Shown here one piece after another: positions 1 to 64,000 of a stretch of DNA of 64,000 bases. Within the stretch, counting starts at the first letter, position 1, and every line of letters begins with the position of its first letter. The notes under the pieces were generated by a model. That model was not told the DNA's origin. It saw nothing but the letters and a program-made list of their open reading frames with translations, and made no database searches. The stretch covers positions 1-64,000 of the forward strand of contig JAAFIL010000015.1 in the NCBI GenBank assembly GCA_013297775.1, read 5' to 3'. The DNA is from Bacteroidota bacterium. GTDB taxonomy: Bacteria; Bacteroidota; Bacteroidia; B-17B0; Aurantibacillaceae. The position numbers were made by a program, and so were the translations under genes.

Positions 1-2
1 AC

Positions 3-1895
3 ACCGAAGCCATTGCCAATGTTAAAAGCCGCGATGAAATTTTTTCTCTCATTTTTATATCCCTTACTTTTTTATATACGTTTTGGTTTAACGAAACCAA
101 AAAAACCAAACACTTGGCCTGGGCTTGCGTCATGTTCTTTTTAGCACTCTTATCCAAAGAATATGCGGTAATGTTATTGTTCTTAATTCCTTTAGCGATT
201 TATACCTTTACGACGAACGATTTCGATTTAAAAGAATTTTTTAAACCGTTGATGGGTTATGGCGTTGGCTCTTTAGGTATTCTATTAATGGTTAAAGCCT
301 TGAAAGGCTCTAAAGCCGCCACAGACAGCAACACTAAAAAATTCTTGGGTATTGTGATGGGCTTAGGCTTTGCTATTGCTGGGTTTTACTATTTCTATAA
401 GTTTGTTAAGACCTATAAAAATGTATTTATGTCGCTAACGTTTTTTGCAGTTTCGGCGGCTATTATGATTTTTATAAAGTACCGTTTTGACATTACCAAC
501 ACCGTGCCCGGCAAAAAAGATTTAAGTTTTTGGATAATGCCTTTTGCGTACCTCATCTTCGGTATTTTTATGTTTGGAGGAAAAACCAACGAAAAACGAA
601 ATTTAGGTTCGCTAATGAGTTGGTTCTATTTAGTTATTTTACTTTACTTAGGAATGCGTTTGGTAGCGGTGCGTTTAAAACCGGGTGTACCCGATACCGA
701 AATTTTAAATAATCCGTATTTATTAGCCGACGGGGTACAACAATTCTGTACCAAAGGTTATGTTTTATTGAAGTACCTAACTTTATTGGTATTCCCGCAT
801 CCGCTTTCGTCCGATTACTCATACAACACCATTCATTACCGCGATTTAGGCAGTTGGGATTTTTGGTTATCTATGGTCATTCATATCTCCATTCTAATTA
901 TTGGGGTTCGTTTAATGTTTAAAAAACACATTTTAGGATTTGCCATTTTAACGTACATCATTTTCTTATTAATGATTGGTAACATTTTAATGGACATTGG
1001 TGCCACCATGGGCGAACGTTTAATTTTCCACTCTTCCATTGGTTTTTGTATTGCCATGGCTTGGTTGATTTTAAAGGGCTTAGAGCGAATGGATTCTATT
1101 TCCTTTAATGTGCGCCGCGCTGGCTTTTTAACCTTGTTGGTTGTGGTGAGTTTTCTTTATGGTTGTAAAGCATGGGAGCGTAATTGGGATTGGAAAAATG
1201 ATGTTACCCTCTTCTTAAAAGACGTTAACACCATGCCACATAGTGTGTTGGTTTTAGGCAATGCTGGCGCACGTTGGGTAGATTTGGCCGATACCAAAGA
1301 GGTTACAGGAAAAAATATTCCAGGGCAAGATTCAACACGCTTTAACGATTACAATGGTACCCTTCACATTACTGACGAGGAAGTAAAAGAAGGCAATTAT
1401 AAAGATAAACGCGAAGCTGCACTTTATAAAGGGATTAAGTTTTTAAAACATGCCGTAGAATTACATCCACGTTACGTGAATGGCTATTTGAATTTAGGCT
1501 TGGCGCATTTTAAACTTAAAAAAGATTTTGAAGCGCTATTCTATTGGAAAAATGCAGAAAAATTATATCCTAACAATCCTTACTTGCGCAATTACTACAT
1601 TGTGTATTATAACGATTTGAAAAACAGAGGCGCACAATATTTTGCACGCGGGCGCATGGATAGTGCTGCTATTGAGTATAACAAATGCACCATACTCGAT
1701 CCATATAATCCGGAAGGGTGGTACAATGTAGGAGGTGCATTTTTTAACTTACGCCGCTACGATAGAGCAAAATATTGTTGGGAAAAAGCCTTGCAAGTAA
1801 ACCCAAATTATGCAGAGGCTAAAAAGGCGTTGCCGATGATACCTCCTGGCGTGGTTGCTTTGGGTCCTGCGCCACCAAAACAAATCAAAAACTAA
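3..1895 (+). CDS. TMTC-like membrane glycosyltransferase with C-terminal TPRs (5' end outside window)
   Basis: The frame is open to the left edge, so the real start is outside the window. The first visible residues (TEAIANVKSRDEI) match the conserved first extracytoplasmic loop of TMTC/PMT-type GT-C glycosyltransferases, which use lipid-linked mannose. Roughly ten hydrophobic segments follow. The last ~190 residues are soluble and carry at least two TPR units, seen as NGYLNLGLAHFKLKKDF and EGWYNVGGAFFNLRRYD. Membrane GT-C core plus C-terminal TPRs is the family's normal architecture. The acceptor is unknown; protein O-mannosylation occurs in Bacteroidota, so envelope protein glycosylation is my inference. 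The stop overlaps the next ATG by one base, so the two genes are probably co-translated. The family call is fairly safe, the substrate is not. Confidence 0.75.
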   Translation, partial: TEAIANVKSRDEIFSLIFISLTFLYTFWFNETKKTKHLAWACVMFFLALLSKEYAVMLLFLIPLAIYTFTTNDFDLKEFFKPLMGYGVGSLGILLMVKALKGSKAATDSNTKKFLGIVMGLGFAIAGFYYFYKFVKTYKNVFMSLTFFAVSAAIMIFIKYRFDITNTVPGKKDLSFWIMPFAYLIFGIFMFGGKTNEKRNLGSLMSWFYLVILLYLGMRLVAVRLKPGVPDTEILNNPYLLADGVQQFCTKGYVLLKYLTLLVFPHPLSSDYSYNTIHYRDLGSWDFWLSMVIHISILIIGVRLMFKKHILGFAILTYIIFLLMIGNILMDIGATMGERLIFHSSIGFCIAMAWLILKGLERMDSISFNVRRAGFLTLLVVVSFLYGCKAWERNWDWKNDVTLFLKDVNTMPHSVLVLGNAGARWVDLADTKEVTGKNIPGQDSTRFNDYNGTLHITDEEVKEGNYKDKREAALYKGIKFLKHAVELHPRYVNGYLNLGLAHFKLKKDFEALFYWKNAEKLYPNNPYLRNYYIVYYNDLKNRGAQYFARGRMDSAAIEYNKCTILDPYNPEGWYNVGGAFFNLRRYDRAKYCWEKALQVNPNYAEAKKALPMIPPGVVALGPAPPKQIKN

Positions 1896-2296
1896 TGCAA
1901 TTGATAAAGGGTTTAATGGGCGTGTTGTTGCTATGTGTTTTCCAAATACATGCACAGCAACACGCCTCTCTTGATACCATTAGGCTCGGTTCGGCTAAAG
2001 AAACGTTTTTGAATAGGAAGTTATTTGGCGATAGTTTGAGCAGCAGCTTTTATATTATTATTCGTAACGAAGTAAAGCGGCATAAACACCTTTACCATTC
2101 TGAGCAAATAGTAGTGCAAGCTGGCGAAGCCACAATGACTCTAGGCGATAAACAGTTTACTATTAAAAAAGGAGATGTTGTTTTTATTCCCAAAAACACC
2201 TACCATGCAGTTGAAGTTAAATCGAAACAAGCACTTAAAGTAGTAAGCATACAAGCACCATTTTTTGATGGAACAGACCGTGTGTATAACGATTAG
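1895..2296 (+). CDS. Secreted single-domain cupin protein
   Basis: 133 residues beginning with a signal peptide (residues 1-20, ending in HAQ). The rest is one small cupin barrel: motif 1 is visible as RHKHLYHSEQIVVQAGEATM (His residues and Glu as likely metal ligands) and motif 2 as GDVVFIPKNTYHAVEV. Cupins bind a metal or small ligand and many are isomerases or oxygenases; nothing here fixes the reaction. The periplasmic location is inferred from the signal peptide. The ATG overlaps the stop of the upstream glycosyltransferase (TAATG), and the next gene starts 15 bases downstream, so the three genes look like one operon. Confidence 0.75.
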   Translation: MQLIKGLMGVLLLCVFQIHAQQHASLDTIRLGSAKETFLNRKLFGDSLSSSFYIIIRNEVKRHKHLYHSEQIVVQAGEATMTLGDKQFTIKKGDVVFIPKNTYHAVEVKSKQALKVVSIQAPFFDGTDRVYND

Positions 2297-2311
2297 AAGA
2301 AAATAGAAGCC

Positions 2312-4411
2312 ATGAACAAGTACTTACATTTCATTTTAGGATTAACCTTAATGGGGTTTAACTTAAAAGCACAAGTTATTTATAAAGAAACCTTTGGCGG
2401 ATTGGTTTTAAACCAAGGACCTGCATCGCCTACACAAGCTGTTTCGGCTTACACAAGCATTCCAACTAATTATTTACTACTTAACGATGGGTTTAGCAAC
2501 AATACAGGTGGTGGCTTAACGTATAACAAACCGTTTAATAATGCCGCTTTAAAAAAGACGGGCTGGGCTTGCGTGTATAATGCTAATGTTAACGATACGT
2601 TTTTAGTAGCCACGTCTTGGCTCGACTCGGTGGCAACGTGTAACCGTTGGGTTATTACGCCTCCCATTACCATTCCTAACGATACCTCGGTGTTTACTTG
2701 GAATGCCATGAGTCCGGATGCAAATTTTGCCGATGGTTACGAAGTTTACTTAACAACCAACACTTCGACCAATGTGAGCAGTAATGATTTTACACTTCCC
2801 AATCGTTTGTTTGCTTTAACTGATAATAACACAGCGGGTGGTGGCGAGCGACCCACTTGGACTAAACGCTCTGTTTCTTTGGCTGGATACAGCGGGCAAA
2901 CCGTTCGCTTTGCTTTTCGGAACAACTCTCGCGACCGCTATCAATTATGGATTGATGATATTGAAGTGGTGCGGTTACAAGTGGCCAACGATGCTGCTGC
3001 TTTTCAAATGGGATATACGAAATACAGTTTAGCTGGCAGTTCGCAAACGGCATCCATTAGTGTTTCGGCTTTGGGAAGCCAAGCCATTTCGACTATTTCG
3101 GTGAGTTATAAAATTGGTAGCACGTTTCCAATTAACGAAGTATTCACCATTAATCCACCGTTAACTTATGGACAAACTAAAGTATTAAGTTTTAGCGCTC
3201 CGTTTACCATTGCAAGCCCAGGGAATTATGCTTTTAAAGTTTGGGTTAATACCGTTAATGGTGTACCCGATCAAAATAGGTTTAATGATACATTGAGCAA
3301 CAGCTTGAGTGTGCAAACGACTGTGCCTGTTAAAAAAGTTTTGATAGAGCAGTTTACCAGTGCTAGCGATGGGGCTTGCAGTCAATCGCAAGTTAATTTT
3401 TTAGCGCTTTCAAATAGTTCGGTTATTGCGATTTCGGTACACGACGCCGATAGCCTTCAAAACCACAACGCCTCGGGACTGTTAGTAGGTTATAAAACTA
3501 ATTTTGCAACAGCCATGGTGGATCGTCAGTTTTGGATGGATGAAAACACAGTGGCACTTAATCAACCCAAATGGTCAGCCAAGGTAACAGAGCGTTTAAA
3601 CAGCGTGAGTCCGACGGCCGTTAGTATTATCAATAAAACGTATAATTCGATTACTCGCGAATTAAGTTTTACCGTTAAGGCCGATTTTGTAGCAGAGGTA
3701 AAAGGCGATTACCGTTTTAATGCGGCCATTGTTGAGAATAACGTTTATGGACCGATATTAGATAGTAGTGATAATGGTTTTAATCAACACAATAATTTTT
3801 ATTTTACGCCTTGGAGTACCTATTACCAAATGGGTTACTTTAATACCAATGCCAACACTTATATTCTAAAAGCAAATACATTTAAACACCAACGCGTCCT
3901 CAATCGCTCGTTTGATGGTGCATTTGGGGTAAGTGGCGGCATTCCCAGCAATGGCGGCACGTTGAACCAATCGTTTACGAAAACATTTACGCTAACACTT
4001 CCACAGCCAACAAACGGTTCGTACCAATGGAATGCCGATAATATTTATTTAGTAGGGTATGTAGCCGAATTTAATTTTGATAAAACGAAACGTACGGTGT
4101 TAAATGTTGCACAAGAAAAACTAACCAATGGCAACGAGGTTATCAGTGTTAGCGAACAAAGTCTTGGTGCTTTAAATTGGTCGGTATATCCAAATCCTGC
4201 GCAACAAGTTATTAGCATTCAATTGGCCAATGCGCCCAATGCTACTGCCATAGTAACTATTACTGATTTAATGGGCAAGGTGGTTTATACAGGTGCCTTA
4301 AGCTCGGGTTTTGCGTCATTAGATTTAGGTCATTTATTGAGTGGCACTTATATTTTGAGTGTTTTATCAGATGGGCAAATGGGCTATCGAAAATTAATTT
4401 TAACGCGTTAA
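2312..4411 (+). CDS. T9SS-secreted Omp28-like protein with choice-of-anchor domain
   Basis: 699 residues. Signal peptide 1-20 (..NLKAQ). Residues about 25-215 resemble the MAM/jelly-roll 'choice-of-anchor J' or cleaved-adhesin fold (ITIPNDTSVFTWNAMSPD; LWIDDIEVVRL). Residues about 335-560 resemble the Omp28-related outer-membrane protein domain, a thioredoxin-like fold (VLIEQFTSASDGACSQSQ). The last ~80 residues are a type A T9SS sorting domain (SVYPNPAQQ ... GTYILSVLSDG ... RKLILTR). By family knowledge the C-terminal domain sends the protein through the T9SS to the surface or medium, where it is removed. It follows the cupin gene by 15 bases. The biological role is unknown. Confidence 0.8.
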   Translation: MNKYLHFILGLTLMGFNLKAQVIYKETFGGLVLNQGPASPTQAVSAYTSIPTNYLLLNDGFSNNTGGGLTYNKPFNNAALKKTGWACVYNANVNDTFLVATSWLDSVATCNRWVITPPITIPNDTSVFTWNAMSPDANFADGYEVYLTTNTSTNVSSNDFTLPNRLFALTDNNTAGGGERPTWTKRSVSLAGYSGQTVRFAFRNNSRDRYQLWIDDIEVVRLQVANDAAAFQMGYTKYSLAGSSQTASISVSALGSQAISTISVSYKIGSTFPINEVFTINPPLTYGQTKVLSFSAPFTIASPGNYAFKVWVNTVNGVPDQNRFNDTLSNSLSVQTTVPVKKVLIEQFTSASDGACSQSQVNFLALSNSSVIAISVHDADSLQNHNASGLLVGYKTNFATAMVDRQFWMDENTVALNQPKWSAKVTERLNSVSPTAVSIINKTYNSITRELSFTVKADFVAEVKGDYRFNAAIVENNVYGPILDSSDNGFNQHNNFYFTPWSTYYQMGYFNTNANTYILKANTFKHQRVLNRSFDGAFGVSGGIPSNGGTLNQSFTKTFTLTLPQPTNGSYQWNADNIYLVGYVAEFNFDKTKRTVLNVAQEKLTNGNEVISVSEQSLGALNWSVYPNPAQQVISIQLANAPNATAIVTITDLMGKVVYTGALSSGFASLDLGHLLSGTYILSVLSDGQMGYRKLILTR

Positions 4412-4507
4412 ACCGAAAATAGATTACGCAAAATTTACGGCGTTTATAGTGTGTGCGTCTGGTTCTTTGGTCTTTCGTTGCAATTTTAACTATCTATTTG
4501 CGGATTA

Positions 4508-4538
4508 TTTTGTTACACCGAAAAAAAGTGTAATTTTG
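4508..4538 (+). promoter_or_regulatory. Bacteroidota-type promoter of tRNA-Leu
   Basis: TTTTG at 4508-4512, 18 bases, then TAATTTTG at 4531-4538. This fits the Bacteroidota sigma consensus (TTTG, then TAnnTTTG) and sits 11 bases before the mature tRNA start. Confidence 0.65.
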
Positions 4539-4549
4539 CACTCAGTTAA

Positions 4550-4631
4550 GCGGATGTGGCGTAACTGGCAGCCGCGCCAGACTTAGGATCTGGTGCCGAG
4601 AGGCGTGGGGGTTCGAGTCCCTTCATCCGCA
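4550..4631 (+). tRNA. tRNA-Leu(UAG)
   Basis: An 82-base cloverleaf can be drawn by hand. The acceptor stem is GCGGATG (4550-4556) with CATCCGC (4624-4630) and discriminator A at 4631. The anticodon stem is CCAGA/TCTGG (4577-4581, 4589-4593), with loop CTTAGGA and anticodon TAG at 4584-4586. A long variable arm follows, as expected for a class II (Leu/Ser) tRNA, then a T-loop TTCGAGT. CCA is not encoded. A UAG anticodon reads CUN leucine codons. Confidence 0.95.
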
Positions 4632-4638
4632 CTTCAAG

Positions 4639-4664
4639 AAAGCATACATAGGGTATGCTTTTAT
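4639..4664 (+). terminator. Rho-independent terminator of tRNA-Leu
   Basis: Stem AAAGCATAC (4639-4647) pairs with GTATGCTTT (4653-4661) across a five-base loop and runs into a T-rich tail. It lies 7 bases after the tRNA. Confidence 0.7.
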
Positions 4665-4783
4665 TGCTTATACTATTAACGTACTACTGAAAAACAAGTA
4701 GTTCTTTAAACTTAACAGATTTTAACCGCTTAAATAACTCTTTAGGAACAAAACTTGTAATACTCAAAGAAAATAATAAACGT

Positions 4784-5821
4784 ATGAAAAAAATAAATTA
4801 CTTAATTGCTGGTTTTATGTTGGTGTGTTCCCTTGCTTTTGCTCAAAACACCTATAATGTGGTATTGTTTTCGGAAGATGGAGAACCGTTTTTTGCTTTT
4901 GTAAATGGTATTCGTCAAAATGATAGGGCCGAAACTAATATTCGGGTTACAAATCTTAATTCTGAAATTTTAAATGTTCGTGTTGTATTCGAAAATAAAG
5001 CGAACCCACAACTTAAACAAAATTTCAACTTTGATCCAGGGTTTGAACATACCATTAATATTAAACGCAATATGAAAAAAGAAATAAAAATGCGTTATTT
5101 TGGTCAATCACCTTTGGATGAAGTTAGCAATACTTCTATTGCAACTATACCTTTTCATACTACCGAAAATGCTATCGAAACAAGCGCGCCAGTTGTGAAT
5201 ACTTCTGTTGGCTCATCCAATGCAACAGGTTCGTCGGGTAATGTGGCTGTTAGTGGCACCACCGTGGTTACTACCACTACACAAAATGGTAATACGAATG
5301 CAACTGGAGGCGGCACCAATGGCTCTATCAGCATCAACATGGGAGGCGTTAACATGAGTGTTAATACTAACATCAATGATATGGAAGTGATGCCGCAAAC
5401 CAATTCTTCGACCGTTGTTAGTAAAACAGTTACTACTACATCGAGCAGCAGCATGACTACTCCTAGACAAGAAACTGTTGTTAGAAACGAAGTTGCGCCA
5501 GTTGCAGCTAGTGCAGTTAACACAGGTTGTGCAAGCCCTATGAGTCCGGCGGCGTATGCAAAAATGAAAAAAGCTATTGAGGATAAACCTTTTTCGGATA
5601 CTAAAATGAGTACCGCCAAAGTAGCTAGTAAAAATGCGTGTTTAAGTGCCGATCAAATTGCGGGCATTTGTAAGTTGTTTTCGATGGATGATGATAAATT
5701 AGCTTATGCTAAATATGCTTATCCGTTTTGTGTAGATAAGGAATCATTCTATAATGTGAGTAATGTTTTTTCGTTTAGTTCTACTACTGACGCATTGAAC
5801 AAGTTCCTTGAACAGAAGTAG
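4784..5821 (+). CDS. Secreted DUF4476 domain protein
   Basis: 345 residues. Signal peptide 1-20 (..SLAFAQ). Residues 21-115 form a beta-rich module. Residues about 120-245 are a low-complexity Ser/Thr/Asn/Val linker. Residues about 250-345 are a DUF4476 domain: MSPAAYAKMKKAIEDKPFSD, then LSADQIAGICKLFSMDDDK, then a Phe/Ser-rich end. DUF4476 is common in Bacteroidota envelope proteins and has no assigned reaction. The gene stands alone between the tRNA terminator and a repeat-rich gap. The domain call is good; the function is unknown. Confidence 0.75.
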   Translation: MKKINYLIAGFMLVCSLAFAQNTYNVVLFSEDGEPFFAFVNGIRQNDRAETNIRVTNLNSEILNVRVVFENKANPQLKQNFNFDPGFEHTINIKRNMKKEIKMRYFGQSPLDEVSNTSIATIPFHTTENAIETSAPVVNTSVGSSNATGSSGNVAVSGTTVVTTTTQNGNTNATGGGTNGSISINMGGVNMSVNTNINDMEVMPQTNSSTVVSKTVTTTSSSSMTTPRQETVVRNEVAPVAASAVNTGCASPMSPAAYAKMKKAIEDKPFSDTKMSTAKVASKNACLSADQIAGICKLFSMDDDKLAYAKYAYPFCVDKESFYNVSNVFSFSSTTDALNKFLEQK

Positions 5822-5883
5822 GTAATGCGTTGTAATTTTTTAAGCAAGTTGTGTATTCTAGTTAGAATAGTTTAAACGATGAA

Positions 5884-5967
5884 GTGGCACGCTAAGGCGC
5901 AAAGAAGAATACATAAAGTGTTGGGATAGGTTTTTGATGGCACGCAAAGGCGCAAAGTTCGCAAAGG
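5884..5967 (+). repeat. Two copies of a dispersed GGCACGC..GGCGCAAAG repeat
   Basis: TGGCACGCTAAGGCGCAAAG lies at 5885-5904. A fuller copy at 5938-5967 adds a GTTCGCAAAGG tail. The same motif occurs three times, in reverse complement, in the tandem array at 52308-52606. No coding potential. Confidence 0.7.
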
Positions 5968-6000
5968 AAAAATAAATAAATCGTTGATTTTAAAATTTTA

Positions 6001-6178
6001 ACCCAAATTATGCATTAGGAAAAAACATCTCCGTTTTATTTGACCAACTCCTTCAAAAACAGCGTTTTATGTTTATAATTTTCTAATGCATAGCATTAGG
6101 TAATCACCAAAAATCGCTACAAGCCAGATGAATCAAGGGTTTCGTGATTTATTAAACGGGCTAATGCATAATTTGGGT
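6001..6178. mobile_element. MITE-like element with 18-bp terminal inverted repeats
   Basis: ACCCAAATTATGCATTAG at 6001-6018 is the exact reverse complement of CTAATGCATAATTTGGGT at 6161-6178. Both ends are flanked by TTA (5998-6000 and 6179-6181), which could be a 3-bp target duplication. The interior has no open frame of note and carries a palindrome, CTAATGC ATA GCATTAG, near 6083-6099, which repeats the end motif. Size and ends fit a non-autonomous element. The parental transposase is not in the window and I cannot name its family. AT-rich flanks weaken the target-site argument. Confidence 0.55.
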
Positions 6179-6442
6179 TTAAGAAAGAGAGATTTATAAC
6201 AACTATAAAACTTATTAGCTTCCTATAAATACGTTAAGTTGTACAACCAATGTGTCTTAGTGTAATTTTTACACTAAAGCTAAAACAAATTTATTTTGGG
6301 TTATCTTATTTTAAAATGGTACTTGTCTTTTTCAAGTATATGATACCATTTATAACTAAAAACCGAAAAAGGACGTTGAACTCTTCTTCCGTGAGTGGTA
6401 GTTACGACTTCGCTCAATAAGAGGCACGGCAATGTTTCCTTA
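6179..6442. other. Non-coding gap, no gene seen
   Basis: AT-rich sequence between the MITE-like element and the minus-strand hydrolase. It contains a small hairpin near 6258-6274 and a short stretch with CGACTTCGCTCAATAAG near 6407, similar to a motif near 52239. No open frame, RNA or promoter is supported. Confidence 0.4.
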
Positions 6443-7399
6443 TTAAACCATCCCAATATGTATTAACGCATCGCCTGCATTAACCACAGGGTGATTGTTA
6501 ATACCAACAATATAGCCATCTGTTTTACTATAAATTTCACTTTGAATTTCGCCAAAGGGATTGCAAATTACGCCAAGCATATCGCCTTTATTAACATGCG
6601 CCCCATTATTTACATTCATGTGAAATAAACCACTTTCGTGTGCACGTATCCATGTGTCGCGAATAATTTTGACACTCGGATTGCTTGGCAAATCAAGTTC
6701 TAACATGCCATAACTATTCATTAAACGCAAGCAGCCTTGTATGCCTTCGTTAATGGCTAAGTAATCAAAGCGCATACTTTCTCCACCTTCGTAAACCAAA
6801 ATAGGTTTATTCTTTTTTGCCGCTTCTTTTCTAAATGTGCCATCGCGGTATGTGCTGTCAATTATGAGCGGAGGCGAAAAGCGTTCGGCTAAGTTAACGT
6901 TGTCGTTAAACTCGAACACACAACGCAACTGTGGGTAGTTATTTATTTTGGCACCACCTGTATGAAAATCAATTCCAAAATCAATAATAGGTAAAATGTG
7001 TTTCATTAAATCGTAGGCAATTCTACTGCCTAAAGACCCGCTTTTAGACCCAGGAAAACAACGGTTTAAATCGCGCCCATCGGGTAACTCACGACTTCCA
7101 TAAAGAAAAGATACAATATTAATAACAGGAATGGCAATTAGGGTTCCGCACTTTAAATGTTTAACCTCTTGCCGTTTAATTATTTTTCGGATGATTTCAA
7201 TGCCGTTCGTTTCCTCGCCATGCATGCCCGCACACAAAAGTAAATTGGGACCGCTTTTGCCGCTATTGATAACATGTACCGGAATTTCGATTTTTGTTTT
7301 TGTATGCAGTTCATACGAATTGAGTATAACAGTTTCAGAACTGTTATCTGCAATAACCTGACCATTAATTGAAATTTGCACTATTGAAATTTTATGCAA
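6443..7399 (-). CDS. Succinylglutamate desuccinylase/aspartoacylase family zinc hydrolase
   Basis: 318 residues with the M14-like AstE/AspA fold. The zinc site reads GMHGEE (His and Glu ligands), then DGRDLNRCFPG (substrate Arg/Asn motif), then DFHTGG (third ligand), and later VYEGGE near the catalytic Glu position. The C-terminal ~90 residues form a lipoyl-like barrel typical of this family (GLFHMNVNNGAHVNKGD). Family members hydrolyse amide bonds of N-acyl amino acids or similar small substrates; the substrate here is not deducible. The start is a TTG at 7399, because a stop lies two codons upstream and the next Met is inside the active-site motif. It is divergent from the dehydrogenase at 7472. 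Confidence 0.85.
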   Translation of the reverse strand: MHKISIVQISINGQVIADNSSETVILNSYELHTKTKIEIPVHVINSGKSGPNLLLCAGMHGEETNGIEIIRKIIKRQEVKHLKCGTLIAIPVINIVSFLYGSRELPDGRDLNRCFPGSKSGSLGSRIAYDLMKHILPIIDFGIDFHTGGAKINNYPQLRCVFEFNDNVNLAERFSPPLIIDSTYRDGTFRKEAAKKNKPILVYEGGESMRFDYLAINEGIQGCLRLMNSYGMLELDLPSNPSVKIIRDTWIRAHESGLFHMNVNNGAHVNKGDMLGVICNPFGEIQSEIYSKTDGYIVGINNHPVVNAGDALIHIGMV

Positions 7400-7471
7400 A
7401 TATCATTAATTCTACTTAATAAAAATAGGAGATATAAAATAGCTTTTTTGTACATTCGATTTTTTATAGCG

Positions 7472-8917
7472 ATGCAAAAAATATTAAACTATATCAATGG
7501 CGTTTTGGTGGAACCGCAATCGAATACTTGGCTTGATAATTATAAGCCATCCACAGGAAAAGTGTATGCCTTAATTCCGGATAGTGATGCCAATGATGTA
7601 GAGGCGGCGCACGTAGCGGCCAAAGCGGCTTTTGCGGATTGGAGTCAGTTGCCTAAAGAAAAACGCTCGGCTTATTTATTAAAGATAGCACAGTTAATAG
7701 ATTTGAATTTGGATAAATTGGCGTTAGCCGAAAGCATTGATAATGGTAAGCCTTTAAAGCTCGCAAAAACAGTAGATATACCCCGAGCGGCAGCTAATTT
7801 TCATTTTTATGGTACTGCTATTTTGCACTATGCCTCGGAGGCACACAGCATGGAAGATACGGCTATTAACTACACCTTGCGCCAGCCCGTGGGTGTGGCA
7901 GGCTGCATTTCGCCGTGGAATTTACCCTTGTATTTATTTAGTTGGAAGGTAGCCCCTGCCTTAGCTGCAGGTTGCACGGTGGTTGCAAAACCTAGTGAAA
8001 TAACACCAATGACCGCTTACCTTTTATCGGAGTTGTGCATAGAGGCGGGCTTACCCAAAGGAGTATTTAACATTGTGCATGGCTTAGGCCCTAAAGTAGG
8101 TAATGCCATTGTTAGTCATCCAGGTATTCCATTAGTTTCGTTCACAGGTGGAACGGCTACTGGCAAACAGATTGCCAGTATTGCAGCACCATTGTTCAAA
8201 AAACTATCGTTAGAGTTAGGCGGTAAAAATGCGAACCTTATTTTTGCTGATTGTGATTATGAAAAAATGATGAGCACTACCTTGCAATCGTCGTTTGCCA
8301 ACCAAGGACAAATTTGTTTGTGCGGCTCGCGTTTGTTTATTGAACGCTCTATTTACGAAAAATTTAAAACTGACTTTGTAAGTCGAGTAAACGCTTTAAA
8401 AGTTGGTGAACCTTTAGAAGAAACCACCAAAATTGGAGCCGTTGTTTCATTGGCTCATCAAGAAAAAATTTTATCTTACATTGCTTTAGCGCAACAAGAA
8501 GGCGGAACTGTTTTAACGGGTGGCCACAAAGTAGAACTTGATGGCGAACATTCGCAAGGGTATTACATAGCACCAACTGTTATAGAAGGATTGGCTTACG
8601 ATTGCAGAACCAATCAAGAAGAAATATTTGGTCCGGTTGTAACCCTTACGCCCTTTGATACAGAAGAAGAAGCCTTAGCCATGGCAAACAGCACGCCCTA
8701 TGGGTTGGCGAGTATTGTTTGGACAGAACAGTTAACGCGCGCTCACCGTTTAGCCAATCAAATACATGCGGGCATTGTGTGGATAAACTGTTGGCTGTTG
8801 CGCGATTTAAGAACACCATTTGGAGGCGTTAAAGCTAGTGGCGTTGGGCGCGAGGGCGGCTTTGAAGCACTAGACTTTTTTACAGAGCCTAAAAACGTTT
8901 GTATAAAATTGAAATAG
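7472..8917 (+). CDS. NAD(P)-dependent semialdehyde dehydrogenase (hydroxymuconic/aminomuconic type)
   Basis: 481 residues from ATG 7472. The frame is open further upstream, but that part overlaps the divergent gene and looks non-coding. ALDH motifs are complete: ISPWNLPLYL, SFTGGTATGK, the Glu motif LELGGKNANL, and the catalytic Cys in FANQGQICLCGSR. The C-terminal signature WINCWLLRDLRTPFGG with SGVGREGG and the FFTEPKNVCIKL end closely match DmpC/XylG-type 2-hydroxymuconic and 2-aminomuconic semialdehyde dehydrogenases. These oxidise ring-cleavage semialdehydes in aromatic or tryptophan/kynurenine breakdown. No other catabolic gene is next to it, so the exact substrate is open. Confidence 0.85.
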   Translation: MQKILNYINGVLVEPQSNTWLDNYKPSTGKVYALIPDSDANDVEAAHVAAKAAFADWSQLPKEKRSAYLLKIAQLIDLNLDKLALAESIDNGKPLKLAKTVDIPRAAANFHFYGTAILHYASEAHSMEDTAINYTLRQPVGVAGCISPWNLPLYLFSWKVAPALAAGCTVVAKPSEITPMTAYLLSELCIEAGLPKGVFNIVHGLGPKVGNAIVSHPGIPLVSFTGGTATGKQIASIAAPLFKKLSLELGGKNANLIFADCDYEKMMSTTLQSSFANQGQICLCGSRLFIERSIYEKFKTDFVSRVNALKVGEPLEETTKIGAVVSLAHQEKILSYIALAQQEGGTVLTGGHKVELDGEHSQGYYIAPTVIEGLAYDCRTNQEEIFGPVVTLTPFDTEEEALAMANSTPYGLASIVWTEQLTRAHRLANQIHAGIVWINCWLLRDLRTPFGGVKASGVGREGGFEALDFFTEPKNVCIKLK

Positions 8918-8950
8918 TTAAATAAAGGGTTTCACTTAAATAATGTATGA

Positions 8951-10372
8951 ATGGTTTTTAGCAGTATAACATTTTTAATTTACTTTCTGCCAGTTTTATT
9001 AGTCATCTATTTTATATTGGATAAACAGTATAAAAATATATTTCTTTTACTGGCAAGCATTGCTTTTTATAGTTGGGGAGCACCTCGGTTTATTTTTGTA
9101 ATCCTTGGCACCACCGTACTCGATTTTTATCTGGTAAAATTTATGGATAAAGCCGAGCATATTACTAAAAGAAGAATTTTACTATTGACTTCGATTACCC
9201 TTAACGTAGGGCTTTTATTTTATTTCAAGTACGCCAACTTTTTTATTGAAAACTTTAATTCGATGTTAAGTGGAATTGGTATAAATGAAATAAAAGCACT
9301 AAATGTTATTTTACCAATTGGAATTTCGTTTTATACATTTGAGAGTTTAACGTATGTTTTAGATGTTTATAGGCGTTTGCATAAGCCCTTAACTAATTTT
9401 TGGAACTACCAATTGTATATTATTTTGTTTCCAAAATTGATAGCAGGGCCAATTATTAGATACAATGAAATTGCGGATCAAATTACCGAGCGACAAGAAA
9501 CCACTGACAAACGGTTAACTGGTTTTTTAAGATTCACTTTGGGTTTAGGGAAAAAAGTTTTGATTGCAAATATGTTAGCGATTAAAGCTGACTACTTGTT
9601 TAACTTAGCTCCCGAAAATGTAACTACAGCATTAGCTTGGTTAGGAAGTTTAAGTTATACGTTTCAAATTTATTTCGACTTTAGTGGGTATAGCGATATG
9701 GCGATTGGTATTGGGCAGATGCTAGGATTTAAGTTTCCCGAAAACTTTAATAACCCTTATACCTCTGTTAGTATTACCGACTTTTGGCGCAGGTGGCACA
9801 TGACACTTGGTAGTTGGATGAAGAATTATTTATACATTCCACTTGGAGGAAATAAGGTCAATTCTTCTTACAGGTTATACCTAAACCTTTGGATTGTTTT
9901 CGTTTTATCTGGATTTTGGCATGGTGCCTCTTGGACATTTATTATATGGGGAATTTATCACGGCTTATTTTTGATACTTGAAAGACTATTCTTATTAAAA
10001 GTTTATACAAGCCTTGGTAGTTTTATAGCTCGCTTAATTGTATTTTTTCTTATAAATATTGGATGGATTTTTTTCAGAGCCGACACCACTTCTCAAGCCG
10101 TACACATTATTTCTAAATTATTCTCTAATACACTTAGTTTACCTTTAGATTACGTTAGCAATCAGTTTACTTTTTGTTTTGTGTTGGCTCTTTTGTTTTC
10201 GTTTTTTACCATTCCACATTTTGGAAAACGTATTCAAAATTTTGTGTACGGAGAATCAAAACCTATACTGGCGCTATCTGCGTTTACGCTAATTGCAATC
10301 GTCATATATTTCCTTTCGGTAATTAACATTGCTGCATCTGGATTTAATCCTTTTATTTATTTTCGATTTTAA
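8951..10372 (+). CDS. MBOAT family O-acyltransferase (AlgI-like)
   Basis: 473 residues, strongly hydrophobic with about ten membrane spans. It has the AlgI/DltB-type signatures ILPIGISFYTFESLTYVLD, WHMTLGSWMKNYLYIPLGG and the catalytic-His region FWHGASWTFIIWG. AlgI-type MBOATs move acetyl groups across the inner membrane to a periplasmic partner that acetylates an exported polysaccharide. The next gene, 5 bases downstream, encodes an AlgX/AlgJ-like partner, so this is an O-acetylation module. No polysaccharide synthesis genes are adjacent, so the acceptor is unknown. Confidence 0.9.
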   Translation: MVFSSITFLIYFLPVLLVIYFILDKQYKNIFLLLASIAFYSWGAPRFIFVILGTTVLDFYLVKFMDKAEHITKRRILLLTSITLNVGLLFYFKYANFFIENFNSMLSGIGINEIKALNVILPIGISFYTFESLTYVLDVYRRLHKPLTNFWNYQLYIILFPKLIAGPIIRYNEIADQITERQETTDKRLTGFLRFTLGLGKKVLIANMLAIKADYLFNLAPENVTTALAWLGSLSYTFQIYFDFSGYSDMAIGIGQMLGFKFPENFNNPYTSVSITDFWRRWHMTLGSWMKNYLYIPLGGNKVNSSYRLYLNLWIVFVLSGFWHGASWTFIIWGIYHGLFLILERLFLLKVYTSLGSFIARLIVFFLINIGWIFFRADTTSQAVHIISKLFSNTLSLPLDYVSNQFTFCFVLALLFSFFTIPHFGKRIQNFVYGESKPILALSAFTLIAIVIYFLSVINIAASGFNPFIYFRF

Positions 10373-10377
10373 TAGTT

Positions 10378-11667
10378 ATGGGTGCGTTTATAAAAAAAAT
10401 ATTAGTCGGAGTTTTTCTAGTTATTATTTGTTTACCATTATTAAAACAACTAAGCGGATTTATTTTGCCAACCAAACCATTAAAAGGTTTCTTTGTGGCG
10501 GCTACCGATTATCCGTTAACAATCCGAAATTGGTTTAATGGCGATTTTCAAACCAGAAAAGACAATTACATTAAAGATAATTTTGAATTTCATAATTTTT
10601 TGGTGAGATGTAATAATGAAATCGAATTTCAAATATTTGGTAAAATAAATGCAAGTGATGTGGTTGTGGGTAAAGAAGACTATTTATACGAAGCTGCTTA
10701 TATCAATTCGTATTATGGCAGAAATTTTATAGGCAACGATAGCTTACAATACAGATTAAATTTATTAAAAGCTTTGCAAGATACCATGCGTAAGCAGAAC
10801 AAGTTATTTGTATTGGTGTTAGCCTCAGGCAAAGCTACTTTTTTTCCAGAGTACATTCCCGATAAATTGAAAACAGAACCTAAGCCTTCCAATTATACAC
10901 AAGTAAAAAAATTAGGAACTGAAACAGGGCTTAATATAATAGATTTTAATTCTTATTTTCTTTCGCAAAAAAATAAAAGTAAGTATCCGCTCTATCCAAA
11001 ATATGGCATCCATTGGAGTAAATACGGCAGTTATTTAGCCTACGACTCTATGACCCGTTATATTGAAAAAAAAATGAATATCAATTTACCAGACTTAACA
11101 CAAACAGGAATAGAAGAAAGCGATACCGCTCGGTATAGCGATGCCGATTTACTTGAAGGAATGAACCTTTTAACTGATAAAAAGGGATTTAAAATGGCCT
11201 ATCCACAGATGCAAGTAAACTATGACCCGTATTTCCACAAAAAACCATCTTTAATTGTAATAGCCGACAGTTATTGGTGGGAAATATCCTCAAGTAATTT
11301 ACCTTCGCAAATGTTTGATAAATATCAATTTTGGTATTATAGTAAGGAAATTTATGGCCTCCCAATTGCTTTAGCTGTTGATAATGCCAATTATTATAAG
11401 CGTATTGGTGATGCTGATGTAATTCTTATTTTACAAACAGAAGCCTCTTTGAAACGCTTTGGATTTCACTTTGAAGAACTCGTAAAAAATGTTCTCTTTA
11501 AAAATGATGCGCATTCAAAAGCGATTCAAAGAATGCGAGAAGAAATTTACCTTAATTCTGATTGGTTAGCTAAAGTAAAAGAAAAAGCAGAAGAACGGGC
11601 AATCCCTTTAGACTCTATGGTTCATTTAGATGCAGAATTTATGTACCAACAAAACAATAAAAAGTAA
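10378..11667 (+). CDS. AlgX/AlgJ-like SGNH-type acetyltransferase partner of the MBOAT protein
   Basis: 429 residues with an N-terminal membrane anchor (about 5-27) and a periplasmic domain. The SGNH-like elements seen are a His-Trp motif in GIHWSKYGSYLAYDSM and a late Asp-Ser motif in LIVIADSYWW. In AlgJ/AlgX/PatB proteins the equivalent Ser, Asp and His residues carry out acetyl transfer. The start lies 5 bases after the MBOAT stop, so the two are probably one operon. A convergent gene ends 4 bases beyond its stop. Confidence 0.8.
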   Translation: MGAFIKKILVGVFLVIICLPLLKQLSGFILPTKPLKGFFVAATDYPLTIRNWFNGDFQTRKDNYIKDNFEFHNFLVRCNNEIEFQIFGKINASDVVVGKEDYLYEAAYINSYYGRNFIGNDSLQYRLNLLKALQDTMRKQNKLFVLVLASGKATFFPEYIPDKLKTEPKPSNYTQVKKLGTETGLNIIDFNSYFLSQKNKSKYPLYPKYGIHWSKYGSYLAYDSMTRYIEKKMNINLPDLTQTGIEESDTARYSDADLLEGMNLLTDKKGFKMAYPQMQVNYDPYFHKKPSLIVIADSYWWEISSSNLPSQMFDKYQFWYYSKEIYGLPIALAVDNANYYKRIGDADVILILQTEASLKRFGFHFEELVKNVLFKNDAHSKAIQRMREEIYLNSDWLAKVKEKAEERAIPLDSMVHLDAEFMYQQNNKK

Positions 11668-11671
11668 CTAT

Positions 11672-12646
11672 TTACTTTTTCACCAAACTTCCGAGTTCTT
11701 TCCCAATGCCCGTGAAAGAAACAATATTAAGCGGGAACTCTAAAAATACATGCAAGAAACTTAAAAAGAATAATGCGGTTAACCCGACATTATAATCGTA
11801 AATATACAACGCAATAGAAGCTAACCAAATAAGTACCGTTCCAATTAATACGGGGCGTTTAACTTGGTGCCATTTAATCACCGAAGTTTTTGAAAACCAA
11901 TTGAGGTAATGATATGTATAGGCAAAGGCTACAAATCGCATAACCACAAAACCTATATTCGTCGTAAATACTTCTTTTACATCGCCTAAACTATCTAAAT
12001 GAAAATAGTTAACTAAGTAGAAATTGAGTAATTCAAATTGCGAATAACTTTTTTGAACGTATTCCGAAACTTTATAACTAAGACTATCGGGACGAATAAT
12101 AAAAAAGGAAACAGCACAAATCAATAAAGTTAATATAGATAAAAACCCTGCCATTGAACGCTCTTTTAAAACACCATAAAGCATAAACAGCCACGTGAAA
12201 ATAAATACGTGAATAATGGTTGGCAAAAAGATACTTAACCAAACGTAATACGAATTGGATTTACCAATAAACCCAACCACAAAAAAACTTAATATCAAAA
12301 GTGTAATGCGGTAGAGCCAGTCTTTAATAAATACAAAGATACCAGCAAAGAGAACACCTATTAAAATCAAATTAGCAAAAAACATAGGGTTGTTAGCCGC
12401 TTTTGATGACTGGGCAAAATAACTATAGTAAAATAAAATCGAACAAATAGTTATTAAAAAAACAAAATCATATTTCCCTTTTGTAAAATAATTTTTTTTA
12501 TGAAGCCAACCAATTTCGGTTAAGTAATGCAAAGGCCCTAAAACACCATACGAAAAAAGAAACAACTCGAACGGAATAATAAATGCTGCCATGCACGAAA
12601 CAATCATAAGGCCAATGTTAACGTAATGGATCCGCTCTGTATTCAT
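11672..12646 (-). CDS. Multi-pass membrane protein, function unknown
   Basis: 324 residues from the ATG at 12646 (the frame also has a TTG one codon earlier). About nine hydrophobic segments and no long soluble domain. Conserved-looking His/aromatic clusters sit at membrane edges: GPLHYLTEIGWLHKKNYF near residue 40, and AYTYHYLNWFSKTSVIKWHQ near residue 240. The pattern suggests a metal- or cofactor-binding membrane enzyme, but I do not recognise the family. It follows the thioredoxin-domain gene by 15 bases on the same strand, so the two are likely co-transcribed. Confidence 0.7.
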   Translation of the reverse strand: MNTERIHYVNIGLMIVSCMAAFIIPFELFLFSYGVLGPLHYLTEIGWLHKKNYFTKGKYDFVFLITICSILFYYSYFAQSSKAANNPMFFANLILIGVLFAGIFVFIKDWLYRITLLILSFFVVGFIGKSNSYYVWLSIFLPTIIHVFIFTWLFMLYGVLKERSMAGFLSILTLLICAVSFFIIRPDSLSYKVSEYVQKSYSQFELLNFYLVNYFHLDSLGDVKEVFTTNIGFVVMRFVAFAYTYHYLNWFSKTSVIKWHQVKRPVLIGTVLIWLASIALYIYDYNVGLTALFFLSFLHVFLEFPLNIVSFTGIGKELGSLVKK

Positions 12647-12661
12647 CAATTAAAGATACTA

Positions 12662-13684
12662 TTATTTTTGTTTACCCGATTGAAACTCGGCTATAAAGCT
12701 TTTCCAATTCCCCGTTTTATAATAATTGGTAGCAAAGTATTTTAAAATGGGCACTAATTGTTGCGGACTTTGATAAAAGCTAAGGGTCTCAATAGGATTC
12801 AATTGCTCATCCATTACCACTAACGACGGTAATGTTAATCGGTTATTAGTTAGTGCTAGACTTAAACTATGTAGTGGATAGTTATTAATGAGTTGCTTAA
12901 AATACTTTTGATTTTTATACATTAACGTGTCATTACTTTCGGCATCAAAATCCACTAAATAATAATTTTTATTAATGTAGTCGGCAATGGCTGTGTCGCA
13001 AAAAGTAGTTTTTCGCATCACACGACCCGTATTGCAAAAGGAAGCACTGATGTTAACCAAAACCTTTTTTGGTTTTTTCTTTTGTAGTTTTTCCAACTCG
13101 CTAAACGTAACCGTTTTTACAGGTACTTTTTTAAACGTAGTGTCGTAAAAAGTGTGATCGAAATGTTTGGCAAATTCGTCGTAAATACCCGTGCGCCACG
13201 CATTTTCGGTAATAAAAACCAATAGCGGTTCAATTTTCTTTTCGTCGTAAAACCCTTGTGTCAATAAATTATATTCAAAATTATTAGTTACAAACATAGT
13301 GCTAGGATAACTCAAACTATTTCCTAAAAATTTAATGGTCAATTCGTGTGGTGTTTTGGGTTCGAGCGATAAAGGCTTATAAAGTTTACCATTGTATTCG
13401 ATCGTATCTTTGGTTTCGGCATTAAATTGAACGGGATAAAAATTTTGGTTAATATATGCTGCTATGTTAGGATTGGAATACGTGGTTTTCATCATGTGTT
13501 TGCACCAGCCGCACCAATCGGTATAAATATCAATTAAGAAAGGTTTAGCGGCAAGTTTATTTTTCTCTTGCGCTTCCTTTAAACTGAGCCAGTTTACCAA
13601 ACCGTGACTTTCGGTTTGTGCCAAAGCCCCCAAAATGTTAAAATAAATCCCTAAATAGATAAAGTAACCCCATTTTCTTAACAT
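12662..13684 (-). CDS. Periplasmic tandem-thioredoxin-fold protein
   Basis: 340 residues from ATG 13684; a TTG six codons upstream is less likely. Signal peptide about 1-22 (..LGALAQ). The first thioredoxin-like domain has a full active site, DWCGWCKHM (CxxC at 58-61), and a cis-Pro region LSYPSTMFV. The second (from about 205) has ASFCNTGRVMR: Cys217 is kept but the second Cys is Gly220. The fold matches the DUF255/thioredoxin_7 type seen in Bacteroidota periplasmic thiol proteins. A role in disulfide reduction or exchange for exported proteins is inferred. First gene of a two-gene minus-strand unit with the membrane protein at 11672. Confidence 0.8.
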   Translation of the reverse strand: MLRKWGYFIYLGIYFNILGALAQTESHGLVNWLSLKEAQEKNKLAAKPFLIDIYTDWCGWCKHMMKTTYSNPNIAAYINQNFYPVQFNAETKDTIEYNGKLYKPLSLEPKTPHELTIKFLGNSLSYPSTMFVTNNFEYNLLTQGFYDEKKIEPLLVFITENAWRTGIYDEFAKHFDHTFYDTTFKKVPVKTVTFSELEKLQKKKPKKVLVNISASFCNTGRVMRKTTFCDTAIADYINKNYYLVDFDAESNDTLMYKNQKYFKQLINNYPLHSLSLALTNNRLTLPSLVVMDEQLNPIETLSFYQSPQQLVPILKYFATNYYKTGNWKSFIAEFQSGKQK

Positions 13685-13744
13685 AGCCTTAAATTTAGAC
13701 AAAAAGTATTCCGTAGTTTTGTGTAAAATTAAAAAACAAAGCGC

Positions 13745-14689
13745 ATGATTAAAAATTTACTTTTATTTGCAGGTGTGTTCGTTACATTAACAACCGCTGC
13801 TCAAAATTTTACAGCCAATTATTCGTTTTCGGCGGTAATTGGTAGTACCGCCGTAACCTCTGGCTCGTTAGACCCTACGCCCGTTCCAACGGCGGCTAAC
13901 TTAACCTTTGGCCCATTTACTGCAGTTGGTACTAACTCAGGTTCTACAGCCAATGGCGTGTTCTCATTTACAGGCTGGAGTACGGGTGCTACTAACGGTA
14001 ATAATACCACTTTTACTGGTGCCATTGATTTAAACAAGTATTATAACGTTACCATTACCCCAAGTGCAAACTATGGCATAACGCTTAACAACATTGCGTT
14101 TCAAGCCTCTCGCTCGGGAACAGGCATTCGCAACTGGGCCGTGCGCAGCAGTGCCGATAACTTTGGAACCAATTTAGGAACTGCCGCTTGTAACAATACA
14201 AATATTGCCATACAAGGCGGTAACACCTTTTTTTGGTCGGTTGATACTTACACCGCTTTTGCAAGCCAAAATGTTTGTACAATTAATTTAGGGAACTCCA
14301 TTTCAAATGTTATTGCGCCACTAAGCGTTCGTTTTTATGGATGGAACGCCGAAGGGGGAACTGGAACGTTTCGTATTGACTCTGCTACTTTTAACGGAAT
14401 TGCCGTGTTTGGCGCAAGTATTAAAGAATACGCCCACAGTTTAAAAGCACCGTTTAAATTAGCTCCAAACCCAGCTAACAGCGGCTTTGTAACCCTTGAG
14501 CCGCTAACTAACGATTTCACCACCATCCAAATTATGAATGTTTTGGGGCAAGTGGTTTTAACTGAAACCAACGATAAATCGGGGAACAAATTGAAACTAA
14601 ACGTTTCTGAATTGATGGCAGGAACTTATTTTGTTCGATTTAACACCCCAACACGCACTTATAGCGAAAAGCTAGTAGTTACGCACTAA
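13745..14689 (+). CDS. T9SS cargo protein, tandem paralog 1
   Basis: 314 residues. Signal peptide 1-19 (..TTAAQ). Residues 20-220 are a beta-rich region with repeated Gly/Ser/Thr strands and the pieces SRSGTGIRNWAVRSS and SVRFYGWNAEGGTGTF. Residues about 230-314 are a type A T9SS sorting domain (KLAPNPANS ... GTYFVRFNTPT ... EKLVVTH). The product of 14793 has the same layout with matching motifs, so the genes arose by tandem duplication. TAGTTTTG at 13714-13721 is a plausible -7 element. Surface or secreted location is inferred from the sorting domain; the role is unknown. Confidence 0.8.
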   Translation: MIKNLLLFAGVFVTLTTAAQNFTANYSFSAVIGSTAVTSGSLDPTPVPTAANLTFGPFTAVGTNSGSTANGVFSFTGWSTGATNGNNTTFTGAIDLNKYYNVTITPSANYGITLNNIAFQASRSGTGIRNWAVRSSADNFGTNLGTAACNNTNIAIQGGNTFFWSVDTYTAFASQNVCTINLGNSISNVIAPLSVRFYGWNAEGGTGTFRIDSATFNGIAVFGASIKEYAHSLKAPFKLAPNPANSGFVTLEPLTNDFTTIQIMNVLGQVVLTETNDKSGNKLKLNVSELMAGTYFVRFNTPTRTYSEKLVVTH

Positions 14690-14709
14690 TTTTCGATGAT
14701 CATTTTGAT

Positions 14710-14758
14710 AAAACTTCCTGTTCTTTGGTTTTTTTTTGCTAAATCGGCAGGAAGTTTT
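14710..14758 (+). terminator. Hairpin between the two T9SS paralogs
   Basis: AAAACTTCCTG (14710-14720) pairs perfectly with CAGGAAGTTTT (14748-14758). The loop is 27 bases with an internal T-run, and the stem is followed by AATTTTAT. Possibly a terminator for the first paralog, though the long loop makes it atypical. Confidence 0.45.
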
Positions 14759-14792
14759 AATTTTATAACATTAACCTTTAAACTAAAAACTC

Positions 14793-15743
14793 ATGATTAA
14801 ATTTTTACTTTCAGCAGCCGTTATGGGTGCCTCTTTAACCATTTCGGCACAATCGTTTAACGCAATTTACCCATTTACTGCGGTTACAAATACAACTGGC
14901 ACTACCGACCCTACGCCGGTTCCTATTGCAACGGGTGTTACTTTTGGTGCTTTCTCTTCTACGGGGGTTAGTGCCAATGCAAACGCTTTTGGGCGGTTTA
15001 CATTTACAGGTTGGAGCTTAGGCGCAAGCACAGTTGCTGCCACCGTTGACACTTACTCGGCTTACACAGGATCCGTTAATTTAAACCAATATTATCAAGT
15101 GTCAGTAAATCCGCTTCCTAATTATGTCATTAACTTTAATCAAATTCGTTTTGATATGCGTCGCTCGGGCACAGGTGTAAGAAATTACGCGGTTCGCTCG
15201 AGTGCTAATGGATACGCCAATAATTTACCGAGTTCTACTGTACCAAATAATCCCAATTTATCGGTTTTGCCTGGCGATATATTTTTCTGGAATTTTGATG
15301 CCACATCTACTGCTAATGACCAAAAAGGATCTACCATTTCGTTGTCTGGGGCTTCGTTTCAAAATGTAAGTTCTAACATCTCGTTTCGTTTTTATGCTTG
15401 GAATGCAGAATCAAATGCCGGCACATTTAGTATTGACTCTGTTAATATTTCGGGAACCGCCGTTTTTGGCGTAGGCGTTAAAGAATATAGCCACAGTTTA
15501 AATGCAGGGTTCAAATTAACACCCAACCCAAGTTCGGGCAATATCGTTAATTTAGAAATTTTAGACGATGCCTTCACCAAAGTGGAAATGACAGATGTTA
15601 CTGGTAAATTGGTGTTGAGCCAAAGTAAGACTAACGAAAAGAACCTAAATTTGAATGTTTCTGATTTAGAATCGGGGACTTATTTGGTGCGAATGATAGG
15701 AACAACAAAAGTTTATAGCCAAAAATTAATTGTTTTACACTAG
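14793..15743 (+). CDS. T9SS cargo protein, tandem paralog 2
   Basis: 316 residues. Signal peptide 1-19 (..TISAQ). Same architecture as the upstream gene: the beta-rich body contains MRRSGTGVRNYAVRSS and ISFRFYAWNAESNAGTF, and the end is a type A T9SS sorting domain (KLTPNPSSG ... GTYLVRMIGTTK ... QKLIVLH). Divergence is spread along the whole length, so the duplication is not very recent. A terminator follows at 15824. The product is expected at the cell surface or outside. Confidence 0.8.
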   Translation: MIKFLLSAAVMGASLTISAQSFNAIYPFTAVTNTTGTTDPTPVPIATGVTFGAFSSTGVSANANAFGRFTFTGWSLGASTVAATVDTYSAYTGSVNLNQYYQVSVNPLPNYVINFNQIRFDMRRSGTGVRNYAVRSSANGYANNLPSSTVPNNPNLSVLPGDIFFWNFDATSTANDQKGSTISLSGASFQNVSSNISFRFYAWNAESNAGTFSIDSVNISGTAVFGVGVKEYSHSLNAGFKLTPNPSSGNIVNLEILDDAFTKVEMTDVTGKLVLSQSKTNEKNLNLNVSDLESGTYLVRMIGTTKVYSQKLIVLH

Positions 15744-15823
15744 GCTAAACAATTGGTGGCTTAGGCTGTTCCAATTATAAGACATATTATTTTTTGCACT
15801 AGATTTATTAAATAATTTTTGTT

Positions 15824-15854
15824 AACCGGTTTCTTTTTAGAGACCGGTTTTTTT
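15824..15854 (+). terminator. Rho-independent terminator
   Basis: AACCGGT (15824-15830) pairs with ACCGGTT (15843-15849), extended by TTCT/AGAG-type pairs, then a run of seven T. It closes the tandem T9SS paralog pair. Confidence 0.75.
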
Positions 15855-15895
15855 GTGCAAAGTTCATACGCAATTAATAGAGTTTAGTAATTTTA

Positions 15896-16018
15896 CGATT
15901 TAGCTCAATTACATTTCGATACGAAAAACGTAGGCACAGTAACAAGAATATTTTCAACAAAGTAGAATCGTAAATTTTAATTCGTTACGAGAGTAAACGA
16001 CCCATCAAATTGGTATTA
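15896..16018 (+). repeat. Dispersed repeat family 2, left copy flanking the orphan cassette
   Basis: Shares long blocks with 18797-18938 in the same orientation: TTTAGnTCAATTACA near the start, GAATATTTTCAACnAAGTAGA near 15947, and AAACGACCCATCAAATTGGT at the end. A third, more diverged copy lies at 48951-49223. No coding potential. The two copies bracket the three-gene cassette. Confidence 0.65.
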
Positions 16019-16096
16019 GTTCCATCTCAAATGAAAGCTTGATACGATCTAAGTTTCCCTCCAACAAATAAAAAATGTATTTGATCCGTTTTTTTA

Positions 16097-16127
16097 TTTG
16101 TTTTTTGAAAAAAAATATGTATATTTG
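16097..16127 (+). promoter_or_regulatory. Promoter of the orphan cassette
   Basis: TTTG at 16097-16100, 19 bases, then TATATTTG at 16120-16127: a very good Bacteroidota promoter, 27 bases before ATG 16155. Confidence 0.65.
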
Positions 16128-16154
16128 TTATTACATCTTTTAAGCTAAACAACT

Positions 16155-16973
16155 ATGGCTTTAACCAAACAACCTAATGCAATAAATAGAGGTAATATTA
16201 TATCTCGCTTGTGCAACTGTGGAAACACTAAACGACCTTCAAAACCAGGAAAATGTGGTTCTGTTGAAGTAGAAGCCCCCATAAAACATCCCGACTTAGC
16301 GATATATAGTCAGCAGGAAGTTATAACAAACGGTGGCACTCCCTCTTGGAATAGTCCAGATATTACTACTAACGATTGGGGACCTTTCCGCTTAAAACTA
16401 GAAACGAATGTTAAGGTTAGAAACATTTCTCCAACCGTAGCGGCCATTAATTCGCAAGTTCATTTTTTTACATCTCCGTTTGGAATCGGCACCCGAAAAA
16501 CATTAAAGTTAACTCGTGTTGTCAGTATCGAAGCAGGGCAAGAGATAGAATTGAATTTTCCTTTAGACCAACAAACTTTAAAGGAAGATCAACGAGTTGG
16601 TGTACATATTTTATTAGAACACCCTCATGATGAGGAGCTATTAAACAATTTCGGTTCGCAAGTACACGATGGAAGTTATACTAGTGAGTCGGGAAGGCAT
16701 TTTACACTCGAAATACCTGTGGTTAACGACGCTCCCGTTACAAGACAGATTCAACTACAAATCATGCCAACCGATTTACTGGCTACTATTAGTCCCATAA
16801 GTCATTCATTTGGTCCAAATGAACAGATTATTGCTGTTTTAACGGTTACCGTTCCTGCATTCCTTAGTGGCACTTCTGGCAGTATAATTAATAGAGATGT
16901 AACCGTTGTAGGTAAACTTAACACTGGAGAATTGATTGGGGGAGTATCGAAACTATTGAGAATTGATAATTAA
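16155..16973 (+). CDS. Orphan cassette protein 1, beta-rich soluble protein
   Basis: 272 residues, not recognised. No signal peptide or membrane segment. The first 40 residues hold a Cys cluster, LCNCGNTKRPSKPGKCG, that could bind metal or form disulfides. From about 45 onward the sequence alternates like stacked beta-sandwich domains: one at about 48-140 (DLAIYSQQEV ... VHFFTSPFGIGTR ... GQEIELNFPL) and one at about 140-272 (QRVGVHILLEHPHDEELL ... VTVVGKLNTGELIGG). The His-containing segment HILLEHPHD is notable. It has its own strong promoter and is followed by the small membrane protein (139-base gap) and the hydrophobic-hairpin protein. Extracellular or surface Ig-like packing is inference only. 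Confidence 0.65.
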   Translation: MALTKQPNAINRGNIISRLCNCGNTKRPSKPGKCGSVEVEAPIKHPDLAIYSQQEVITNGGTPSWNSPDITTNDWGPFRLKLETNVKVRNISPTVAAINSQVHFFTSPFGIGTRKTLKLTRVVSIEAGQEIELNFPLDQQTLKEDQRVGVHILLEHPHDEELLNNFGSQVHDGSYTSESGRHFTLEIPVVNDAPVTRQIQLQIMPTDLLATISPISHSFGPNEQIIAVLTVTVPAFLSGTSGSIINRDVTVVGKLNTGELIGGVSKLLRIDN

Positions 16974-17112
16974 ATATATAAAATAGTAAGATTACTGCCA
17001 GTTAAATACCATTGCATTCAACGAAGCAAAAAGTAATAAAAAATTAAACCAAACACGGATGAGGAGAACATAACCATACATAACACATAATAATTTAAAA
17101 TAGTATCTACAC

Positions 17113-17529
17113 ATGAAACCATTTTCCAAATTGATTAGTTTATTATACCCATATACACAACGACTGGGTGTATGCGGTAACACAGGGCTTATTGCTGGTG
17201 TAATTACTGGGTTAATGCTAGGGATTTTAAATCTTCGTATTGGTCCAGGCCTAGTATTAACCAACACAGAAGCTTGGCAGTTAGCAGGTATTCTAGCCAT
17301 TTTCTCTTGGATTGTTATTGTATTTTTACTACTACTCGTTTTAAGGGTCAGGTTGAGTCAAGTCATTATTCCTGTCTTAATTAATACCCTACTCGTATGT
17401 AGCTTAACCGTATTTACCGTTAATACATTTCACTTATTTCCTATTGCTTGGCTAGTAGGAATGCTTATAGGAATCGTAGTAGGTTATTTATTATGCCAAT
17501 TGTCCAAATTATTAAAACTTAAAAGATAA
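17113..17529 (+). CDS. Orphan cassette protein 2, small four-helix membrane protein
   Basis: 138 residues, not recognised. Four hydrophobic segments at about 23-43, 56-77, 82-104 and 108-130, with short charged ends (N-terminal KPFSK, C-terminal KLLKLKR). Only 4 bases separate its stop from the next ATG, so it is surely translated with protein 3. Size and helix number resemble immunity proteins of pore-forming bacteriocins and small chaperone-like membrane partners, but no sequence motif proves either. The 139 bases before it contain no better start. Confidence 0.6.
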   Translation: MKPFSKLISLLYPYTQRLGVCGNTGLIAGVITGLMLGILNLRIGPGLVLTNTEAWQLAGILAIFSWIVIVFLLLLVLRVRLSQVIIPVLINTLLVCSLTVFTVNTFHLFPIAWLVGMLIGIVVGYLLCQLSKLLKLKR

Positions 17530-17533
17530 AATT

Positions 17534-18484
17534 ATGGCTTGTGTAAATCCAGATATACGCGTAGTACGTTGCGGAGACCAGGTAGGAACTGGTGAATCTG
17601 AATCAACTCCTTTTGGTAAAGTTGGTGCTGTTTTTGGTGTAGTTGGAACAATAATAGGAGGTATTACCACGGTTATTACCGTTTCCGAAAAGTTATTAGC
17701 CGTGGTAGCTACATTAGGTGGCGCAGCCAGTAGTGGAGCTTTAGCTGGATTGGCGGCGGGTATAGCAGTAATTACTATTGTAACGTTATACGCTTTAGAC
17801 CGTTGCATTGAAGGCGAAGGAACTAGAGATTGTGTGGCTGGTGTAATCAATGAAATTGTCCCTAATTTTAATTCGGCTTGGGACGAGTTATTCCCTTTTA
17901 CAGCCATGCACACGCGTGTGGATGTGATTGTAAAGTCGCGTTTTTGGAACAAGGTCGAATCAAATAATGCTTTTGTTTTTTGTACAGACGACTCAGCAGA
18001 ACATAGGTCAGAAATTCTTAGGTGTTATTTTTTCACAGAAAGAGTTTGTAAAGCAGCACAGGCAGGTATTATTGGAGCTGGCATTGGTGTTGGGGCAGGT
18101 ATAATTGCTGCTGCTCTTGCGGCTGCGGCAATTGGTTGCGCCACCGTTATTTTATGTTTGTTCGCGCTTCTCCTTGCAGTAATAATTGTTGCCGTTGCCG
18201 CTTTAGTAGGGGCATTAATAGCAGGTCAAATTGCCAAAGCATCCACCGCTGATGCCAATCCGTCAGCTTCATCGGGGGCAGTACTTAGTGTTGGCGACCT
18301 CGTTAGCATAAACGGGAATATGAAGAAGAGAGATGAAGACGACAAAGCCAATATCTTTTGGTTTGCTCGCCAAACCTCCCTGCTAGGACGCGTACCAAGT
18401 GGTATTCGACAACCCTTATCATATTGCGAAATCAATGATTTAATACCCGATAACATGGACGGCTGTTTCTTCCAAGAAAGATAA
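17534..18484 (+). CDS. Orphan cassette protein 3, Cys-rich protein with two Gly/Ala hydrophobic hairpins
   Basis: 316 residues, not recognised. Two long Gly/Ala-rich hydrophobic stretches, at about 27-87 and 175-235, each long enough for a helical hairpin and with glycine-zipper spacing (AGIIGAGIGVGAGIIAAAL). Between them lies a soluble segment, TRVDVIVKSRFWNKVESNNA, with paired Cys. After the second hairpin comes a small beta-rich module (LSVGDLVSINGNMKKRD ... NIFWFARQTSLLGRV), OB-like in pattern. The protein has 11 Cys, unusual for the window. No classical signal peptide. Layout is compatible with a membrane-inserting toxin or a membrane pore, or with an envelope scaffold; the sequence does not decide. 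Confidence 0.65.
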   Translation: MACVNPDIRVVRCGDQVGTGESESTPFGKVGAVFGVVGTIIGGITTVITVSEKLLAVVATLGGAASSGALAGLAAGIAVITIVTLYALDRCIEGEGTRDCVAGVINEIVPNFNSAWDELFPFTAMHTRVDVIVKSRFWNKVESNNAFVFCTDDSAEHRSEILRCYFFTERVCKAAQAGIIGAGIGVGAGIIAAALAAAAIGCATVILCLFALLLAVIIVAVAALVGALIAGQIAKASTADANPSASSGAVLSVGDLVSINGNMKKRDEDDKANIFWFARQTSLLGRVPSGIRQPLSYCEINDLIPDNMDGCFFQER

Positions 18485-18519
18485 TTTTTCAAGTCATAAA
18501 TGTTTAGTTTTAGCGTTTT

Positions 18520-18681
18520 ATACCAATATCGGTTCTAAAGGATGCAAGTTGAACCAGAATTATTTTTCTTTTAGGCGACGAAAAAATTATAGGTGTAGCA
18601 AGGCCTACGGGTATAATTTTTGAGGAAGTATAAGAGAAAAAGAAACTGGGTCAACGTATCTTTTAGAAATGATGTTGGTAT
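18520..18681 (-). mobile_element. 162-bp hairpin element, copy A (inverted orientation)
   Basis: Near-identical, in reverse complement, to 49039-49200 and 57921-58082. All three are 162 bases. The ends are imperfect inverted repeats of about 35 bases (ATACCAAyATC... and ...GATATTGGTAT), and the middle pairs with itself, so the whole element can fold into one long hairpin. No open frame. It sits 36 bases after the orphan cassette and could also end its transcription. Confidence 0.8.
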
Positions 18682-18796
18682 GAAACATATCTGCATTTAA
18701 AAAAGTATTTTTTACTACATCTTTTTTTGTAATGGACCGCGTTGTTGCGCACGAAACACCATGTAATAGAACAGTATTAAACTCAAATTGATTTAA

Positions 18797-18938
18797 CAAT
18801 TTAGTTCAATTACAAGTTCATAACCATACAACGACATGAAAAACGAAAGTATTAGGACCGCTCCAGGGAATATTTTCAACGAAGTAGAACCGTAAGTTTT
18901 AATTTGTCAAGAGATCAAACGACCCATCAAATTGGTAA
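18797..18938 (+). repeat. Dispersed repeat family 2, right copy flanking the orphan cassette
   Basis: Same orientation as 15896-16018, sharing TTTAGTTCAATTACA, GAATATTTTCAACGAAGTAG and AAACGACCCATCAAATTGGT. Internal parts differ by indels. With the left copy it brackets genes 16155-18484 and hairpin copy A. Confidence 0.65.
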
Positions 18939-18991
18939 TACATGGATTAAAAAAATTCGTTTAGAACCCCAATAGTATAACACAAAACCTA

Positions 18992-19021
18992 TTTGTATAT
19001 CCAACAATCCTTGTAACTTTA
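18992..19021 (+). promoter_or_regulatory. Promoter of the CHAT/DUF1501 operon
   Basis: TTTG at 18992-18995, 18 bases, then TAACTTTA at 19014-19021, 22 bases before ATG 19044. Seven of eight positions fit TAnnTTTG. Confidence 0.55.
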
Positions 19022-19043
19022 TACAACCGTAAATTTCCCTACT

Positions 19044-21866
19044 ATGAAAAATTATTTACTGTTATTAATTACCATTTGCATCACCACACTTAAAGCGCAA
19101 ATTAATTTAGGCGACCGCTTAAAAGATAAAGCCAATCAAGCGAAAGAAAAAACAAAACAAGCCGTTCGCGAAAAAACAACCGAACAATGGGAGAAAAAAA
19201 GTCAAGAGTATGATGCTAGCAATTTTAATTACGCCATCTCTTTTTTAGACAATACCGGATTATTCGAGTCTAGCGAAAAAGGCAACATATTTAGCAGCAT
19301 GTTACTAAACTCGGCTAAAGTAGCCAGCGGCGAAGGTAAAAGCGTTGAAGACCGCGCCTATACTAATTTAAAAAATGGCGAAATTTTAATGGCCTCGAAC
19401 CAGCCCGCAATGGCCGAACAAAGTTTTAAACTGGCTAAAACACTATACGAAACCGATAACAAAACCAACACACTCAACTACTCGCAAGTAATTAGTGATT
19501 TAGGGTTATTATATCAATCGCGTGGACGCTATACTAATGCCAAAACCTTTAACGAAGAAGCCATTTCCTTGCGTGAAAAACTAGATAATAAAGGCATGTT
19601 AGCCGTTTCGTATAACAACATGGGCGTTTTAAAAAAAGAAACGGGTTACTACATAGAAGCCGAATCATTTTTTAAAAAAGCACAAGAACTGGCCACACAA
19701 CAAAACGATGCCTTATCGTCGGCATTAATAAAAAATAATTTGGCCATGACCTATTTAGAAATGAATAAACTCAATGATGCCGAAAATTTGATGAAAACCT
19801 CACTAACCGAAGCTGCTACTGTATTAAAAGAGGATGCCTCTAACTACATTAAGCTGCAAATTAATTTAGCCAACATTTACCGCTTCCAAAAAAAATACAC
19901 CGATGCCGAAACTATTTTTTTAAAAGCCATCAAAGAAAAGGAAAAAAAATTAGGCACACATCCCGACTTAGCCCACCTTAAAAGTGGTTTAGCGCAATTG
20001 TATATGGATATGGATAAAACCAACGAAGTTGAAAAACTATTACTTAGTGCGTATGATATTAATAAACGTAAACTCGGTGAAAAAAATCCAGCCACAGCCA
20101 GCGCACAACAAGAACTTGGCAATTTTTACCGCTTCACACGTAACGAAACAAAAGCTATTGACTTATTGCAAAAAGTAGTGAATACTAAAAAAGAAATGTA
20201 TGGCGAGGATCATCCTAACTACATCCAAGCCCTCGAAGACCTTGCCATTGCTCAATCGCAGAACAACACAATTGCACCTGCTAAAGAAAATTACTTAACT
20301 GTCATTGCTAATACCCAAAAATACATCAACACCTATTTCAACACCCTTAACGATAACGAAAAAACATTGTACTGGGATAAAACATCCAATCGCTTGCAAC
20401 GCTTCTATTCATTTGTTTGCCACAACAGCGAAGCACATCCCGACTTAATTAACCCATTTTATAATTCTGCCATTAATACCAAAGGCTTTTTACTAAGCAA
20501 CTCTTCACAAATACGCGATATTATTGCCGAAAGCACCGACCCAGGTTTAAAAGATACTTACAAACAATGGCGACTAACAAAAGAACATTTGAATAGTGCC
20601 TTCCAACTTAGTAAAGAAGAGTTAACCGAAGAGCGCATTAATCTCGATAGTTTACAAAGGCGTGCCGATGAATTAGAGCGCGAATTATCTAGCAAAAGTG
20701 CAGAGTTTAAAGCCTCTCGCGAAGTACAAATTACCAATGCACAAAGCATACAAACCCTCTTAAAAGAAAACGAAGCGGCCATCGAAATTATTGAAGTAAA
20801 CGATTACTTGAATGGCTTTACTGGCAAACAAACATTTAAGGCATTAATGGTTAAACCTTCGGGAGTTAAACTCATTCATTTAGGCGATGCAGAGGTAATT
20901 GCGGCGGCTATCAAAGCCTTCCGCGAAAAAACAATTGAACGTAAACCCGAAAATGAAGCCTACGAAGCAACTTGGAAAGTGTTAGATACCGAATTAACTG
21001 GCGTTACCAAATTATACTTGGCCTTAGATGGGGCTTATCATCAACTTAGCATCAACGCACTAAAAGATTTGAACGGTAAATATATTTTAGACAAATACAC
21101 CATTCAATTTGTGGGCAACACAAAAGATTTAATAAACCTAAAACAAAGCGATACCAAATGGAGTAAACCCAAAAATGCGTTGTTAATTGGTAATCCATTT
21201 TATGGTAAAAACGAAATGGTAGCGCAACTCCCCGGCACCGAAACCGAAGTGAAAAACATAAAAAAAACACTGAGTGCTTTTGGCGTTATCAACGAAGCAC
21301 TAATTGGTGTTAATGCTACCGAAACCAAAGTAAAAAAAGCGAAATCGCCAAGCATCTTGCACATTGCCACACACGGCTACTTTTTGCCCGATGTAAGCAA
21401 CATAGAAGCTACTAAAGTATTAGGAGTTGATGTTAACGCAGCCAAACAAAATCCCTTGCTACGAAGTGGCGTTTTATTAGCTAACTGCGATAACGTATTT
21501 GATGAAAATTACAGGGCAGGCGATGCCGATAATGGTATTTTAACGGCCTACGAAGCCATGACCATGAATTTAAGTAAAACCGATTTGGTAGTGCTAAGTG
21601 CCTGCGAAACAGGACTAGGAAGCGTAAAGCAAGGCGAAGGTGTTTTTGGCTTGCAACGGGCGTTCTTAATTGCGGGTGCAAAAAGTATTATCATGAGTTT
21701 ATGGAGTGTAAGCGATGCCGCCACCATGGAGTTAATGACTTTATTTTATACCAATTACGCCAAAACAGGCGATAAACAAACAGCATTTGCAAACGCACAA
21801 AAACAATTAAAAACAAAATACAAAGATCCGTTTTTTTGGAGTGCCTTTGTAATGCTCAGTAAATAA
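19044..21866 (+). CDS. Secreted TPR-CHAT protease-like protein
   Basis: 940 residues. Signal peptide 1-19 (..TTLKAQ). Residues about 20-60 are a charged Lys/Gln/Glu helix. Residues about 105-420 hold many TPR units (SYNNMGVLKKETGYYIEAES and similar, of the kinesin-light-chain/Fis1 42-residue type). A helical, coiled-coil-like linker covers about 500-575, and a CHAT domain runs from about 600 to the end. The caspase-like dyad is intact: His777 in HIATHGYF and Cys854 in LSACETG. CHAT domains are cysteine proteases; several act in defence or programmed death, but this one is exported. The DUF1501 gene starts one base after its stop, so the two products probably work together. Confidence 0.9.
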   Translation: MKNYLLLLITICITTLKAQINLGDRLKDKANQAKEKTKQAVREKTTEQWEKKSQEYDASNFNYAISFLDNTGLFESSEKGNIFSSMLLNSAKVASGEGKSVEDRAYTNLKNGEILMASNQPAMAEQSFKLAKTLYETDNKTNTLNYSQVISDLGLLYQSRGRYTNAKTFNEEAISLREKLDNKGMLAVSYNNMGVLKKETGYYIEAESFFKKAQELATQQNDALSSALIKNNLAMTYLEMNKLNDAENLMKTSLTEAATVLKEDASNYIKLQINLANIYRFQKKYTDAETIFLKAIKEKEKKLGTHPDLAHLKSGLAQLYMDMDKTNEVEKLLLSAYDINKRKLGEKNPATASAQQELGNFYRFTRNETKAIDLLQKVVNTKKEMYGEDHPNYIQALEDLAIAQSQNNTIAPAKENYLTVIANTQKYINTYFNTLNDNEKTLYWDKTSNRLQRFYSFVCHNSEAHPDLINPFYNSAINTKGFLLSNSSQIRDIIAESTDPGLKDTYKQWRLTKEHLNSAFQLSKEELTEERINLDSLQRRADELERELSSKSAEFKASREVQITNAQSIQTLLKENEAAIEIIEVNDYLNGFTGKQTFKALMVKPSGVKLIHLGDAEVIAAAIKAFREKTIERKPENEAYEATWKVLDTELTGVTKLYLALDGAYHQLSINALKDLNGKYILDKYTIQFVGNTKDLINLKQSDTKWSKPKNALLIGNPFYGKNEMVAQLPGTETEVKNIKKTLSAFGVINEALIGVNATETKVKKAKSPSILHIATHGYFLPDVSNIEATKVLGVDVNAAKQNPLLRSGVLLANCDNVFDENYRAGDADNGILTAYEAMTMNLSKTDLVVLSACETGLGSVKQGEGVFGLQRAFLIAGAKSIIMSLWSVSDAATMELMTLFYTNYAKTGDKQTAFANAQKQLKTKYKDPFFWSAFVMLSK

Positions 21867-21867
21867 A

Positions 21868-23055
21868 ATGAAACGACGCAGTTTTATAAAACGAAGTGCC
21901 TTAGCTAGCGCCTATACCTTAATCCCAGGGTTTTTAAAGCCTTTTGAGTCATTAGGTACAGAATTGTCAACCGAACGTAATGTTGTTATTATCCAACTTT
22001 CGGGTGGCAACGATGGGCTCAACACCATTGTGCCATTTCGGAATGATCTCTATTATCAAAAGCGTCCAAAAATTAGTTTAAAAGGAAATGACATTACAGT
22101 ATTAGATAAAGATTTAGCATTTAACAATGCGTTGCTGCCTCTAAAACCGTTTTATGATTCGGGTGAAATGGCAATCGTTAATAATGTTGGTTATCCCAAT
22201 CCCGACCGTTCACATTTCAGAAGCATGGATATTTGGCACACGGCTAGTAACAGCAAAGAGTATCTAAAAACGGGATGGATTGGTCGGTACCTAGATGCCA
22301 ATTGCCAACAACCTCATGCCGCTATTGAGGTAGATAATCAATTGTCGTTAGTACTTAAAGGTAAAAACTTAAATGGATTGGCCGTAAAAGATGTGAAGCA
22401 ATTGTACAGACAATTGAACGAAAGCTATTTCAAAGCCCTTATCACCGCCACTAAAGATAAAAACCTAACAGAACACAATCAAGGGTACTTATACAAAACT
22501 TTGATACAAACCGAAAGCAGTGCGGCTTATTTATTTGAAACCACTAAACTTTATACCAATACCTTTGAATACCCCAATACCGAATTTGCCAAACAATTAA
22601 AAACCGTTGCTAATTTTATTCAAAGTGGTGTAAAAAGTAGAGTGTATTATGTAAGTCTTAGTGGATTTGATACACACATCGCACAAGCCGATAGACAGTC
22701 GCGTTTGCTTAAACAATATGCTGAGGGCATCAGTGCATTTATTACAAACTTAAAACAAAGCAATCAATTTGAAAACACATTACTATTCACATTTAGCGAG
22801 TTTGGTCGAAGGGTAGAAGAAAACGCCAGTAATGGAACCGACCACGGCACCGCTAACGTTAGTTTTTTATTTGGAGCTCAACTCAAACAAAAAGGATTAG
22901 TTAACGCAGGCCCCGATTTAGCGCAACTCGATGAAGGCGATTTAATTCACTCCATTGATTTTAGAAGCATTTATAAAAACATTATTAGCGATTGGTTAAA
23001 AGCATCAACCAATGGTATTATAGCCAACGACGTAAATACTTTTAACATTGTATAA
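21868..23055 (+). CDS. DUF1501 family protein with Tat signal
   Basis: 395 residues. The N-terminus MKRRSFIKRSALA is a twin-arginine (Tat) signal, so the protein is exported folded, probably with a metal. The rest matches DUF1501, an alkaline-phosphatase/sulfatase-like fold: VVIIQLSGGNDGLNTIVPF near the start, PDRSHFRSMDIWHTAS, GFDTHIAQ and GTDHGTANVSFLFG with His/Asp residues in ligand positions. The family is common in Bacteroidota and Planctomycetes, and its reaction is not established. One base separates it from the CHAT gene, so it is the second gene of that operon. Complete and unbroken. Confidence 0.9.
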   Translation: MKRRSFIKRSALASAYTLIPGFLKPFESLGTELSTERNVVIIQLSGGNDGLNTIVPFRNDLYYQKRPKISLKGNDITVLDKDLAFNNALLPLKPFYDSGEMAIVNNVGYPNPDRSHFRSMDIWHTASNSKEYLKTGWIGRYLDANCQQPHAAIEVDNQLSLVLKGKNLNGLAVKDVKQLYRQLNESYFKALITATKDKNLTEHNQGYLYKTLIQTESSAAYLFETTKLYTNTFEYPNTEFAKQLKTVANFIQSGVKSRVYYVSLSGFDTHIAQADRQSRLLKQYAEGISAFITNLKQSNQFENTLLFTFSEFGRRVEENASNGTDHGTANVSFLFGAQLKQKGLVNAGPDLAQLDEGDLIHSIDFRSIYKNIISDWLKASTNGIIANDVNTFNIV

Positions 23056-23069
23056 AGGTCATAGCGTAC

Positions 23070-23432
23070 TTAGCCATGATATACACGCGACTGAACAATA
23101 CGTCCATTTTCAATTTCGAGAACTTCGCCTACACTCAAAGGCTCCTCGCCATCTACAAACCGCGTGTACTCCATAAAAACCTGCTCATCATCGGCAGTTA
23201 AACGAATCACTTCGTATTGCAAACTCGGCAAACGATCAAACGCCTCTTGCCACCAATTGCGAAGGGCTTCTACACCTCTAATAAAACCTAGTGTTTCAGG
23301 CTTATGCCATTTAAGTTTCGGACTATAATGCTGTGCATCGGTTTCATACAATGCCAATAAAGATTCTAAATCATGCGCATTAAAAGCGTTAAACCACTTT
23401 TTAGCAATTACTTTATTTTCGTTTGCTCCCAT
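23070..23432 (-). CDS. SnoaL-like / NTF2-like small protein
   Basis: 120 residues with the cone-shaped NTF2/SnoaL pattern: KKWFNAFNAHDLESLLALY, a central FIRGVEALRNWWQEAFDRLP, and C-terminal strands ending GRIVQSRVYHG. Members bind or isomerise small polyketide- or steroid-like molecules, or serve as scaffold domains; no catalytic residues stand out. Its first 20 bases overlap the 3' end of hipA on the same strand, so it is translated from the same message. Whether it belongs to the toxin-antitoxin function or merely rides along is unknown. Confidence 0.8.
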   Translation of the reverse strand: MGANENKVIAKKWFNAFNAHDLESLLALYETDAQHYSPKLKWHKPETLGFIRGVEALRNWWQEAFDRLPSLQYEVIRLTADDEQVFMEYTRFVDGEEPLSVGEVLEIENGRIVQSRVYHG

Positions 23433-24666
23433 TTGTTTTACTATAACTTTGTTTCATTGTTTTTTCAATCAGTTTCATAGACTCGCTACTCACACCACAA
23501 GCCTTGGCAAAATGCTTCCAATTGTAAACAGCCGTTTCTACTTCATCTATAATAGTTCGGGCTTTTTTTAGATGAAAGTGCTGAGCTAACTCCAGTAAAT
23601 GGGTTTTATTCGGATTAACGCCTTCACCTGCAACAGTGGTGCTTTGCATACCATGCCCCGAACCCGAAAAGGTTAAATCGTAAGCTGGTGCTAACTGCCA
23701 ATTACCTTGTGCATCCATCAAAAACGAAAAGTTCTTACTGTGGTCGTCGCGGTTATGCGCCAACACATTAAAAGTAGCCAGCCGCAATACTTTTTCATAA
23801 GCCGTTACATCTTTCTCTAAGCGAAAAGCAGCATCCATTAAGTGGCCATAGTCGAGTGCGCTTAAGCGAAAGTTATCGTGCATTAGCCCCGCCGCCGAAT
23901 GTAAATGCAAACGTTTGTTGCCTTGTCGGTCAAATCGTTTGGTGCCAAAAAAATACTGCCCCGATTTTCCTTTAAACAATTGGCAAGTACTCATTTCGAT
24001 ACCGGCAGCTAAAGCCATTTTATAATAGGCATATTCAATGTTGGCAATGTCAGGTCTATCAAACGAAGAAGGAAACTTAATCAGCCAATGTTCGTAGCCT
24101 TTGGGCAACTGGCGTTGATTATTAATTAAATGTTTAGAAACGGGATGATACCCTACCAAAATTTTAGGACGTGCGCCACCCGATGAGCCGCCTAACATAA
24201 ATAATTCATCTAATACATCAGAGGCCGTACCCGCAGTAATGTGTTGCGTAGCTTTTGCTAAATCATCTAATTCAACTTGGAATAATTCGTCCATGTCCGA
24301 TTCTAACTCTGGCTCATAAACAAGTGCGCCCATGCCGCTGTTTCCAACGTAGGCTAAACGGTCTAATACAGTTAAGTCTTGTGCCGCAATGCCTTTTGCA
24401 CTTAATGCGCGGTCTAATAATAAACGCCCCCAGCCATCGGGCAGCGAGTCGGCAAAAACGCCAAATAAGCCTTCAAATGGGAGTTGCAGTGCGCTATGAG
24501 TATCTGTATTTAGTTTAAGTTTGATAGGTGAAATTTCAAGGCCACTTTTTATAAAACTGAGCATGTACTTAAAATAAATTTGCCGGTTATGGCTAACCAG
24601 TTCGCCAACTTCAATTTGATTTTTCCCAAATTGAAGCGATACATTTATTTTTGTAATGTGTTGCAC
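23413..24666 (-). CDS. hipA: HipA-type serine/threonine kinase toxin
   Basis: 417 residues. Begins with GTG whose G is the last base of the hipB stop (TAGTG overlap). The N-subdomain has LFGVFADSLPDGWGRLLLDR. The phosphate loop reads GGSSGGARPK (159-168), with Ser where HipA proteins autophosphorylate. The nucleotide Lys is in HWLIKFPSS, the catalytic loop is NRDDHSKNFSF (Asp307, Asn312), and the Mg-binding Asp330 lies in APAYDLTF. All kinase residues are present, so it should be active. In E. coli HipA phosphorylates glutamyl-tRNA synthetase, causing growth arrest; the target here is unproven. Antitoxin gene directly upstream. Confidence 0.92.
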   Translation of the reverse strand: MQHITKINVSLQFGKNQIEVGELVSHNRQIYFKYMLSFIKSGLEISPIKLKLNTDTHSALQLPFEGLFGVFADSLPDGWGRLLLDRALSAKGIAAQDLTVLDRLAYVGNSGMGALVYEPELESDMDELFQVELDDLAKATQHITAGTASDVLDELFMLGGSSGGARPKILVGYHPVSKHLINNQRQLPKGYEHWLIKFPSSFDRPDIANIEYAYYKMALAAGIEMSTCQLFKGKSGQYFFGTKRFDRQGNKRLHLHSAAGLMHDNFRLSALDYGHLMDAAFRLEKDVTAYEKVLRLATFNVLAHNRDDHSKNFSFLMDAQGNWQLAPAYDLTFSGSGHGMQSTTVAGEGVNPNKTHLLELAQHFHLKKARTIIDEVETAVYNWKHFAKACGVSSESMKLIEKTMKQSYSKTNGSKRK

Positions 24667-24956
24667 TAAAGTTTTGTTTTATTGCTAAAGAGGCTATCTA
24701 TCTCTTTAATGTTATCAATGGGCTTTAATAAATTATCGAACTCAAATAAGCGGTCTAATACTTGCGCAGTTTTTAAAAGCGACTCTAACGAAATTAGTCC
24801 AGTAGTTTCAAAGCGTTTAATACTGCCTAACGAAACACCTGAGCGGCTGGCTAAATCGGATTGAGAGAAGCCGCATTGCCGCCTGAGTGTTTTGTGCCGC
24901 AAAGCTAATTGTTTGGCTACTGAGCCAGAAGAGTTAATTAATTGATAGGTATTCAT
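24666..24956 (-). CDS. hipB: HipB-like antitoxin, XRE-family HTH repressor
   Basis: 96 residues with an XRE helix-turn-helix at about 20-62 (KTLRRQCGFSQSDLASRSGV then SLGSIKRFE). Length and position fit HipB, which binds HipA and represses the hipBA promoter. Its stop overlaps the hipA GTG. The C-terminal tail DSLFSNKTKL is longer and more polar than the HTH core, as in other HipB proteins where the tail is unstructured. A promoter with a palindrome in its spacer lies directly upstream, consistent with autoregulation. Confidence 0.88.
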   Translation of the reverse strand: MNTYQLINSSGSVAKQLALRHKTLRRQCGFSQSDLASRSGVSLGSIKRFETTGLISLESLLKTAQVLDRLFEFDNLLKPIDNIKEIDSLFSNKTKL

Positions 24957-24973
24957 TTGATTAAAATATTACT

Positions 24974-25004
24974 CAAATTTACGTTTTTTTATCTAGATAA
25001 TCAA
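24974..25004 (-). promoter_or_regulatory. hipBA promoter with palindromic operator in the spacer
   Basis: Read on the minus strand: TTG (25004-25002), 20 bases, then TAAATTTG (24981-24974), 17 bases before the hipB ATG. The perfect palindrome TTATCTAGATAA (24989-25000) lies between the two boxes, where a bound HipB dimer would block polymerase. Operator function is inferred. Confidence 0.6.
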
Positions 25005-25127
25005 CATATTAATTAAATAATAAAAAATTAAAAGTATAAAAATACCCTTTAGACCCTTGTAAATAATAGAAAAATTAATTTAACTGGTTATTTTTATTAA
25101 AAAATAATATAAAAACTTAAAAAATAA

Positions 25128-25183
25128 TTAATATATTATCTAGTATAGGGTAAAATGAGCATTTTTAGTTAATATATTATCTA
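25128..25183. repeat. Pair of 15-bp direct repeats upstream of hipBA
   Basis: TTAATATATTATCTA occurs at 25128-25142 and again at 25169-25183. The TATCTA core matches half of the palindrome in the hipBA promoter, and a related inverted stretch lies at 24989-25014. Possible further HipB sites, or simply AT-rich repetition. The remaining gap between hipB and the peptidase gene (24957-25190) holds nothing else. Confidence 0.45.
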
Positions 25184-25190
25184 TAAAATG

Positions 25191-28100
25191 CTAAAATGCT
25201 CTATTTATGCCTATCATCCACCGAAATTGAATGTAGTCTTTCTCTTCAAAGGGTAAGCGGTTTATAAAAAAGGGCACATCAAAACGAATGCTTAAAGGTT
25301 TGATACCGTAGAGTGGTCCCCAACGGGTAATATTTAGAGTGGTTCCAACACCCGCATCCATTAAAACATCGGTCATAACGATGGCTTTACCGGGTGCATT
25401 TTTATTTATCATACCCGCATCAGCAAAAATATAGGGTTGAATTTTAAAACTATTTTTTAAAAACTTAGGATTAAAGCGAGAAAGCAATTCACCAAATTCA
25501 ATCTCCATGTTAAAAGCACCACCTGTTGTGCCTTTATAATTAAAACTAAATGTACCATCTATATATTTTTCGGCCAATAAATACCCACTAAATCCACGTA
25601 GGTTAAGGCCGCCGCCAGCAGTAAAATGGTTAGTAACGTTACCGTAATTTCCCCATTCATTCGGAATAAATCCAAACGAGCGGGTATATTTATTATCCAT
25701 TAAATCTTCGTTATTGGCTCCTGCGGCAAATAGCATACTTTCCGAAGGTAAACGGCTACCGAATCCGAGTTGAGCAAATACACGGGTATTTATATTAATC
25801 TTTCCCAAATCGTTCTTATTAATACTTTGTAAATTAATATACGAGTAATCGTAATCGTTGGTAAAAGCCGCCGCACGGGTAGTCATTAAGATATTACCTT
25901 GCCCGCGCTTATAACGGTAATTGTGTTCCAGCCCAACATGCACCGCACTATTTAATTTTTGATAGCCCCACTCTTTAGAATTAATTAAGTAAACCATATC
26001 TTGAGGTAAATCTCGTAACATCGCTTTTACATGCGCAAATACACGCGTCTTTTCCGAATTACTTTTCTTTTCAAATCCTATTAAGGCTGCATCTAAGCCG
26101 TCTAGCGATTTAGCTTGCCAATACACCGCCGACCTTCTAATAAACGAAGATGTATTGGTGCGGTAATTAATAAAAAACGAAAGTTTATTAAAACGATTGA
26201 TAGTAACACTGCTATCTAAACCATATTGCAATAGCCCTGTACTAAACCACGCTGCAACATCAAATACATGCTTGGTATTCAAATAGCCTCCACTCATGTG
26301 CGCACCAACTTTTAAACCATCGTAACCGTTGTACCATATACTAGGGCGTATGCGCATTTCATAATGCTTCCAATCGGCAGGATTATATATTTTAGAATCG
26401 AATCGTAAATTAATTTTTTTGTGTTTAACGTTGTTCATCATATTCACATCAGCCAAACGGTAACTCGGATCTATAATTACATTTTTTAATTTACTTCCCA
26501 CATTAATACTAGCCGTATAAGTTGATTTTAGTTTGGGTCCCCAACCAATCCACCGTGGAAGTGTTTTAGCATGAGTCGGTTTCTCGAACCATGTATTAGG
26601 AATATGAAAATGACTAGCCGAGTCGTTCGCATCAATCACCACAAAATCAATGGGCATTTGCATACTACCTTTTCGTTTAAAGGTTATTTCGTAATTGTTA
26701 CCCGAGCCACGCTTTACACGCCCCACTTTATAATCAATCACTTTCGTTGTTTCCAGCCACTGATCAAAAAACCAATTCAAATCAATGTTAGCATATTGGA
26801 TGATAGAATTTCTAAAATCTTCGGGATAGGGATGGCAAAATTTCCATTGATTAAAATAATGCTGCATAGATTTATCAAATAGCGCACGACCTAACACATA
26901 CTCCAAATTTTTAAGCATGGTTGCTGTTTTTGAATACACTTGCCCATAACCACCTCCATGGCGAATGCCTCCATTAAAATCATCGCTATGTGTATTTAAA
27001 GAGACTTGCTCCTCTTTTACAACCGTATTGTTATAGTAGATGTTATAAATTTCATCGTCAATCACACGCACAGGGTCGGTAAACGCATTAGCATATTTAC
27101 TTTTAAACTTTGGTGTTATCATCAAGGGGCCATCAATAAACTGATAGGTATCGGCCGTATAAAATTGCGTGAACCCTTCGTCTAAAAAAGCCCGATACGT
27201 TTCGTTGCTGCCTACCATACCAAAAAACCAGTTATGCGTCATTTCATGTATAAACAACGTGCGGTAATCTGGGTCTTTGCCGCCATTTAAGGCAAGCATT
27301 GGGTATTCCATCCCATCGCGGGCATCGGCACAAATCATTTTTGGATAGTGATACTTACCAATATTGTAATTGTTGGTTTCAATAATTTTTGCCATGTAAT
27401 TAGAAGCGTTATACCAACTGGCCGCATGAGACTCTTGCACCAATGCAATGCAACGTACCCCTTCAAAATCAGTTTCGCCAATGCGGTAAGTAGGGTCGGC
27501 AGTAAAGGCAAAATCATGAACATTGATGGCACTAAACTTAAATGTTTTGGTACTTCCATCTCGCTTAATAATTTCGGAGGGCGGCGAGTCATACTCCTTC
27601 TGCAAGAAATTTTTTATATCCAATGCGCGGCGTAAATTTTCAGGATATATTTCCTTCTCATTGGTCATTATGCCCGTTCCATCGGCTACATAATGGTTAG
27701 GCATCGTTATTTCTACATGATACGAACCAAAATCGCCGTAAAATTCATGATCCATGTGTTGATCGGTATTCCATCCCATTTTGCGATCAAACACCGATAA
27801 ACGTGGGTACCAATGCACCACATCGTAGTGTTTATACCCCCACGAATTAAATAACTTCATGCGGTTACGAATGGCTTCTTTATCAAAATAGGTTTTAAAT
27901 TTTAGTTTAAAAGTAATAGACTCTCCACTTTTTAAAATTCGGGGAAGTATCACTTTTAAAACGGTATTATCCAATTCAGTTTTTACGGGTTTATCATCTA
28001 CTTTTAACTCTTCTATTTCAGTACCTAACCCTTGCCTTCTATACTTACCGTATTTTAAATGGTAATTGTTATTTTCATACAAATCGGATAGATAAGAACC

Positions 28101-28373
28101 TTTAGCTTGTGCATTATTATACAAATGAAAATACACTTGCGTTAAATCGTTGGGCGAATTGTTCCAATAAATCAACTCCTCTTCCCCGCTTAAAATATCG
28201 GTGGTATCGTTAATGTAAGCTGAAATAGTATAATGAACATCTTGTTGCCAGTAACCTTCAAACGGTTTACGGTTTTTCCAATAAAGTGGATTAGTGGCCG
28301 AACGGTAATCGCTATATTCGGTTTGAGCCGATAGCAACAATGGAATAAAAAAAAGAAAAAAACTAAAACGCAT
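25191..28373 (-). CDS. M1 family metallopeptidase with C-terminal outer-membrane-barrel-like region
   Basis: 1060 residues. Signal peptide 1-16. Residues about 40-560 are an M1 aminopeptidase: substrate motif GMEYP at 354-358 and zinc site HEMTHN at 376-381 with the third ligand Glu399 in FLDEGFTQFY. A short Ig-like part follows to about 640. The last ~400 residues are alternating beta strands with aromatic girdles, contain the Omp85-like piece GGGLNLRGFSGY, and end in Phe, as outer-membrane barrels do. This suggests a peptidase tethered to its own barrel at the outer membrane. Which face the peptidase is on is unknown. Minus-strand gene, 127 bases after the next gene's end. Confidence 0.85.
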   Translation of the reverse strand: MRFSFFLFFIPLLLSAQTEYSDYRSATNPLYWKNRKPFEGYWQQDVHYTISAYINDTTDILSGEEELIYWNNSPNDLTQVYFHLYNNAQAKGSYLSDLYENNNYHLKYGKYRRQGLGTEIEELKVDDKPVKTELDNTVLKVILPRILKSGESITFKLKFKTYFDKEAIRNRMKLFNSWGYKHYDVVHWYPRLSVFDRKMGWNTDQHMDHEFYGDFGSYHVEITMPNHYVADGTGIMTNEKEIYPENLRRALDIKNFLQKEYDSPPSEIIKRDGSTKTFKFSAINVHDFAFTADPTYRIGETDFEGVRCIALVQESHAASWYNASNYMAKIIETNNYNIGKYHYPKMICADARDGMEYPMLALNGGKDPDYRTLFIHEMTHNWFFGMVGSNETYRAFLDEGFTQFYTADTYQFIDGPLMITPKFKSKYANAFTDPVRVIDDEIYNIYYNNTVVKEEQVSLNTHSDDFNGGIRHGGGYGQVYSKTATMLKNLEYVLGRALFDKSMQHYFNQWKFCHPYPEDFRNSIIQYANIDLNWFFDQWLETTKVIDYKVGRVKRGSGNNYEITFKRKGSMQMPIDFVVIDANDSASHFHIPNTWFEKPTHAKTLPRWIGWGPKLKSTYTASINVGSKLKNVIIDPSYRLADVNMMNNVKHKKINLRFDSKIYNPADWKHYEMRIRPSIWYNGYDGLKVGAHMSGGYLNTKHVFDVAAWFSTGLLQYGLDSSVTINRFNKLSFFINYRTNTSSFIRRSAVYWQAKSLDGLDAALIGFEKKSNSEKTRVFAHVKAMLRDLPQDMVYLINSKEWGYQKLNSAVHVGLEHNYRYKRGQGNILMTTRAAAFTNDYDYSYINLQSINKNDLGKININTRVFAQLGFGSRLPSESMLFAAGANNEDLMDNKYTRSFGFIPNEWGNYGNVTNHFTAGGGLNLRGFSGYLLAEKYIDGTFSFNYKGTTGGAFNMEIEFGELLSRFNPKFLKNSFKIQPYIFADAGMINKNAPGKAIVMTDVLMDAGVGTTLNITRWGPLYGIKPLSIRFDVPFFINRLPFEEKDYIQFRWMIGINRAF

Positions 28374-28500
28374 ACTACCTAACTTAAAATGATAAGCCTT
28401 AAAGATATTGATTTTTATGCTTGTAATAATGGCTTCATTAAATTCTGAACGGTACTCTAATTAAAACAACGTAAGCCTTTGTGCCCTCTATTAACCGTGT

Positions 28501-30654
28501 TTATTTCTCTAAAATTTTAAACTCGGTGCGGCGGTTATTTTGCCGACCTTCTTCGGTATCATTCGTGTCCATCGGTTTAGTTTCGCCGTAACCTTTAGCC
28601 GTTAACCTCACCGCCGAAATGCCTTTACCTATTAAATACTCTACCACCGATTTAGAGCGGCTATCGCTTAACTTTAAATTATAATCATCAGAGCCTTTGC
28701 TATCGGTGTGAGAGCCCAACTCTATTTTTATAGTCGGATTATCGGCTAATAATTTTATCAACCTATCTAATTCATTAGCCGACTCGGGGCGTATAGTGGC
28801 TTTATCAAAATCGAAAAAAATGTTCCGTAACACAATCACGTTTCCTATCTCTATTTTTTTGAGGGCAACATCTTTGTTATACTCTTGGTAATCGGCACCT
28901 TCGGGTATTATGAAATTTTCAGAATGAAATAAATAGCTATCTTTTTTTACTGCAATCCCATAATTTTTACCACTGGGTAAGGTTACCAAATATTTACCAC
29001 TCACACTATTCGATTTAAAAGTAGCTAATACTAAATTCGCTTCATTGTCTATTAAATCAATAGAGGCTTCTAATGCTTGATTGGTTTTCGCATCGGTTAT
29101 AACTCCTTTTAAAATGGTTAATTTAGCACTCTTGGTTTCAACAGCAGCCTCCATTTTTAAATTGTTAACCGGATTAGCAACCATGGCCATTAATTGATCT
29201 TGCGTTCCTAACAGAGGCTTTTTTTCTGGACCTAAAAATGTAATCCGATACAAATCCTTTTCGCCAAATCCGCCTTGCTTTGCACTTGCAAAATAAGCCC
29301 GTTTACCGCTTCCACTTACTACAAAAAAAACATCATCGTCGGGTCCATTAATGGGGTAACCTAGGTTTTGAGGCGTTGTCCATTTTCCATTCTCCCAAGT
29401 GGATTTAAAAATATCGTAACCACCCATGTTTTTATGCCCTTTGCTACTAAAATAAATTGTTTTACCATCTGGATGAATAAATACGCCTTCTTCGGCATAT
29501 TTGGTATTCAATTCGTTGCCTATGTTTTTAGTGGCGCCCCATTCGCCTTTCACATCCAAATCCGAAAAGTAAATATCACGGTCGCCCATGCCATTGTCTT
29601 TATCGCTAATAAAATAAATGCGCCGTCCATCAAAACTTTGGCTCACGGTACTTTCGTGAAACTTTGAATTTATGTTACGGTTCATGTGAATAGGAACTTC
29701 CCAATCGCTCCCAAACAAGGTGCTTTCGTATAAATCGCCTCCGTCTTTTTTCTGATAGCGGTAAACGTATAATTTACTTCCATCCGGCGAAAGCCCCGCC
29801 GTTGCATCGTGTTCGTTACTATTAATATTTTTGCTCAAATGTTTAGAGGCGATCCATTTCCCATTTTGTTTAGTAGAAATGTAAATGTCTTCAAAAAAAG
29901 AATTGCGCTCGTCTTTCACGCCACCTGTAGAGTTATCGCGGCGAGCCGTAAAAATAATAGTAGATTCATCGGCCGTAATAACAGGGCCATACTCAGCAAA
30001 CGAACTGTTAACATTGACGCCCAAATTATCTACAAATACGCGTTCGGGTTTGGCACTTAGTTCTTTTCCTACATTACATTCACTTATCTTTTTGGCAATG
30101 TCGTCTATATCCATTGCAAACAATTTGGGTTTAGCTTGTAACTTCGTTAAATACAATTGGTAATACTTAATGGCTTCGTCCCATCGGCTTTGCAGGTGAT
30201 TAGCCCAGCCCAGGTAATAACATAAATCCATTTCCACATTGGGGTCTAACTGATAGGCTTTTTCAAAATGTTTTAAAGCCACATCGCTGATGTGATCTAT
30301 ATTAAAAAAAACAATGCCCATCGCATAATTTAAACGGGCGTTGTTGGGGTTAAACTTTTGGGCGGTACCTAAGGGTGCAACGGCTTGTTTAAATTGTTCG
30401 CCTCCTGCATCCATGTAGTCGTAACGACTAACGGGTAAAAATTTATGCTCACCAACATAGTAGCGTTTATAATCGTCCATGGCTTTTTTTCCTTCCATAA
30501 AAAATTCCATGCCCACATCCAATTGCTTACGTGCCTCGCGCAACTCATCCTTTTTTCCAGGAAAATTATCTTTCTCAAACTCTATACTTTGCGCCATTAG
30601 GTTAGCGAACGAACTTACTATTAAAACTAAAAAAGTGTTTAAAATGGATTTCAT
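28501..30654 (-). CDS. TPR-PD40-OmpA outer membrane protein (PorE-like)
   Basis: 717 residues. Signal peptide 1-21. TPR-type helices run about 30-185. Residues about 205-470 are a PD40/WD40-like propeller with repeated F-x-S-x-DG signs (ADESTIIFTARRDNS, HPDGKTIYFSSKGHKNMGGY, GSGKRAYFASAKQGGFGEKD). A carboxypeptidase-regulatory-like Ig domain covers about 510-590. An OmpA C-terminal peptidoglycan-binding domain covers about 600-717 (NIFFDFDKATIRPES ... GSHTDSKGSDDYN). This order is that of PorE, a T9SS component that links the machinery to peptidoglycan, and of related paralogs. It is followed on the same message order by the TPR gene 21 bases away (upstream). Confidence 0.85.
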   Translation of the reverse strand: MKSILNTFLVLIVSSFANLMAQSIEFEKDNFPGKKDELREARKQLDVGMEFFMEGKKAMDDYKRYYVGEHKFLPVSRYDYMDAGGEQFKQAVAPLGTAQKFNPNNARLNYAMGIVFFNIDHISDVALKHFEKAYQLDPNVEMDLCYYLGWANHLQSRWDEAIKYYQLYLTKLQAKPKLFAMDIDDIAKKISECNVGKELSAKPERVFVDNLGVNVNSSFAEYGPVITADESTIIFTARRDNSTGGVKDERNSFFEDIYISTKQNGKWIASKHLSKNINSNEHDATAGLSPDGSKLYVYRYQKKDGGDLYESTLFGSDWEVPIHMNRNINSKFHESTVSQSFDGRRIYFISDKDNGMGDRDIYFSDLDVKGEWGATKNIGNELNTKYAEEGVFIHPDGKTIYFSSKGHKNMGGYDIFKSTWENGKWTTPQNLGYPINGPDDDVFFVVSGSGKRAYFASAKQGGFGEKDLYRITFLGPEKKPLLGTQDQLMAMVANPVNNLKMEAAVETKSAKLTILKGVITDAKTNQALEASIDLIDNEANLVLATFKSNSVSGKYLVTLPSGKNYGIAVKKDSYLFHSENFIIPEGADYQEYNKDVALKKIEIGNVIVLRNIFFDFDKATIRPESANELDRLIKLLADNPTIKIELGSHTDSKGSDDYNLKLSDSRSKSVVEYLIGKGISAVRLTAKGYGETKPMDTNDTEEGRQNNRRTEFKILEK

Positions 30655-30675
30655 ATTAAATAATTTGGAGATGAA

Positions 30676-31728
30676 TTAATCTTCGCAATCTGAATTTAAG
30701 TAAGCCCCTGCTGCCACAACACCAAGCTCTTTGGCTTTTTTCCAATCGGCACAACAGCCTTCTTCTTCGCGCAACATTTGCCGCGCTATGCCTCTATTAA
30801 AATACGCAGGTCCATTTTTATCGTTTAACTGTATGGCACGCGCCGACATATCTTTGGCTTTTTTATAATCTTTTTTTACAATAGCTATAGAAGCTAAATT
30901 GTTATAAGCTTGCGAGTTATTCCCATCTTTTTTTAATACGCCTTCAAAATCAGCTTCGGCTCCTGCAAGATCGTTATTCTCAAACTTAGCAGCACCACGG
31001 TTATTTAACGCAATCAAATAGTTAGCATCTTGCTGTATGGCTTTGTTATAACTCTCAACAGCTTTTGTGTAATTTTTTTGTTGGCGATAGGCACTTCCTA
31101 GATTGTTGTAAATAAATGGATGATTGGTTTCTATACTTGCGGCTTTTTCGTAATCGGCAATGGCACCAGCAGCATCGTTTTTAGCGCGTTTAGCGCTTCC
31201 TCTATCGTTATAAGCATAAGCATACGAAGGGTTAGCGGCAATGGCTTTCGAGTAGCAATCAATGGCTTTATCCCAATCGTTCATTTCGTAGTGTAACATA
31301 CCTTTGTAATAATTGGCTTCGGCATGGTTTGCAGCAAGGGCTAAACAATTATCGAGTGCCATGAGTTGAGAGTCTTTTTTATTCTCATTAAAGTAAATGA
31401 GGCTCTTGGTAAAAAAGATTTCCGGGTTTTTTGGACTCAAGGCAGTAGCTGCGGCAATATCGCTTTTAGCGGCATTGTAATTTTTTAACTGCATATACGC
31501 AATGGCACGGTTATAAAGTGCCTTATCGAAATTAGGTTTGGCTAATAAGGCTTTATTAAACAACTCTACCGAAGGCATAAACTCGTTGCGCTTTAATGCC
31601 GCTAAGCCTTGGTTATAATCCAACTCAGCTTGCTGCTCGGGGGTTAAGGTGCTCGCAATTTTTATAGTATCTTGTCCATACGAACAAACTAAAAATAACA
31701 AAGAAAGTGTCGTAAAAATAAACTTCAT
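30676..31728 (-). CDS. Secreted TPR repeat protein
   Basis: 350 residues. Signal peptide 1-18 (..VCSYGQ). The rest is an almost unbroken row of about eight 34-residue TPR units (AYAYNDRGSAKRAKNDAAGA and IALNNRGAAKFENNDLAGAE are two). It ends with paired Cys motifs EEGCCADWKK and NSDCED, typical of Bacteroidota TPR proteins of this type. TPR arrays bind other proteins; partners are unknown. It is the first gene of a pair with the PorE-like gene, 21 bases apart, which suggests shared work at the outer membrane. Confidence 0.85.
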   Translation of the reverse strand: MKFIFTTLSLLFLVCSYGQDTIKIASTLTPEQQAELDYNQGLAALKRNEFMPSVELFNKALLAKPNFDKALYNRAIAYMQLKNYNAAKSDIAAATALSPKNPEIFFTKSLIYFNENKKDSQLMALDNCLALAANHAEANYYKGMLHYEMNDWDKAIDCYSKAIAANPSYAYAYNDRGSAKRAKNDAAGAIADYEKAASIETNHPFIYNNLGSAYRQQKNYTKAVESYNKAIQQDANYLIALNNRGAAKFENNDLAGAEADFEGVLKKDGNNSQAYNNLASIAIVKKDYKKAKDMSARAIQLNDKNGPAYFNRGIARQMLREEEGCCADWKKAKELGVVAAGAYLNSDCED

Positions 31729-31901
31729 GCCTGTAATTTAGAAGTCTCTAAAATAATAAAATTTATAGAGGAGGCAAGTTTATTTCATTAACAGAATACC
31801 CTATCCACACTTTAAGAGTAACAAGGGTTTTAAGATGAGGTTGTTAACAACATTCTAGCGTATGGTTTTTGCAAAAGTGATGGAGTTGTAATTTTATAAC
31901 A

Positions 31902-34838
31902 ATGTTAAAACGTTATTTCATTGCGTGTCTTAGTGTCTTTTTGTGGATGAGTTTTATCCATTCGCCAAAGCAAGAGCCTACAAAAAAAGAACCCGATTTT
32001 TTGAAAGTGCAGCAAAGATGGGTGGACTCGGTATTTCAAAGCCTTAATGCCGATGAGCGTTTGGGGCAATTGTTTATGGTGGCAGCCTATAGCAATAAAG
32101 ATAACAAGCACGTTAAAGAACTTCGCGAGTTGATACAAACCTATCATTTAGGTGGTTTAATTTGGATGCAAGGCGGCCCTTTGCGCCAAGCCCGTTTGGC
32201 TAACTATTACCAATCGCTTAGTAAAGTGCCTTTGTTATACAGCATTGATGGAGAGTGGGGATTAAGTATGCGATTAGACAGTACGCCGCGCTACCCCAAA
32301 CAAATGACCTTAGGTGCTATTCAAAACGATTCGTTAATTTTTGAGATGGGTCAACAGATTGCACGCGAATGTAAGCGAATGGGCCTACACGTTAATTTTG
32401 CACCTGTTGCCGATGTAAATAATAATCCTAATAACCCTGTAATTGGAATGCGCAGTTTTGGTGAAGATAAACTGCAAGTTGCACAAAAAGCGATTGCTTA
32501 CATGAAAGGTCTGCAAACCGAATACGTGATGGCAAATGGCAAACATTTTCCGGGGCATGGCGATACGGATGTGGACTCGCACAAGGGCTTGCCGCTTATT
32601 CCATTTAATAGGCAACGTTTAGATTCGTTAGAATTATATCCTTTTAAACAGTTGTTTAACGAAGGCTTATCGAGTGTTATGGTAGCGCATTTAAACATCC
32701 CATCGTTAGATACCACCAAAAATTTAGCTTCTACTTTATCGCCAGCCGTGGTTAATGGGTTATTAAAAAATGAAATGGGTTTTAAAGGACTTATTTTTAC
32801 AGATGCCTTAAACATGAAGGGTGCTGCGGCATTCAACGCACCAGGTATTGTAGATGCCAAAGCTCTTTTAGCAGGTAACGATGTATTGTTGTTTAGCGAA
32901 GATGTAGGAAAAGCCATGGTTGAAATAAAAAAAGCCATTGATGTGGGTCAAATTACACAACAAGAAATTGATCAACGGTGTAAAAAAATATTGATGGCTA
33001 AATATTGGTGCGGTTTGCATAAAAAGCAATATGTATCGCCAAAAAATTTAGCAAATGATTTGAATAGTAAAGCCAGTTTTGAACTTAACGAAAAACTAGC
33101 CAAAGCGGCGGTTACTATTTTGAAAAATGAAAACGCCATGCTGCCATTAGCTTGTAGCGATAGCACACGTGTTTTAGAATTATCTATTGGGATTGAAGAA
33201 AAAAATTCACTGTATCAAAGTATAAAAAATTTTGGATACGTTCAGCATTTAGGAATTAGCCACAATGCCTCTCAAGTGCAATTAGACGAAGTATTTAATA
33301 AAGTTCAACAGTCGGATATCATTGTTTTGCAACTTAATAAAACAACTTTAAAAGCTGAAAACCATTATGGGGTTGGCGATAAAAGTTTAGCTTTAATAGA
33401 TTCTATTGCGCGTTTAAAACCAACTGTGTTAGTTCTGGTAGGCAATCCTTACTTAGTTAATAAATTAAAAAGTACAGAAGTATTTAAAAGTATTGTGATG
33501 GCTTACGAATACATGCCTTCTTTGTTAAAAGCAAGTGGCGATGTTATAACGGGTGTTGAAGGGGCTAATGGAAAATTGCCTGTAAGTGTAAATGGATTTA
33601 AAGTGGGCGTAGGTATTAGAACAACCCCTTCTCAAAAACAAACGCTTCCGAAATTAAAAATGGGACTAAAAAAAAAAGAGTTCGCCGTTGATAGCATCGC
33701 CTTAGCAGGAATTAAAGAAGAGGCTTATCCAGGTTGCCAAATAGTGGCATTACATAAGGGGAAAGTTATTTATCAAAAATCGTTTGGTCATTTTACTTAC
33801 AACAAAGACTCGAAACTTGTTGACGACGGCTGTGTGTACGATTTAGCTTCTGTTAACAAAATTGCAGCATCGTGCTTGGCTTTGATGACGTTGAAAGGTG
33901 AAGGGAAGTTAGATTATAAAAAAACCTTGGGCGATTATTTACCAGAGCTAATTGGCACTAACAAAGAGAAACTCGTATTAGAAGATGTGATGGCGCATCA
34001 AGCGGGCTTACAGGCGTGGATTCCGTTCTATCTAAAAACCATGGATAAAAAAGATAAATACAAACCAGGTTACTATGCTAAGAAACCAAGTGAACAGTTT
34101 CCGACACGCGTAGCTAAAAAACTATATGTGGTGAAAGGATTTGAAGATAGTATTTACCAACGTATTAACATCAGCAAAGTAGATGAGCGTGGAAAATATT
34201 TGTACAGCGATTTAGGGTATTATTACTTGCAAAAAATTATTGAGCGGTTAAGCGGTAAAAAATTAAATGTATTTGTTGAAACGATTTATGCTGATATGGG
34301 TTTGGGTTTATGTTACAACCCTCAATTTAAACATTCTCTAAAAATTATTGTGCCTACCGAAAACGATACTAAATGGCGTAAACAAACGGTTCAGGGTTTT
34401 GTACACGACCCAGGAGCGGCTTTGTTAGGAGGCGTTGCGGGGCATGCGGGTTTATTTGGAAATGCACTTGACTTGGCCAAGCTAATGGAAATGTATCGCA
34501 ACAAAGGACTATTTAATGCCAAGCGGTATTTAGACAGCAATGTTGTTAACGATTTTACAAGCTGTCATTTTTGTCCTACTAACCGTAGGGGTTTATGTTT
34601 TGAAAAACCAGAACCCGATCCGAAAAAAGATTCGCCCGTTACAGACTTAGCCAGTTTAGGAAGTTACGGACATACCGGATTTACAGGCACTTTTGCATGG
34701 GTAGATCCTGCTAACGAATTGGTGGTGGTGTTTTTAAGCAACCGTGTTTACCCTAATGCCGATGAAAATAAATTAGCCAAACTAGGCATTAGAGGAAAAA
34801 TACACCGTGTGTTTTACGAATGGGTGAGAGAGTTGTGA
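31902..34838 (+). CDS. GH3 beta-N-acetylglucosaminidase-like / serine hydrolase fusion
   Basis: 978 residues, with a hydrophobic N-terminal signal. Residues about 40-400 are a GH3 N-terminal domain of the NagZ type: KHFPGHGDTDVDSH at 214-227 and nucleophile Asp301 in FTDALNMKG. Residues about 400-570 look like the GH3 C-terminal alpha/beta sandwich. Residues about 595-978 are a class C beta-lactamase-like serine hydrolase with SVNK at 650-653 (SxxK), YSD at 768-770 and a GHTG motif near 935. Both active sites appear complete. The fusion is known in Bacteroidota and points to cell-wall sugar and peptide recycling. It is transcribed toward rnpA. Confidence 0.9.
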   Translation: MLKRYFIACLSVFLWMSFIHSPKQEPTKKEPDFLKVQQRWVDSVFQSLNADERLGQLFMVAAYSNKDNKHVKELRELIQTYHLGGLIWMQGGPLRQARLANYYQSLSKVPLLYSIDGEWGLSMRLDSTPRYPKQMTLGAIQNDSLIFEMGQQIARECKRMGLHVNFAPVADVNNNPNNPVIGMRSFGEDKLQVAQKAIAYMKGLQTEYVMANGKHFPGHGDTDVDSHKGLPLIPFNRQRLDSLELYPFKQLFNEGLSSVMVAHLNIPSLDTTKNLASTLSPAVVNGLLKNEMGFKGLIFTDALNMKGAAAFNAPGIVDAKALLAGNDVLLFSEDVGKAMVEIKKAIDVGQITQQEIDQRCKKILMAKYWCGLHKKQYVSPKNLANDLNSKASFELNEKLAKAAVTILKNENAMLPLACSDSTRVLELSIGIEEKNSLYQSIKNFGYVQHLGISHNASQVQLDEVFNKVQQSDIIVLQLNKTTLKAENHYGVGDKSLALIDSIARLKPTVLVLVGNPYLVNKLKSTEVFKSIVMAYEYMPSLLKASGDVITGVEGANGKLPVSVNGFKVGVGIRTTPSQKQTLPKLKMGLKKKEFAVDSIALAGIKEEAYPGCQIVALHKGKVIYQKSFGHFTYNKDSKLVDDGCVYDLASVNKIAASCLALMTLKGEGKLDYKKTLGDYLPELIGTNKEKLVLEDVMAHQAGLQAWIPFYLKTMDKKDKYKPGYYAKKPSEQFPTRVAKKLYVVKGFEDSIYQRINISKVDERGKYLYSDLGYYYLQKIIERLSGKKLNVFVETIYADMGLGLCYNPQFKHSLKIIVPTENDTKWRKQTVQGFVHDPGAALLGGVAGHAGLFGNALDLAKLMEMYRNKGLFNAKRYLDSNVVNDFTSCHFCPTNRRGLCFEKPEPDPKKDSPVTDLASLGSYGHTGFTGTFAWVDPANELVVVFLSNRVYPNADENKLAKLGIRGKIHRVFYEWVREL

Positions 34839-34927
34839 TGCTCGAGGGTGTTGTTAAAAGCCAAACCCAACCATTCCCCATAAATTTATGTTAACCGTAA
34901 ACTTCTCAAACAAATTTTTAGATACCA

Positions 34928-35299
34928 TTACTTTTTAGTGGTGATGGTATCTATCATTTTTTTTACGCTTTTATAAATATTGTCGTAAGTCATTTGTTCT
35001 TTAGCAGTATATAAAATAGCCAAATTGATTTGTGGTATTTGCAATTGTTGGTAAAACTCATTTTTTTGTAGGCGATAAGCTTCGCGGATTCGGCGTTTGA
35101 GTAAATTACGATCAACAGCACGTTTAAACAAACGCTTAGGCACTACAATTAAAACACGCACGGCTGGGGCATTGGGTAGCGTTGTAGGGGCATACAAACC
35201 TCGCAAAGGATAGGCTTTTATAGGTATTCCGCCACTAAATAAAGCATCAATTTGCACCTGGCTGCAAAGCCGTTCGTTTTTATGAAACGTATTTTTCAA
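34928..35299 (-). CDS. rnpA: Ribonuclease P protein component
   Basis: 123 residues with the RnpA RNA-binding signature FKRAVDRNLLKRRIREAYR and the family N-terminus TFHKNERLCS. It binds the RNase P RNA and helps cleave tRNA 5' leaders. The start is a TTG at 35299, the only start that keeps the conserved N-terminus. Length is normal for the family. rpmH, often next to rnpA in other bacteria, is not adjacent; instead the bTHX gene is divergent. Confidence 0.95.
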   Translation of the reverse strand: MKNTFHKNERLCSQVQIDALFSGGIPIKAYPLRGLYAPTTLPNAPAVRVLIVVPKRLFKRAVDRNLLKRRIREAYRLQKNEFYQQLQIPQINLAILYTAKEQMTYDNIYKSVKKMIDTITTKK

Positions 35300-35381
35300 A
35301 GGTGTGTAAAGGTAGAAACATATTTTTTACAGAGGTAGATTTAGTATAAATTGCTATTTTTGAAGAATATATTAATTAGTT

Positions 35382-35516
35382 ATGGGAAAAGGTGATAAAA
35401 AAACCAAGCGTGGTAAAATTCATATCGGTACACACGGTGTTGTTCGTCCGAAGAAAACCGCTAAAGTAAGTGCTGCAAAAGCGGCATCAGAAAAAGCTGC
35501 AAAAGCTGCTAAGTAA
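35382..35516 (+). CDS. 30S ribosomal protein bTHX
   Basis: A 44-residue gene. Starts MGKGDKKTKRGKIHIGTHG, the conserved THX/Thx core, then VRPKK and a Lys/Ala-rich tail. bTHX sits at the head of the 30S subunit and stabilises rRNA in Thermus and Bacteroidota. TATTTTTG at 35355-35362 is a perfect -7 element 19 bases before the ATG, and a terminator follows 6 bases after the stop, so it is a one-gene unit. Confidence 0.9.
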   Translation: MGKGDKKTKRGKIHIGTHGVVRPKKTAKVSAAKAASEKAAKAAK

Positions 35517-35522
35517 ACGAAG

Positions 35523-35548
35523 GGCTATCCAAAACGGATGGCCTTTTT
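35523..35548 (+). terminator. Rho-independent terminator of the bTHX gene
   Basis: GGCTATCC (35523-35530) pairs with GGATGGCC (35536-35543), one G-T pair, loop AAAAC, then TTTTT. Confidence 0.8.
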
Positions 35549-35743
35549 AATTTTGAAAGTTTAAATTCAACAGTTTTAAAATCCATTCAACATTAAATTA
35601 GAAGCTAGATTTTATCTCATAATTTGGGTTCTCGTTGCTTATCTCAAAAAGTGAAGCAATAACTTACCGAAAAACTTTATTTATCGAAAAAAGTATGATG
35701 TTTTCTAATATGTGCGTATTTTCGTGCCGCTAAAAATCCTAAA

Positions 35744-37909
35744 ATGAAGAAAATTATTGTTTTCAGTTGGTTAATCGTTCATCTTTTTAACGCAACTGTT
35801 AAAGCTGATGAAGGTATGTGGTTGCCCCATTTATTGGGTGAACAGGTATATGCCGATATGGTAAAGAAAGGTTTAAAACTAACCAAAGAGCAATTGTACA
35901 GCATTAATAACAATAGTATTAAAGATGCTATTATCATTTTTGGTGGAGGTTGTACTGGTGAAATCGTAAGTAAAGAAGGATTGGTGTTTACCAATCACCA
36001 TTGTGGTTACGATGCCATTGCTGCGGCAAGCAGTGTGGCACATAATTATTTAAAAGATGGTTTTTGGGCTAAAACCAAACAAGAAGAAATTTATGCAAAG
36101 GGCGTACACGCTCAATTTTTAGTGAAGATTGAAGATGTAACGGCTCAAGTTAATGAGGCTATTAAAACTATTAAACCCGAAGAGTTAGCCACCAAATTGA
36201 GTGGCGTATTAACGGAGTTAGCTGGTAAATTGGTAACAAAAACAGCCAACGAAGGACGCATTGCCTCTTTTTTTAAAGGTAATCAGTTTTTATTATTTGT
36301 TTACGAACGTTACAAAGACGTGCGCTTGGTAGGCACGCCACCCGAAAGTATTGGTAAGTTTGGTGGCGATACCGATAATTGGGAGTGGCCACGTCATACA
36401 GGCGATTTTTCGATTTTCCGTGTGTACATGTCGAAGGATGGGAAGCCTGCGGAATATGCCGCCGACAATGTGCCATTTGCTTCAAAATCGTTTTTACCCG
36501 TTTCGGTAAAGGGATTAAAAGATGGTGATTACACCATGATATTTGGTTACCCTGGTGGCACTAACCGCTACGAAACTAGTTACGGCGTGAAGTTAAAAAC
36601 AGATATTGAAAATCCGAATTTAGTTGAATTGCGTGATGTACGTTTAAAGCACATGTTTAACGAAATGAAAAACGACCCAGCCGTTAAAATACAATTGGCG
36701 GGCAATTATGCGTATGTGGCTAATTACTGGAAATTTTTCGATGGCGAAAGCAAACAATTGCTCAAATACAAGGTGTATGAACTAAAGCAAAAGCAAGAGA
36801 CCGAATTTCTAGCTTGGGCCAAAGGTAAACCCGAATACGAAACTATTTTCTCAGATTTGGAAAAGGTATATGCCAATTGGCGACCTTATGCCAAGCATCG
36901 CGTGTACATCAACGAAGGTATTTTGGGTTCGCCAGTATTAGCCATGGCTGCTAGTTTGAAAGCACTTGAAACAACTTTGAGTAATACCAATGCGAAACCT
37001 GCCGACATAACCGCAGCTATTGATGCGGCAAAGGGACAATACGCCCGTTTTATAAAAGCCGAGAATGTGGCTTCTGACCGAAATATTGTGGCTTCGATCT
37101 TACAACTATTTTATAAAAATGTAGAGGCTGCGCAACAACCCAAAGCTTTTTTTGCAGATTTAAAAAATATGTTTGGCGATTTGAATGCAGACCTTACTTA
37201 TACCAATTTTAGCAAATCGTTATTTGAGAGTAGTTTACTTTTAAACGAAAGCAAATGGAATGCGTTTATTGAGAAACCCGATACCGCTGCTTTGCGCAAA
37301 GACATAGCTTATAAAACCGCTACTGCATTTACGTCTAATTTCAGTAACAATTATGCCAAGTATTCGCAAGAATTTGCGGGCAAAAATTTTGCATTGAACA
37401 ACAAATATTTAAAAGGCATTTTAGAGAAAAATATTAAGTCGAAATTATACCCAGATGCCAACTCAACCATGCGTGTAAGTTACGGTAATGTGAAATCTTA
37501 TGAGCCACGCGATGCTGTAAAGTATAGCCATATTTGTACGTTAAATGGAATTATGGAAAAGTATAAACCAGGCGATTATGAGTTCGATATTCCAGAGAAG
37601 TTAGTAGAATTGGCTAAGAATAAAGACTATGGACAATACCTCGACAAAACGGTAGGTGATGTAGTGGTGTCGTTTATAACCACCAATGATATTACGGGTG
37701 GAAACTCGGGTTCGCCAGTTATAAATGCGAAAGGAGAATTAGTAGGTTTGGCGTTTGATGGCAATTATGAGGCATTAAGTCATAAACTTGCATTCGATAA
37801 AAACTTAAACCGTACAATTTGTTTGGATGTGCGTTATTTACTTTTTGTAGTGGAAAAATTAGGTGGAGCTACAAACATTATTCAAGAGTTAGATATTCGT
37901 AAGATGTAA
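35744..37909 (+). CDS. S46 family dipeptidyl-peptidase, DPP7-type
   Basis: 721 residues. Signal peptide about 1-21. The S46 triad is visible: His86 in TNHHCGYDAI, Asp221 in RHTGDFSIFRVY, and Ser655 in TGGNSGSPV. The residue that sets P1 specificity, 18 positions after the Ser, is Gly673 in LAFDGNYEA; DPP7 has Gly (hydrophobic P1), DPP11 has Arg (acidic P1), so a DPP7-like preference is expected. These periplasmic enzymes cut dipeptides from peptide N-termini for amino-acid uptake. Length fits the family. A terminator follows at 37936. Confidence 0.93.
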   Translation: MKKIIVFSWLIVHLFNATVKADEGMWLPHLLGEQVYADMVKKGLKLTKEQLYSINNNSIKDAIIIFGGGCTGEIVSKEGLVFTNHHCGYDAIAAASSVAHNYLKDGFWAKTKQEEIYAKGVHAQFLVKIEDVTAQVNEAIKTIKPEELATKLSGVLTELAGKLVTKTANEGRIASFFKGNQFLLFVYERYKDVRLVGTPPESIGKFGGDTDNWEWPRHTGDFSIFRVYMSKDGKPAEYAADNVPFASKSFLPVSVKGLKDGDYTMIFGYPGGTNRYETSYGVKLKTDIENPNLVELRDVRLKHMFNEMKNDPAVKIQLAGNYAYVANYWKFFDGESKQLLKYKVYELKQKQETEFLAWAKGKPEYETIFSDLEKVYANWRPYAKHRVYINEGILGSPVLAMAASLKALETTLSNTNAKPADITAAIDAAKGQYARFIKAENVASDRNIVASILQLFYKNVEAAQQPKAFFADLKNMFGDLNADLTYTNFSKSLFESSLLLNESKWNAFIEKPDTAALRKDIAYKTATAFTSNFSNNYAKYSQEFAGKNFALNNKYLKGILEKNIKSKLYPDANSTMRVSYGNVKSYEPRDAVKYSHICTLNGIMEKYKPGDYEFDIPEKLVELAKNKDYGQYLDKTVGDVVVSFITTNDITGGNSGSPVINAKGELVGLAFDGNYEALSHKLAFDKNLNRTICLDVRYLLFVVEKLGGATNIIQELDIRKM

Positions 37910-37935
37910 GCATAAAGGTATTAGGTATTGTCTAT

Positions 37936-37966
37936 AAAAAAGCCATCTTGATAGGATGGCTTTTTT
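37936..37966 (+). terminator. Rho-independent terminator of the S46 peptidase gene
   Basis: AAAAAAGCCATC pairs with GATGGCTTTTTT around a TTGATAG loop (stem core 37941-37947 with 37955-37961), followed by a T-run. Confidence 0.8.
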
Positions 37967-38065
37967 ATTTAAACTATAAACCAAGTTGGTATTAAACAAC
38001 ACTTGTTTAAATCCTCTTTCAGTTTAACACATTTTTAACGTAATTTTTTTCCAACTTCGAGTTGT

Positions 38066-40663
38066 ATGGATAGCTTGCCTTCAACTGCCAATAGTTTACC
38101 AACTAAACCTTCGGTTTGGAAACGCTTAGTAAAACTCTTACTTGGGGTGTTGGCAATTTTGTTGGTCGTGTTAGGTGTTTTAGTGAGTCTAGTTTTTATT
38201 TACGAAGATGCTATTAAGAACCGCATCATTACAGAACTTAATAAAAATCTATTAGCCGAAGTAAAAATACAAGCTAAGGATATTGATGTTACATTGATTT
38301 CATCGTTTCCTAATTGTGCACTTAACTTCAGAAATATAGCCCTGATGGAAGCCTTGCCAACAAAGAAACGCGATACGCTTTTATACACGAAAGAACTTAG
38401 TTTGCGCTTTAATATAAAAGATATTTTTAATGAAAATTACCGAATCCATCAAATTGCCATAAGCGGTGGCTTTTGCCGTTTAAGTGTTAACGAAAAAGGA
38501 CAATCCAATTATGTCATTTGGAAAAGCGACAGCACCTCAAGCCCTAGCGAAAACAAAACCCTGAGTTTCTCTTTGGCATCTATTTTGGTTCAAGACATTC
38601 ATTTACTTTATCGAAACAAAGCCACTAAAGCATTGGTTAAAGTGCAAGTAGAAACGGTTAATTTTAGTGGCGATTTTTCGGCCGATGCGTTTGCCTTAAC
38701 CAGTAAAGCCAAAGCCTTGGTGGAAGATGTAAAAGTAAATGGCACCCATTACATTCGTCAAAAAAATATCAATTACACCCTTCAGTTAATCGGTAAGGCT
38801 TCTAACTACCACATTCAAAAGGCCAGCATTTATTTGAATGCCATGCACTTTGAAGCCAATGGACATTTTGCATGGACAAACAAATTAAGCCATTTGCAAC
38901 TTAACTATGTTGCCGAAAATCTCGAAATTTCTAACTTACTTTCGTTACTTCCTAAAGCGCAGCAAAATCGTGTAAAAGATTACAAAAGCGAGGGTCAGTT
39001 TTACACACAAGGGCAATTGCAATTTGATAACGACAGCCTAAACTACGAAGCAAACTTTGGGATAAAAAACGGCAGCATCACTTACATTCCAAAGGATATA
39101 ACCCTTACTGAGGTTAACCTAAACGGTCGTTTAACCAAGCGTGGTAAATTTTCGGCCATTGCATGTAAAAATGTGTCGGCTAAACACGCCAGCGATTTTA
39201 TAAAAGGGTATTGTCTGCTACGAGATTTTGAGCAACCCTATTTAGAGGTGCAGGCCGAAGTACAAGCTGAGTTAAGTACACTTTTAAATTTATATCCCAT
39301 AGATACCATTACCGCTCTGCAAGGGCAATTACAAGGTGCGTTAACCTTAAAAGGTAAGTTAAGCGATTTACAAAATGGAAAGCCTAGCGAAAAAACGCTC
39401 TTGGATGGGCAATTGCAACTTAATCAAGTGCGGCTAAAATTTAAAAATGATCCTTTAGCCTTCGACGTTCCTGTATTAAAATTTGCTGCCAATCATAATG
39501 CGGTTAGCATTCAACAGTTTCAGTTAAAACGTGGACAAAGCGATTTAGAATTAAACGGCGAACTCCCAGCTTTTTTAAATTACCTGTTTAAACCCAAGCA
39601 AGCACTAACGGTTAAAGCTCGCCTCACTAGCAATCAATTAAACCTCAACGATTTTTTAAATTCTGGTGCAAGCAACAAGCGTTTTGAAATGGTATTTCCT
39701 GAAAACAATCACTTTTTATTTGATGCCAACATTGCGCAATTTAAGTTCGGAAAATTTGAAGCGAAAGCCATTACTGGCAATTTCGAGTTAAAAAATAACA
39801 AGGCTTTGTTAAGCGACCTTAGCTTTGAAACGGCCGATGGCAAAGCCAATGCCGATGCTTTAGCCGAACAAACCAATACTGGCATCTATCTGTCTTTACA
39901 AACCAAATTGAAAGATCTTAATATTAGTAAAGTATTTCATGAACTTAATAGTTTTGGACAAAATACTTTGACAGATAAAAATGTGAACGGACTTTTAAGT
40001 GCCGATATTTCGTTTACTGGAAAATGGGATTCGGTGTTGAACCCCGACTTAAACAGCTTAGTTGCCGATGCACATTTAACCATTGACCGCGGCGAATTAA
40101 TTGAGTTTAAACCCCTCGAAAGTGTATCGCGCTTTATCGAATTAAACGAATTAAAACGGATTAAATTTTCAACCCTCGAAAGTCAAATCCGTATTAGCGC
40201 GCAAACCCTCACCTTTTCTAAAACAGAACTTAAAAACTCGGCTTTAAACATCGTCTTTTGGGGTACACATCAATTCAACAATACTATTGATTACCATGTG
40301 CAACTCTTGTTAAGCGAGCTTCTGAGCAAACGTCAACAAAACAATAAAGCCTTTGACGAAGAGTTGGCCTTAATTGAAAACGACCCCGATAACCGCCGCT
40401 CTGTATTTATTGTGATGAGTGGTAACCTCGATAATCCAGTAATACGTTATGACCGCAAGGGAATGAAGCAAAAAATAAAAGAAGACATTAAGCAAGAAAA
40501 ACAAAACTTAAAAAGTATTTTAAAGGAAGAGTTAGGTTGGTTTAAAAAAGACTCGCTAAACCCGAAAACTCAAAAAAAATCACAGGTGTTTCAACTTGAA
40601 AAACCCAAGCCCATTAAAAAGGAAAAAAACGAACCCGATAAACCCGAAGATGACGATTTTTAA
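38066..40663 (+). CDS. AsmA-like protein
   Basis: 865 residues. One membrane segment near the N-terminus (about 21-48) is followed by the AsmA start signature, LVSLVFIYEDAIKNRIITEL, and a long beta-rich body. Pieces such as AIACKNVSAKHASDFIKGY and LNGELPAFLNYLFKP are spread over the middle. The end, DRRSVFIVMSGNLDNPVIRY, is the conserved AsmA C-terminus, followed by a Lys/Glu-rich tail. AsmA-like proteins are rod-shaped lipid-transfer or envelope-assembly proteins anchored in the inner membrane. A hairpin follows before the sigma-factor gene. Confidence 0.8.
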   Translation: MDSLPSTANSLPTKPSVWKRLVKLLLGVLAILLVVLGVLVSLVFIYEDAIKNRIITELNKNLLAEVKIQAKDIDVTLISSFPNCALNFRNIALMEALPTKKRDTLLYTKELSLRFNIKDIFNENYRIHQIAISGGFCRLSVNEKGQSNYVIWKSDSTSSPSENKTLSFSLASILVQDIHLLYRNKATKALVKVQVETVNFSGDFSADAFALTSKAKALVEDVKVNGTHYIRQKNINYTLQLIGKASNYHIQKASIYLNAMHFEANGHFAWTNKLSHLQLNYVAENLEISNLLSLLPKAQQNRVKDYKSEGQFYTQGQLQFDNDSLNYEANFGIKNGSITYIPKDITLTEVNLNGRLTKRGKFSAIACKNVSAKHASDFIKGYCLLRDFEQPYLEVQAEVQAELSTLLNLYPIDTITALQGQLQGALTLKGKLSDLQNGKPSEKTLLDGQLQLNQVRLKFKNDPLAFDVPVLKFAANHNAVSIQQFQLKRGQSDLELNGELPAFLNYLFKPKQALTVKARLTSNQLNLNDFLNSGASNKRFEMVFPENNHFLFDANIAQFKFGKFEAKAITGNFELKNNKALLSDLSFETADGKANADALAEQTNTGIYLSLQTKLKDLNISKVFHELNSFGQNTLTDKNVNGLLSADISFTGKWDSVLNPDLNSLVADAHLTIDRGELIEFKPLESVSRFIELNELKRIKFSTLESQIRISAQTLTFSKTELKNSALNIVFWGTHQFNNTIDYHVQLLLSELLSKRQQNNKAFDEELALIENDPDNRRSVFIVMSGNLDNPVIRYDRKGMKQKIKEDIKQEKQNLKSILKEELGWFKKDSLNPKTQKKSQVFQLEKPKPIKKEKNEPDKPEDDDF

Positions 40664-40689
40664 CAAGGTTACGTTTATAAGTCCACTTT

Positions 40690-40721
40690 TTATCAACAAA
40701 AAAGAAACTTTTTGTTGATAA
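40690..40721. terminator. Strong perfect hairpin between the AsmA-like and sigma-factor genes
   Basis: TTATCAACAAAAA (40690-40702) pairs perfectly over 13 bases with TTTTTGTTGATAA (40709-40721), loop AGAAAC. Likely a terminator, though the tail is only moderately T-rich. Confidence 0.6.
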
Positions 40722-40751
40722 TTTCGTATAACCTCGTAATTATCTATTTTA

Positions 40752-41345
40752 ATGATTGCTATGACAGATGCTGATTTAATATCGGCTCTAGTTAAAAACG
40801 ATAAGGCAGCTAAGAAACTGTTCTTTAATCGGTTTTATCCAAGCCTCTCCTCACTAGCGCAACGCTATGCCAAAAATTTGGTACAAAGCCGCGAGTTACT
40901 GAACCATTGCCTCGCCAAAACCCTTCAACATGTTACTAAACACCGTACCGAATCTCTTCATGACTTAGATAGTTTTGTAAAATTGCAATTCATAAAAGAA
41001 GCCATTGCTTTTTTAAAACAACAGCGTAACGAGTATTATGTAGCCAGCACCGTTAGGGTAACAGAATCGGAAAGTAAAAATTACGACTTATTTAAAGACA
41101 ATCAAATTATTGATTTTAATAACCTTGATGTGGATTATTTACTTAAAGGTTTGCGTGGCTTAGTGCCTTCGCAGCGTTTAGTTTTTAATTTACATGTTAT
41201 AGATGGTTATGCCTTACACGATGTATCAGAACTTCTTGAAACCAGCGAACAAACGGTTAAAAGCAATCTCGAAAAATCGCGTTACAATTTACAAAAAAAC
41301 TTAGAAGCCTTTTTAAAAGCCCTTAATAATGAGCACGCCGTTTAA
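40752..41345 (+). CDS. ECF-like RNA polymerase sigma factor
   Basis: 197 residues; MTDADL three codons in is an alternative start. Region 2 is visible at about 8-75 (LVKNDKAAKKLFFNRFYPSL). Region 4 is at about 128-180: GLVPSQRLVFNLHVIDGY followed by the HTH HDVSELLETSEQTVKSNLEK. Region 2.4 is weaker than in model ECF factors. It directs RNA polymerase to a small set of promoters. The next gene overlaps it by 17 bases and encodes a single-span membrane protein, the usual place for an anti-sigma factor. Confidence 0.85.
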   Translation: MIAMTDADLISALVKNDKAAKKLFFNRFYPSLSSLAQRYAKNLVQSRELLNHCLAKTLQHVTKHRTESLHDLDSFVKLQFIKEAIAFLKQQRNEYYVASTVRVTESESKNYDLFKDNQIIDFNNLDVDYLLKGLRGLVPSQRLVFNLHVIDGYALHDVSELLETSEQTVKSNLEKSRYNLQKNLEAFLKALNNEHAV

Positions 41346-42006
41346 TTACGAATTAGATGAAAGGCAAATTCGCCAACTCCTTTTAAACACCACGTTTGAA
41401 AGCACCGAAGCCGATTGGCAAGCATTTGATTCCACAAAAGTAGAGTTAGAAAAAACGCAAACACCTACCTCTATGCTAAGAGGGCCTTCATTGGCATTGA
41501 GCCGCAACGTTGTGATGCCTATTTTATTTATGGCGGGCATCGGCGTGTTTACAATTCTACTCATGAACATGATTAGTCTGAAACCCAAAGCTAGCAAAGC
41601 TCCTGTAGAACGCGAGTTAAAACCAAGTGTTACTGAAACTAAATCTATACCACAAAACCTCCAAAACGCATCACTTACAACTAATCTTAGCCCTAAAAAA
41701 GACAGTAGCCTAGCCCCTAGTCCGTCGGTTCAAACACAGGCTATAACCGCGCCGTCGCTCACCAATCTTCCCTTAAATAGTGCCTCTGAAAAGGCAACAT
41801 TAATTACGCCAATAACACCTCCTACTATTCAAGCACTCAGAAGTACAACGCTACTTGCGCTAGATACAACTTCTAATTTAAACCCCGATAGTAGTTTGAC
41901 CACACCTAAAAAGAAACGGAAAAAGAAACGCGAAGCCGAGGTTTTAGAATCCATCCAAGCACCTAGTTTATTAAGCGGAAACGATAAAGAAGTGGAGTTA
42001 AAATAA
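41329..42006 (+). CDS. Putative anti-sigma factor, single-span membrane protein
   Basis: 225 residues. N-terminal ~60 residues cytoplasmic (ELDERQIRQLLLNTTFESTE ... WQAF), one membrane helix at about 63-83 (VVMPILFMAGIGVFTILLM), then a Pro/Ser/Thr-rich periplasmic part and a basic patch KKKRKKKREAE. No recognised domain. The 17-base overlap with the sigma gene and the topology suggest it holds the sigma factor at the membrane; that is inference, not seen in a motif. Stop is 10 bases from a convergent gene's end. Confidence 0.65.
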   Translation: MSTPFNYELDERQIRQLLLNTTFESTEADWQAFDSTKVELEKTQTPTSMLRGPSLALSRNVVMPILFMAGIGVFTILLMNMISLKPKASKAPVERELKPSVTETKSIPQNLQNASLTTNLSPKKDSSLAPSPSVQTQAITAPSLTNLPLNSASEKATLITPITPPTIQALRSTTLLALDTTSNLNPDSSLTTPKKKRKKKREAEVLESIQAPSLLSGNDKEVELK

Positions 42007-42016
42007 ACGGCGGTAA

Positions 42017-42421
42017 TCACATCCATTCGTTTAAATACACTTTGCAAAACCGTTCAAAATACTGTTTCATTGTTTGCAAAGTAGCGTAAATAGTTTCTGG
42101 CGTTTGCGTTTTGTTTAGTTCGAAATGGTAATCGAAAACCAAACATTTAGATTGAAAGCTACGCGCATAAGCAAGTGCTGAAGCATTCACACAAAAGACA
42201 TAATCGAGCGGTTGTTGGGTATATGGTTTTAATAAGTTTTGAGTAACGTTACCGTTTAACCCCACCGCCGATAAGTAAGTATCGCCCCAATCCGCATCGT
42301 TTGACCATTGCTCGGCTTGGTAATAAAACGTAGCCGGATAACGCCGAAACGCTTCCATTAAGCCCGCAGTAGCCTTTATACACAGCGTATTGTCGTTACC
42401 AAGTATTAAAATATGTTTCAT
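42017..42421 (-). CDS. Low-molecular-weight phosphatase/ArsC-like protein with altered active-site loop
   Basis: 134 residues from ATG 42421; the frame continues upstream only from a TTG. The layout follows the LMW-PTP/arsenate-reductase fold: first strand ILILGNDNTLC, helix IKATAGLMEAFRR, central strand DYVFCVNASALAYARSF and C-terminal helix PETIYATLQTMKQYFERF. The normal loop CxxNxCRS is changed: the first Cys is Gly and the Arg-Ser pair is missing. It may bind phosphate without catalysis, or use another residue. Length is right for the family. The call rests on fold pattern, so it is moderate. Confidence 0.5.
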   Translation of the reverse strand: MKHILILGNDNTLCIKATAGLMEAFRRYPATFYYQAEQWSNDADWGDTYLSAVGLNGNVTQNLLKPYTQQPLDYVFCVNASALAYARSFQSKCLVFDYHFELNKTQTPETIYATLQTMKQYFERFCKVYLNEWM

Positions 42422-42532
42422 GCGCTTGCTTGCAAAATTCAGTTTTTTTGAGGAATAAATCAACTATTAGCCACTAAACGTGAACAAAGTTTTAATTCTA
42501 TGTCCTTAAAAGATTGTACCTTTAAGTTTAAT

Positions 42533-44746
42533 ATGTCAAAAAATAAAAAACCGCAACGTTTTCTTTTTGAAGATGTGCTTGACTTTTTAAAGCACAATGC
42601 GGACAAATCTTTTAACTATAAACAGTTAGGAGCAGCAATGGAAATTAATAATGAGGGCGATCGCCTTCAATTATTAGAAGCTTTAGAAAAGTTAAAGCAA
42701 CAGGGCTTTGTTAGCGAAAAAGAAACAGGTAAATATACCATCAAACAAAGTAAACAATATGTTACAGGCACTATTGATTTTACCAGCATGGCAACTGCAT
42801 TTGTTGTGTTTAGTGAGTCGGAGCCAGATGTGTTTATTCCTTACAAAAAAACAAGAGACGCTTTGCAAGGCGATTTAGTGAAAGTCTATATATACCCTAA
42901 ACGCAGCGGCAAACGCAAAGAAGGGGAAGTGGTAGAAGTAATTAAACGCAACAAAACCGATTTTGTAGGCACCATTAAAGTAAGTCCCAAACACTCATTT
43001 GTTATACCCGACAGCCATAAATTACACGTTGATTTTTTTGTACGCAACGACTCGAACAAAGGGGCTAAAGATGGCCAAAAAGTATTAGTGCGCATTAAGG
43101 ACTGGAAGAAAGAAGAAGACTGTCCCACAGGCGAAGTGATAGATGTATTTGGGTTTCCGGGCGAACACAAAACCGAAATGAATGCGATTATGGCTGAGTA
43201 CGGCTTACCCGAAAAGTTTCCGGATGAGATTGAATACAACGCCAAAAAATTGGATGTAAGTATTAGCGAAGACGAAATTAAAAACCGCCGCGATTTTAGA
43301 AAAGTTCCCACGTTTACCATTGACCCCGTAGATGCCAAAGATTTTGATGATGCGCTCTCGATTCAGAAATTAGAAAATGGTTTGTGGGAAATTGGCGTGC
43401 ATATTGCCGATGTATCGCACTACCTTAAACCCGGCTCACTATTAGATAATGAAGCCGTGGAACGGGCAACCAGCGTGTATTTGGTGGATAGGTGTATTCC
43501 AATGTTACCCGAAGTGTTGAGTAATTTTGTTTGCTCGTTGCGCCCTCACGAAGAAAAGTATTGTTTTAGTGCCGTGTTTCAACTCGATGATGAAGCCGTT
43601 ATACACAACCAATGGTTTGGTAAAACAGTTATTTATAGCGACCGCCGTTTTAGTTACGAAGAAGTACAAGAAATTATTGAAACCGAACAAGGCGATTACA
43701 AAGAAGCTATTTTTGTACTCGACCGTTTAGCCAAAAAATTACGCGCCGACCGCACCCGCAAAGGTTCTATCTTTTTTGATAAGGCCGAAGTGAAATTTAA
43801 GTTAGATGAAAATGGCGCGCCTTTGGGAGTATTTTTCAAAACACAAAAAGATGCGCATAAATTAATTGAAGACTTTATGTTGTTGGCTAACCGAACCGTA
43901 GCCGAGTTTTTAAGCAAAGCCGATGCCGAATCAAACGCCAGTAACAAAGGTAAAACCCAAAAAAAAGACGATACAGGGCCTGTGTGTGTGTATCGCATTC
44001 ACGATGTGCCTAGCGACGAAAAATTACAAGAACTCAGTAATTTTGTAGCGCGTTTTGGGCATCAAATGAATGTAGGCAATAAGCAAAAAGCAGCGCAAGC
44101 CATTAATAAATTGTTGGTGGACGTGAAAGATAAAAAAGAGCAAAGCATGGTAGAGTTGTTGGCTTTACGCAGCATGCCAAAAGCCATTTACACCACTAAA
44201 AACGAAGGGCATTATGGATTAGGGTTTAAATACTACACGCATTTTACATCACCCATCAGGCGCTATCCCGATGTGTTGGTACACCGTTTGCTCGAAGCCC
44301 GTTTAACTCATAAAACATACTCTAACCGCGAAGAATTAGAACGCTTATGTAAACACTCCTCTGATCGCGAACGCACCGCCGCCGAAGCAGAACGGGCTTC
44401 TATAAAATATAAACAAGTAGAGTTTATGGAAAACAAAGTGGGGCAAACGTTCGATGCAGTGATTAGTGGCGTAACCGAATGGGGCATTTATGCCGAAATT
44501 ACCGAAAACAAATGCGAGGGCATGATTAAATCGCGAGATATGAAAGACGACCGTTATGTTTTTGACGAAGACAATTACCGCTATGTGGGGCGCAACACAG
44601 GTAAAATATATGCCTTGGGCGATAAAGTTAAAATTACAGTTATGAAAGCCGATTTATTAAAAAAACAATTGGATTTTCAATTGGGAGAAGAAGCCGCAAG
44701 CCCTCAACGCCAAGAAGATTCTTCTAAAAAACGTAGAAATCGTTAA
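42533..44746 (+). CDS. rnr: Ribonuclease R
   Basis: 737 residues from ATG 42533; an ATG 33 bases upstream would put TACCTTTA (42517-42524), a likely -7 box, inside the coding region, so the later start is preferred. Domains in order: HTH-like N-terminus, cold-shock domains (about 75-210), the RNB exonuclease domain (about 240-570) with acidic cluster DPVDAKDFDDALS and VHIADVSHYL, and an S1 domain near 630-715 (QTFDAVISGVTEWGIYAEI). It degrades structured RNA 3' to 5'. The esterase gene starts 3 bases after its stop. Confidence 0.95.
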   Translation: MSKNKKPQRFLFEDVLDFLKHNADKSFNYKQLGAAMEINNEGDRLQLLEALEKLKQQGFVSEKETGKYTIKQSKQYVTGTIDFTSMATAFVVFSESEPDVFIPYKKTRDALQGDLVKVYIYPKRSGKRKEGEVVEVIKRNKTDFVGTIKVSPKHSFVIPDSHKLHVDFFVRNDSNKGAKDGQKVLVRIKDWKKEEDCPTGEVIDVFGFPGEHKTEMNAIMAEYGLPEKFPDEIEYNAKKLDVSISEDEIKNRRDFRKVPTFTIDPVDAKDFDDALSIQKLENGLWEIGVHIADVSHYLKPGSLLDNEAVERATSVYLVDRCIPMLPEVLSNFVCSLRPHEEKYCFSAVFQLDDEAVIHNQWFGKTVIYSDRRFSYEEVQEIIETEQGDYKEAIFVLDRLAKKLRADRTRKGSIFFDKAEVKFKLDENGAPLGVFFKTQKDAHKLIEDFMLLANRTVAEFLSKADAESNASNKGKTQKKDDTGPVCVYRIHDVPSDEKLQELSNFVARFGHQMNVGNKQKAAQAINKLLVDVKDKKEQSMVELLALRSMPKAIYTTKNEGHYGLGFKYYTHFTSPIRRYPDVLVHRLLEARLTHKTYSNREELERLCKHSSDRERTAAEAERASIKYKQVEFMENKVGQTFDAVISGVTEWGIYAEITENKCEGMIKSRDMKDDRYVFDEDNYRYVGRNTGKIYALGDKVKITVMKADLLKKQLDFQLGEEAASPQRQEDSSKKRRNR

Positions 44747-44749
44747 GGT

Positions 44750-45481
44750 ATGAAATGGCTTTGTTGGAGTTATTTTTTAATAGCAAGCCTGAATTTATTA
44801 GAGGCTCAAACGCCCACTATAGCTACTAATTTAACGTATTTGGTTAATGTACCCAAACAAAAAACAGCCAAACCGCCCGTTGTTATTGTGCTACACGGCT
44901 ATGGTGCTAACGAAAAAGATTTATTCGATATTACTAAATCTTTCGACGATCGCTTTTTGTCGTTTTCGTTACGCGCCCCTTACTCGAAAGATGGTGCCTG
45001 TTGGTGGTATGCCATTGAGTGGAAAAACGATAGTATAAAAACACATAATTATACAGAGTTAAAAGAAAGCGAAAAACAAATTTTTAGTTTCATCAGTCAA
45101 GCCTGCAAAGCTTACAACGCCGATAGCAACCGTGTTTACATCATGGGCTTTAGCCAAGGGGCTATTATAGCTTACGATATGTTGTTACGTAAACCCAATA
45201 AAATAAAAGGGATTTTAGCATTAAGTGGAAAACTATTGCCACAAAGTAAAGCGATTCAAACCAGTTTGAAGCCCAATGAAAACATGTGTTTTATTGCACA
45301 CGGCCGCTCAGATAACGTTATCAAACCTATCGAATCAGAAATAGCAAGTGCCTATTTTAAAAGTTTAAAAGCACAGGTGAGTTTCAACAGTTACGAAATG
45401 CCACATAGCATTAGTGGCGATGAGTTAAACGACATCAAACAATTTTTGAAAAAACAATTAGATCCTCCAAAGTCGAAGTAA
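44750..45481 (+). CDS. Secreted alpha/beta hydrolase, carboxylesterase/phospholipase type
   Basis: 243 residues. Signal peptide 1-19 (..LNLLEAQ). Alpha/beta hydrolase motifs: VVIVLHGYGANEKDL (oxyanion hole), nucleophile Ser in IMGFSQGAII, acid and His near ARGRSDNVIKPIES-type and YEMPHSISG positions (Asp and His present). Closest to the serine esterase group that includes phospholipase/carboxylesterase (abhydrolase_2). The substrate is unknown. Only 3 bases after RNase R, so possibly co-transcribed. Confidence 0.85.
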   Translation: MKWLCWSYFLIASLNLLEAQTPTIATNLTYLVNVPKQKTAKPPVVIVLHGYGANEKDLFDITKSFDDRFLSFSLRAPYSKDGACWWYAIEWKNDSIKTHNYTELKESEKQIFSFISQACKAYNADSNRVYIMGFSQGAIIAYDMLLRKPNKIKGILALSGKLLPQSKAIQTSLKPNENMCFIAHGRSDNVIKPIESEIASAYFKSLKAQVSFNSYEMPHSISGDELNDIKQFLKKQLDPPKSK

Positions 45482-45509
45482 AAAGTATAATTTATTACCT
45501 TGCAGCGCA

Positions 45510-46280
45510 ATGAAAATTATCAGTTATAATGTAAATGGCATTCGTTCGGCCATGAGTAAGGGTTTAATCGAGTGGATGCGTCAAGCCAATCCAGATGTGT
45601 TGTGTGTTCAAGAAATTAAAGCCAATCCCGAGCAAGTTGGCGTATTTGAGTTTGAAGAAATGGGTTACCACCATTATTGGTATCCGGCGCAAAAAAAGGG
45701 GTATAGCGGTGTGGCCATTTTTTCTAAACAAAAACCTACGCATGTAGAGTATGGTTGTGGCATCAAAGCCTACGACGACGAAGGACGAATCTTGCGTGCC
45801 GACTTTGGAACGCTCTCGGTCATGAGCGTGTATCACCCAAGTGGCAGTAGTGGCGAAGATCGTCAGGCTTTCAAAATGCAATGGTTAGCCGATTTTCAAT
45901 CGTACATCAACACCTTAAAAACTAAACGTTCCGAATTAATTTTAAGTGGCGATTACAATATTTGCCACCGTGCCATTGACATTCACAACCCTGTATCGAA
46001 CGCTAAAACCAGCGGCTTTTTACCCGAAGAACGAGAGTGGATGGAACAATTTACACAATCGGGGTTTATTGATACCTTTCGCCATTTCAACAAAGACCCA
46101 CACCACTACAGTTGGTGGAGTTACAGAGCCAACGCCAGAGCTAAAAACTTGGGCTGGCGCATTGATTACAACATGGCAAGTACTAACCTAGAATCTAAAC
46201 TAAAACGAGCCGTTATTTTACCCAATGCAGTGCATAGCGACCACTGTCCAGTAGTATTAGAAATTGACCACTCATCCTAA
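45510..46280 (+). CDS. xth: Exodeoxyribonuclease III
   Basis: 256 residues, the usual length. Exonuclease-endonuclease-phosphatase motifs: ISYNVNGIRSAMSKGL (Asn), VLCVQEIKAN (Glu metal ligand), GDYNICHRAIDIHNP (Asp/Asn), DTFRHF, YSWWSYRANARAKNLGWRID and the final SDHCPVVLEI (catalytic Asp-His). Cuts at abasic sites and removes 3' blocking groups in base-excision repair. 28 bases after the esterase gene. Confidence 0.93.
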   Translation: MKIISYNVNGIRSAMSKGLIEWMRQANPDVLCVQEIKANPEQVGVFEFEEMGYHHYWYPAQKKGYSGVAIFSKQKPTHVEYGCGIKAYDDEGRILRADFGTLSVMSVYHPSGSSGEDRQAFKMQWLADFQSYINTLKTKRSELILSGDYNICHRAIDIHNPVSNAKTSGFLPEEREWMEQFTQSGFIDTFRHFNKDPHHYSWWSYRANARAKNLGWRIDYNMASTNLESKLKRAVILPNAVHSDHCPVVLEIDHSS

Positions 46281-46403
46281 AATTAAATTCTATCAATGGT
46301 GCCTTTTTTTAGATTAAAAAAGTAGTCTAATTCAAGAGAACTTTTATCTTTGCTAGGCTTAAAACTGTATTAAACTTAAAATAAATAAATAATAAATTTT
46401 GTT

Positions 46404-48167
46404 ATGGTTAAAATGAATCGTTCTGTACTCGTGCTTTTTATCAGTTGGCTAATAGTATCTTGTGGAGATGATCAAGTAAAGAAAGAGAATACACAAGAAG
46501 CCAAAGGAGGCGTTTATGCTGGAGGTATAGCACGGTTAAACGAAGTAGAGAACTTTAAAAGTTTGATGCCCATTGCTATTAATGAAATAAATAGTTATCA
46601 CATTGCTTCGCAAGTTTATGAAGGCTTAGTGTGTTACAATCAAAACGATTTAAGCATTATTCCAGGTGTAGCTAGCCGTTGGGAGGTGAGCGAAGATCAA
46701 AAAGAATATACGTTTTACATTCGTGCCAATGCGCTTTTTCACGATGACCCTTGTTTTCCAGAAACAAAAGGTCGTGCAGCCAAAGCTAGCGATGTAAAAT
46801 TTTGTTTCGATAAGTTATGTATGCAAGATGCCTCCAACAACCAATTTGATGTAACTTTTAAAGACCGTGTACTGGGTGCTAACGAATGCTTCGAGGCTTC
46901 CAAAAGTGGATCAAGCATTGGTGTAAAAGGGGTAAGTGTTGTTAACGATTCAACCCTTAAAATTCAGTTAACCCACAGCGATGCTAGTTTTTTAAATGTT
47001 TTGGCAATGCCAGGTTGCTATGTTTACCCAAAAGAAGCGGTAACCAAATACGGAAACGATATGCGCATCAAAGCAGTAGGAACAGGTCCATTTTTTATTG
47101 AAACCTTAAAAGAAGGCGAAACCATTATTATGAAAAAACATCAAGCCTATTGGGGTGTAGATGAATTTGGAAATAAATTACCACACTTAGATGGAATTAA
47201 ATGGAGTTTTATCAAAGATAAAAAAACCGAAATACTAGAGTTTAAACGCGGCAACCTCGATATGGTGTATCGCATTCCTGTTGAAATGTTTCATGATATT
47301 ATGGGCGATTTGCAAACGGCGAAAGAACGTAAATCGGAATTTGAAATTGTTTCATCGGCCGCTTTAAATACATGTTTTTATGGCTTTAACATTCAAGCAA
47401 ACCCCGTGTTTGCTAAAAAAGAAGTACGTCAAGCCTTTAACTTTGCTATTGATCGTAAAAAAATTGCAGACTTTACCATTCAAGGTGAAGGAACGGCCGC
47501 CGACTATGGCATGGTGCCTTATACCGAAGGCTTTGAAAAAGCGGGTTACGATTACAAATCATTAGTAGGGTATTCTTTTGATCCCGCTAAAGCAAAAGAA
47601 TTACTAAAGCAGGCAGGATACCCTGATGGAAAAGGTTTTCCGGAAGTATTACTTGAAATTAATAGTGGTGGTGGCGACCGTAATATTTTAGTAGCTGAGG
47701 TAGTTCAAAAAATGCTTAAAGAACACTTAAATGTAAACGTTAACATTAACACAGTGCCATTTGCAGAGCATGTAGATAATGTTCAATCTGGAAAAAGTGA
47801 TTTCTTCCGTTACGCTTGGGTAGCCGATTACCCCGACCCTGAAACTTTTTTAACCCTATTTTATGGCGGACACGTGCCTGCCAGTTTACAAGACAAATCG
47901 TACATCAACTTCTTCCGATACAAGAGTACTAAATTCGATTCGTTGTTTAACGCCGCACGTGTAGAACCCGATAAAACAAAACGTTTTGGTTTGTTAGCAA
48001 AGGCCGAGCAAGTAGCTTTAGAGGATGCCCCTTACATGCCTATTTTTTATGATGAAAATTTTCGTTTAGAACAAAAAAATGTGCGTAATCTTCCTGAGAA
48101 CCCACTAAACTTTATGAATTTAGGAACTACTTATTTAATTCCGGCCGATAAAATGCCGAAGAAATAA
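46404..48167 (+). CDS. Peptide/dipeptide-type ABC transporter substrate-binding lipoprotein
   Basis: 587 residues. Lipobox SWLIVSC with Cys20, so a lipoprotein. The body fits solute-binding protein family 5: ASQVYEGLVCYNQNDLSIIP, ASRWEVSEDQKEYTFYI, GTGPFFIETLKEGETIIM, FNFAIDRKKIADFTI and a long C-lobe. These proteins bind oligopeptides or nickel and deliver them to an ABC permease. No permease or ATPase is nearby, so it may serve a distant transporter or another role. TATCTTTG at 46345-46352 is a candidate -7 element. Confidence 0.9.
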   Translation: MVKMNRSVLVLFISWLIVSCGDDQVKKENTQEAKGGVYAGGIARLNEVENFKSLMPIAINEINSYHIASQVYEGLVCYNQNDLSIIPGVASRWEVSEDQKEYTFYIRANALFHDDPCFPETKGRAAKASDVKFCFDKLCMQDASNNQFDVTFKDRVLGANECFEASKSGSSIGVKGVSVVNDSTLKIQLTHSDASFLNVLAMPGCYVYPKEAVTKYGNDMRIKAVGTGPFFIETLKEGETIIMKKHQAYWGVDEFGNKLPHLDGIKWSFIKDKKTEILEFKRGNLDMVYRIPVEMFHDIMGDLQTAKERKSEFEIVSSAALNTCFYGFNIQANPVFAKKEVRQAFNFAIDRKKIADFTIQGEGTAADYGMVPYTEGFEKAGYDYKSLVGYSFDPAKAKELLKQAGYPDGKGFPEVLLEINSGGGDRNILVAEVVQKMLKEHLNVNVNINTVPFAEHVDNVQSGKSDFFRYAWVADYPDPETFLTLFYGGHVPASLQDKSYINFFRYKSTKFDSLFNAARVEPDKTKRFGLLAKAEQVALEDAPYMPIFYDENFRLEQKNVRNLPENPLNFMNLGTTYLIPADKMPKK

Positions 48168-48241
48168 ATTGGAGATTTTATTCCTTTCATGTTATACCAA
48201 ATGCTAAGTAGCATTTGTTTTAAACCATTCGTATCTTTCAC

Positions 48242-48916
48242 ATGAAAAAATACGCTATTATTGTTGCAGGAGGTACCGGAAGCCGCATGAATAGCGATGT
48301 TCCTAAACAGTTTCTACTATTGAACGGTAAACCCGTTATCATTCACACCTTACAACGCTTCAAAACATTTGACCCTCGAATAGGGATCATTGTTGTTATT
48401 CATCCCGATTACCGTACAACACTTCACACCATGTTAAGCACTTATGGTTTCGATGATATTACGGTTTGCGAAGGCGGTAGCACTCGTTTCCATTCCGTTA
48501 AAAATGGGTTAATGCACATTAGCCCTTTTTCTGGTGCAATAGTAGGCGTACACGATGCCGCGCGCCCTTTAGTAAGTAACGCCACTTTAGAACGTTGCTA
48601 TACCTTAGCACTAGAAAAAGGCAATGCAATTCCTGTTTTATCTTTATCCGAAAGTTTGCGCCAACTCAACGCAACCGGCAGTCATTCGGTAAACAGAGCC
48701 AACTATTGTTTAGTGCAAACGCCACAATGTTTTAACTTGCAACACGCTTTACCTGCCTACGAACAAGCCTATACCGAATCGTTTACCGATGATGCCGCCG
48801 TATTAGAAGCCTTTGGGCAAACGATTTTTTTAACCGAAGGAAATACTGAAAATATTAAAATTACGCATCCAACAGATATGACTATTGCAGAGGCGTTATA
48901 CCAACTTGTTTTATAA
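48242..48916 (+). CDS. ispD: 2-C-methyl-D-erythritol 4-phosphate cytidylyltransferase
   Basis: 224 residues. Nucleotidyltransferase motif AGGTGSRMNSDVPKQFLLL at the N-terminus, then GVHDAARPLVSNATL and a conserved TPQCF, with TDDAAVLEA near the end: all IspD signatures. It joins CTP to methylerythritol phosphate in the MEP isoprenoid pathway in the cytoplasm. Length fits. No other MEP-pathway gene is adjacent. Confidence 0.93.
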   Translation: MKKYAIIVAGGTGSRMNSDVPKQFLLLNGKPVIIHTLQRFKTFDPRIGIIVVIHPDYRTTLHTMLSTYGFDDITVCEGGSTRFHSVKNGLMHISPFSGAIVGVHDAARPLVSNATLERCYTLALEKGNAIPVLSLSESLRQLNATGSHSVNRANYCLVQTPQCFNLQHALPAYEQAYTESFTDDAAVLEAFGQTIFLTEGNTENIKITHPTDMTIAEALYQLVL

Positions 48917-48950
48917 TACCGTTCGATTTCGGTAAAAAAACTTTCCATTA

Positions 48951-49038
48951 GACGATGCGAAAATCGCGGGAATAATAAAAACTAAGGCTAGTATTTCTGA
49001 CAAAGTAAAATTGTAAATTTTCGTTTGGGATCGGGCTT
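48951..49038 (+). repeat. Dispersed repeat family 2, diverged third copy (left part)
   Basis: CGATGCGAAAATCG, ACAAAGTAAAATTGTAAATTTT and the following bases align with the corresponding parts of 15896-16018, less well than the two cassette copies do. The family's right end (ATCAAATTGGTAT) follows only after hairpin copy B, at 49210-49222, so copy B appears to interrupt it. Confidence 0.45.
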
Positions 49039-49200
49039 ATACCAACATCATTTCTAAAAGATACGTTGACCCAGTTTCTTTTTCTCTTATACTTCCTCAA
49101 AAATTATACTCGTAGGCCTTGCTACGCCTATAATTTTTTCGTCGCCTAAAAGAAAAATAATTCTGGTTCAACTTGTATCTTTTAGAACCGATATTGGTAT
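49039..49200 (+). mobile_element. 162-bp hairpin element, copy B
   Basis: Near-identical to 57921-58082 (same strand) and to the reverse complement of 18520-18681; only a few single-base differences are visible. Imperfect terminal inverted repeats start ATACCAACATC and end GATATTGGTAT. If TA is the target, each end could carry one TA. No open frame inside. Confidence 0.8.
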
Positions 49201-49231
49201 TAATCACTAATCAAATTGGTATAATTCAGAA

Positions 49232-50086
49232 TTAAAACTTATACCCTTTGTAATTCCGCGTAAATTCGCCTTCTTCAAAATGCGGATTCACTTGTAAAAA
49301 ATTATAATTGTATTCTTCAAATAATCCTTTATCATCTAAAATTTTCACACCGATAGGTAAAAAATAAAAACTATCTACCCATAAAATAGTGGTTTTGCAA
49401 TACCAGTTGGGAACTTGGATAACGGTACCAGGTTCTAAAATATCGAAATAGTCTTTAAACCGTTTATTCTTTTCTACAATCATGTATTCGCTTACATATA
49501 ACTTACGCGCAATAGATGTTATGCTTTCGTTTTCGCCAATGGTATAACTAGAATACCCAAAATCTTTGTTTTCAATAATAATTTTGTAAGCCATGCGGCC
49601 GTTAATACGTTCTTCGCCAACCAATGTAAACCGTTCATTAAATTTGGCTCCGAGTTTAATCATACTAGTACCAATAATATTTCCAAAATAATCGTAACCC
49701 ATTTCGTTGAGCGTATGGTGCTGATCTTGCCGCATTAAATTCCCCATAGGGTCGAGGTTCAAATTAATATATGGAAACGAATTCGTTTTTACTAGGGCGC
49801 GCCCGCGGTTTTGACCTTGCACCCACAACAACTCAATGCCTTTAATGTATAAATAAATTTGACGAGGTTTTTTATTAAACTTTACTGAACTTTCATAATA
49901 ATTATAGCCCCCTTTTTTAGCACGCTCGGTAATTTTTAAACTGTATTTAAGCCCTTTTATCTCATCTATGCTACTTACCATTTTGGTAATAATCTCTTTG
50001 CATGTATGTTCAACTTTTTGAGCATTGGCATTACTCTTTAACCCAATGGCTACTATAAAAACAAGAAAAATTCTTATAAACTTCAT
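49232..50086 (-). CDS. Secreted DUF1571 protein with an inserted LysM domain
   Basis: 284 residues. Signal peptide 1-22 (..NANAQ). The N-terminal part (about 25-175) and the C-terminal part (about 232-284) fit DUF1571, a LolA-like fold: LKYSLKITERAKKGGYNYY, KFNKKPRQIYLYIKG. At about 180-229 a LysM repeat interrupts it (TIGENESITSIARKLYVSE ... LEPGTVIQVPNW). LysM binds peptidoglycan, so the protein could be held at the cell wall. Function of the DUF1571 part is unknown; lipoprotein or lipid handling is a guess from the fold. Confidence 0.75.
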   Translation of the reverse strand: MKFIRIFLVFIVAIGLKSNANAQKVEHTCKEIITKMVSSIDEIKGLKYSLKITERAKKGGYNYYESSVKFNKKPRQIYLYIKGIELLWVQGQNRGRALVKTNSFPYINLNLDPMGNLMRQDQHHTLNEMGYDYFGNIIGTSMIKLGAKFNERFTLVGEERINGRMAYKIIIENKDFGYSSYTIGENESITSIARKLYVSEYMIVEKNKRFKDYFDILEPGTVIQVPNWYCKTTILWVDSFYFLPIGVKILDDKGLFEEYNYNFLQVNPHFEEGEFTRNYKGYKF

Positions 50087-50244
50087 TATCGGGCAAATGT
50101 ACTACTAGTTTTAGAAATATAAATGCACCTTCCTATATTTTTTTCTTTTTAACAGATATAAACAAGTGTGTGTTTTGACAAAAGTTTTTGATTTAAAAAT
50201 CCTAAATTTGAATTAATACAGTATATTTGATGCCCTTGTAAAAA

Positions 50245-51324
50245 ATGAGTATTCAAGCAGCGTTTATAAAAGGAATTTCCGAATTGGTATTGCATCACGA
50301 TTATGTGATTATACCTCAATTTGGTGGATTTGTGGCGCGCACGCAAGGAGCTCATTTTAGTACTAATGGTCAGCTACTGTTTCCGCCTGGTCGAAAACTC
50401 AGTTTTAATGCCCAACTGAAACAAAACGATGGCATGTTAGAGCATTGGATTCAAGATGATCAAAATTGTTCTTATGAGCAGGCAGTACGCGAAGTGGCGC
50501 AGTTTGCCGATTATTGTCATTCCATTTTGCAAGTAAAAAAACGCTTAACGTTTGGCGACATTGGTTTTTTTTACCTCAACTTCGAAAACACGTTGTGCTT
50601 CGAACCGCAAGAGCAATCTAACTTTAGTTTAGAAACTTTTGGGCTATTGCCCGTTTCGGCTTCATTATTGCCTGTTACAACACCTCCTTTAAAAGAAAAT
50701 TTATTTAAAGACCGTGTATTAAGCACTGAGCCAGCAAAAACGCAGTTGGCCACCACAGCTTCTATCTCGCAACAACGTCGTTACCGTAACTATGCCATTG
50801 CAGCCGTTGGAGGCATTGTGCTTTTTGGTGCCTTGTCGTTTTTATTGTTAGCGAGTCCTATCCAGCAAGTATTTACCGCTGGGCTTTGGGGTAGCAACGC
50901 ATCTAACTATCGAACTTTTCCTTACGCCGACATACAACCCATTCCAGTTACCAACGAAAACTCCATTTTTGTTACCAATGCCGAGGGCTTTTCATCCTTA
51001 GCCATCAACGATAAAACGTGGGTGGTAAATATGACAGATAAGGTTGAAGTCCCTGTAAACACCGTAAAGTCAGTAGCCACAACCAATTATGAAAACAGTT
51101 CGTTTAAAATTGTGGTCGGTTGTTTTAGTGTAGCCGACAATGCAACGCGCCTAGTTAAAAAGCTACGAGCGCAACAGTTTAAAGCATTTATAAGTGGTGT
51201 TAATAACCGCGGCATGCAAATTGTAAGTTGTGGCGGCTATAATAGCAAAGAAGCCGCCTTAGCCGAATTACCTTTGATTCAAAATACCTGCCCAGAGGCT
51301 TGGATTAAGCCTCCGGAGCATTAG
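50245..51324 (+). CDS. HU-CCDC81 and SPOR domain protein
   Basis: 359 residues. Two HU-CCDC81-type domains at the N-terminus (FIKGISELVLHHDYVIIP, FGGFVARTQGAHF ... RLTFGDIGFFYL), one membrane helix at about 180-202 (YAIAAVGGIVLFGALSFLLL), then a linker and a SPOR domain at about 285-359 (FKIVVGCFSVADNATRLVKK). SPOR binds denuded septal peptidoglycan, so a link to cell division is likely; the cytoplasmic HU-like domains may bind DNA or the division machinery. TATATTTG at 50222-50229 is a good -7 element. Its 3' end overlaps the convergent gene by 20 bases. Confidence 0.85.
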   Translation: MSIQAAFIKGISELVLHHDYVIIPQFGGFVARTQGAHFSTNGQLLFPPGRKLSFNAQLKQNDGMLEHWIQDDQNCSYEQAVREVAQFADYCHSILQVKKRLTFGDIGFFYLNFENTLCFEPQEQSNFSLETFGLLPVSASLLPVTTPPLKENLFKDRVLSTEPAKTQLATTASISQQRRYRNYAIAAVGGIVLFGALSFLLLASPIQQVFTAGLWGSNASNYRTFPYADIQPIPVTNENSIFVTNAEGFSSLAINDKTWVVNMTDKVEVPVNTVKSVATTNYENSSFKIVVGCFSVADNATRLVKKLRAQQFKAFISGVNNRGMQIVSCGGYNSKEAALAELPLIQNTCPEAWIKPPEH

Positions 51325-51904
51325 GCGGTGTAGGAGGAATAGACTCTCCTTTTAACTTAGTTTCATTTTCTATTTTACTTCGCTTTCGATAAATAGTAAC
51401 TGCTACCATTAAAACAGCTGCAAAAGCTAGTAAGCCTAAAATACCCCATAGCAAACCCGTCGATGATTTTACCACCACCAAAAACACAATGGCCACTAAC
51501 AACACCGTAGCCGCTTCATTAAACAAACGTAACTTAAACGAATTCCATTTAAAAATTCCACTTTTTTGTTGGCGATACAAGCGCTCGCATTCAAAATGAT
51601 AAATGCTTAACAGCAACACCGCAATTAATTTTAACCACATCCACGGTTGCGAAAAATAGTAAGACGGGTTTTTAAAAATTAACCACCAACCGAATAGATG
51701 TGTGCCAATTGCAGCAGGCCAACCAATGATATACCATAACTTGCGTTGCATTATCATTAACTGTTGAGTTAAAATGGGGCGCGCAATTTCATCTTTCGAC
51801 TGGGCATCGTAAGTGTAAATGAAAAGGCGCACCACATAAAACAAAGCCGCAAACCAACACACCACAAAAATTATATGTAACGATTTAATGTATAAAATAT
51901 CCAT
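51305..51904 (-). CDS. HemJ/CopD-like heme-related membrane protein
   Basis: 199 residues from ATG 51904; a TTG further up is unlikely. Four membrane helices. The N-terminus MDILYIKSLHIIFVVCWFAA with its His, ARPILTQQLMIMQRKLWYII in the second helix and LKLIAVLLLSIYHFECERLY follow the HemJ (UPF0093) pattern. HemJ oxidises protoporphyrinogen IX in heme synthesis. The C-terminus (from about 130) is longer than the HemJ minimum and ends in a charged Pro-rich tail. No heme genes are adjacent. Confidence 0.78.
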   Translation of the reverse strand: MDILYIKSLHIIFVVCWFAALFYVVRLFIYTYDAQSKDEIARPILTQQLMIMQRKLWYIIGWPAAIGTHLFGWWLIFKNPSYYFSQPWMWLKLIAVLLLSIYHFECERLYRQQKSGIFKWNSFKLRLFNEAATVLLVAIVFLVVVKSSTGLLWGILGLLAFAAVLMVAVTIYRKRSKIENETKLKGESIPPTPPNAPEA

Positions 51905-51937
51905 GCTTAAAGTTAGAGAAGGTATTTTAATTGGCAA

Positions 51938-52307
51938 ATAATAGTTCCATGTTCTGTTAATGCAAAATTATACAACATTTCATACCGATAGATTTTAAGT
52001 TAATGGATTGATTCTTTTTTGAGCGTGCCCCCTTATCCATCTCTAGAAGTTCTATTCAGATATTAGTTAATGGCTGGCTGCGCAGTTAAAAAGCACAGTT
52101 ACCATCAAAGTCGGGGTCGGGCTATCGGCTTTAGCCAATGCGGCTTTGGCGGCTTTTGTTGCGGCTGCGGTGGCTTCTAAGGTCGCCTCCTCACTCGTAC
52201 AAAAGCACGCCAACGCCCACACTGGGCTGTCACCGAATTTATATTGAGCGAAGTCGAAATATCCCTCACGTAAGAAGAGTTCGTCTTGTTATAAATGTAT
52301 TCTATCT
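51938..52307. other. Gap with a GC-richer patch that keeps an open minus-strand frame
   Basis: 52072-52230 is clearly more GC-rich than its surroundings. On the minus strand it reads, without a clean start, TSEEATLEATAAATKAA and ADSPTPTLMVTVLFNCAAS before a stop near 52071. It could be the tail of a decayed gene or chance. The plus-strand frame here runs into the tandem repeats and is not credible. A TTGAGCGAAGTCGAAAT motif lies near 52244. Confidence 0.35.
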
Positions 52308-52606
52308 AACACCAACTAAAAATTCATTCCTTCCTCAGCGAACTTTGCGTCCTTTGCGTGCCATACTCATTTCAAATCATTTAGCTCATCCAACTTAACA
52401 AACACCAACTATAAATTCATTTTTTTCTTTGCGAACTTTGCGTCCTTTGCGTGCCATACTCATCCCAACCATTTAACCCATCTAACTTAACAAACAAACA
52501 CCAACTATAAATTCATTTTTTTCTTTGCGAACTCTTTGCGCCTTTGCGTGCCATACTCATCCCAACCATTTAACCCATCTAACTTAACAAACTAACACCA
52601 ACTACA
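52308..52606. repeat. Tandem array of about 95-bp units (three full, one partial)
   Basis: Each unit starts AACACCAACTA (52308, 52401, 52497, partial at 52594) and contains GCGAACTTTGCG followed by CCTTTGCGTGCCATACTCAT. Units differ by a few bases. The TTTGCG...GTGCCA core is the reverse complement of the dispersed motif at 5885-5967. Not a CRISPR: units are contiguous with no spacers. Confidence 0.8.
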
Positions 52607-52681
52607 AATCCCTCCCCTCGCGTGCAAACTATTTTGCTTACACAAATCGCTTTAACTCTTTAAATTGAATACTTTTGTAAC

Positions 52682-53095
52682 ATGAATGCTCGAAAACCTA
52701 TCGAAATAGCAGAACCTGAAATTGAAGTAGCAAAACCCGAAATTGCACGTGAACTCTTAAACGAACCCGACACCGAAGGACAAGTTATTGTACATGGTTC
52801 GTTTCACAACGCTTTGTCATATTCGGTTGGTATTCGGTTTTGGCGCACCACGTTTTTAAGGCCCGTACAATCTTCGCATTGTAGTAAATTAGTTCACCTC
52901 GAAAACATTGCCCTGCAACCCCAATGGACAGGCGTTGCCCCAGGTACACGCCACCATTTTACTTTAATTTTTGCCCCACTCCCCAAGTCATGTAAAGTAT
53001 TTCATCTGCTCGAAGAAATTACCGAATCGGGAGCCTTCCAAATCCATAACATTCCACGCAATAAACAAGATGTGTATCATCTCGATTTTTCGTAA
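52682..53095 (+). CDS. Small protein of unknown function
   Basis: 137 residues. No signal peptide, no membrane segment. N-terminal ~35 residues are Glu/Pro-rich (IAEPEIEVAKPEIARELL); the rest is beta-rich with many His and Phe (IRFWRTTFLRP, TRHHFTLIFAPLPKSC, IHNIPRNKQDVYHLDF). I do not recognise a domain. TACTTTTG at 52670-52677 reads as a -7 element only five bases before the ATG, so either the start is further in or that match is chance. A normal-looking codon usage argues that it is coding. Confidence 0.65.
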   Translation: MNARKPIEIAEPEIEVAKPEIARELLNEPDTEGQVIVHGSFHNALSYSVGIRFWRTTFLRPVQSSHCSKLVHLENIALQPQWTGVAPGTRHHFTLIFAPLPKSCKVFHLLEEITESGAFQIHNIPRNKQDVYHLDFS

Positions 53096-53163
53096 GAAGA
53101 ACCGCATTAATTATTGTTAAGCCCTTCCTATTTTATTTTTAATAAGTAAGTATCTTTGCGGGC

Positions 53164-53679
53164 ATGAAAGTAAAAAAACCTGCTGACTCGTTAACCATTA
53201 ATACCGAAATGGTATTACCTAACGATACCAATCACGTTGGAAATTTATTTGGTGGCAAATTATTACAATGGGTAGATATTACAGCGGCTATTGCGGCTCA
53301 AAGGCATTGCGGGCGTGTAGTGGTAACAGCAGCCATTAATCACGTTAGCTTCGACAACCCCATTAAACAAAATCAAGTGGTTACTTTAGAAGCCAAAGTA
53401 TCGCGGGCATTTACCAGCAGCATGGAAATTTATGTAGATGTGTTTGTTGAGAACCCCGTGAGTGGCGAGCGCACCAAATGCAACGAGGCCATTTTAACCT
53501 TTGTAGCTATTGATCAAAACGGCGCACCTTTGCCCGTACCAGCCTTAGAACCCGAAACAGAGTTAGAGAAAAAACGTTTCGATGCGGCCTTACGTCGCCG
53601 GCAACTATCGCTTATTTTAGGTGGACGCATGAAACCCGAAGAAGCCAGTGAATTAAAGGCTTTATTTGTGAAAGATTAA
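53164..53679 (+). CDS. Acyl-CoA thioesterase, hot-dog fold
   Basis: 171 residues with the YciA/BACH-type hot-dog motif: MVLPNDTNHVGNLFGGKLL, then WVDITAAIAAQRHCG and the conserved NHVSFDNPI. The Asn-His-x-Gly segment and Asp in WVD are the usual catalytic positions. Releases free acid from acyl-CoA in the cytoplasm; chain-length preference is unknown. C-terminal ~35 residues are a charged tail. TATCTTTG at 53151-53158 may be a -7 element. Confidence 0.85.
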   Translation: MKVKKPADSLTINTEMVLPNDTNHVGNLFGGKLLQWVDITAAIAAQRHCGRVVVTAAINHVSFDNPIKQNQVVTLEAKVSRAFTSSMEIYVDVFVENPVSGERTKCNEAILTFVAIDQNGAPLPVPALEPETELEKKRFDAALRRRQLSLILGGRMKPEEASELKALFVKD

Positions 53680-53747
53680 ACCTAGGTTTTATTTTGTAAT
53701 AGATTTCAACTGTCTATTTTTGGTTTAAGAAAGGGAGTACAATGTAT

Positions 53748-53918
53748 CTACTTTGGTATTACACGTTTTTCAATTTGCATCGAATAATTTAGGCTTTGAG
53801 AAAGATAGGTAACCGTCCATTTTAGAGTACTCATTAAACGGATGGTAATATTATAAAACGTAGGTTCATTCGCTATCTGCGCAAAGGCTTTGCAACCGAC
53901 AACAATAAGTAGAACCAA
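53748..53918 (-). CDS. Possible small secreted protein with a non-ATG start
   Basis: 56 residues if started at TTG 53918. The frame opens only five codons further up (a stop precedes it), with no ATG. What follows looks like a real signal peptide, VLLIVVGCKAFAQ, with the AQ cleavage common in this genome, then a short mature part containing TFYNITIRLMSTLKWTV. It could be a small secreted protein with a rare start, or a remnant whose ATG has mutated. It lies in the 313-base gap before the PNGase F-like gene. Confidence 0.4.
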   Translation of the reverse strand: MVLLIVVGCKAFAQIANEPTFYNITIRLMSTLKWTVTYLSQSLNYSMQIEKRVIPK

Positions 53919-53992
53919 AACAAAAAAATTAACCCCAGTTTATATCGAAAATTAATAATTTTTAACTACATTTACTTAAACTAAATCGTTTT

Positions 53993-56900
53993 ATGAAAAC
54001 CATTCTATTTTTGACATCTATTTTGCTTTTGACCTTAAACACATTGGCACAACAAACAGGAGACACCATTGTGGTAAAAGCCTTTAAGTATGGCAGTAAC
54101 TCGCGCGATACACTTATTCAATTTCCAAACACCAATCAAACGTATGAGAAGATTATCTTGAAGTATAACATGCGTTGTAAAAACGGTTTGGTTTCAACAC
54201 AATCGCAACGAAACTTAGGCTGCGGCGAATGGGATTATTCGTGTAATACCTACATTGCCGACTCGTCGCGTATAGATGAAGAATTAAACACGCATCCCAA
54301 CTACATTATTACCAATTTTTCGGGCAATACATTTAACTATACAACTACTCAACCTTACGACTACTATAACTACACACAAACCCAAGTAAATTATAGTGTG
54401 GTAAGCGAAAGCTCTTACACAGCTGGTATCGGCGCAAGCCTCGATAATAACTTAATGAATACCACACAACAATCGGGACGAGCGCAGTTACTATACACCG
54501 CTGCCGAATTAATTGCGGCTGGCTTTAGTGCCGGAGCAATAGATGGTATTTTAGTGAACGTGAGCAATACAGGCGGAACCGCAAATTTTTTCAGGATGGG
54601 TTTAAAACAAACAACGCTAACCGCCGTCAACACAACATCGGTAAATACCAGCGGGTTTACAAACGTATATCTGCGTAACACCACCTTCAACACTGGGCTT
54701 AACCGAATTCAATTTCACACGCCCTTTAATTGGAATGGAACCAGTAACTTATTGATTGATTACTCGTTTACCAACTCTTCGCCAAGTAATGCCATAACGC
54801 TTGTTGGTGCCACAACTCCCACAGTAATGGCAGCTTATGCCAACACCAATGCCGCTCTCGATTTATCGAATAATGGCCGAGCAATTATTAATGCCGCTCT
54901 CATGTCTAACATTTCGAGTGAAGTTACCATTTCGTTTTGGGCCTATGGTTACAGCAATCAATTGCCTACCAACACCAGTATTTTATATGCCACACCAACC
55001 AACACTGCACAACGCAGTTTAAACATACATTTACCTTGGAGCGATAACACGATTTATTTTGATTGCGGTGTAAATACCAATACAAGTAACTTCGATCGCC
55101 TCAGTAAAGCCGCAGTAGCAGCCAACATTGGCGGACAGTGGAACCATTGGGCGTTTATAAAAAATCTTAGCACTGGCGATATGCGCATTTTCTTAAATGG
55201 TAATCCTTGGGCATTTACTTCTAACAAATATTGGGCTATATCGTTTGTGAATTTAATTTTAGGAAGCGATTATAACGGCAACAATAACTATAAAGGTAAA
55301 GTTAATGAGTTAGCCATTTGGAACAGAGAATTTTCGTCGCAAGAAATAAAAGATTATTTTCTAAAAAGTATTAACAACACACATCCCTTTTATAGCAACT
55401 TAATAGCCTACTATAAACTGAACGAAGGCAACGGTTTAGTAATTAACGATACAAAAGGAAATTTAACTTCTAATTGCACCAACACCTCGTGGACTTATGA
55501 CAGAGGGCATACTTTAACCCGTATGTTTAACGACAATACGGTGCGCCCCACACTCGTTTTTTTACGTGGCAGTTACAATTTAACCACAACAACTTTAACC
55601 GTAAAAGATTCTTTACCACGTGTGCCATTTAGTGTACGTCAGTTTAGTATCATTTCCAATGCTGGTGCTACTACATTTACCAATGATGTTGTGATACAAA
55701 CCGCATCGTTTCAATCGCATCAAGCTCTATCGAATACTTATAATGGAGACACAGGTGCCTTAACTGCTACACTTGCCTTGCCCGCAGATGGTACTTATAA
55801 CATTACTAATTTACCATACTATAACCGCTATCCATTTTATAACGAGTTGCTATCTTTTGTAACGCCCTACGGTATTGGATTAGATATGGGCATGAATGGT
55901 AAAACATGGTATTTTGATGTGAGTGATTTAGCCCCACTTTTAAAAGGACCGAAACGGTTTTTAATGTCGCAGGGCGGCGAGTACCAAGAGCAAATGGATA
56001 TAGATTTTTGGTTTATTGTAGGCACACCGCCTCGCACAGTAGTAGAGTATAAGCAGTTATGGTCGGCTTCGCACCGCGGGCAAACTAGTATTGGAAGTAT
56101 TTTAAACAACACGCGTTTTGCACCACTCAACGTGGCTTTAAAACCGAATGCGCAATTTTTTAAATTACGCTCTTCCATTACTGGACACGGCAGCGAGGGC
56201 GAGTTTGGTCAAAACGGTGGCACTATACAACATTACTTAAACATAAATGGTGGTGCCAACGAATTTGCTTGGCCCATAACAGAACGTTGTGCGTTTAATC
56301 CAGTATATCCACAAGGTGGCACTTGGGTTTACGACCGCCAAGGTTGGTGCCCCGGGCAAGCCAGCCTTTTAAAAGAGAATAACCTTACCCCTTTTGTAAC
56401 ACCAGGCTCTACGGTATCTATTGATTACAATTGCATCAATCCACCTGTGGCCAATGGCGATTACCGTTACCATGTATCGCATCAACTAATTAGTTACGGT
56501 GGTGCTAATCACACCCTCGATGCCAACTTAGTAGAAGTAAGTATGCCAAGTAATAAAGTGCTTTATTCGCGCACCAATCCTATGTGTGCCTATCCAGTTA
56601 TTAAAGTTCAAAACACGGGTTCTTCGCCGCTTACCTCTTTACAAATAGAGTATTGGCTCAATAGTGCTACTGCTAAACAAAGCTATACGTGGACTGGTAA
56701 CTTGTCGTTTATGGATACAACCAGTATTACTTTACCTATTGGAACATTGTGGCAAAGTGGGATACAAAGTAGTGGTAATGTGTTTAATGCTGAACTTAAA
56801 AAAGCAAATAGCAATACCGATCAATACAGTTACAACAATACTTATCGCTCTCCATTTTCGATTGCAGATATATTAACCAATACCATTGTGGTTGAATTTA

Positions 56901-57460
56901 AAACCAACAATTACCCATCCGAAAATACTTATAAACTGATAGATGAAAATGGCAACACCTTACCAGGAGTTAGCACCATCACACTTGCCAACACCACTTA
57001 TACCGACACCTATCAATTAACTGGAGGCTGCTACCGCTTAGTGGTTACCGACTCGGGTGAAGATGGCGTACAATGGTGGGCAAGTACCAGTCAAGGCTCG
57101 GGCTTTATCCGATTTAAAAATGAAAGTGGTACCATCATTAAAACTTTTCAACCCGATTTTGGTGGAGGATTTGAATACAGTTTTAGCGCAGCTTCTTTAC
57201 AAAACATTTCAGAAAATGAATTAACGGCCAATGTGCGCATTTACCCAAACCCTGCCCATCACTTTTTTTATGTGAGTGGTACTGCTTTAGAAAATGCAAA
57301 CTTGCGTTTAACCGATTTACTAGGTAAAGAAATGGGTACAAATATCACCAAAGAAAACGGGCAATACTTGGTAAATACTAAAGCCTTGAGTCCTGGGGTG
57401 TATATACTCGAAATTAGTAAAGATGGCCAAACAGGAACAAAGAAAATAGTTGTGTATTAA
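53993..57460 (+). CDS. PNGase F-like T9SS protein with LamG-type insertion
   Basis: 1155 residues. Signal peptide 1-19. The N-terminal region fits PNGase F domain 1: TLIQFPNTNQTYEKIILKYN and the catalytic-Asp motif CGEWD (Asp81). A concanavalin/LamG-like domain is inserted at about 287-459 (EVTISFWAYGY ... KVNELAIWNREF). The PNGase F second domain resumes at about 650-800 with FKLRSSITGHG and NPVYPQGGTWVYDRQGWCPG. A type A T9SS sorting domain ends the protein (YPNPAHH ... GVYILEISKDG). PNGase F removes N-glycans from glycoproteins. Asp is conserved, but the segment holding catalytic Glu206 differs, so activity is uncertain. Confidence 0.8.
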   Translation: MKTILFLTSILLLTLNTLAQQTGDTIVVKAFKYGSNSRDTLIQFPNTNQTYEKIILKYNMRCKNGLVSTQSQRNLGCGEWDYSCNTYIADSSRIDEELNTHPNYIITNFSGNTFNYTTTQPYDYYNYTQTQVNYSVVSESSYTAGIGASLDNNLMNTTQQSGRAQLLYTAAELIAAGFSAGAIDGILVNVSNTGGTANFFRMGLKQTTLTAVNTTSVNTSGFTNVYLRNTTFNTGLNRIQFHTPFNWNGTSNLLIDYSFTNSSPSNAITLVGATTPTVMAAYANTNAALDLSNNGRAIINAALMSNISSEVTISFWAYGYSNQLPTNTSILYATPTNTAQRSLNIHLPWSDNTIYFDCGVNTNTSNFDRLSKAAVAANIGGQWNHWAFIKNLSTGDMRIFLNGNPWAFTSNKYWAISFVNLILGSDYNGNNNYKGKVNELAIWNREFSSQEIKDYFLKSINNTHPFYSNLIAYYKLNEGNGLVINDTKGNLTSNCTNTSWTYDRGHTLTRMFNDNTVRPTLVFLRGSYNLTTTTLTVKDSLPRVPFSVRQFSIISNAGATTFTNDVVIQTASFQSHQALSNTYNGDTGALTATLALPADGTYNITNLPYYNRYPFYNELLSFVTPYGIGLDMGMNGKTWYFDVSDLAPLLKGPKRFLMSQGGEYQEQMDIDFWFIVGTPPRTVVEYKQLWSASHRGQTSIGSILNNTRFAPLNVALKPNAQFFKLRSSITGHGSEGEFGQNGGTIQHYLNINGGANEFAWPITERCAFNPVYPQGGTWVYDRQGWCPGQASLLKENNLTPFVTPGSTVSIDYNCINPPVANGDYRYHVSHQLISYGGANHTLDANLVEVSMPSNKVLYSRTNPMCAYPVIKVQNTGSSPLTSLQIEYWLNSATAKQSYTWTGNLSFMDTTSITLPIGTLWQSGIQSSGNVFNAELKKANSNTDQYSYNNTYRSPFSIADILTNTIVVEFKTNNYPSENTYKLIDENGNTLPGVSTITLANTTYTDTYQLTGGCYRLVVTDSGEDGVQWWASTSQGSGFIRFKNESGTIIKTFQPDFGGGFEYSFSAASLQNISENELTANVRIYPNPAHHFFYVSGTALENANLRLTDLLGKEMGTNITKENGQYLVNTKALSPGVYILEISKDGQTGTKKIVVY

Positions 57461-57466
57461 TTTGAA

Positions 57467-57639
57467 CTTTAAACGTAATTTTAGGAAGAGGAGATTTAGA
57501 GTCAAACAATAATTTACTGAAAATAGTTGGTGAGTTTGTCAAAAAAGATCCGCAAGTTGCATCTGTTAGTGTGAATAGGAAACAAACTCTAGTGGAGACC
57601 AACTTGTCAGCCATAAACAACACATACGCTGAATATTAA
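57467..57639 (+). other. Possible decayed coding fragment
   Basis: Open on the plus strand after a stop at 57464-57466, no start codon, ends TAA at 57637-57639. It reads in protein-like fashion (ESNNNLLKIVGEFVKKDP, VASVSVNRKQTLVET). No family recognised. Its last third overlaps the opposite-strand transposase fragment, so the true boundary is likely near 57605. Confidence 0.3.
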
Positions 57640-57850
57640 CCAAGCAACGCTGTAAAAGAATATCAGGAGTTGATTTTTTGACCTCTCTCAGGATACTTTT
57701 ATAACCATCATTTGTTATGCTTTCAATAATGACTCCTAGTTTTAAGAGGTTATCTAAATCCTCTTTTACTTCTTTATAATATTCTTCATCTGTAAATTGA
57801 ATACGTTGTGCATGGCCGCCGTTATGGACTTGATAACAAAATACACAAAA
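57566..57850 (-). pseudogene. Transposase fragment (IS256/mutator-like DDE type)
   Basis: About 95 codons open on the minus strand without a start. It contains DEEYYKEVKEDLDNLL, then IIESITNDGYKSILREVKKS and QRCLVNIQRMCCLWLT, a pattern typical of mutator-type (IS256-like variant) transposases: target Asp-Gly segment, then the QRCLxHxQR motif. The similarity ends near 57607 and both ends are missing, so this is a remnant. It sits beside hairpin copy C. Confidence 0.55.
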
Positions 57851-57920
57851 CTATTTAAAACAGGCTGCATCAATTCTTAAATGAATGCTATCATGCCTGA
57901 TAAATCGCCGTTCTTGCCTT

Positions 57921-58082
57921 ATACCATTATCATTTCTAAAAGATACGTTGACCCAGTTTCTTTTTCTCTTATACTTCCTCAAAAATTATACCCGTAGGCC
58001 TTGCTACGCCTATAATTTTTTCGTCGCCTAAAAGAAAAATAATTCTGGTTCAACTTGTATCTTTTAGAACCGATATTGGTAT
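57921..58082 (+). mobile_element. 162-bp hairpin element, copy C
   Basis: Near-identical to 49039-49200, differing by about three bases (for example ACCATTATC for ACCAACATC). The last base, 58082, is also the first base (on the plus strand) of the psd stop codon, so the element abuts and contributes to the end of that gene. Confidence 0.8.
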
Positions 58083-58738
58083 TAGAACTCTCCTAGCACA
58101 GATTGCGAGCCTTTTACTACATCGCCAATTTTGACGTTTAGTTGGGTGCCTATTGGCAAAAATAAATCTACGCGTGAGCCAAACTTAATGAATCCCATTT
58201 CGCCACATTGCTCGGCAACATCGCCTTCTTTGCAATACCAAACAATGCGCCGTGCCAATGCGCCTGCAATTTGACGAAATAAAATTTCTTGTCCGTTTTT
58301 ATGCGCTACTACCACCGTTGTGCGCTCGTTATCGGTGCTACTTTTTGGTTCCCATGCCGCCAAAAATTTACCAGGATGGTACTTAAAAAACTTTACATGA
58401 CCCGCAATGGGGTAGCGGTTAACGTGCACATTAATCGGACTCATAAAAATACTTACCTGCAAACGTTTGCCTTTAAAATATTCGGCTTCTTCGGTTTCTT
58501 CTATAACTACCACTTTACCATCGGCAGGGGCAATAATTAAACGATCGCCTTGCGTAAATTGACGGGTAGGGCTTCTAAAAAATTGTAAAATAGTAAGGGT
58601 TAAAAATCCGCTCAACGCATAAGCAAATAACTTGGCAATAAAAAATTGAGGAAAAAAGTAGTGCGCAATAAAAATAACGAGGGCACTAAATACCAATACG
58701 ATTAATAAACTGGGCCAACCTTCTTTGTGAAATTTCAT
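58082..58738 (-). CDS. psd: Phosphatidylserine decarboxylase family protein
   Basis: 218 residues from ATG 58738; the frame upstream starts only from a TTG. Two N-terminal membrane helices (about 8-55). The short (type II, 'archaetidylserine' style) decarboxylase body has ADGKVVVIEE, FMSPINVHVNRYPI (His) and the self-cleavage site GSRVDLF, where Gly-Ser is cut to make the pyruvoyl group. It forms phosphatidylethanolamine from phosphatidylserine at the inner membrane. Shorter than E. coli Psd, as normal for this subfamily. Its stop overlaps hairpin copy C. Confidence 0.9.
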   Translation of the reverse strand: MKFHKEGWPSLLIVLVFSALVIFIAHYFFPQFFIAKLFAYALSGFLTLTILQFFRSPTRQFTQGDRLIIAPADGKVVVIEETEEAEYFKGKRLQVSIFMSPINVHVNRYPIAGHVKFFKYHPGKFLAAWEPKSSTDNERTTVVVAHKNGQEILFRQIAGALARRIVWYCKEGDVAEQCGEMGFIKFGSRVDLFLPIGTQLNVKIGDVVKGSQSVLGEF

Positions 58739-58813
58739 AATCAAGCAATTTATCGTTTTACACGCTGTTAAATGTTTGTTCAAATATAATGCTAATTGCT
58801 TTATAAAAAAGAG

Positions 58814-58842
58814 TTGTGGTTAAATATGCTTTTCTATTTTTG
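58814..58842 (+). promoter_or_regulatory. Promoter of the isocitrate dehydrogenase gene
   Basis: TTG at 58814-58816, 18 bases, then TATTTTTG at 58835-58842, 30 bases before ATG 58873. Confidence 0.6.
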
Positions 58843-58872
58843 TAACGCAAAATAAAGTTTAATTAAATCCGT

Positions 58873-60102
58873 ATGAGTAAAATAAAAGTAGCCAATCCCG
58901 TAGTAGAATTGGATGGCGATGAAATGACCCGCATTATTTGGAAATTTATTAAAGATAAATTGGTTGTCCCTTATTTGGACATTGATATTAAGTATTTTGA
59001 TTTAGGTATTGAACACCGCGATGCCACTAACGATCAGGTAACCATTGATGCGGCAGAAGCTATTAAAACGTATCAAGTAGGTATTAAATGCGCCACCATT
59101 ACGCCCGATGAGGCACGTGTTAAAGAGTTTAATTTAAAACAAATGTGGAAATCGCCCAATGGCACCATCCGAAATATATTAGATGGCACTGTTTTTCGCG
59201 AACCCATTGTTTGTAAAAATGTACCGCGTTTAGTAAGCAATTGGACGGCTCCAATTATTGTTGGTCGTCACGCGTTTGGCGATCAATACCGCGCAACGGA
59301 CATGGTTATTCCGGGTAAGGGAACGTTAACCATGAAATTTGTAGGTGAGGATGGGCAAATGGTTGAACACGAAATTTTCAAATTTAAAGGGGCTGGTGTG
59401 GCTATGGGGATGTATAACACCGAAGACAGTATTCGTGGGTTTGCAAAATCGTGTTTTAATATGGCATTAAGTAAAAAATGGCCTTTATACCTTTCTACTA
59501 AAAATACCATTTTAAAAAAATACGATGGCCGCTTTAAAGATATTTTCGAGGAAATTTATCAAGCTGAATTTAAAGCCTTGTACGAAGCGGCAGGAATTGT
59601 TTACGAACACCGTTTAATTGACGATATGGTGGCTAGTGCTTTAAAGTGGAATGGTAATTTTGTTTGGGCTTGTAAGAACTACGATGGCGATGTACAATCC
59701 GACTCGGTTGCGCAAGGCTTTGGCTCTTTGGGTTTAATGACCTCGGTGTTGGTTACACCCGATGGAAAAATTATGGAAGCCGAGGCGGCACATGGCACCG
59801 TAACTCGCCATTTCCGAGACCACCAGGCTGGTAAACCAACCTCTACCAATCCTATTGCAAGTATTTTTGCTTGGACTAGAGGCTTAGAGTTTAGAGGAAC
59901 ATTGGATAACAATGTAGAACTCATCAACTTTGCCCAAACGCTTGAGCGGGTGTGTGTAGAAACCGTTGAAAGTGGTAAAATGACCAAGGATTTAGCCGTA
60001 TGTGCGCATGGCAGTAAAGTAAAACATGGCGAACATTATTTATATACCGAAGAATTTTTAGATGCCTTAGATGCTAATTTAAAAGCAGCTTTGGCAAAAT
60101 AA
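58873..60102 (+). CDS. icd: NADP-dependent isocitrate dehydrogenase
   Basis: 409 residues of the eukaryotic-like (type II) dimeric family. Motifs: [40 protein letters not shown] (substrate Ser/Asn/Arg), [26 protein letters not shown] (metal Asp) and [11 protein letters not shown] with NADP-binding positions downstream. Converts isocitrate to 2-oxoglutarate in the TCA cycle, giving NADPH. Length fits exactly. Own promoter and terminator, so a single-gene unit. Confidence 0.95.
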
Positions 60103-60120
60103 AAATCTAATATTTATTGG

Positions 60121-60155
60121 AAAGCCTTTTGGTAAATTTACCGAAAGGCTTTTTT
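60121..60155 (+). terminator. Rho-independent terminator of icd
   Basis: AAAGCCTTTTGGTAAA (60121-60136) pairs with TTTACCGAAAGGCTTT (60137-60152), one G-T pair, then a T-run. Confidence 0.85.
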
Positions 60156-60253
60156 GTTTTTGAAGGGAAGCATGTATTCTTTGTGAGGGATATTTTGTAA
60201 TTTCTTTTACTATTTTACTTACCAATTTTTATTGTTTTCATAAAAGCTCTTTA

Positions 60254-60440
60254 TTAAGTGCTTGACTGTGAAAGGTGCACTTTTAAAGTGGAATTGTTAG
60301 ATGGGCTATCATACTTATAGGAAAAACTATTTCGCTTCTCAAACATTTCTGATAGCAATTCTTTAGACCAGTCAAGAGTATTAATAAGTTCATTTGGTAT
60401 TAGTTAAAAAAATGGTCTCTTTGATAGCTTCTTTTTTAAA
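60254..60440 (-). pseudogene. Decayed coding remnant downstream of the AbiE genes
   Basis: On the minus strand, just after the toxin stop and in the same frame, the sequence reads LFKKEAIKETIFLTNTK before a stop. Then, in another frame, it reads PNELINTLDWSKELLSEMF and YKYDSPSNNSTLKVHLSQ to a stop at 60254. The two pieces look like one protein broken by a frameshift near 60395-60406. No start codon and no recognised family. Confidence 0.4.
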
Positions 60441-60449
60441 TAATGTTGT

Positions 60450-61277
60450 TTAATCGTTCAGCCCTTTTATTACTTCATTAACTAATTTTAATCGCTCAAC
60501 CAACCTATCGCTACTATCTCTTACTTGATACATTGAATCAATTTCTAATTCTGAAAAGCCTTTTAAACGGCTTATTAAAATTTGGTTTAATTTAATTGAT
60601 AATTCCTGATTGCCCAATGCGATGTTTTTAATTTGTCTGCCAAGTAATCGTGCAGAGGCAAGAGTTAATTCAAAATCGTCTTTTATTAAATCTTCGTGTT
60701 CAACGTTTTTAAACAATTGTTCTCCAGCTATTTCTCCGTAATTCTCCAACAGGAAATAAAAATCTTCTAAATCCTTCGCCCTTCTATCGGGATTTTCGTA
60801 AAATGCCATTAATTTTAATACGATCAAGCCAGGAAGAGTAACAACTTTAAATGCGCCTTCCACAATTTCGGCATACGCTACCGCTTCTTTTATTCCATAC
60901 ACAGAAAGTTCGGTAGGAGGGTTTTCTAATAATACTTCTCCATCTTTCTCTATGCCACCAAAAGGAATTAAATCAATTGTTCCGTTAAAGTAAAAGCGAT
61001 AAGGTTCTTCCTCATCTCTTGTAAATCCATAGTTTTCAACTAAATCTTTTACAAGGGTTTTGTATTGCTCGTGTTCATTTATGTAAATACAAAAATCAAC
61101 ATCTTCGGTAGTTCGTTTATCGTTAAGTGCAATGTGGTCTGTCCATAAATCTCTTGCTCGTGCGCCAATTAAATAATAGTTTATGCCGTACTTTTTAAAA
61201 GCCAGTTCCAACACTTCAAAAGTTTCTTTAAGACCTTCTTTTTTTAATCGCTCAAAATTTTTCTTTAAAAAGCTCAT
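60450..61277 (-). CDS. AbiEii-type nucleotidyltransferase toxin
   Basis: 275 residues from ATG 61277; a TTG eight codons upstream is less likely. Nucleotidyltransferase fold: YLIGARARDLW, then TTEDVDFCIYI (paired Asp metal ligands), FNGTIDLIPFGG and DRRAKDLEDFYFLLENY. AbiEii toxins of type IV systems transfer nucleotides, shown for relatives to act on tRNA 3' ends, and stop growth during phage infection. The start lies inside the 3' end of the AbiEi gene (26-base overlap), the usual antitoxin-toxin coupling. Confidence 0.85.
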   Translation of the reverse strand: MSFLKKNFERLKKEGLKETFEVLELAFKKYGINYYLIGARARDLWTDHIALNDKRTTEDVDFCIYINEHEQYKTLVKDLVENYGFTRDEEEPYRFYFNGTIDLIPFGGIEKDGEVLLENPPTELSVYGIKEAVAYAEIVEGAFKVVTLPGLIVLKLMAFYENPDRRAKDLEDFYFLLENYGEIAGEQLFKNVEHEDLIKDDFELTLASARLLGRQIKNIALGNQELSIKLNQILISRLKGFSELEIDSMYQVRDSSDRLVERLKLVNEVIKGLND

Positions 61278-62262
61278 TGTATATTTTTTGTGCGGTTTCA
61301 ATACAGCGATGGTCGCCTGTATTCATTAAATCGGTATAAATTAATAAAGGTGGAACGGTATTGTCGTTAACTTCATCATACTTCCAAAACTTTTTATACA
61401 CCTTAACATTTCCTTTCGGGTCAGGAATTAATCTGTAATGCTTTATCAACTCGTTTCTTGTTTCGAGCGTATAAAGTGTAAGTACGGCAGGTTTTAAATA
61501 ATCGGTAAATAAATTTCCAGCAGGTTCGCCACCCCACCACGTTTTACCTTGTTTTGTCGGCAACCTTTTCCAGTTTGCAAAATCTTCTTCTTTTAAAAAT
61601 CGGAATGTTCCTATTTCTAATTGGGGCTTTAATTTTTCTGCATACTTTATCATCCAAGTACTCAGCAAGTCTTTTTTATTGGTCAGTTTATACTCGTCTT
61701 TATTCATTTTTAAAATAAAGCCTTTTTCTTTTAACCCATTTAAAATGTAATTAACATTGCCTAAAGCTATTTCTGATCGGTTTGCAATTTCACGATACGG
61801 AACATTAATCAATGTTTCATCACGTAAAAAGTCGAATAAAACTTTTAGTCCTGTTTTTGTAAAAGCACGATTAATTTTTTCTTTCTCTTCGGGGAGTGTT
61901 TTATTTGCATCAATCCACAACAAATTTTTTCCAAATTTTAGCCAAATATTTCCGTTGCTTTCTAAATATGCAATGTTGTGATTCCGTAACTCTTCTTTTA
62001 TTTTAGGGAAAATGTGGTCGGCAATAATAATAAGTGGAGCTTGGTCTTTTGCCAATTTATAGATTAAGGGCAAATGAATAGTGCGCAAGTTGTTTTTAAC
62101 CTCTGCATTTAGTTTTATAAGGTTCTTGTGATAGGTAAGTTCTATTTGCCCATCCAATCTATTATTCGCCCTCTTTTGGTCAATAGGCTTCCACTTGCCT
62201 TTTATTTGGGCAGTTCTTTGGAGGTTTTCCAAAGCTGTTGTAGCTATATTATGTTCTTTCAT
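61252..62262 (-). CDS. AbiEi-type antitoxin and transcriptional repressor
   Basis: 336 residues from ATG 62262; the frame extends to a TTG at 62304, but that would put the promoter and an operator inside the gene. Architecture: N-terminal ~130 residues alpha/beta, a winged-helix-like segment at about 145-200 (INVPYREIANRSEIALGNVN, YILNGLKEKGFILKM), and a C-terminal domain ending WKYDEVNDNTVPPLLIYTDL. AbiEi proteins neutralise AbiEii and repress their own operon by binding inverted repeats. Two such repeats lie directly upstream. AbiEi identity rests on context and pattern. Confidence 0.8.
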   Translation of the reverse strand: MKEHNIATTALENLQRTAQIKGKWKPIDQKRANNRLDGQIELTYHKNLIKLNAEVKNNLRTIHLPLIYKLAKDQAPLIIIADHIFPKIKEELRNHNIAYLESNGNIWLKFGKNLLWIDANKTLPEEKEKINRAFTKTGLKVLFDFLRDETLINVPYREIANRSEIALGNVNYILNGLKEKGFILKMNKDEYKLTNKKDLLSTWMIKYAEKLKPQLEIGTFRFLKEEDFANWKRLPTKQGKTWWGGEPAGNLFTDYLKPAVLTLYTLETRNELIKHYRLIPDPKGNVKVYKKFWKYDEVNDNTVPPLLIYTDLMNTGDHRCIETAQKIYNELFKEKF

Positions 62263-62280
62263 TTTCTCTTTACTTGTCAC

Positions 62281-62298
62281 GTTCACGATTTCGTGAAC
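62281..62298. promoter_or_regulatory. AbiE operator 1
   Basis: GTTCACGATTTCGTGAAC: 8-base perfect arms around TT, 18 bases upstream of the chosen AbiEi ATG. Shares its arms with operator 2. Confidence 0.7.
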
Positions 62299-62301
62299 AA
62301 A

Positions 62302-62333
62302 CAAATATAGTGAACGATAATTGAAATTCCAAA
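62302..62333 (-). promoter_or_regulatory. AbiE promoter
   Basis: Minus strand: TTTGG (62333-62329), 19 bases, then TATATTTG (62309-62302), a perfect -7 element. It lies exactly between the two operators. Confidence 0.65.
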
Positions 62334-62350
62334 TTTGTACATTATCTAAC

Positions 62351-62374
62351 TTTGTTCACGGTTTCGTGAACAAA
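62351..62374. promoter_or_regulatory. AbiE operator 2
   Basis: TTTGTTCACG, four bases, CGTGAACAAA: 10-base perfect arms. The GTTCACG/CGTGAAC core equals operator 1; centre-to-centre spacing is about 73 bases. Confidence 0.7.
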
Positions 62375-62821
62375 TTATTAAACTACGATAATCTTCTTAT
62401 TAGGGTTAAAAAAACATTGAGTTGCAAAGAAATTAAACAATGGCTTTTTTAATTAAAACACCGATTTCCAATTTCGAGAATTCATCAGGTTTCTAAGTAA
62501 CTGAACATCATCAATTAAGTTCGATAAATCCATCCCGTAGGATACAAGTAAAAACCCTTGCAAGTTAATACTAGCAAGGGTTTTATTATTTTTAGTGAGT
62601 TTAGTTAAGGCTATTTTATGACAATTTTTAATTTTCCATACCCAATGCCTTAGCACTTAAAGCGAATAATAAAAAAGTAAATACAATTAATAAAAGTTAT
62701 ACCTCGACACGTTATATTTTAATCCAATTAAATTTAACTTGCTTGGCATAACCACTACTAAGTTCAAAAAGTCTGTTGGGCTATTTTGTTCTAAGTAGTG
62801 GTATTACTTCTATAAAACTTC
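62375..62821. other. Non-coding gap with two hairpins, no gene supported
   Basis: AT-rich gap upstream of the AbiE operators. A perfect hairpin (AAAACCCTTGC, 62551-62561, with GCAAGGGTTTT, 62574-62584) looks like a bidirectional terminator. A second, near-perfect one (ACCACTACTAAG, 62751-62762, with CTAAGTAGTGGT, 62791-62802) lies just after the stop of the minus-strand gene at 62822. The minus-strand frame at 62453-62656 includes the first hairpin and is not convincing. Confidence 0.5.
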
Positions 62822-63373
62822 CTAAGCGGCATTATCAAACGCCATCTTCACCCAATTAATTACTTCTTTATCAATCTCATTAATATCTGAAAGATTTATT
62901 TTATGCGAGCAAATGCCATTTGGTTTTTCATTTTCTAATTTACCTTTGGCTTCTACACCTTTTAAGTTAAAGCCTATTTCAAATCGAGTTTTAGAGGCCG
63001 GATTTAAAATGACAAATTGCTTTTTTCTTTTTAAACTTACATACGTTTTCTTTGGCGCAATTTCAAAGTCTCCTTTAAACTTATTAATTTCTAAAATGAG
63101 CTTATCATAAAACGGTTTTAAATGTTCTTTACCTTTGTATTGACTCGTCAAAAATTCATTTGTATTGGCCGAAGAGTCTGCATCGGAACCCAATGCTTTT
63201 AGCGCAATTTCGGCTGCGTACCCGTGCGTTACTTTATGTTCTTCTTTCAAAAACTTTACTATTTCGCCGTGCTTGGCTAATTTTTGTTTTGAAATTATTT
63301 TTTTCCATTCGTCTAACGAATGACCTGTTTTTTCTTTCAGGTTCTCAATCATTGTTGCTACAGTTTTGTCCAT
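62822..63373 (-). CDS. DUF4287 and DUF5655 domain protein
   Basis: 183 residues. N-terminal ~55 residues match DUF4287 (MIENLKEKTGHSLDEWKKII ... KHGEIVKFLKEEHKVTHGYA). The C-terminal ~105 residues match DUF5655 (LKPFYDKLILEINKFKGDFE, TYVSLKRKKQFVILNPAS, SDINEIDKEVINWVKMAFD). Neither domain has a proven reaction; DUF5655 is often found near nucleic-acid or restriction genes. No signal peptide, so cytoplasmic. 43 bases after the SRPBCC gene on the same strand. Confidence 0.82.
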   Translation of the reverse strand: MDKTVATMIENLKEKTGHSLDEWKKIISKQKLAKHGEIVKFLKEEHKVTHGYAAEIALKALGSDADSSANTNEFLTSQYKGKEHLKPFYDKLILEINKFKGDFEIAPKKTYVSLKRKKQFVILNPASKTRFEIGFNLKGVEAKGKLENEKPNGICSHKINLSDINEIDKEVINWVKMAFDNAA

Positions 63374-63416
63374 AATTTTTAGTTTTTAGTTGTCTGTATT
63401 AATAATATTTTAAATT

Positions 63417-63974
63417 TTATTTTTGCGCTAATTTATTTTCACAAACTTTTTTAAGAAGAGAAAGTCCTTTCTCATTGGTCAATTTCATCTCTTTCCTTAG
63501 GTCTGTAAAGTGCGCTATAATGTTGGCAGGAAAAGGCATTTGTACTTTAAATTCTTGGGTTACATACGTTTTGTTTCCTCTTTCTGCAAACGAATAATTA
63601 AACTCTGGCTTCGCTTCATAAGGCACCGTGATGTTGCATTTAATTTTTACCGCTTTGTTTTCTTCTAAGCCTACAATTTCTTGATAACCTTCACTTACCT
63701 CCTTTACACCTACCCAGTGAAACCTTGCTCCAACTTGACCATCCACATTGGAAAGTCTGTATTTTTGTTCTGGATCGTTGAGTCTAAATGGCGACCAACT
63801 TGCGTAATTTTCAAGGTGTCTTACTTTGTCATATACTTCGCTTACGGGGGCATTTACTTCTTGTTCAATCACAATGGCAATTTCTTTTTCATCGGATGAT
63901 ACGATGTGCAGTACGCCTACTGTTAAAGCTATAACAGCTACGAAAATTCCTAAATATTTGAATACTTTTTTCAT
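63417..63974 (-). CDS. SRPBCC-fold protein with N-terminal membrane anchor
   Basis: 185 residues. One N-terminal membrane helix (about 5-25) then an SRPBCC/polyketide-cyclase-like domain: VIEQEVNAPVSEVYDKVRHL, NYASWSPFRLNDPEQKY, GARFHWVGVKEVSEGYQEIV, ending in the long C-terminal helix typical of the fold. These domains bind hydrophobic ligands in a deep pocket. Function is not known. First gene of a likely pair with the DUF4287/DUF5655 gene. Confidence 0.85.
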   Translation of the reverse strand: MKKVFKYLGIFVAVIALTVGVLHIVSSDEKEIAIVIEQEVNAPVSEVYDKVRHLENYASWSPFRLNDPEQKYRLSNVDGQVGARFHWVGVKEVSEGYQEIVGLEENKAVKIKCNITVPYEAKPEFNYSFAERGNKTYVTQEFKVQMPFPANIIAHFTDLRKEMKLTNEKGLSLLKKVCENKLAQK

Positions 63975-64000
63975 ATAGTTTTTATTTTTTTTAATTGTTA

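What the first reader, a model, noticed from the sequence alone, without database searches (positions are those of the whole stretch)
18520..18681. Family of near-identical 162-bp hairpin elements (three copies in 40 kb)
Copies at 18520-18681 (inverted), 49039-49200 and 57921-58082 are all exactly 162 bases and differ at only a few positions. The imperfect 35-base ends and self-pairing middle let the whole element fold as one hairpin. Near identity means recent movement. It resembles a MITE or a REPIN-like element and could also end transcription in both directions.
Basis: partly seen in the sequence, partly recalled or inferred. Interest (0 to 1): 0.7.

Follow-up and report, generated by a model that had tools for sequence, protein, structure and literature searches.

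The report
Hairpin jumping DNA with swappable ends
The three near-identical 162-base hairpins are copies of a small gene-less jumping element, present about 100 times in this Bacteroidota genome, and its relatives across the class keep the same roughly 160-base hairpin plan and inner sequence while their ends differ, which is the reverse of what such elements usually conserve.

Summary
Three 162-bp copies differ at 3-5 positions and fold as one hairpin. The genome holds about 100 copies: 96 core matches at up to 3 mismatches. The true unit is 160 bp, TACCAA...TTGGTA, flanked by a 3-bp TNA target duplication, not TA. Of 80 full copies, 70 carry the same TNA on both sides; shuffles give a mean of 28 and a maximum of 42. 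Copy 49039-49200 sits inside an older repeat whose unoccupied copies have exactly the predicted length. It is a MITE-type element, not a REPIN. No transposase with matching ends was found, so the partner is inferred from the TNA signature (IS1031/IS5-like). What goes beyond an ordinary MITE: relatives in several Bacteroidia families keep a ~160-bp hairpin and inner core while the ~30-bp arms differ, and the core stems covary. Copies are enriched between convergent genes (41 of 80 against 18.5% of spacer bases, p = 4e-11), with terminator-like signals on both strands. A terminator role is plausible but untested.

The parts
18521..18680 (-). Hairpin MITE copy 1 (160-bp unit)
   Evidence: flanking triplets TCA/TAA in element orientation, so the duplication is imperfect
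49040..49199 (+). Hairpin MITE copy 2 (160-bp unit), nested in an older repeat
49037..49039 (.). TTA target duplication, left of copy 2
49200..49202 (.). TTA target duplication, right of copy 2
57922..58081 (+). Hairpin MITE copy 3 (160-bp unit)
57919..57921 (.). TTA target duplication, left of copy 3
58082..58084 (.). TTA target duplication, right of copy 3; read on the minus strand it is also the TAA stop of the phosphatidylserine decarboxylase-like gene 58082-58783
49070..49168 (+). Conserved core of copy 2 (model R1)
57952..58050 (+). Conserved core of copy 3
18552..18650 (-). Conserved core of copy 1
49111..49139 (+). Apical stem CGTAG/CTACG with T-run, terminator-like; a counterpart is called on the minus strand
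49013..49221 (+). Part of an older repeat that holds copy 2; joining its flanks with one TTA kept gives 46 bp
15970..16015 (+). Unoccupied copy of that older repeat (related empty site), 46 bp
18892..18937 (+). Second unoccupied copy of that older repeat, 46 bp

Best explanation
The repeat is a non-autonomous transposable element (MITE type) of 160 bp. Shown: it has TACCAA...TTGGTA ends with imperfect inverted arms, duplicates a 3-bp TNA target on insertion, encodes nothing evident, and has amplified recently to about 100 copies. Inferred: a DDE transposase of the IS1031/IS5 (PIF-Harbinger-like) type, supplied from elsewhere and not found in this draft assembly, binds the two arms and pastes the element into TNA sites. 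Shown: related elements in other Bacteroidia families keep a hairpin of about 160 bp with a common ~100-bp core, whose stems change in compensating pairs, while the outer ~30-bp arms differ between lineages. Inferred: arms are fitted to, or exchanged for, whichever transposase is at hand, while the core hairpin is kept for its structure. The most likely role of the core is as a two-way transcription stop, which makes insertions less harmful, especially between convergent genes.
For: Copy identity and hairpin. Copy number. TNA duplication: 70 of 80 full copies against shuffle mean 28 and maximum 42. Related empty site: 46 bp in all three copies of the host repeat once the element and one TTA are removed. 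Recent spread: mean 2.24 differences from consensus, pairwise 2.7%. Modularity: core 63-89% identical between lineages where the arms fall to 24-58% in most comparisons; same arms with another interior in L115, and same ends around another core in L296. Length: of 15 elements of the standard form 12 are 158-160 bp and 14 are 158-162 bp. Covariation of the core: 55 double-changed cells against 13.2 shuffled and 0-12 in slid controls. TNA duplications in other lineages. Context: 41 convergent, 28 tandem, 11 divergent spacers; 2 of 81 copies overlap an ORF of 100 aa or more. Terminator-like sites on both strands. IS1031 targets TNA with 3-bp duplications (PMC12016507).
Against: No transposase with TACCAA ends was found: the own-genome PF01609 hits are an IS1380-like gene at a contig end and a decayed IS5 whose ends are AGACCTCTTTCATAA; PF13586 has none; PF13359 only the decayed one. 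Scans of small contigs and solo ends also failed. Not every transposase family was searched. The reported IS1031-group end (GAACCTGTCTAGTATCT) does not resemble TACCAA. The terminator role rests on pattern and context only; insertion bias away from promoters would give the same context. In the GC-rich relative (L165) the T-run is absent.
Confidence: 0.8

Rival explanations
1. The core is a structured RNA or ssDNA element with its own function (for example a processed RNA or a protein-binding hairpin), and mobility is secondary.
For: Compensating changes in the core stems and a conserved unpaired internal loop (ACTTCYTC opposite CRTCGYC) across families; hairpin kept in a GC-rich relative with different stem sequence.
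Against: No Rfam family at gathering score; the only sub-threshold matches are miRNA precursor models far below their cut-offs, as any long hairpin gives. No expression evidence. About 100 near-identical copies at TNA sites show that mobility is recent.
Confidence: 0.25
2. An ordinary MITE family: the core is simply inherited from one ancestor and the arms drift faster because transposases diverge; no function for the core.
For: Turnover of ends following transposase divergence is expected; the sample was gathered by core similarity, which favours conserved cores.
Against: Hairpin pairing in the core is kept by double changes far above shuffled and slid controls, and total length is nearly constant although arm length was not used in the search.
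Confidence: 0.3
3. REPIN-like elements moved by a RAYT (Y1) transposase.
For: Hairpins in intergenic DNA at high copy; GTAG at the hairpin apex recalls REP tags (PMC3733652).
Against: 3-bp TNA duplications and long inverted ends are not features of REPINs; no RAYT search was run.
Confidence: 0.04
4. The core is the remnant of a protein-coding 3' end of the parent transposon.
For: On the reverse strand some lineages read DDEKxxCVAxATxxFFEEV followed by a stop (sequence).
Against: The frame is broken by stops or indels in several lineages (L146, L148, L152, L153, L125), and the changes pair up as in a stem.
Confidence: 0.07

Closest known systems
Bacterial MITEs (e.g. Correia/NEMIS, ERIC, RUP from general knowledge; Cardinium MITECca01, PMC9769881; P. 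gingivalis MITE, PMC4596501)
   Same: Short, gene-less, inverted ends, target duplication, many intergenic copies, hairpin-forming.
   Different: No parent IS identified; conserved part across families is the core, not the ends; TNA target; near-constant 160-bp length.
IS1031 group of the IS5 family
   Same: 3-bp TNA target duplication (PMC12016507).
   Different: No such transposase found here; published ends (GAACCTG...) differ from TACCAA.
PIF/Harbinger-type (PHIS) eukaryotic transposons (PMC4482050)
   Same: 3-bp duplications, TNA in one group, with inverted ends.
   Different: Bacterial host, no partner known, conserved hairpin core.
REPINs / RAYT elements (PMC3116915, PMC3733652)
   Same: Intergenic hairpins at high copy.
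   Different: Here there are long inverted ends and a target duplication.

Membership tests
MITE | Short, without a transposase gene | tested here: met
   160 bp; no ORF of 80 aa or more lies inside a copy
MITE | Terminal inverted repeats | tested here: met
   TACCAACATCATTTCTAAAAGATAC versus TACCAATATCGGTTCTAAAAGATAC
MITE | Target site duplication | tested here: met
   TNA, 70 of 80 against shuffle mean 28, maximum 42; related empty site
MITE | Multiple near-identical copies | tested here: met
   96 core matches; pairwise divergence 2.7%
MITE | Ends shared with an autonomous transposon | tested here: inconclusive
   None found; draft genome, several transposase families not searched
IS1031/IS5-mobilised element | 3-bp TNA target | tested here: met
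   rule for IS1031 from PMC12016507
IS1031/IS5-mobilised element | Cognate IS1031-type transposase in the genome | tested here: not met
   PF13586 none; PF01609 and PF13359 hits have other ends; draft assembly
REPIN | No target duplication | tested here: not met
   TNA duplication present
REPIN | RAYT transposase in the genome | not tested
   No Y1_Tnp search was run
Intrinsic terminator (both strands) | GC stem followed by a T-run on each strand | tested here: met
   3 sites against 0.2 in shuffles around copy 2
Intrinsic terminator (both strands) | Stops transcription | not testable with these tools
   Needs RNA data or a reporter assay
Known Rfam RNA | Match at gathering score | tested here: not met

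The most novel reading that the evidence does not exclude
A class-wide lineage of mobile hairpins in Bacteroidia whose inherited unit is a structural core of fixed length (~160 bp in all) that swaps transposase-binding ends as partners change, so that the hairpin rather than the inverted ends defines the family.
Probability: 0.35. Interest if true: 0.75.

Novelty: new variant of a known kind. Interest (0 to 1): 0.55.

Why it matters
MITEs are normally recognised and grouped by their ends, which their transposase must read. A family that keeps a folded core and a set length across bacterial families while its ends change would mean that structure inside a MITE is selected, perhaps to stop transcription and soften insertions. 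It gives a direct test: does the core alter transcription or transposition? It also offers a covariance model with which such elements can be found where end-based tools miss them.

Tried and rejected
TA duplication: rejected, it is TNA. IS partners PF01609, PF13586, PF13359 in the own genome and genus: only unrelated ends. PF13586 across 149 class genomes: the multi-copy IS in G157 has GAGGCCATCTCAAAAATAG ends. TIR pairs spanning a gene in 698 kb of own loci (overlaps counted): none credible; solo ends in the own genome are truncated elements or contig ends. Plasmid, phage and viral-contig collections: no match. Reading the core as coding: frame broken in several lineages. G198 element L196 runs into what looks by eye like an IS1634-type fragment, taken as a neighbour and not a partner.

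Full report
Observation. The three copies are real: 162 bp each, 3-5 differences, one long imperfect hairpin with z about -10 on RNA and DNA parameters. The same element occurs about 100 times in the 4.35-Mb, 128-contig genome: 96 matches to a 28-base piece of the core at up to 3 mismatches, 93 exact left ends and 80 exact right ends. I extracted 103 non-redundant hits, some partial or cut by contig ends.

Ends and target. Lining up the flanks shows T-X-A|TACCAA...TTGGTA|T-X-A. The duplication is therefore 3 bp, TNA, and the unit is 160 bp. Of 80 full copies 70 have identical triplets on both sides; shuffling right against left flanks gives a mean of 28 and a maximum of 42. Window copies 2 and 3 have TTA/TTA; copy 1 has TCA/TAA, so its duplication is imperfect. 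Copy 2 lies inside an older repeat. Removing the element and one TTA leaves 46 bp, exactly the length of the same stretch in two unoccupied copies at 15970-16015 and 18892-18937. This is a related empty site for the insertion.

Age. The 80 full copies differ from their consensus at 2.24 positions on average, 9 are identical to it, and pairwise divergence is 2.7%. The spread is recent in sequence terms; no date can be given.

Subfamilies in the same genome. There are elements with the same ends but another interior (L115, 122 bp); elements whose ends start TACCAAGTGAACTTATATTTTAGTC or TACCAAATGCAAATATATTTTAGTC; one with the ends of the window copies (TACCAATATCGGTTCTAAAAGATAC) around a core of the class-wide type (L296); and an arms-only form of about 60 bp in L298. 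A second repeat (CCGAGATTATGCAATAG...CTATTGCATAATCTCGG) sits at the same point inside three copies (L071, L072, L073); two of the three have their own matching TNA, so the composite itself has probably moved.

Relatives elsewhere. BLAST in 60 genomes found it in three same-genus genomes besides the own one. A pattern for the core found 14 loci in Bacteroidota MAGs filed as Saprospiraceae, Sphingobacteriaceae, Sediminibacterium and unplaced Bacteroidetes. A covariance model of the core found it in 8 of 247 class genomes, including families f9, f21 and f24; those outside the genus score near 53-57 bits (E about 1e-6 to 1e-5) and are weaker.

Core against arms. Between lineages the core is 63-89% identical; arms are 24-58% in most comparisons, with higher values among own, L124, L131 and L148 and for one arm of L133/L152. 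These elements were gathered by core similarity, so that contrast is biased by selection. Two facts are less exposed to it. First, total length: the 15 elements of the standard form are 160, 160, 159, 159, 160, 159, 159, 159, 159, 159, 159, 158, 162, 162 and 167 bp, although arm length was not part of the search; the own-genome forms of 218, 219 and 122 bp carry inserts or another interior. Second, pairing: in the core alignment 90.7% of cells pair (80.6% shuffled) and 55 cells changed on both sides (13.2 shuffled, 0-12 when slid), across 9 of 22 pairs. The number of pairs with a double change is itself less striking (41 of 500 shuffles reach it), and the controls do not fully remove relatedness. 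The unpaired loop ACTTCYTC opposite CRTCGYC is among the most conserved parts. Of the 18 elements with flanks, 13 show matching TNA triplets, including G198 and OFTM40, whose ends are not TACCAA.

Partner. None found. The own genome has an IS1380-like gene at a contig end and a decayed IS5 with AGACCTCTTTCATAA ends; no PF13586. TNA with 3-bp duplications is the rule for the IS1031 group (PMC12016507), and I infer a partner of that kind, with moderate confidence only, since the published ends differ. The partner may be lost, unassembled, or of a family not searched.

Context and role. Of 80 copies with a gene on either side 41 lie between convergent genes, 28 tandem, 11 divergent; spacers without the element are 18.5% convergent by bases (p = 4e-11) or 15% by number, and 2 of 81 copies overlap an ORF of at least 100 aa where 84% of the sequence is such ORFs. 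ORF calls are simple and the background is 321 kb of the same genome. Terminator-like sites occur on both strands of copy 2 (3 against 0.2). A two-way terminator that softens insertions fits, but avoidance of promoters fits too.

Novelty. Searches of open papers found reports of MITEs in Porphyromonas (PMC4596501) and Cardinium (PMC9769881) and a review of prokaryotic MITEs in whose text no word beginning 'Bacteroid' was found (PMC10969869); nothing matched this family, but subscription papers and ISfinder were not available. I file it as a new variant of a known kind.

Noticed in passing
L071, L072, L073; L073:1495-1850: A second inverted-repeat element, CCGAGATTATGCAATAG...CTATTGCATAATCTCGG, is inserted at the same point in three copies of the MITE; related sequence also interrupts a sister element in L036.
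   Followed up: partly
window 52303-52630: Tandem repeats with a period of about 93-97 bp (families D2, D4, D5).
   Followed up: no
window 48929-49027 (-): Weak model match (29 bits, E = 0.0066) in the older repeat that hosts copy 2, possibly a decayed member of the same superfamily.
   Followed up: partly
L196:1486-1800 (-): In G198 an element end runs into an ORF that looks like the start of an IS1634-type transposase, near a contig end.
   Followed up: partly
L123:2550-3440: Decayed IS5-type transposase (HTH_Tnp_4 plus DDE_Tnp_4) with AGACCTCTTTCATAATT ends and a possible ACT duplication.
   Followed up: yes
window 19044-21866: A 940-aa TPR/CHAT-domain protein lies next to copy 1.
   Followed up: no
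window 53993-57460: A 1155-aa protein with a lectin-like domain, an N-glycanase C-terminal domain and a Por secretion tail lies upstream of copy 3.
   Followed up: no
L294, L295, L256, L297, L116: Solo left ends of the MITE with unrelated sequence following, at varied breakpoints.
   Followed up: partly
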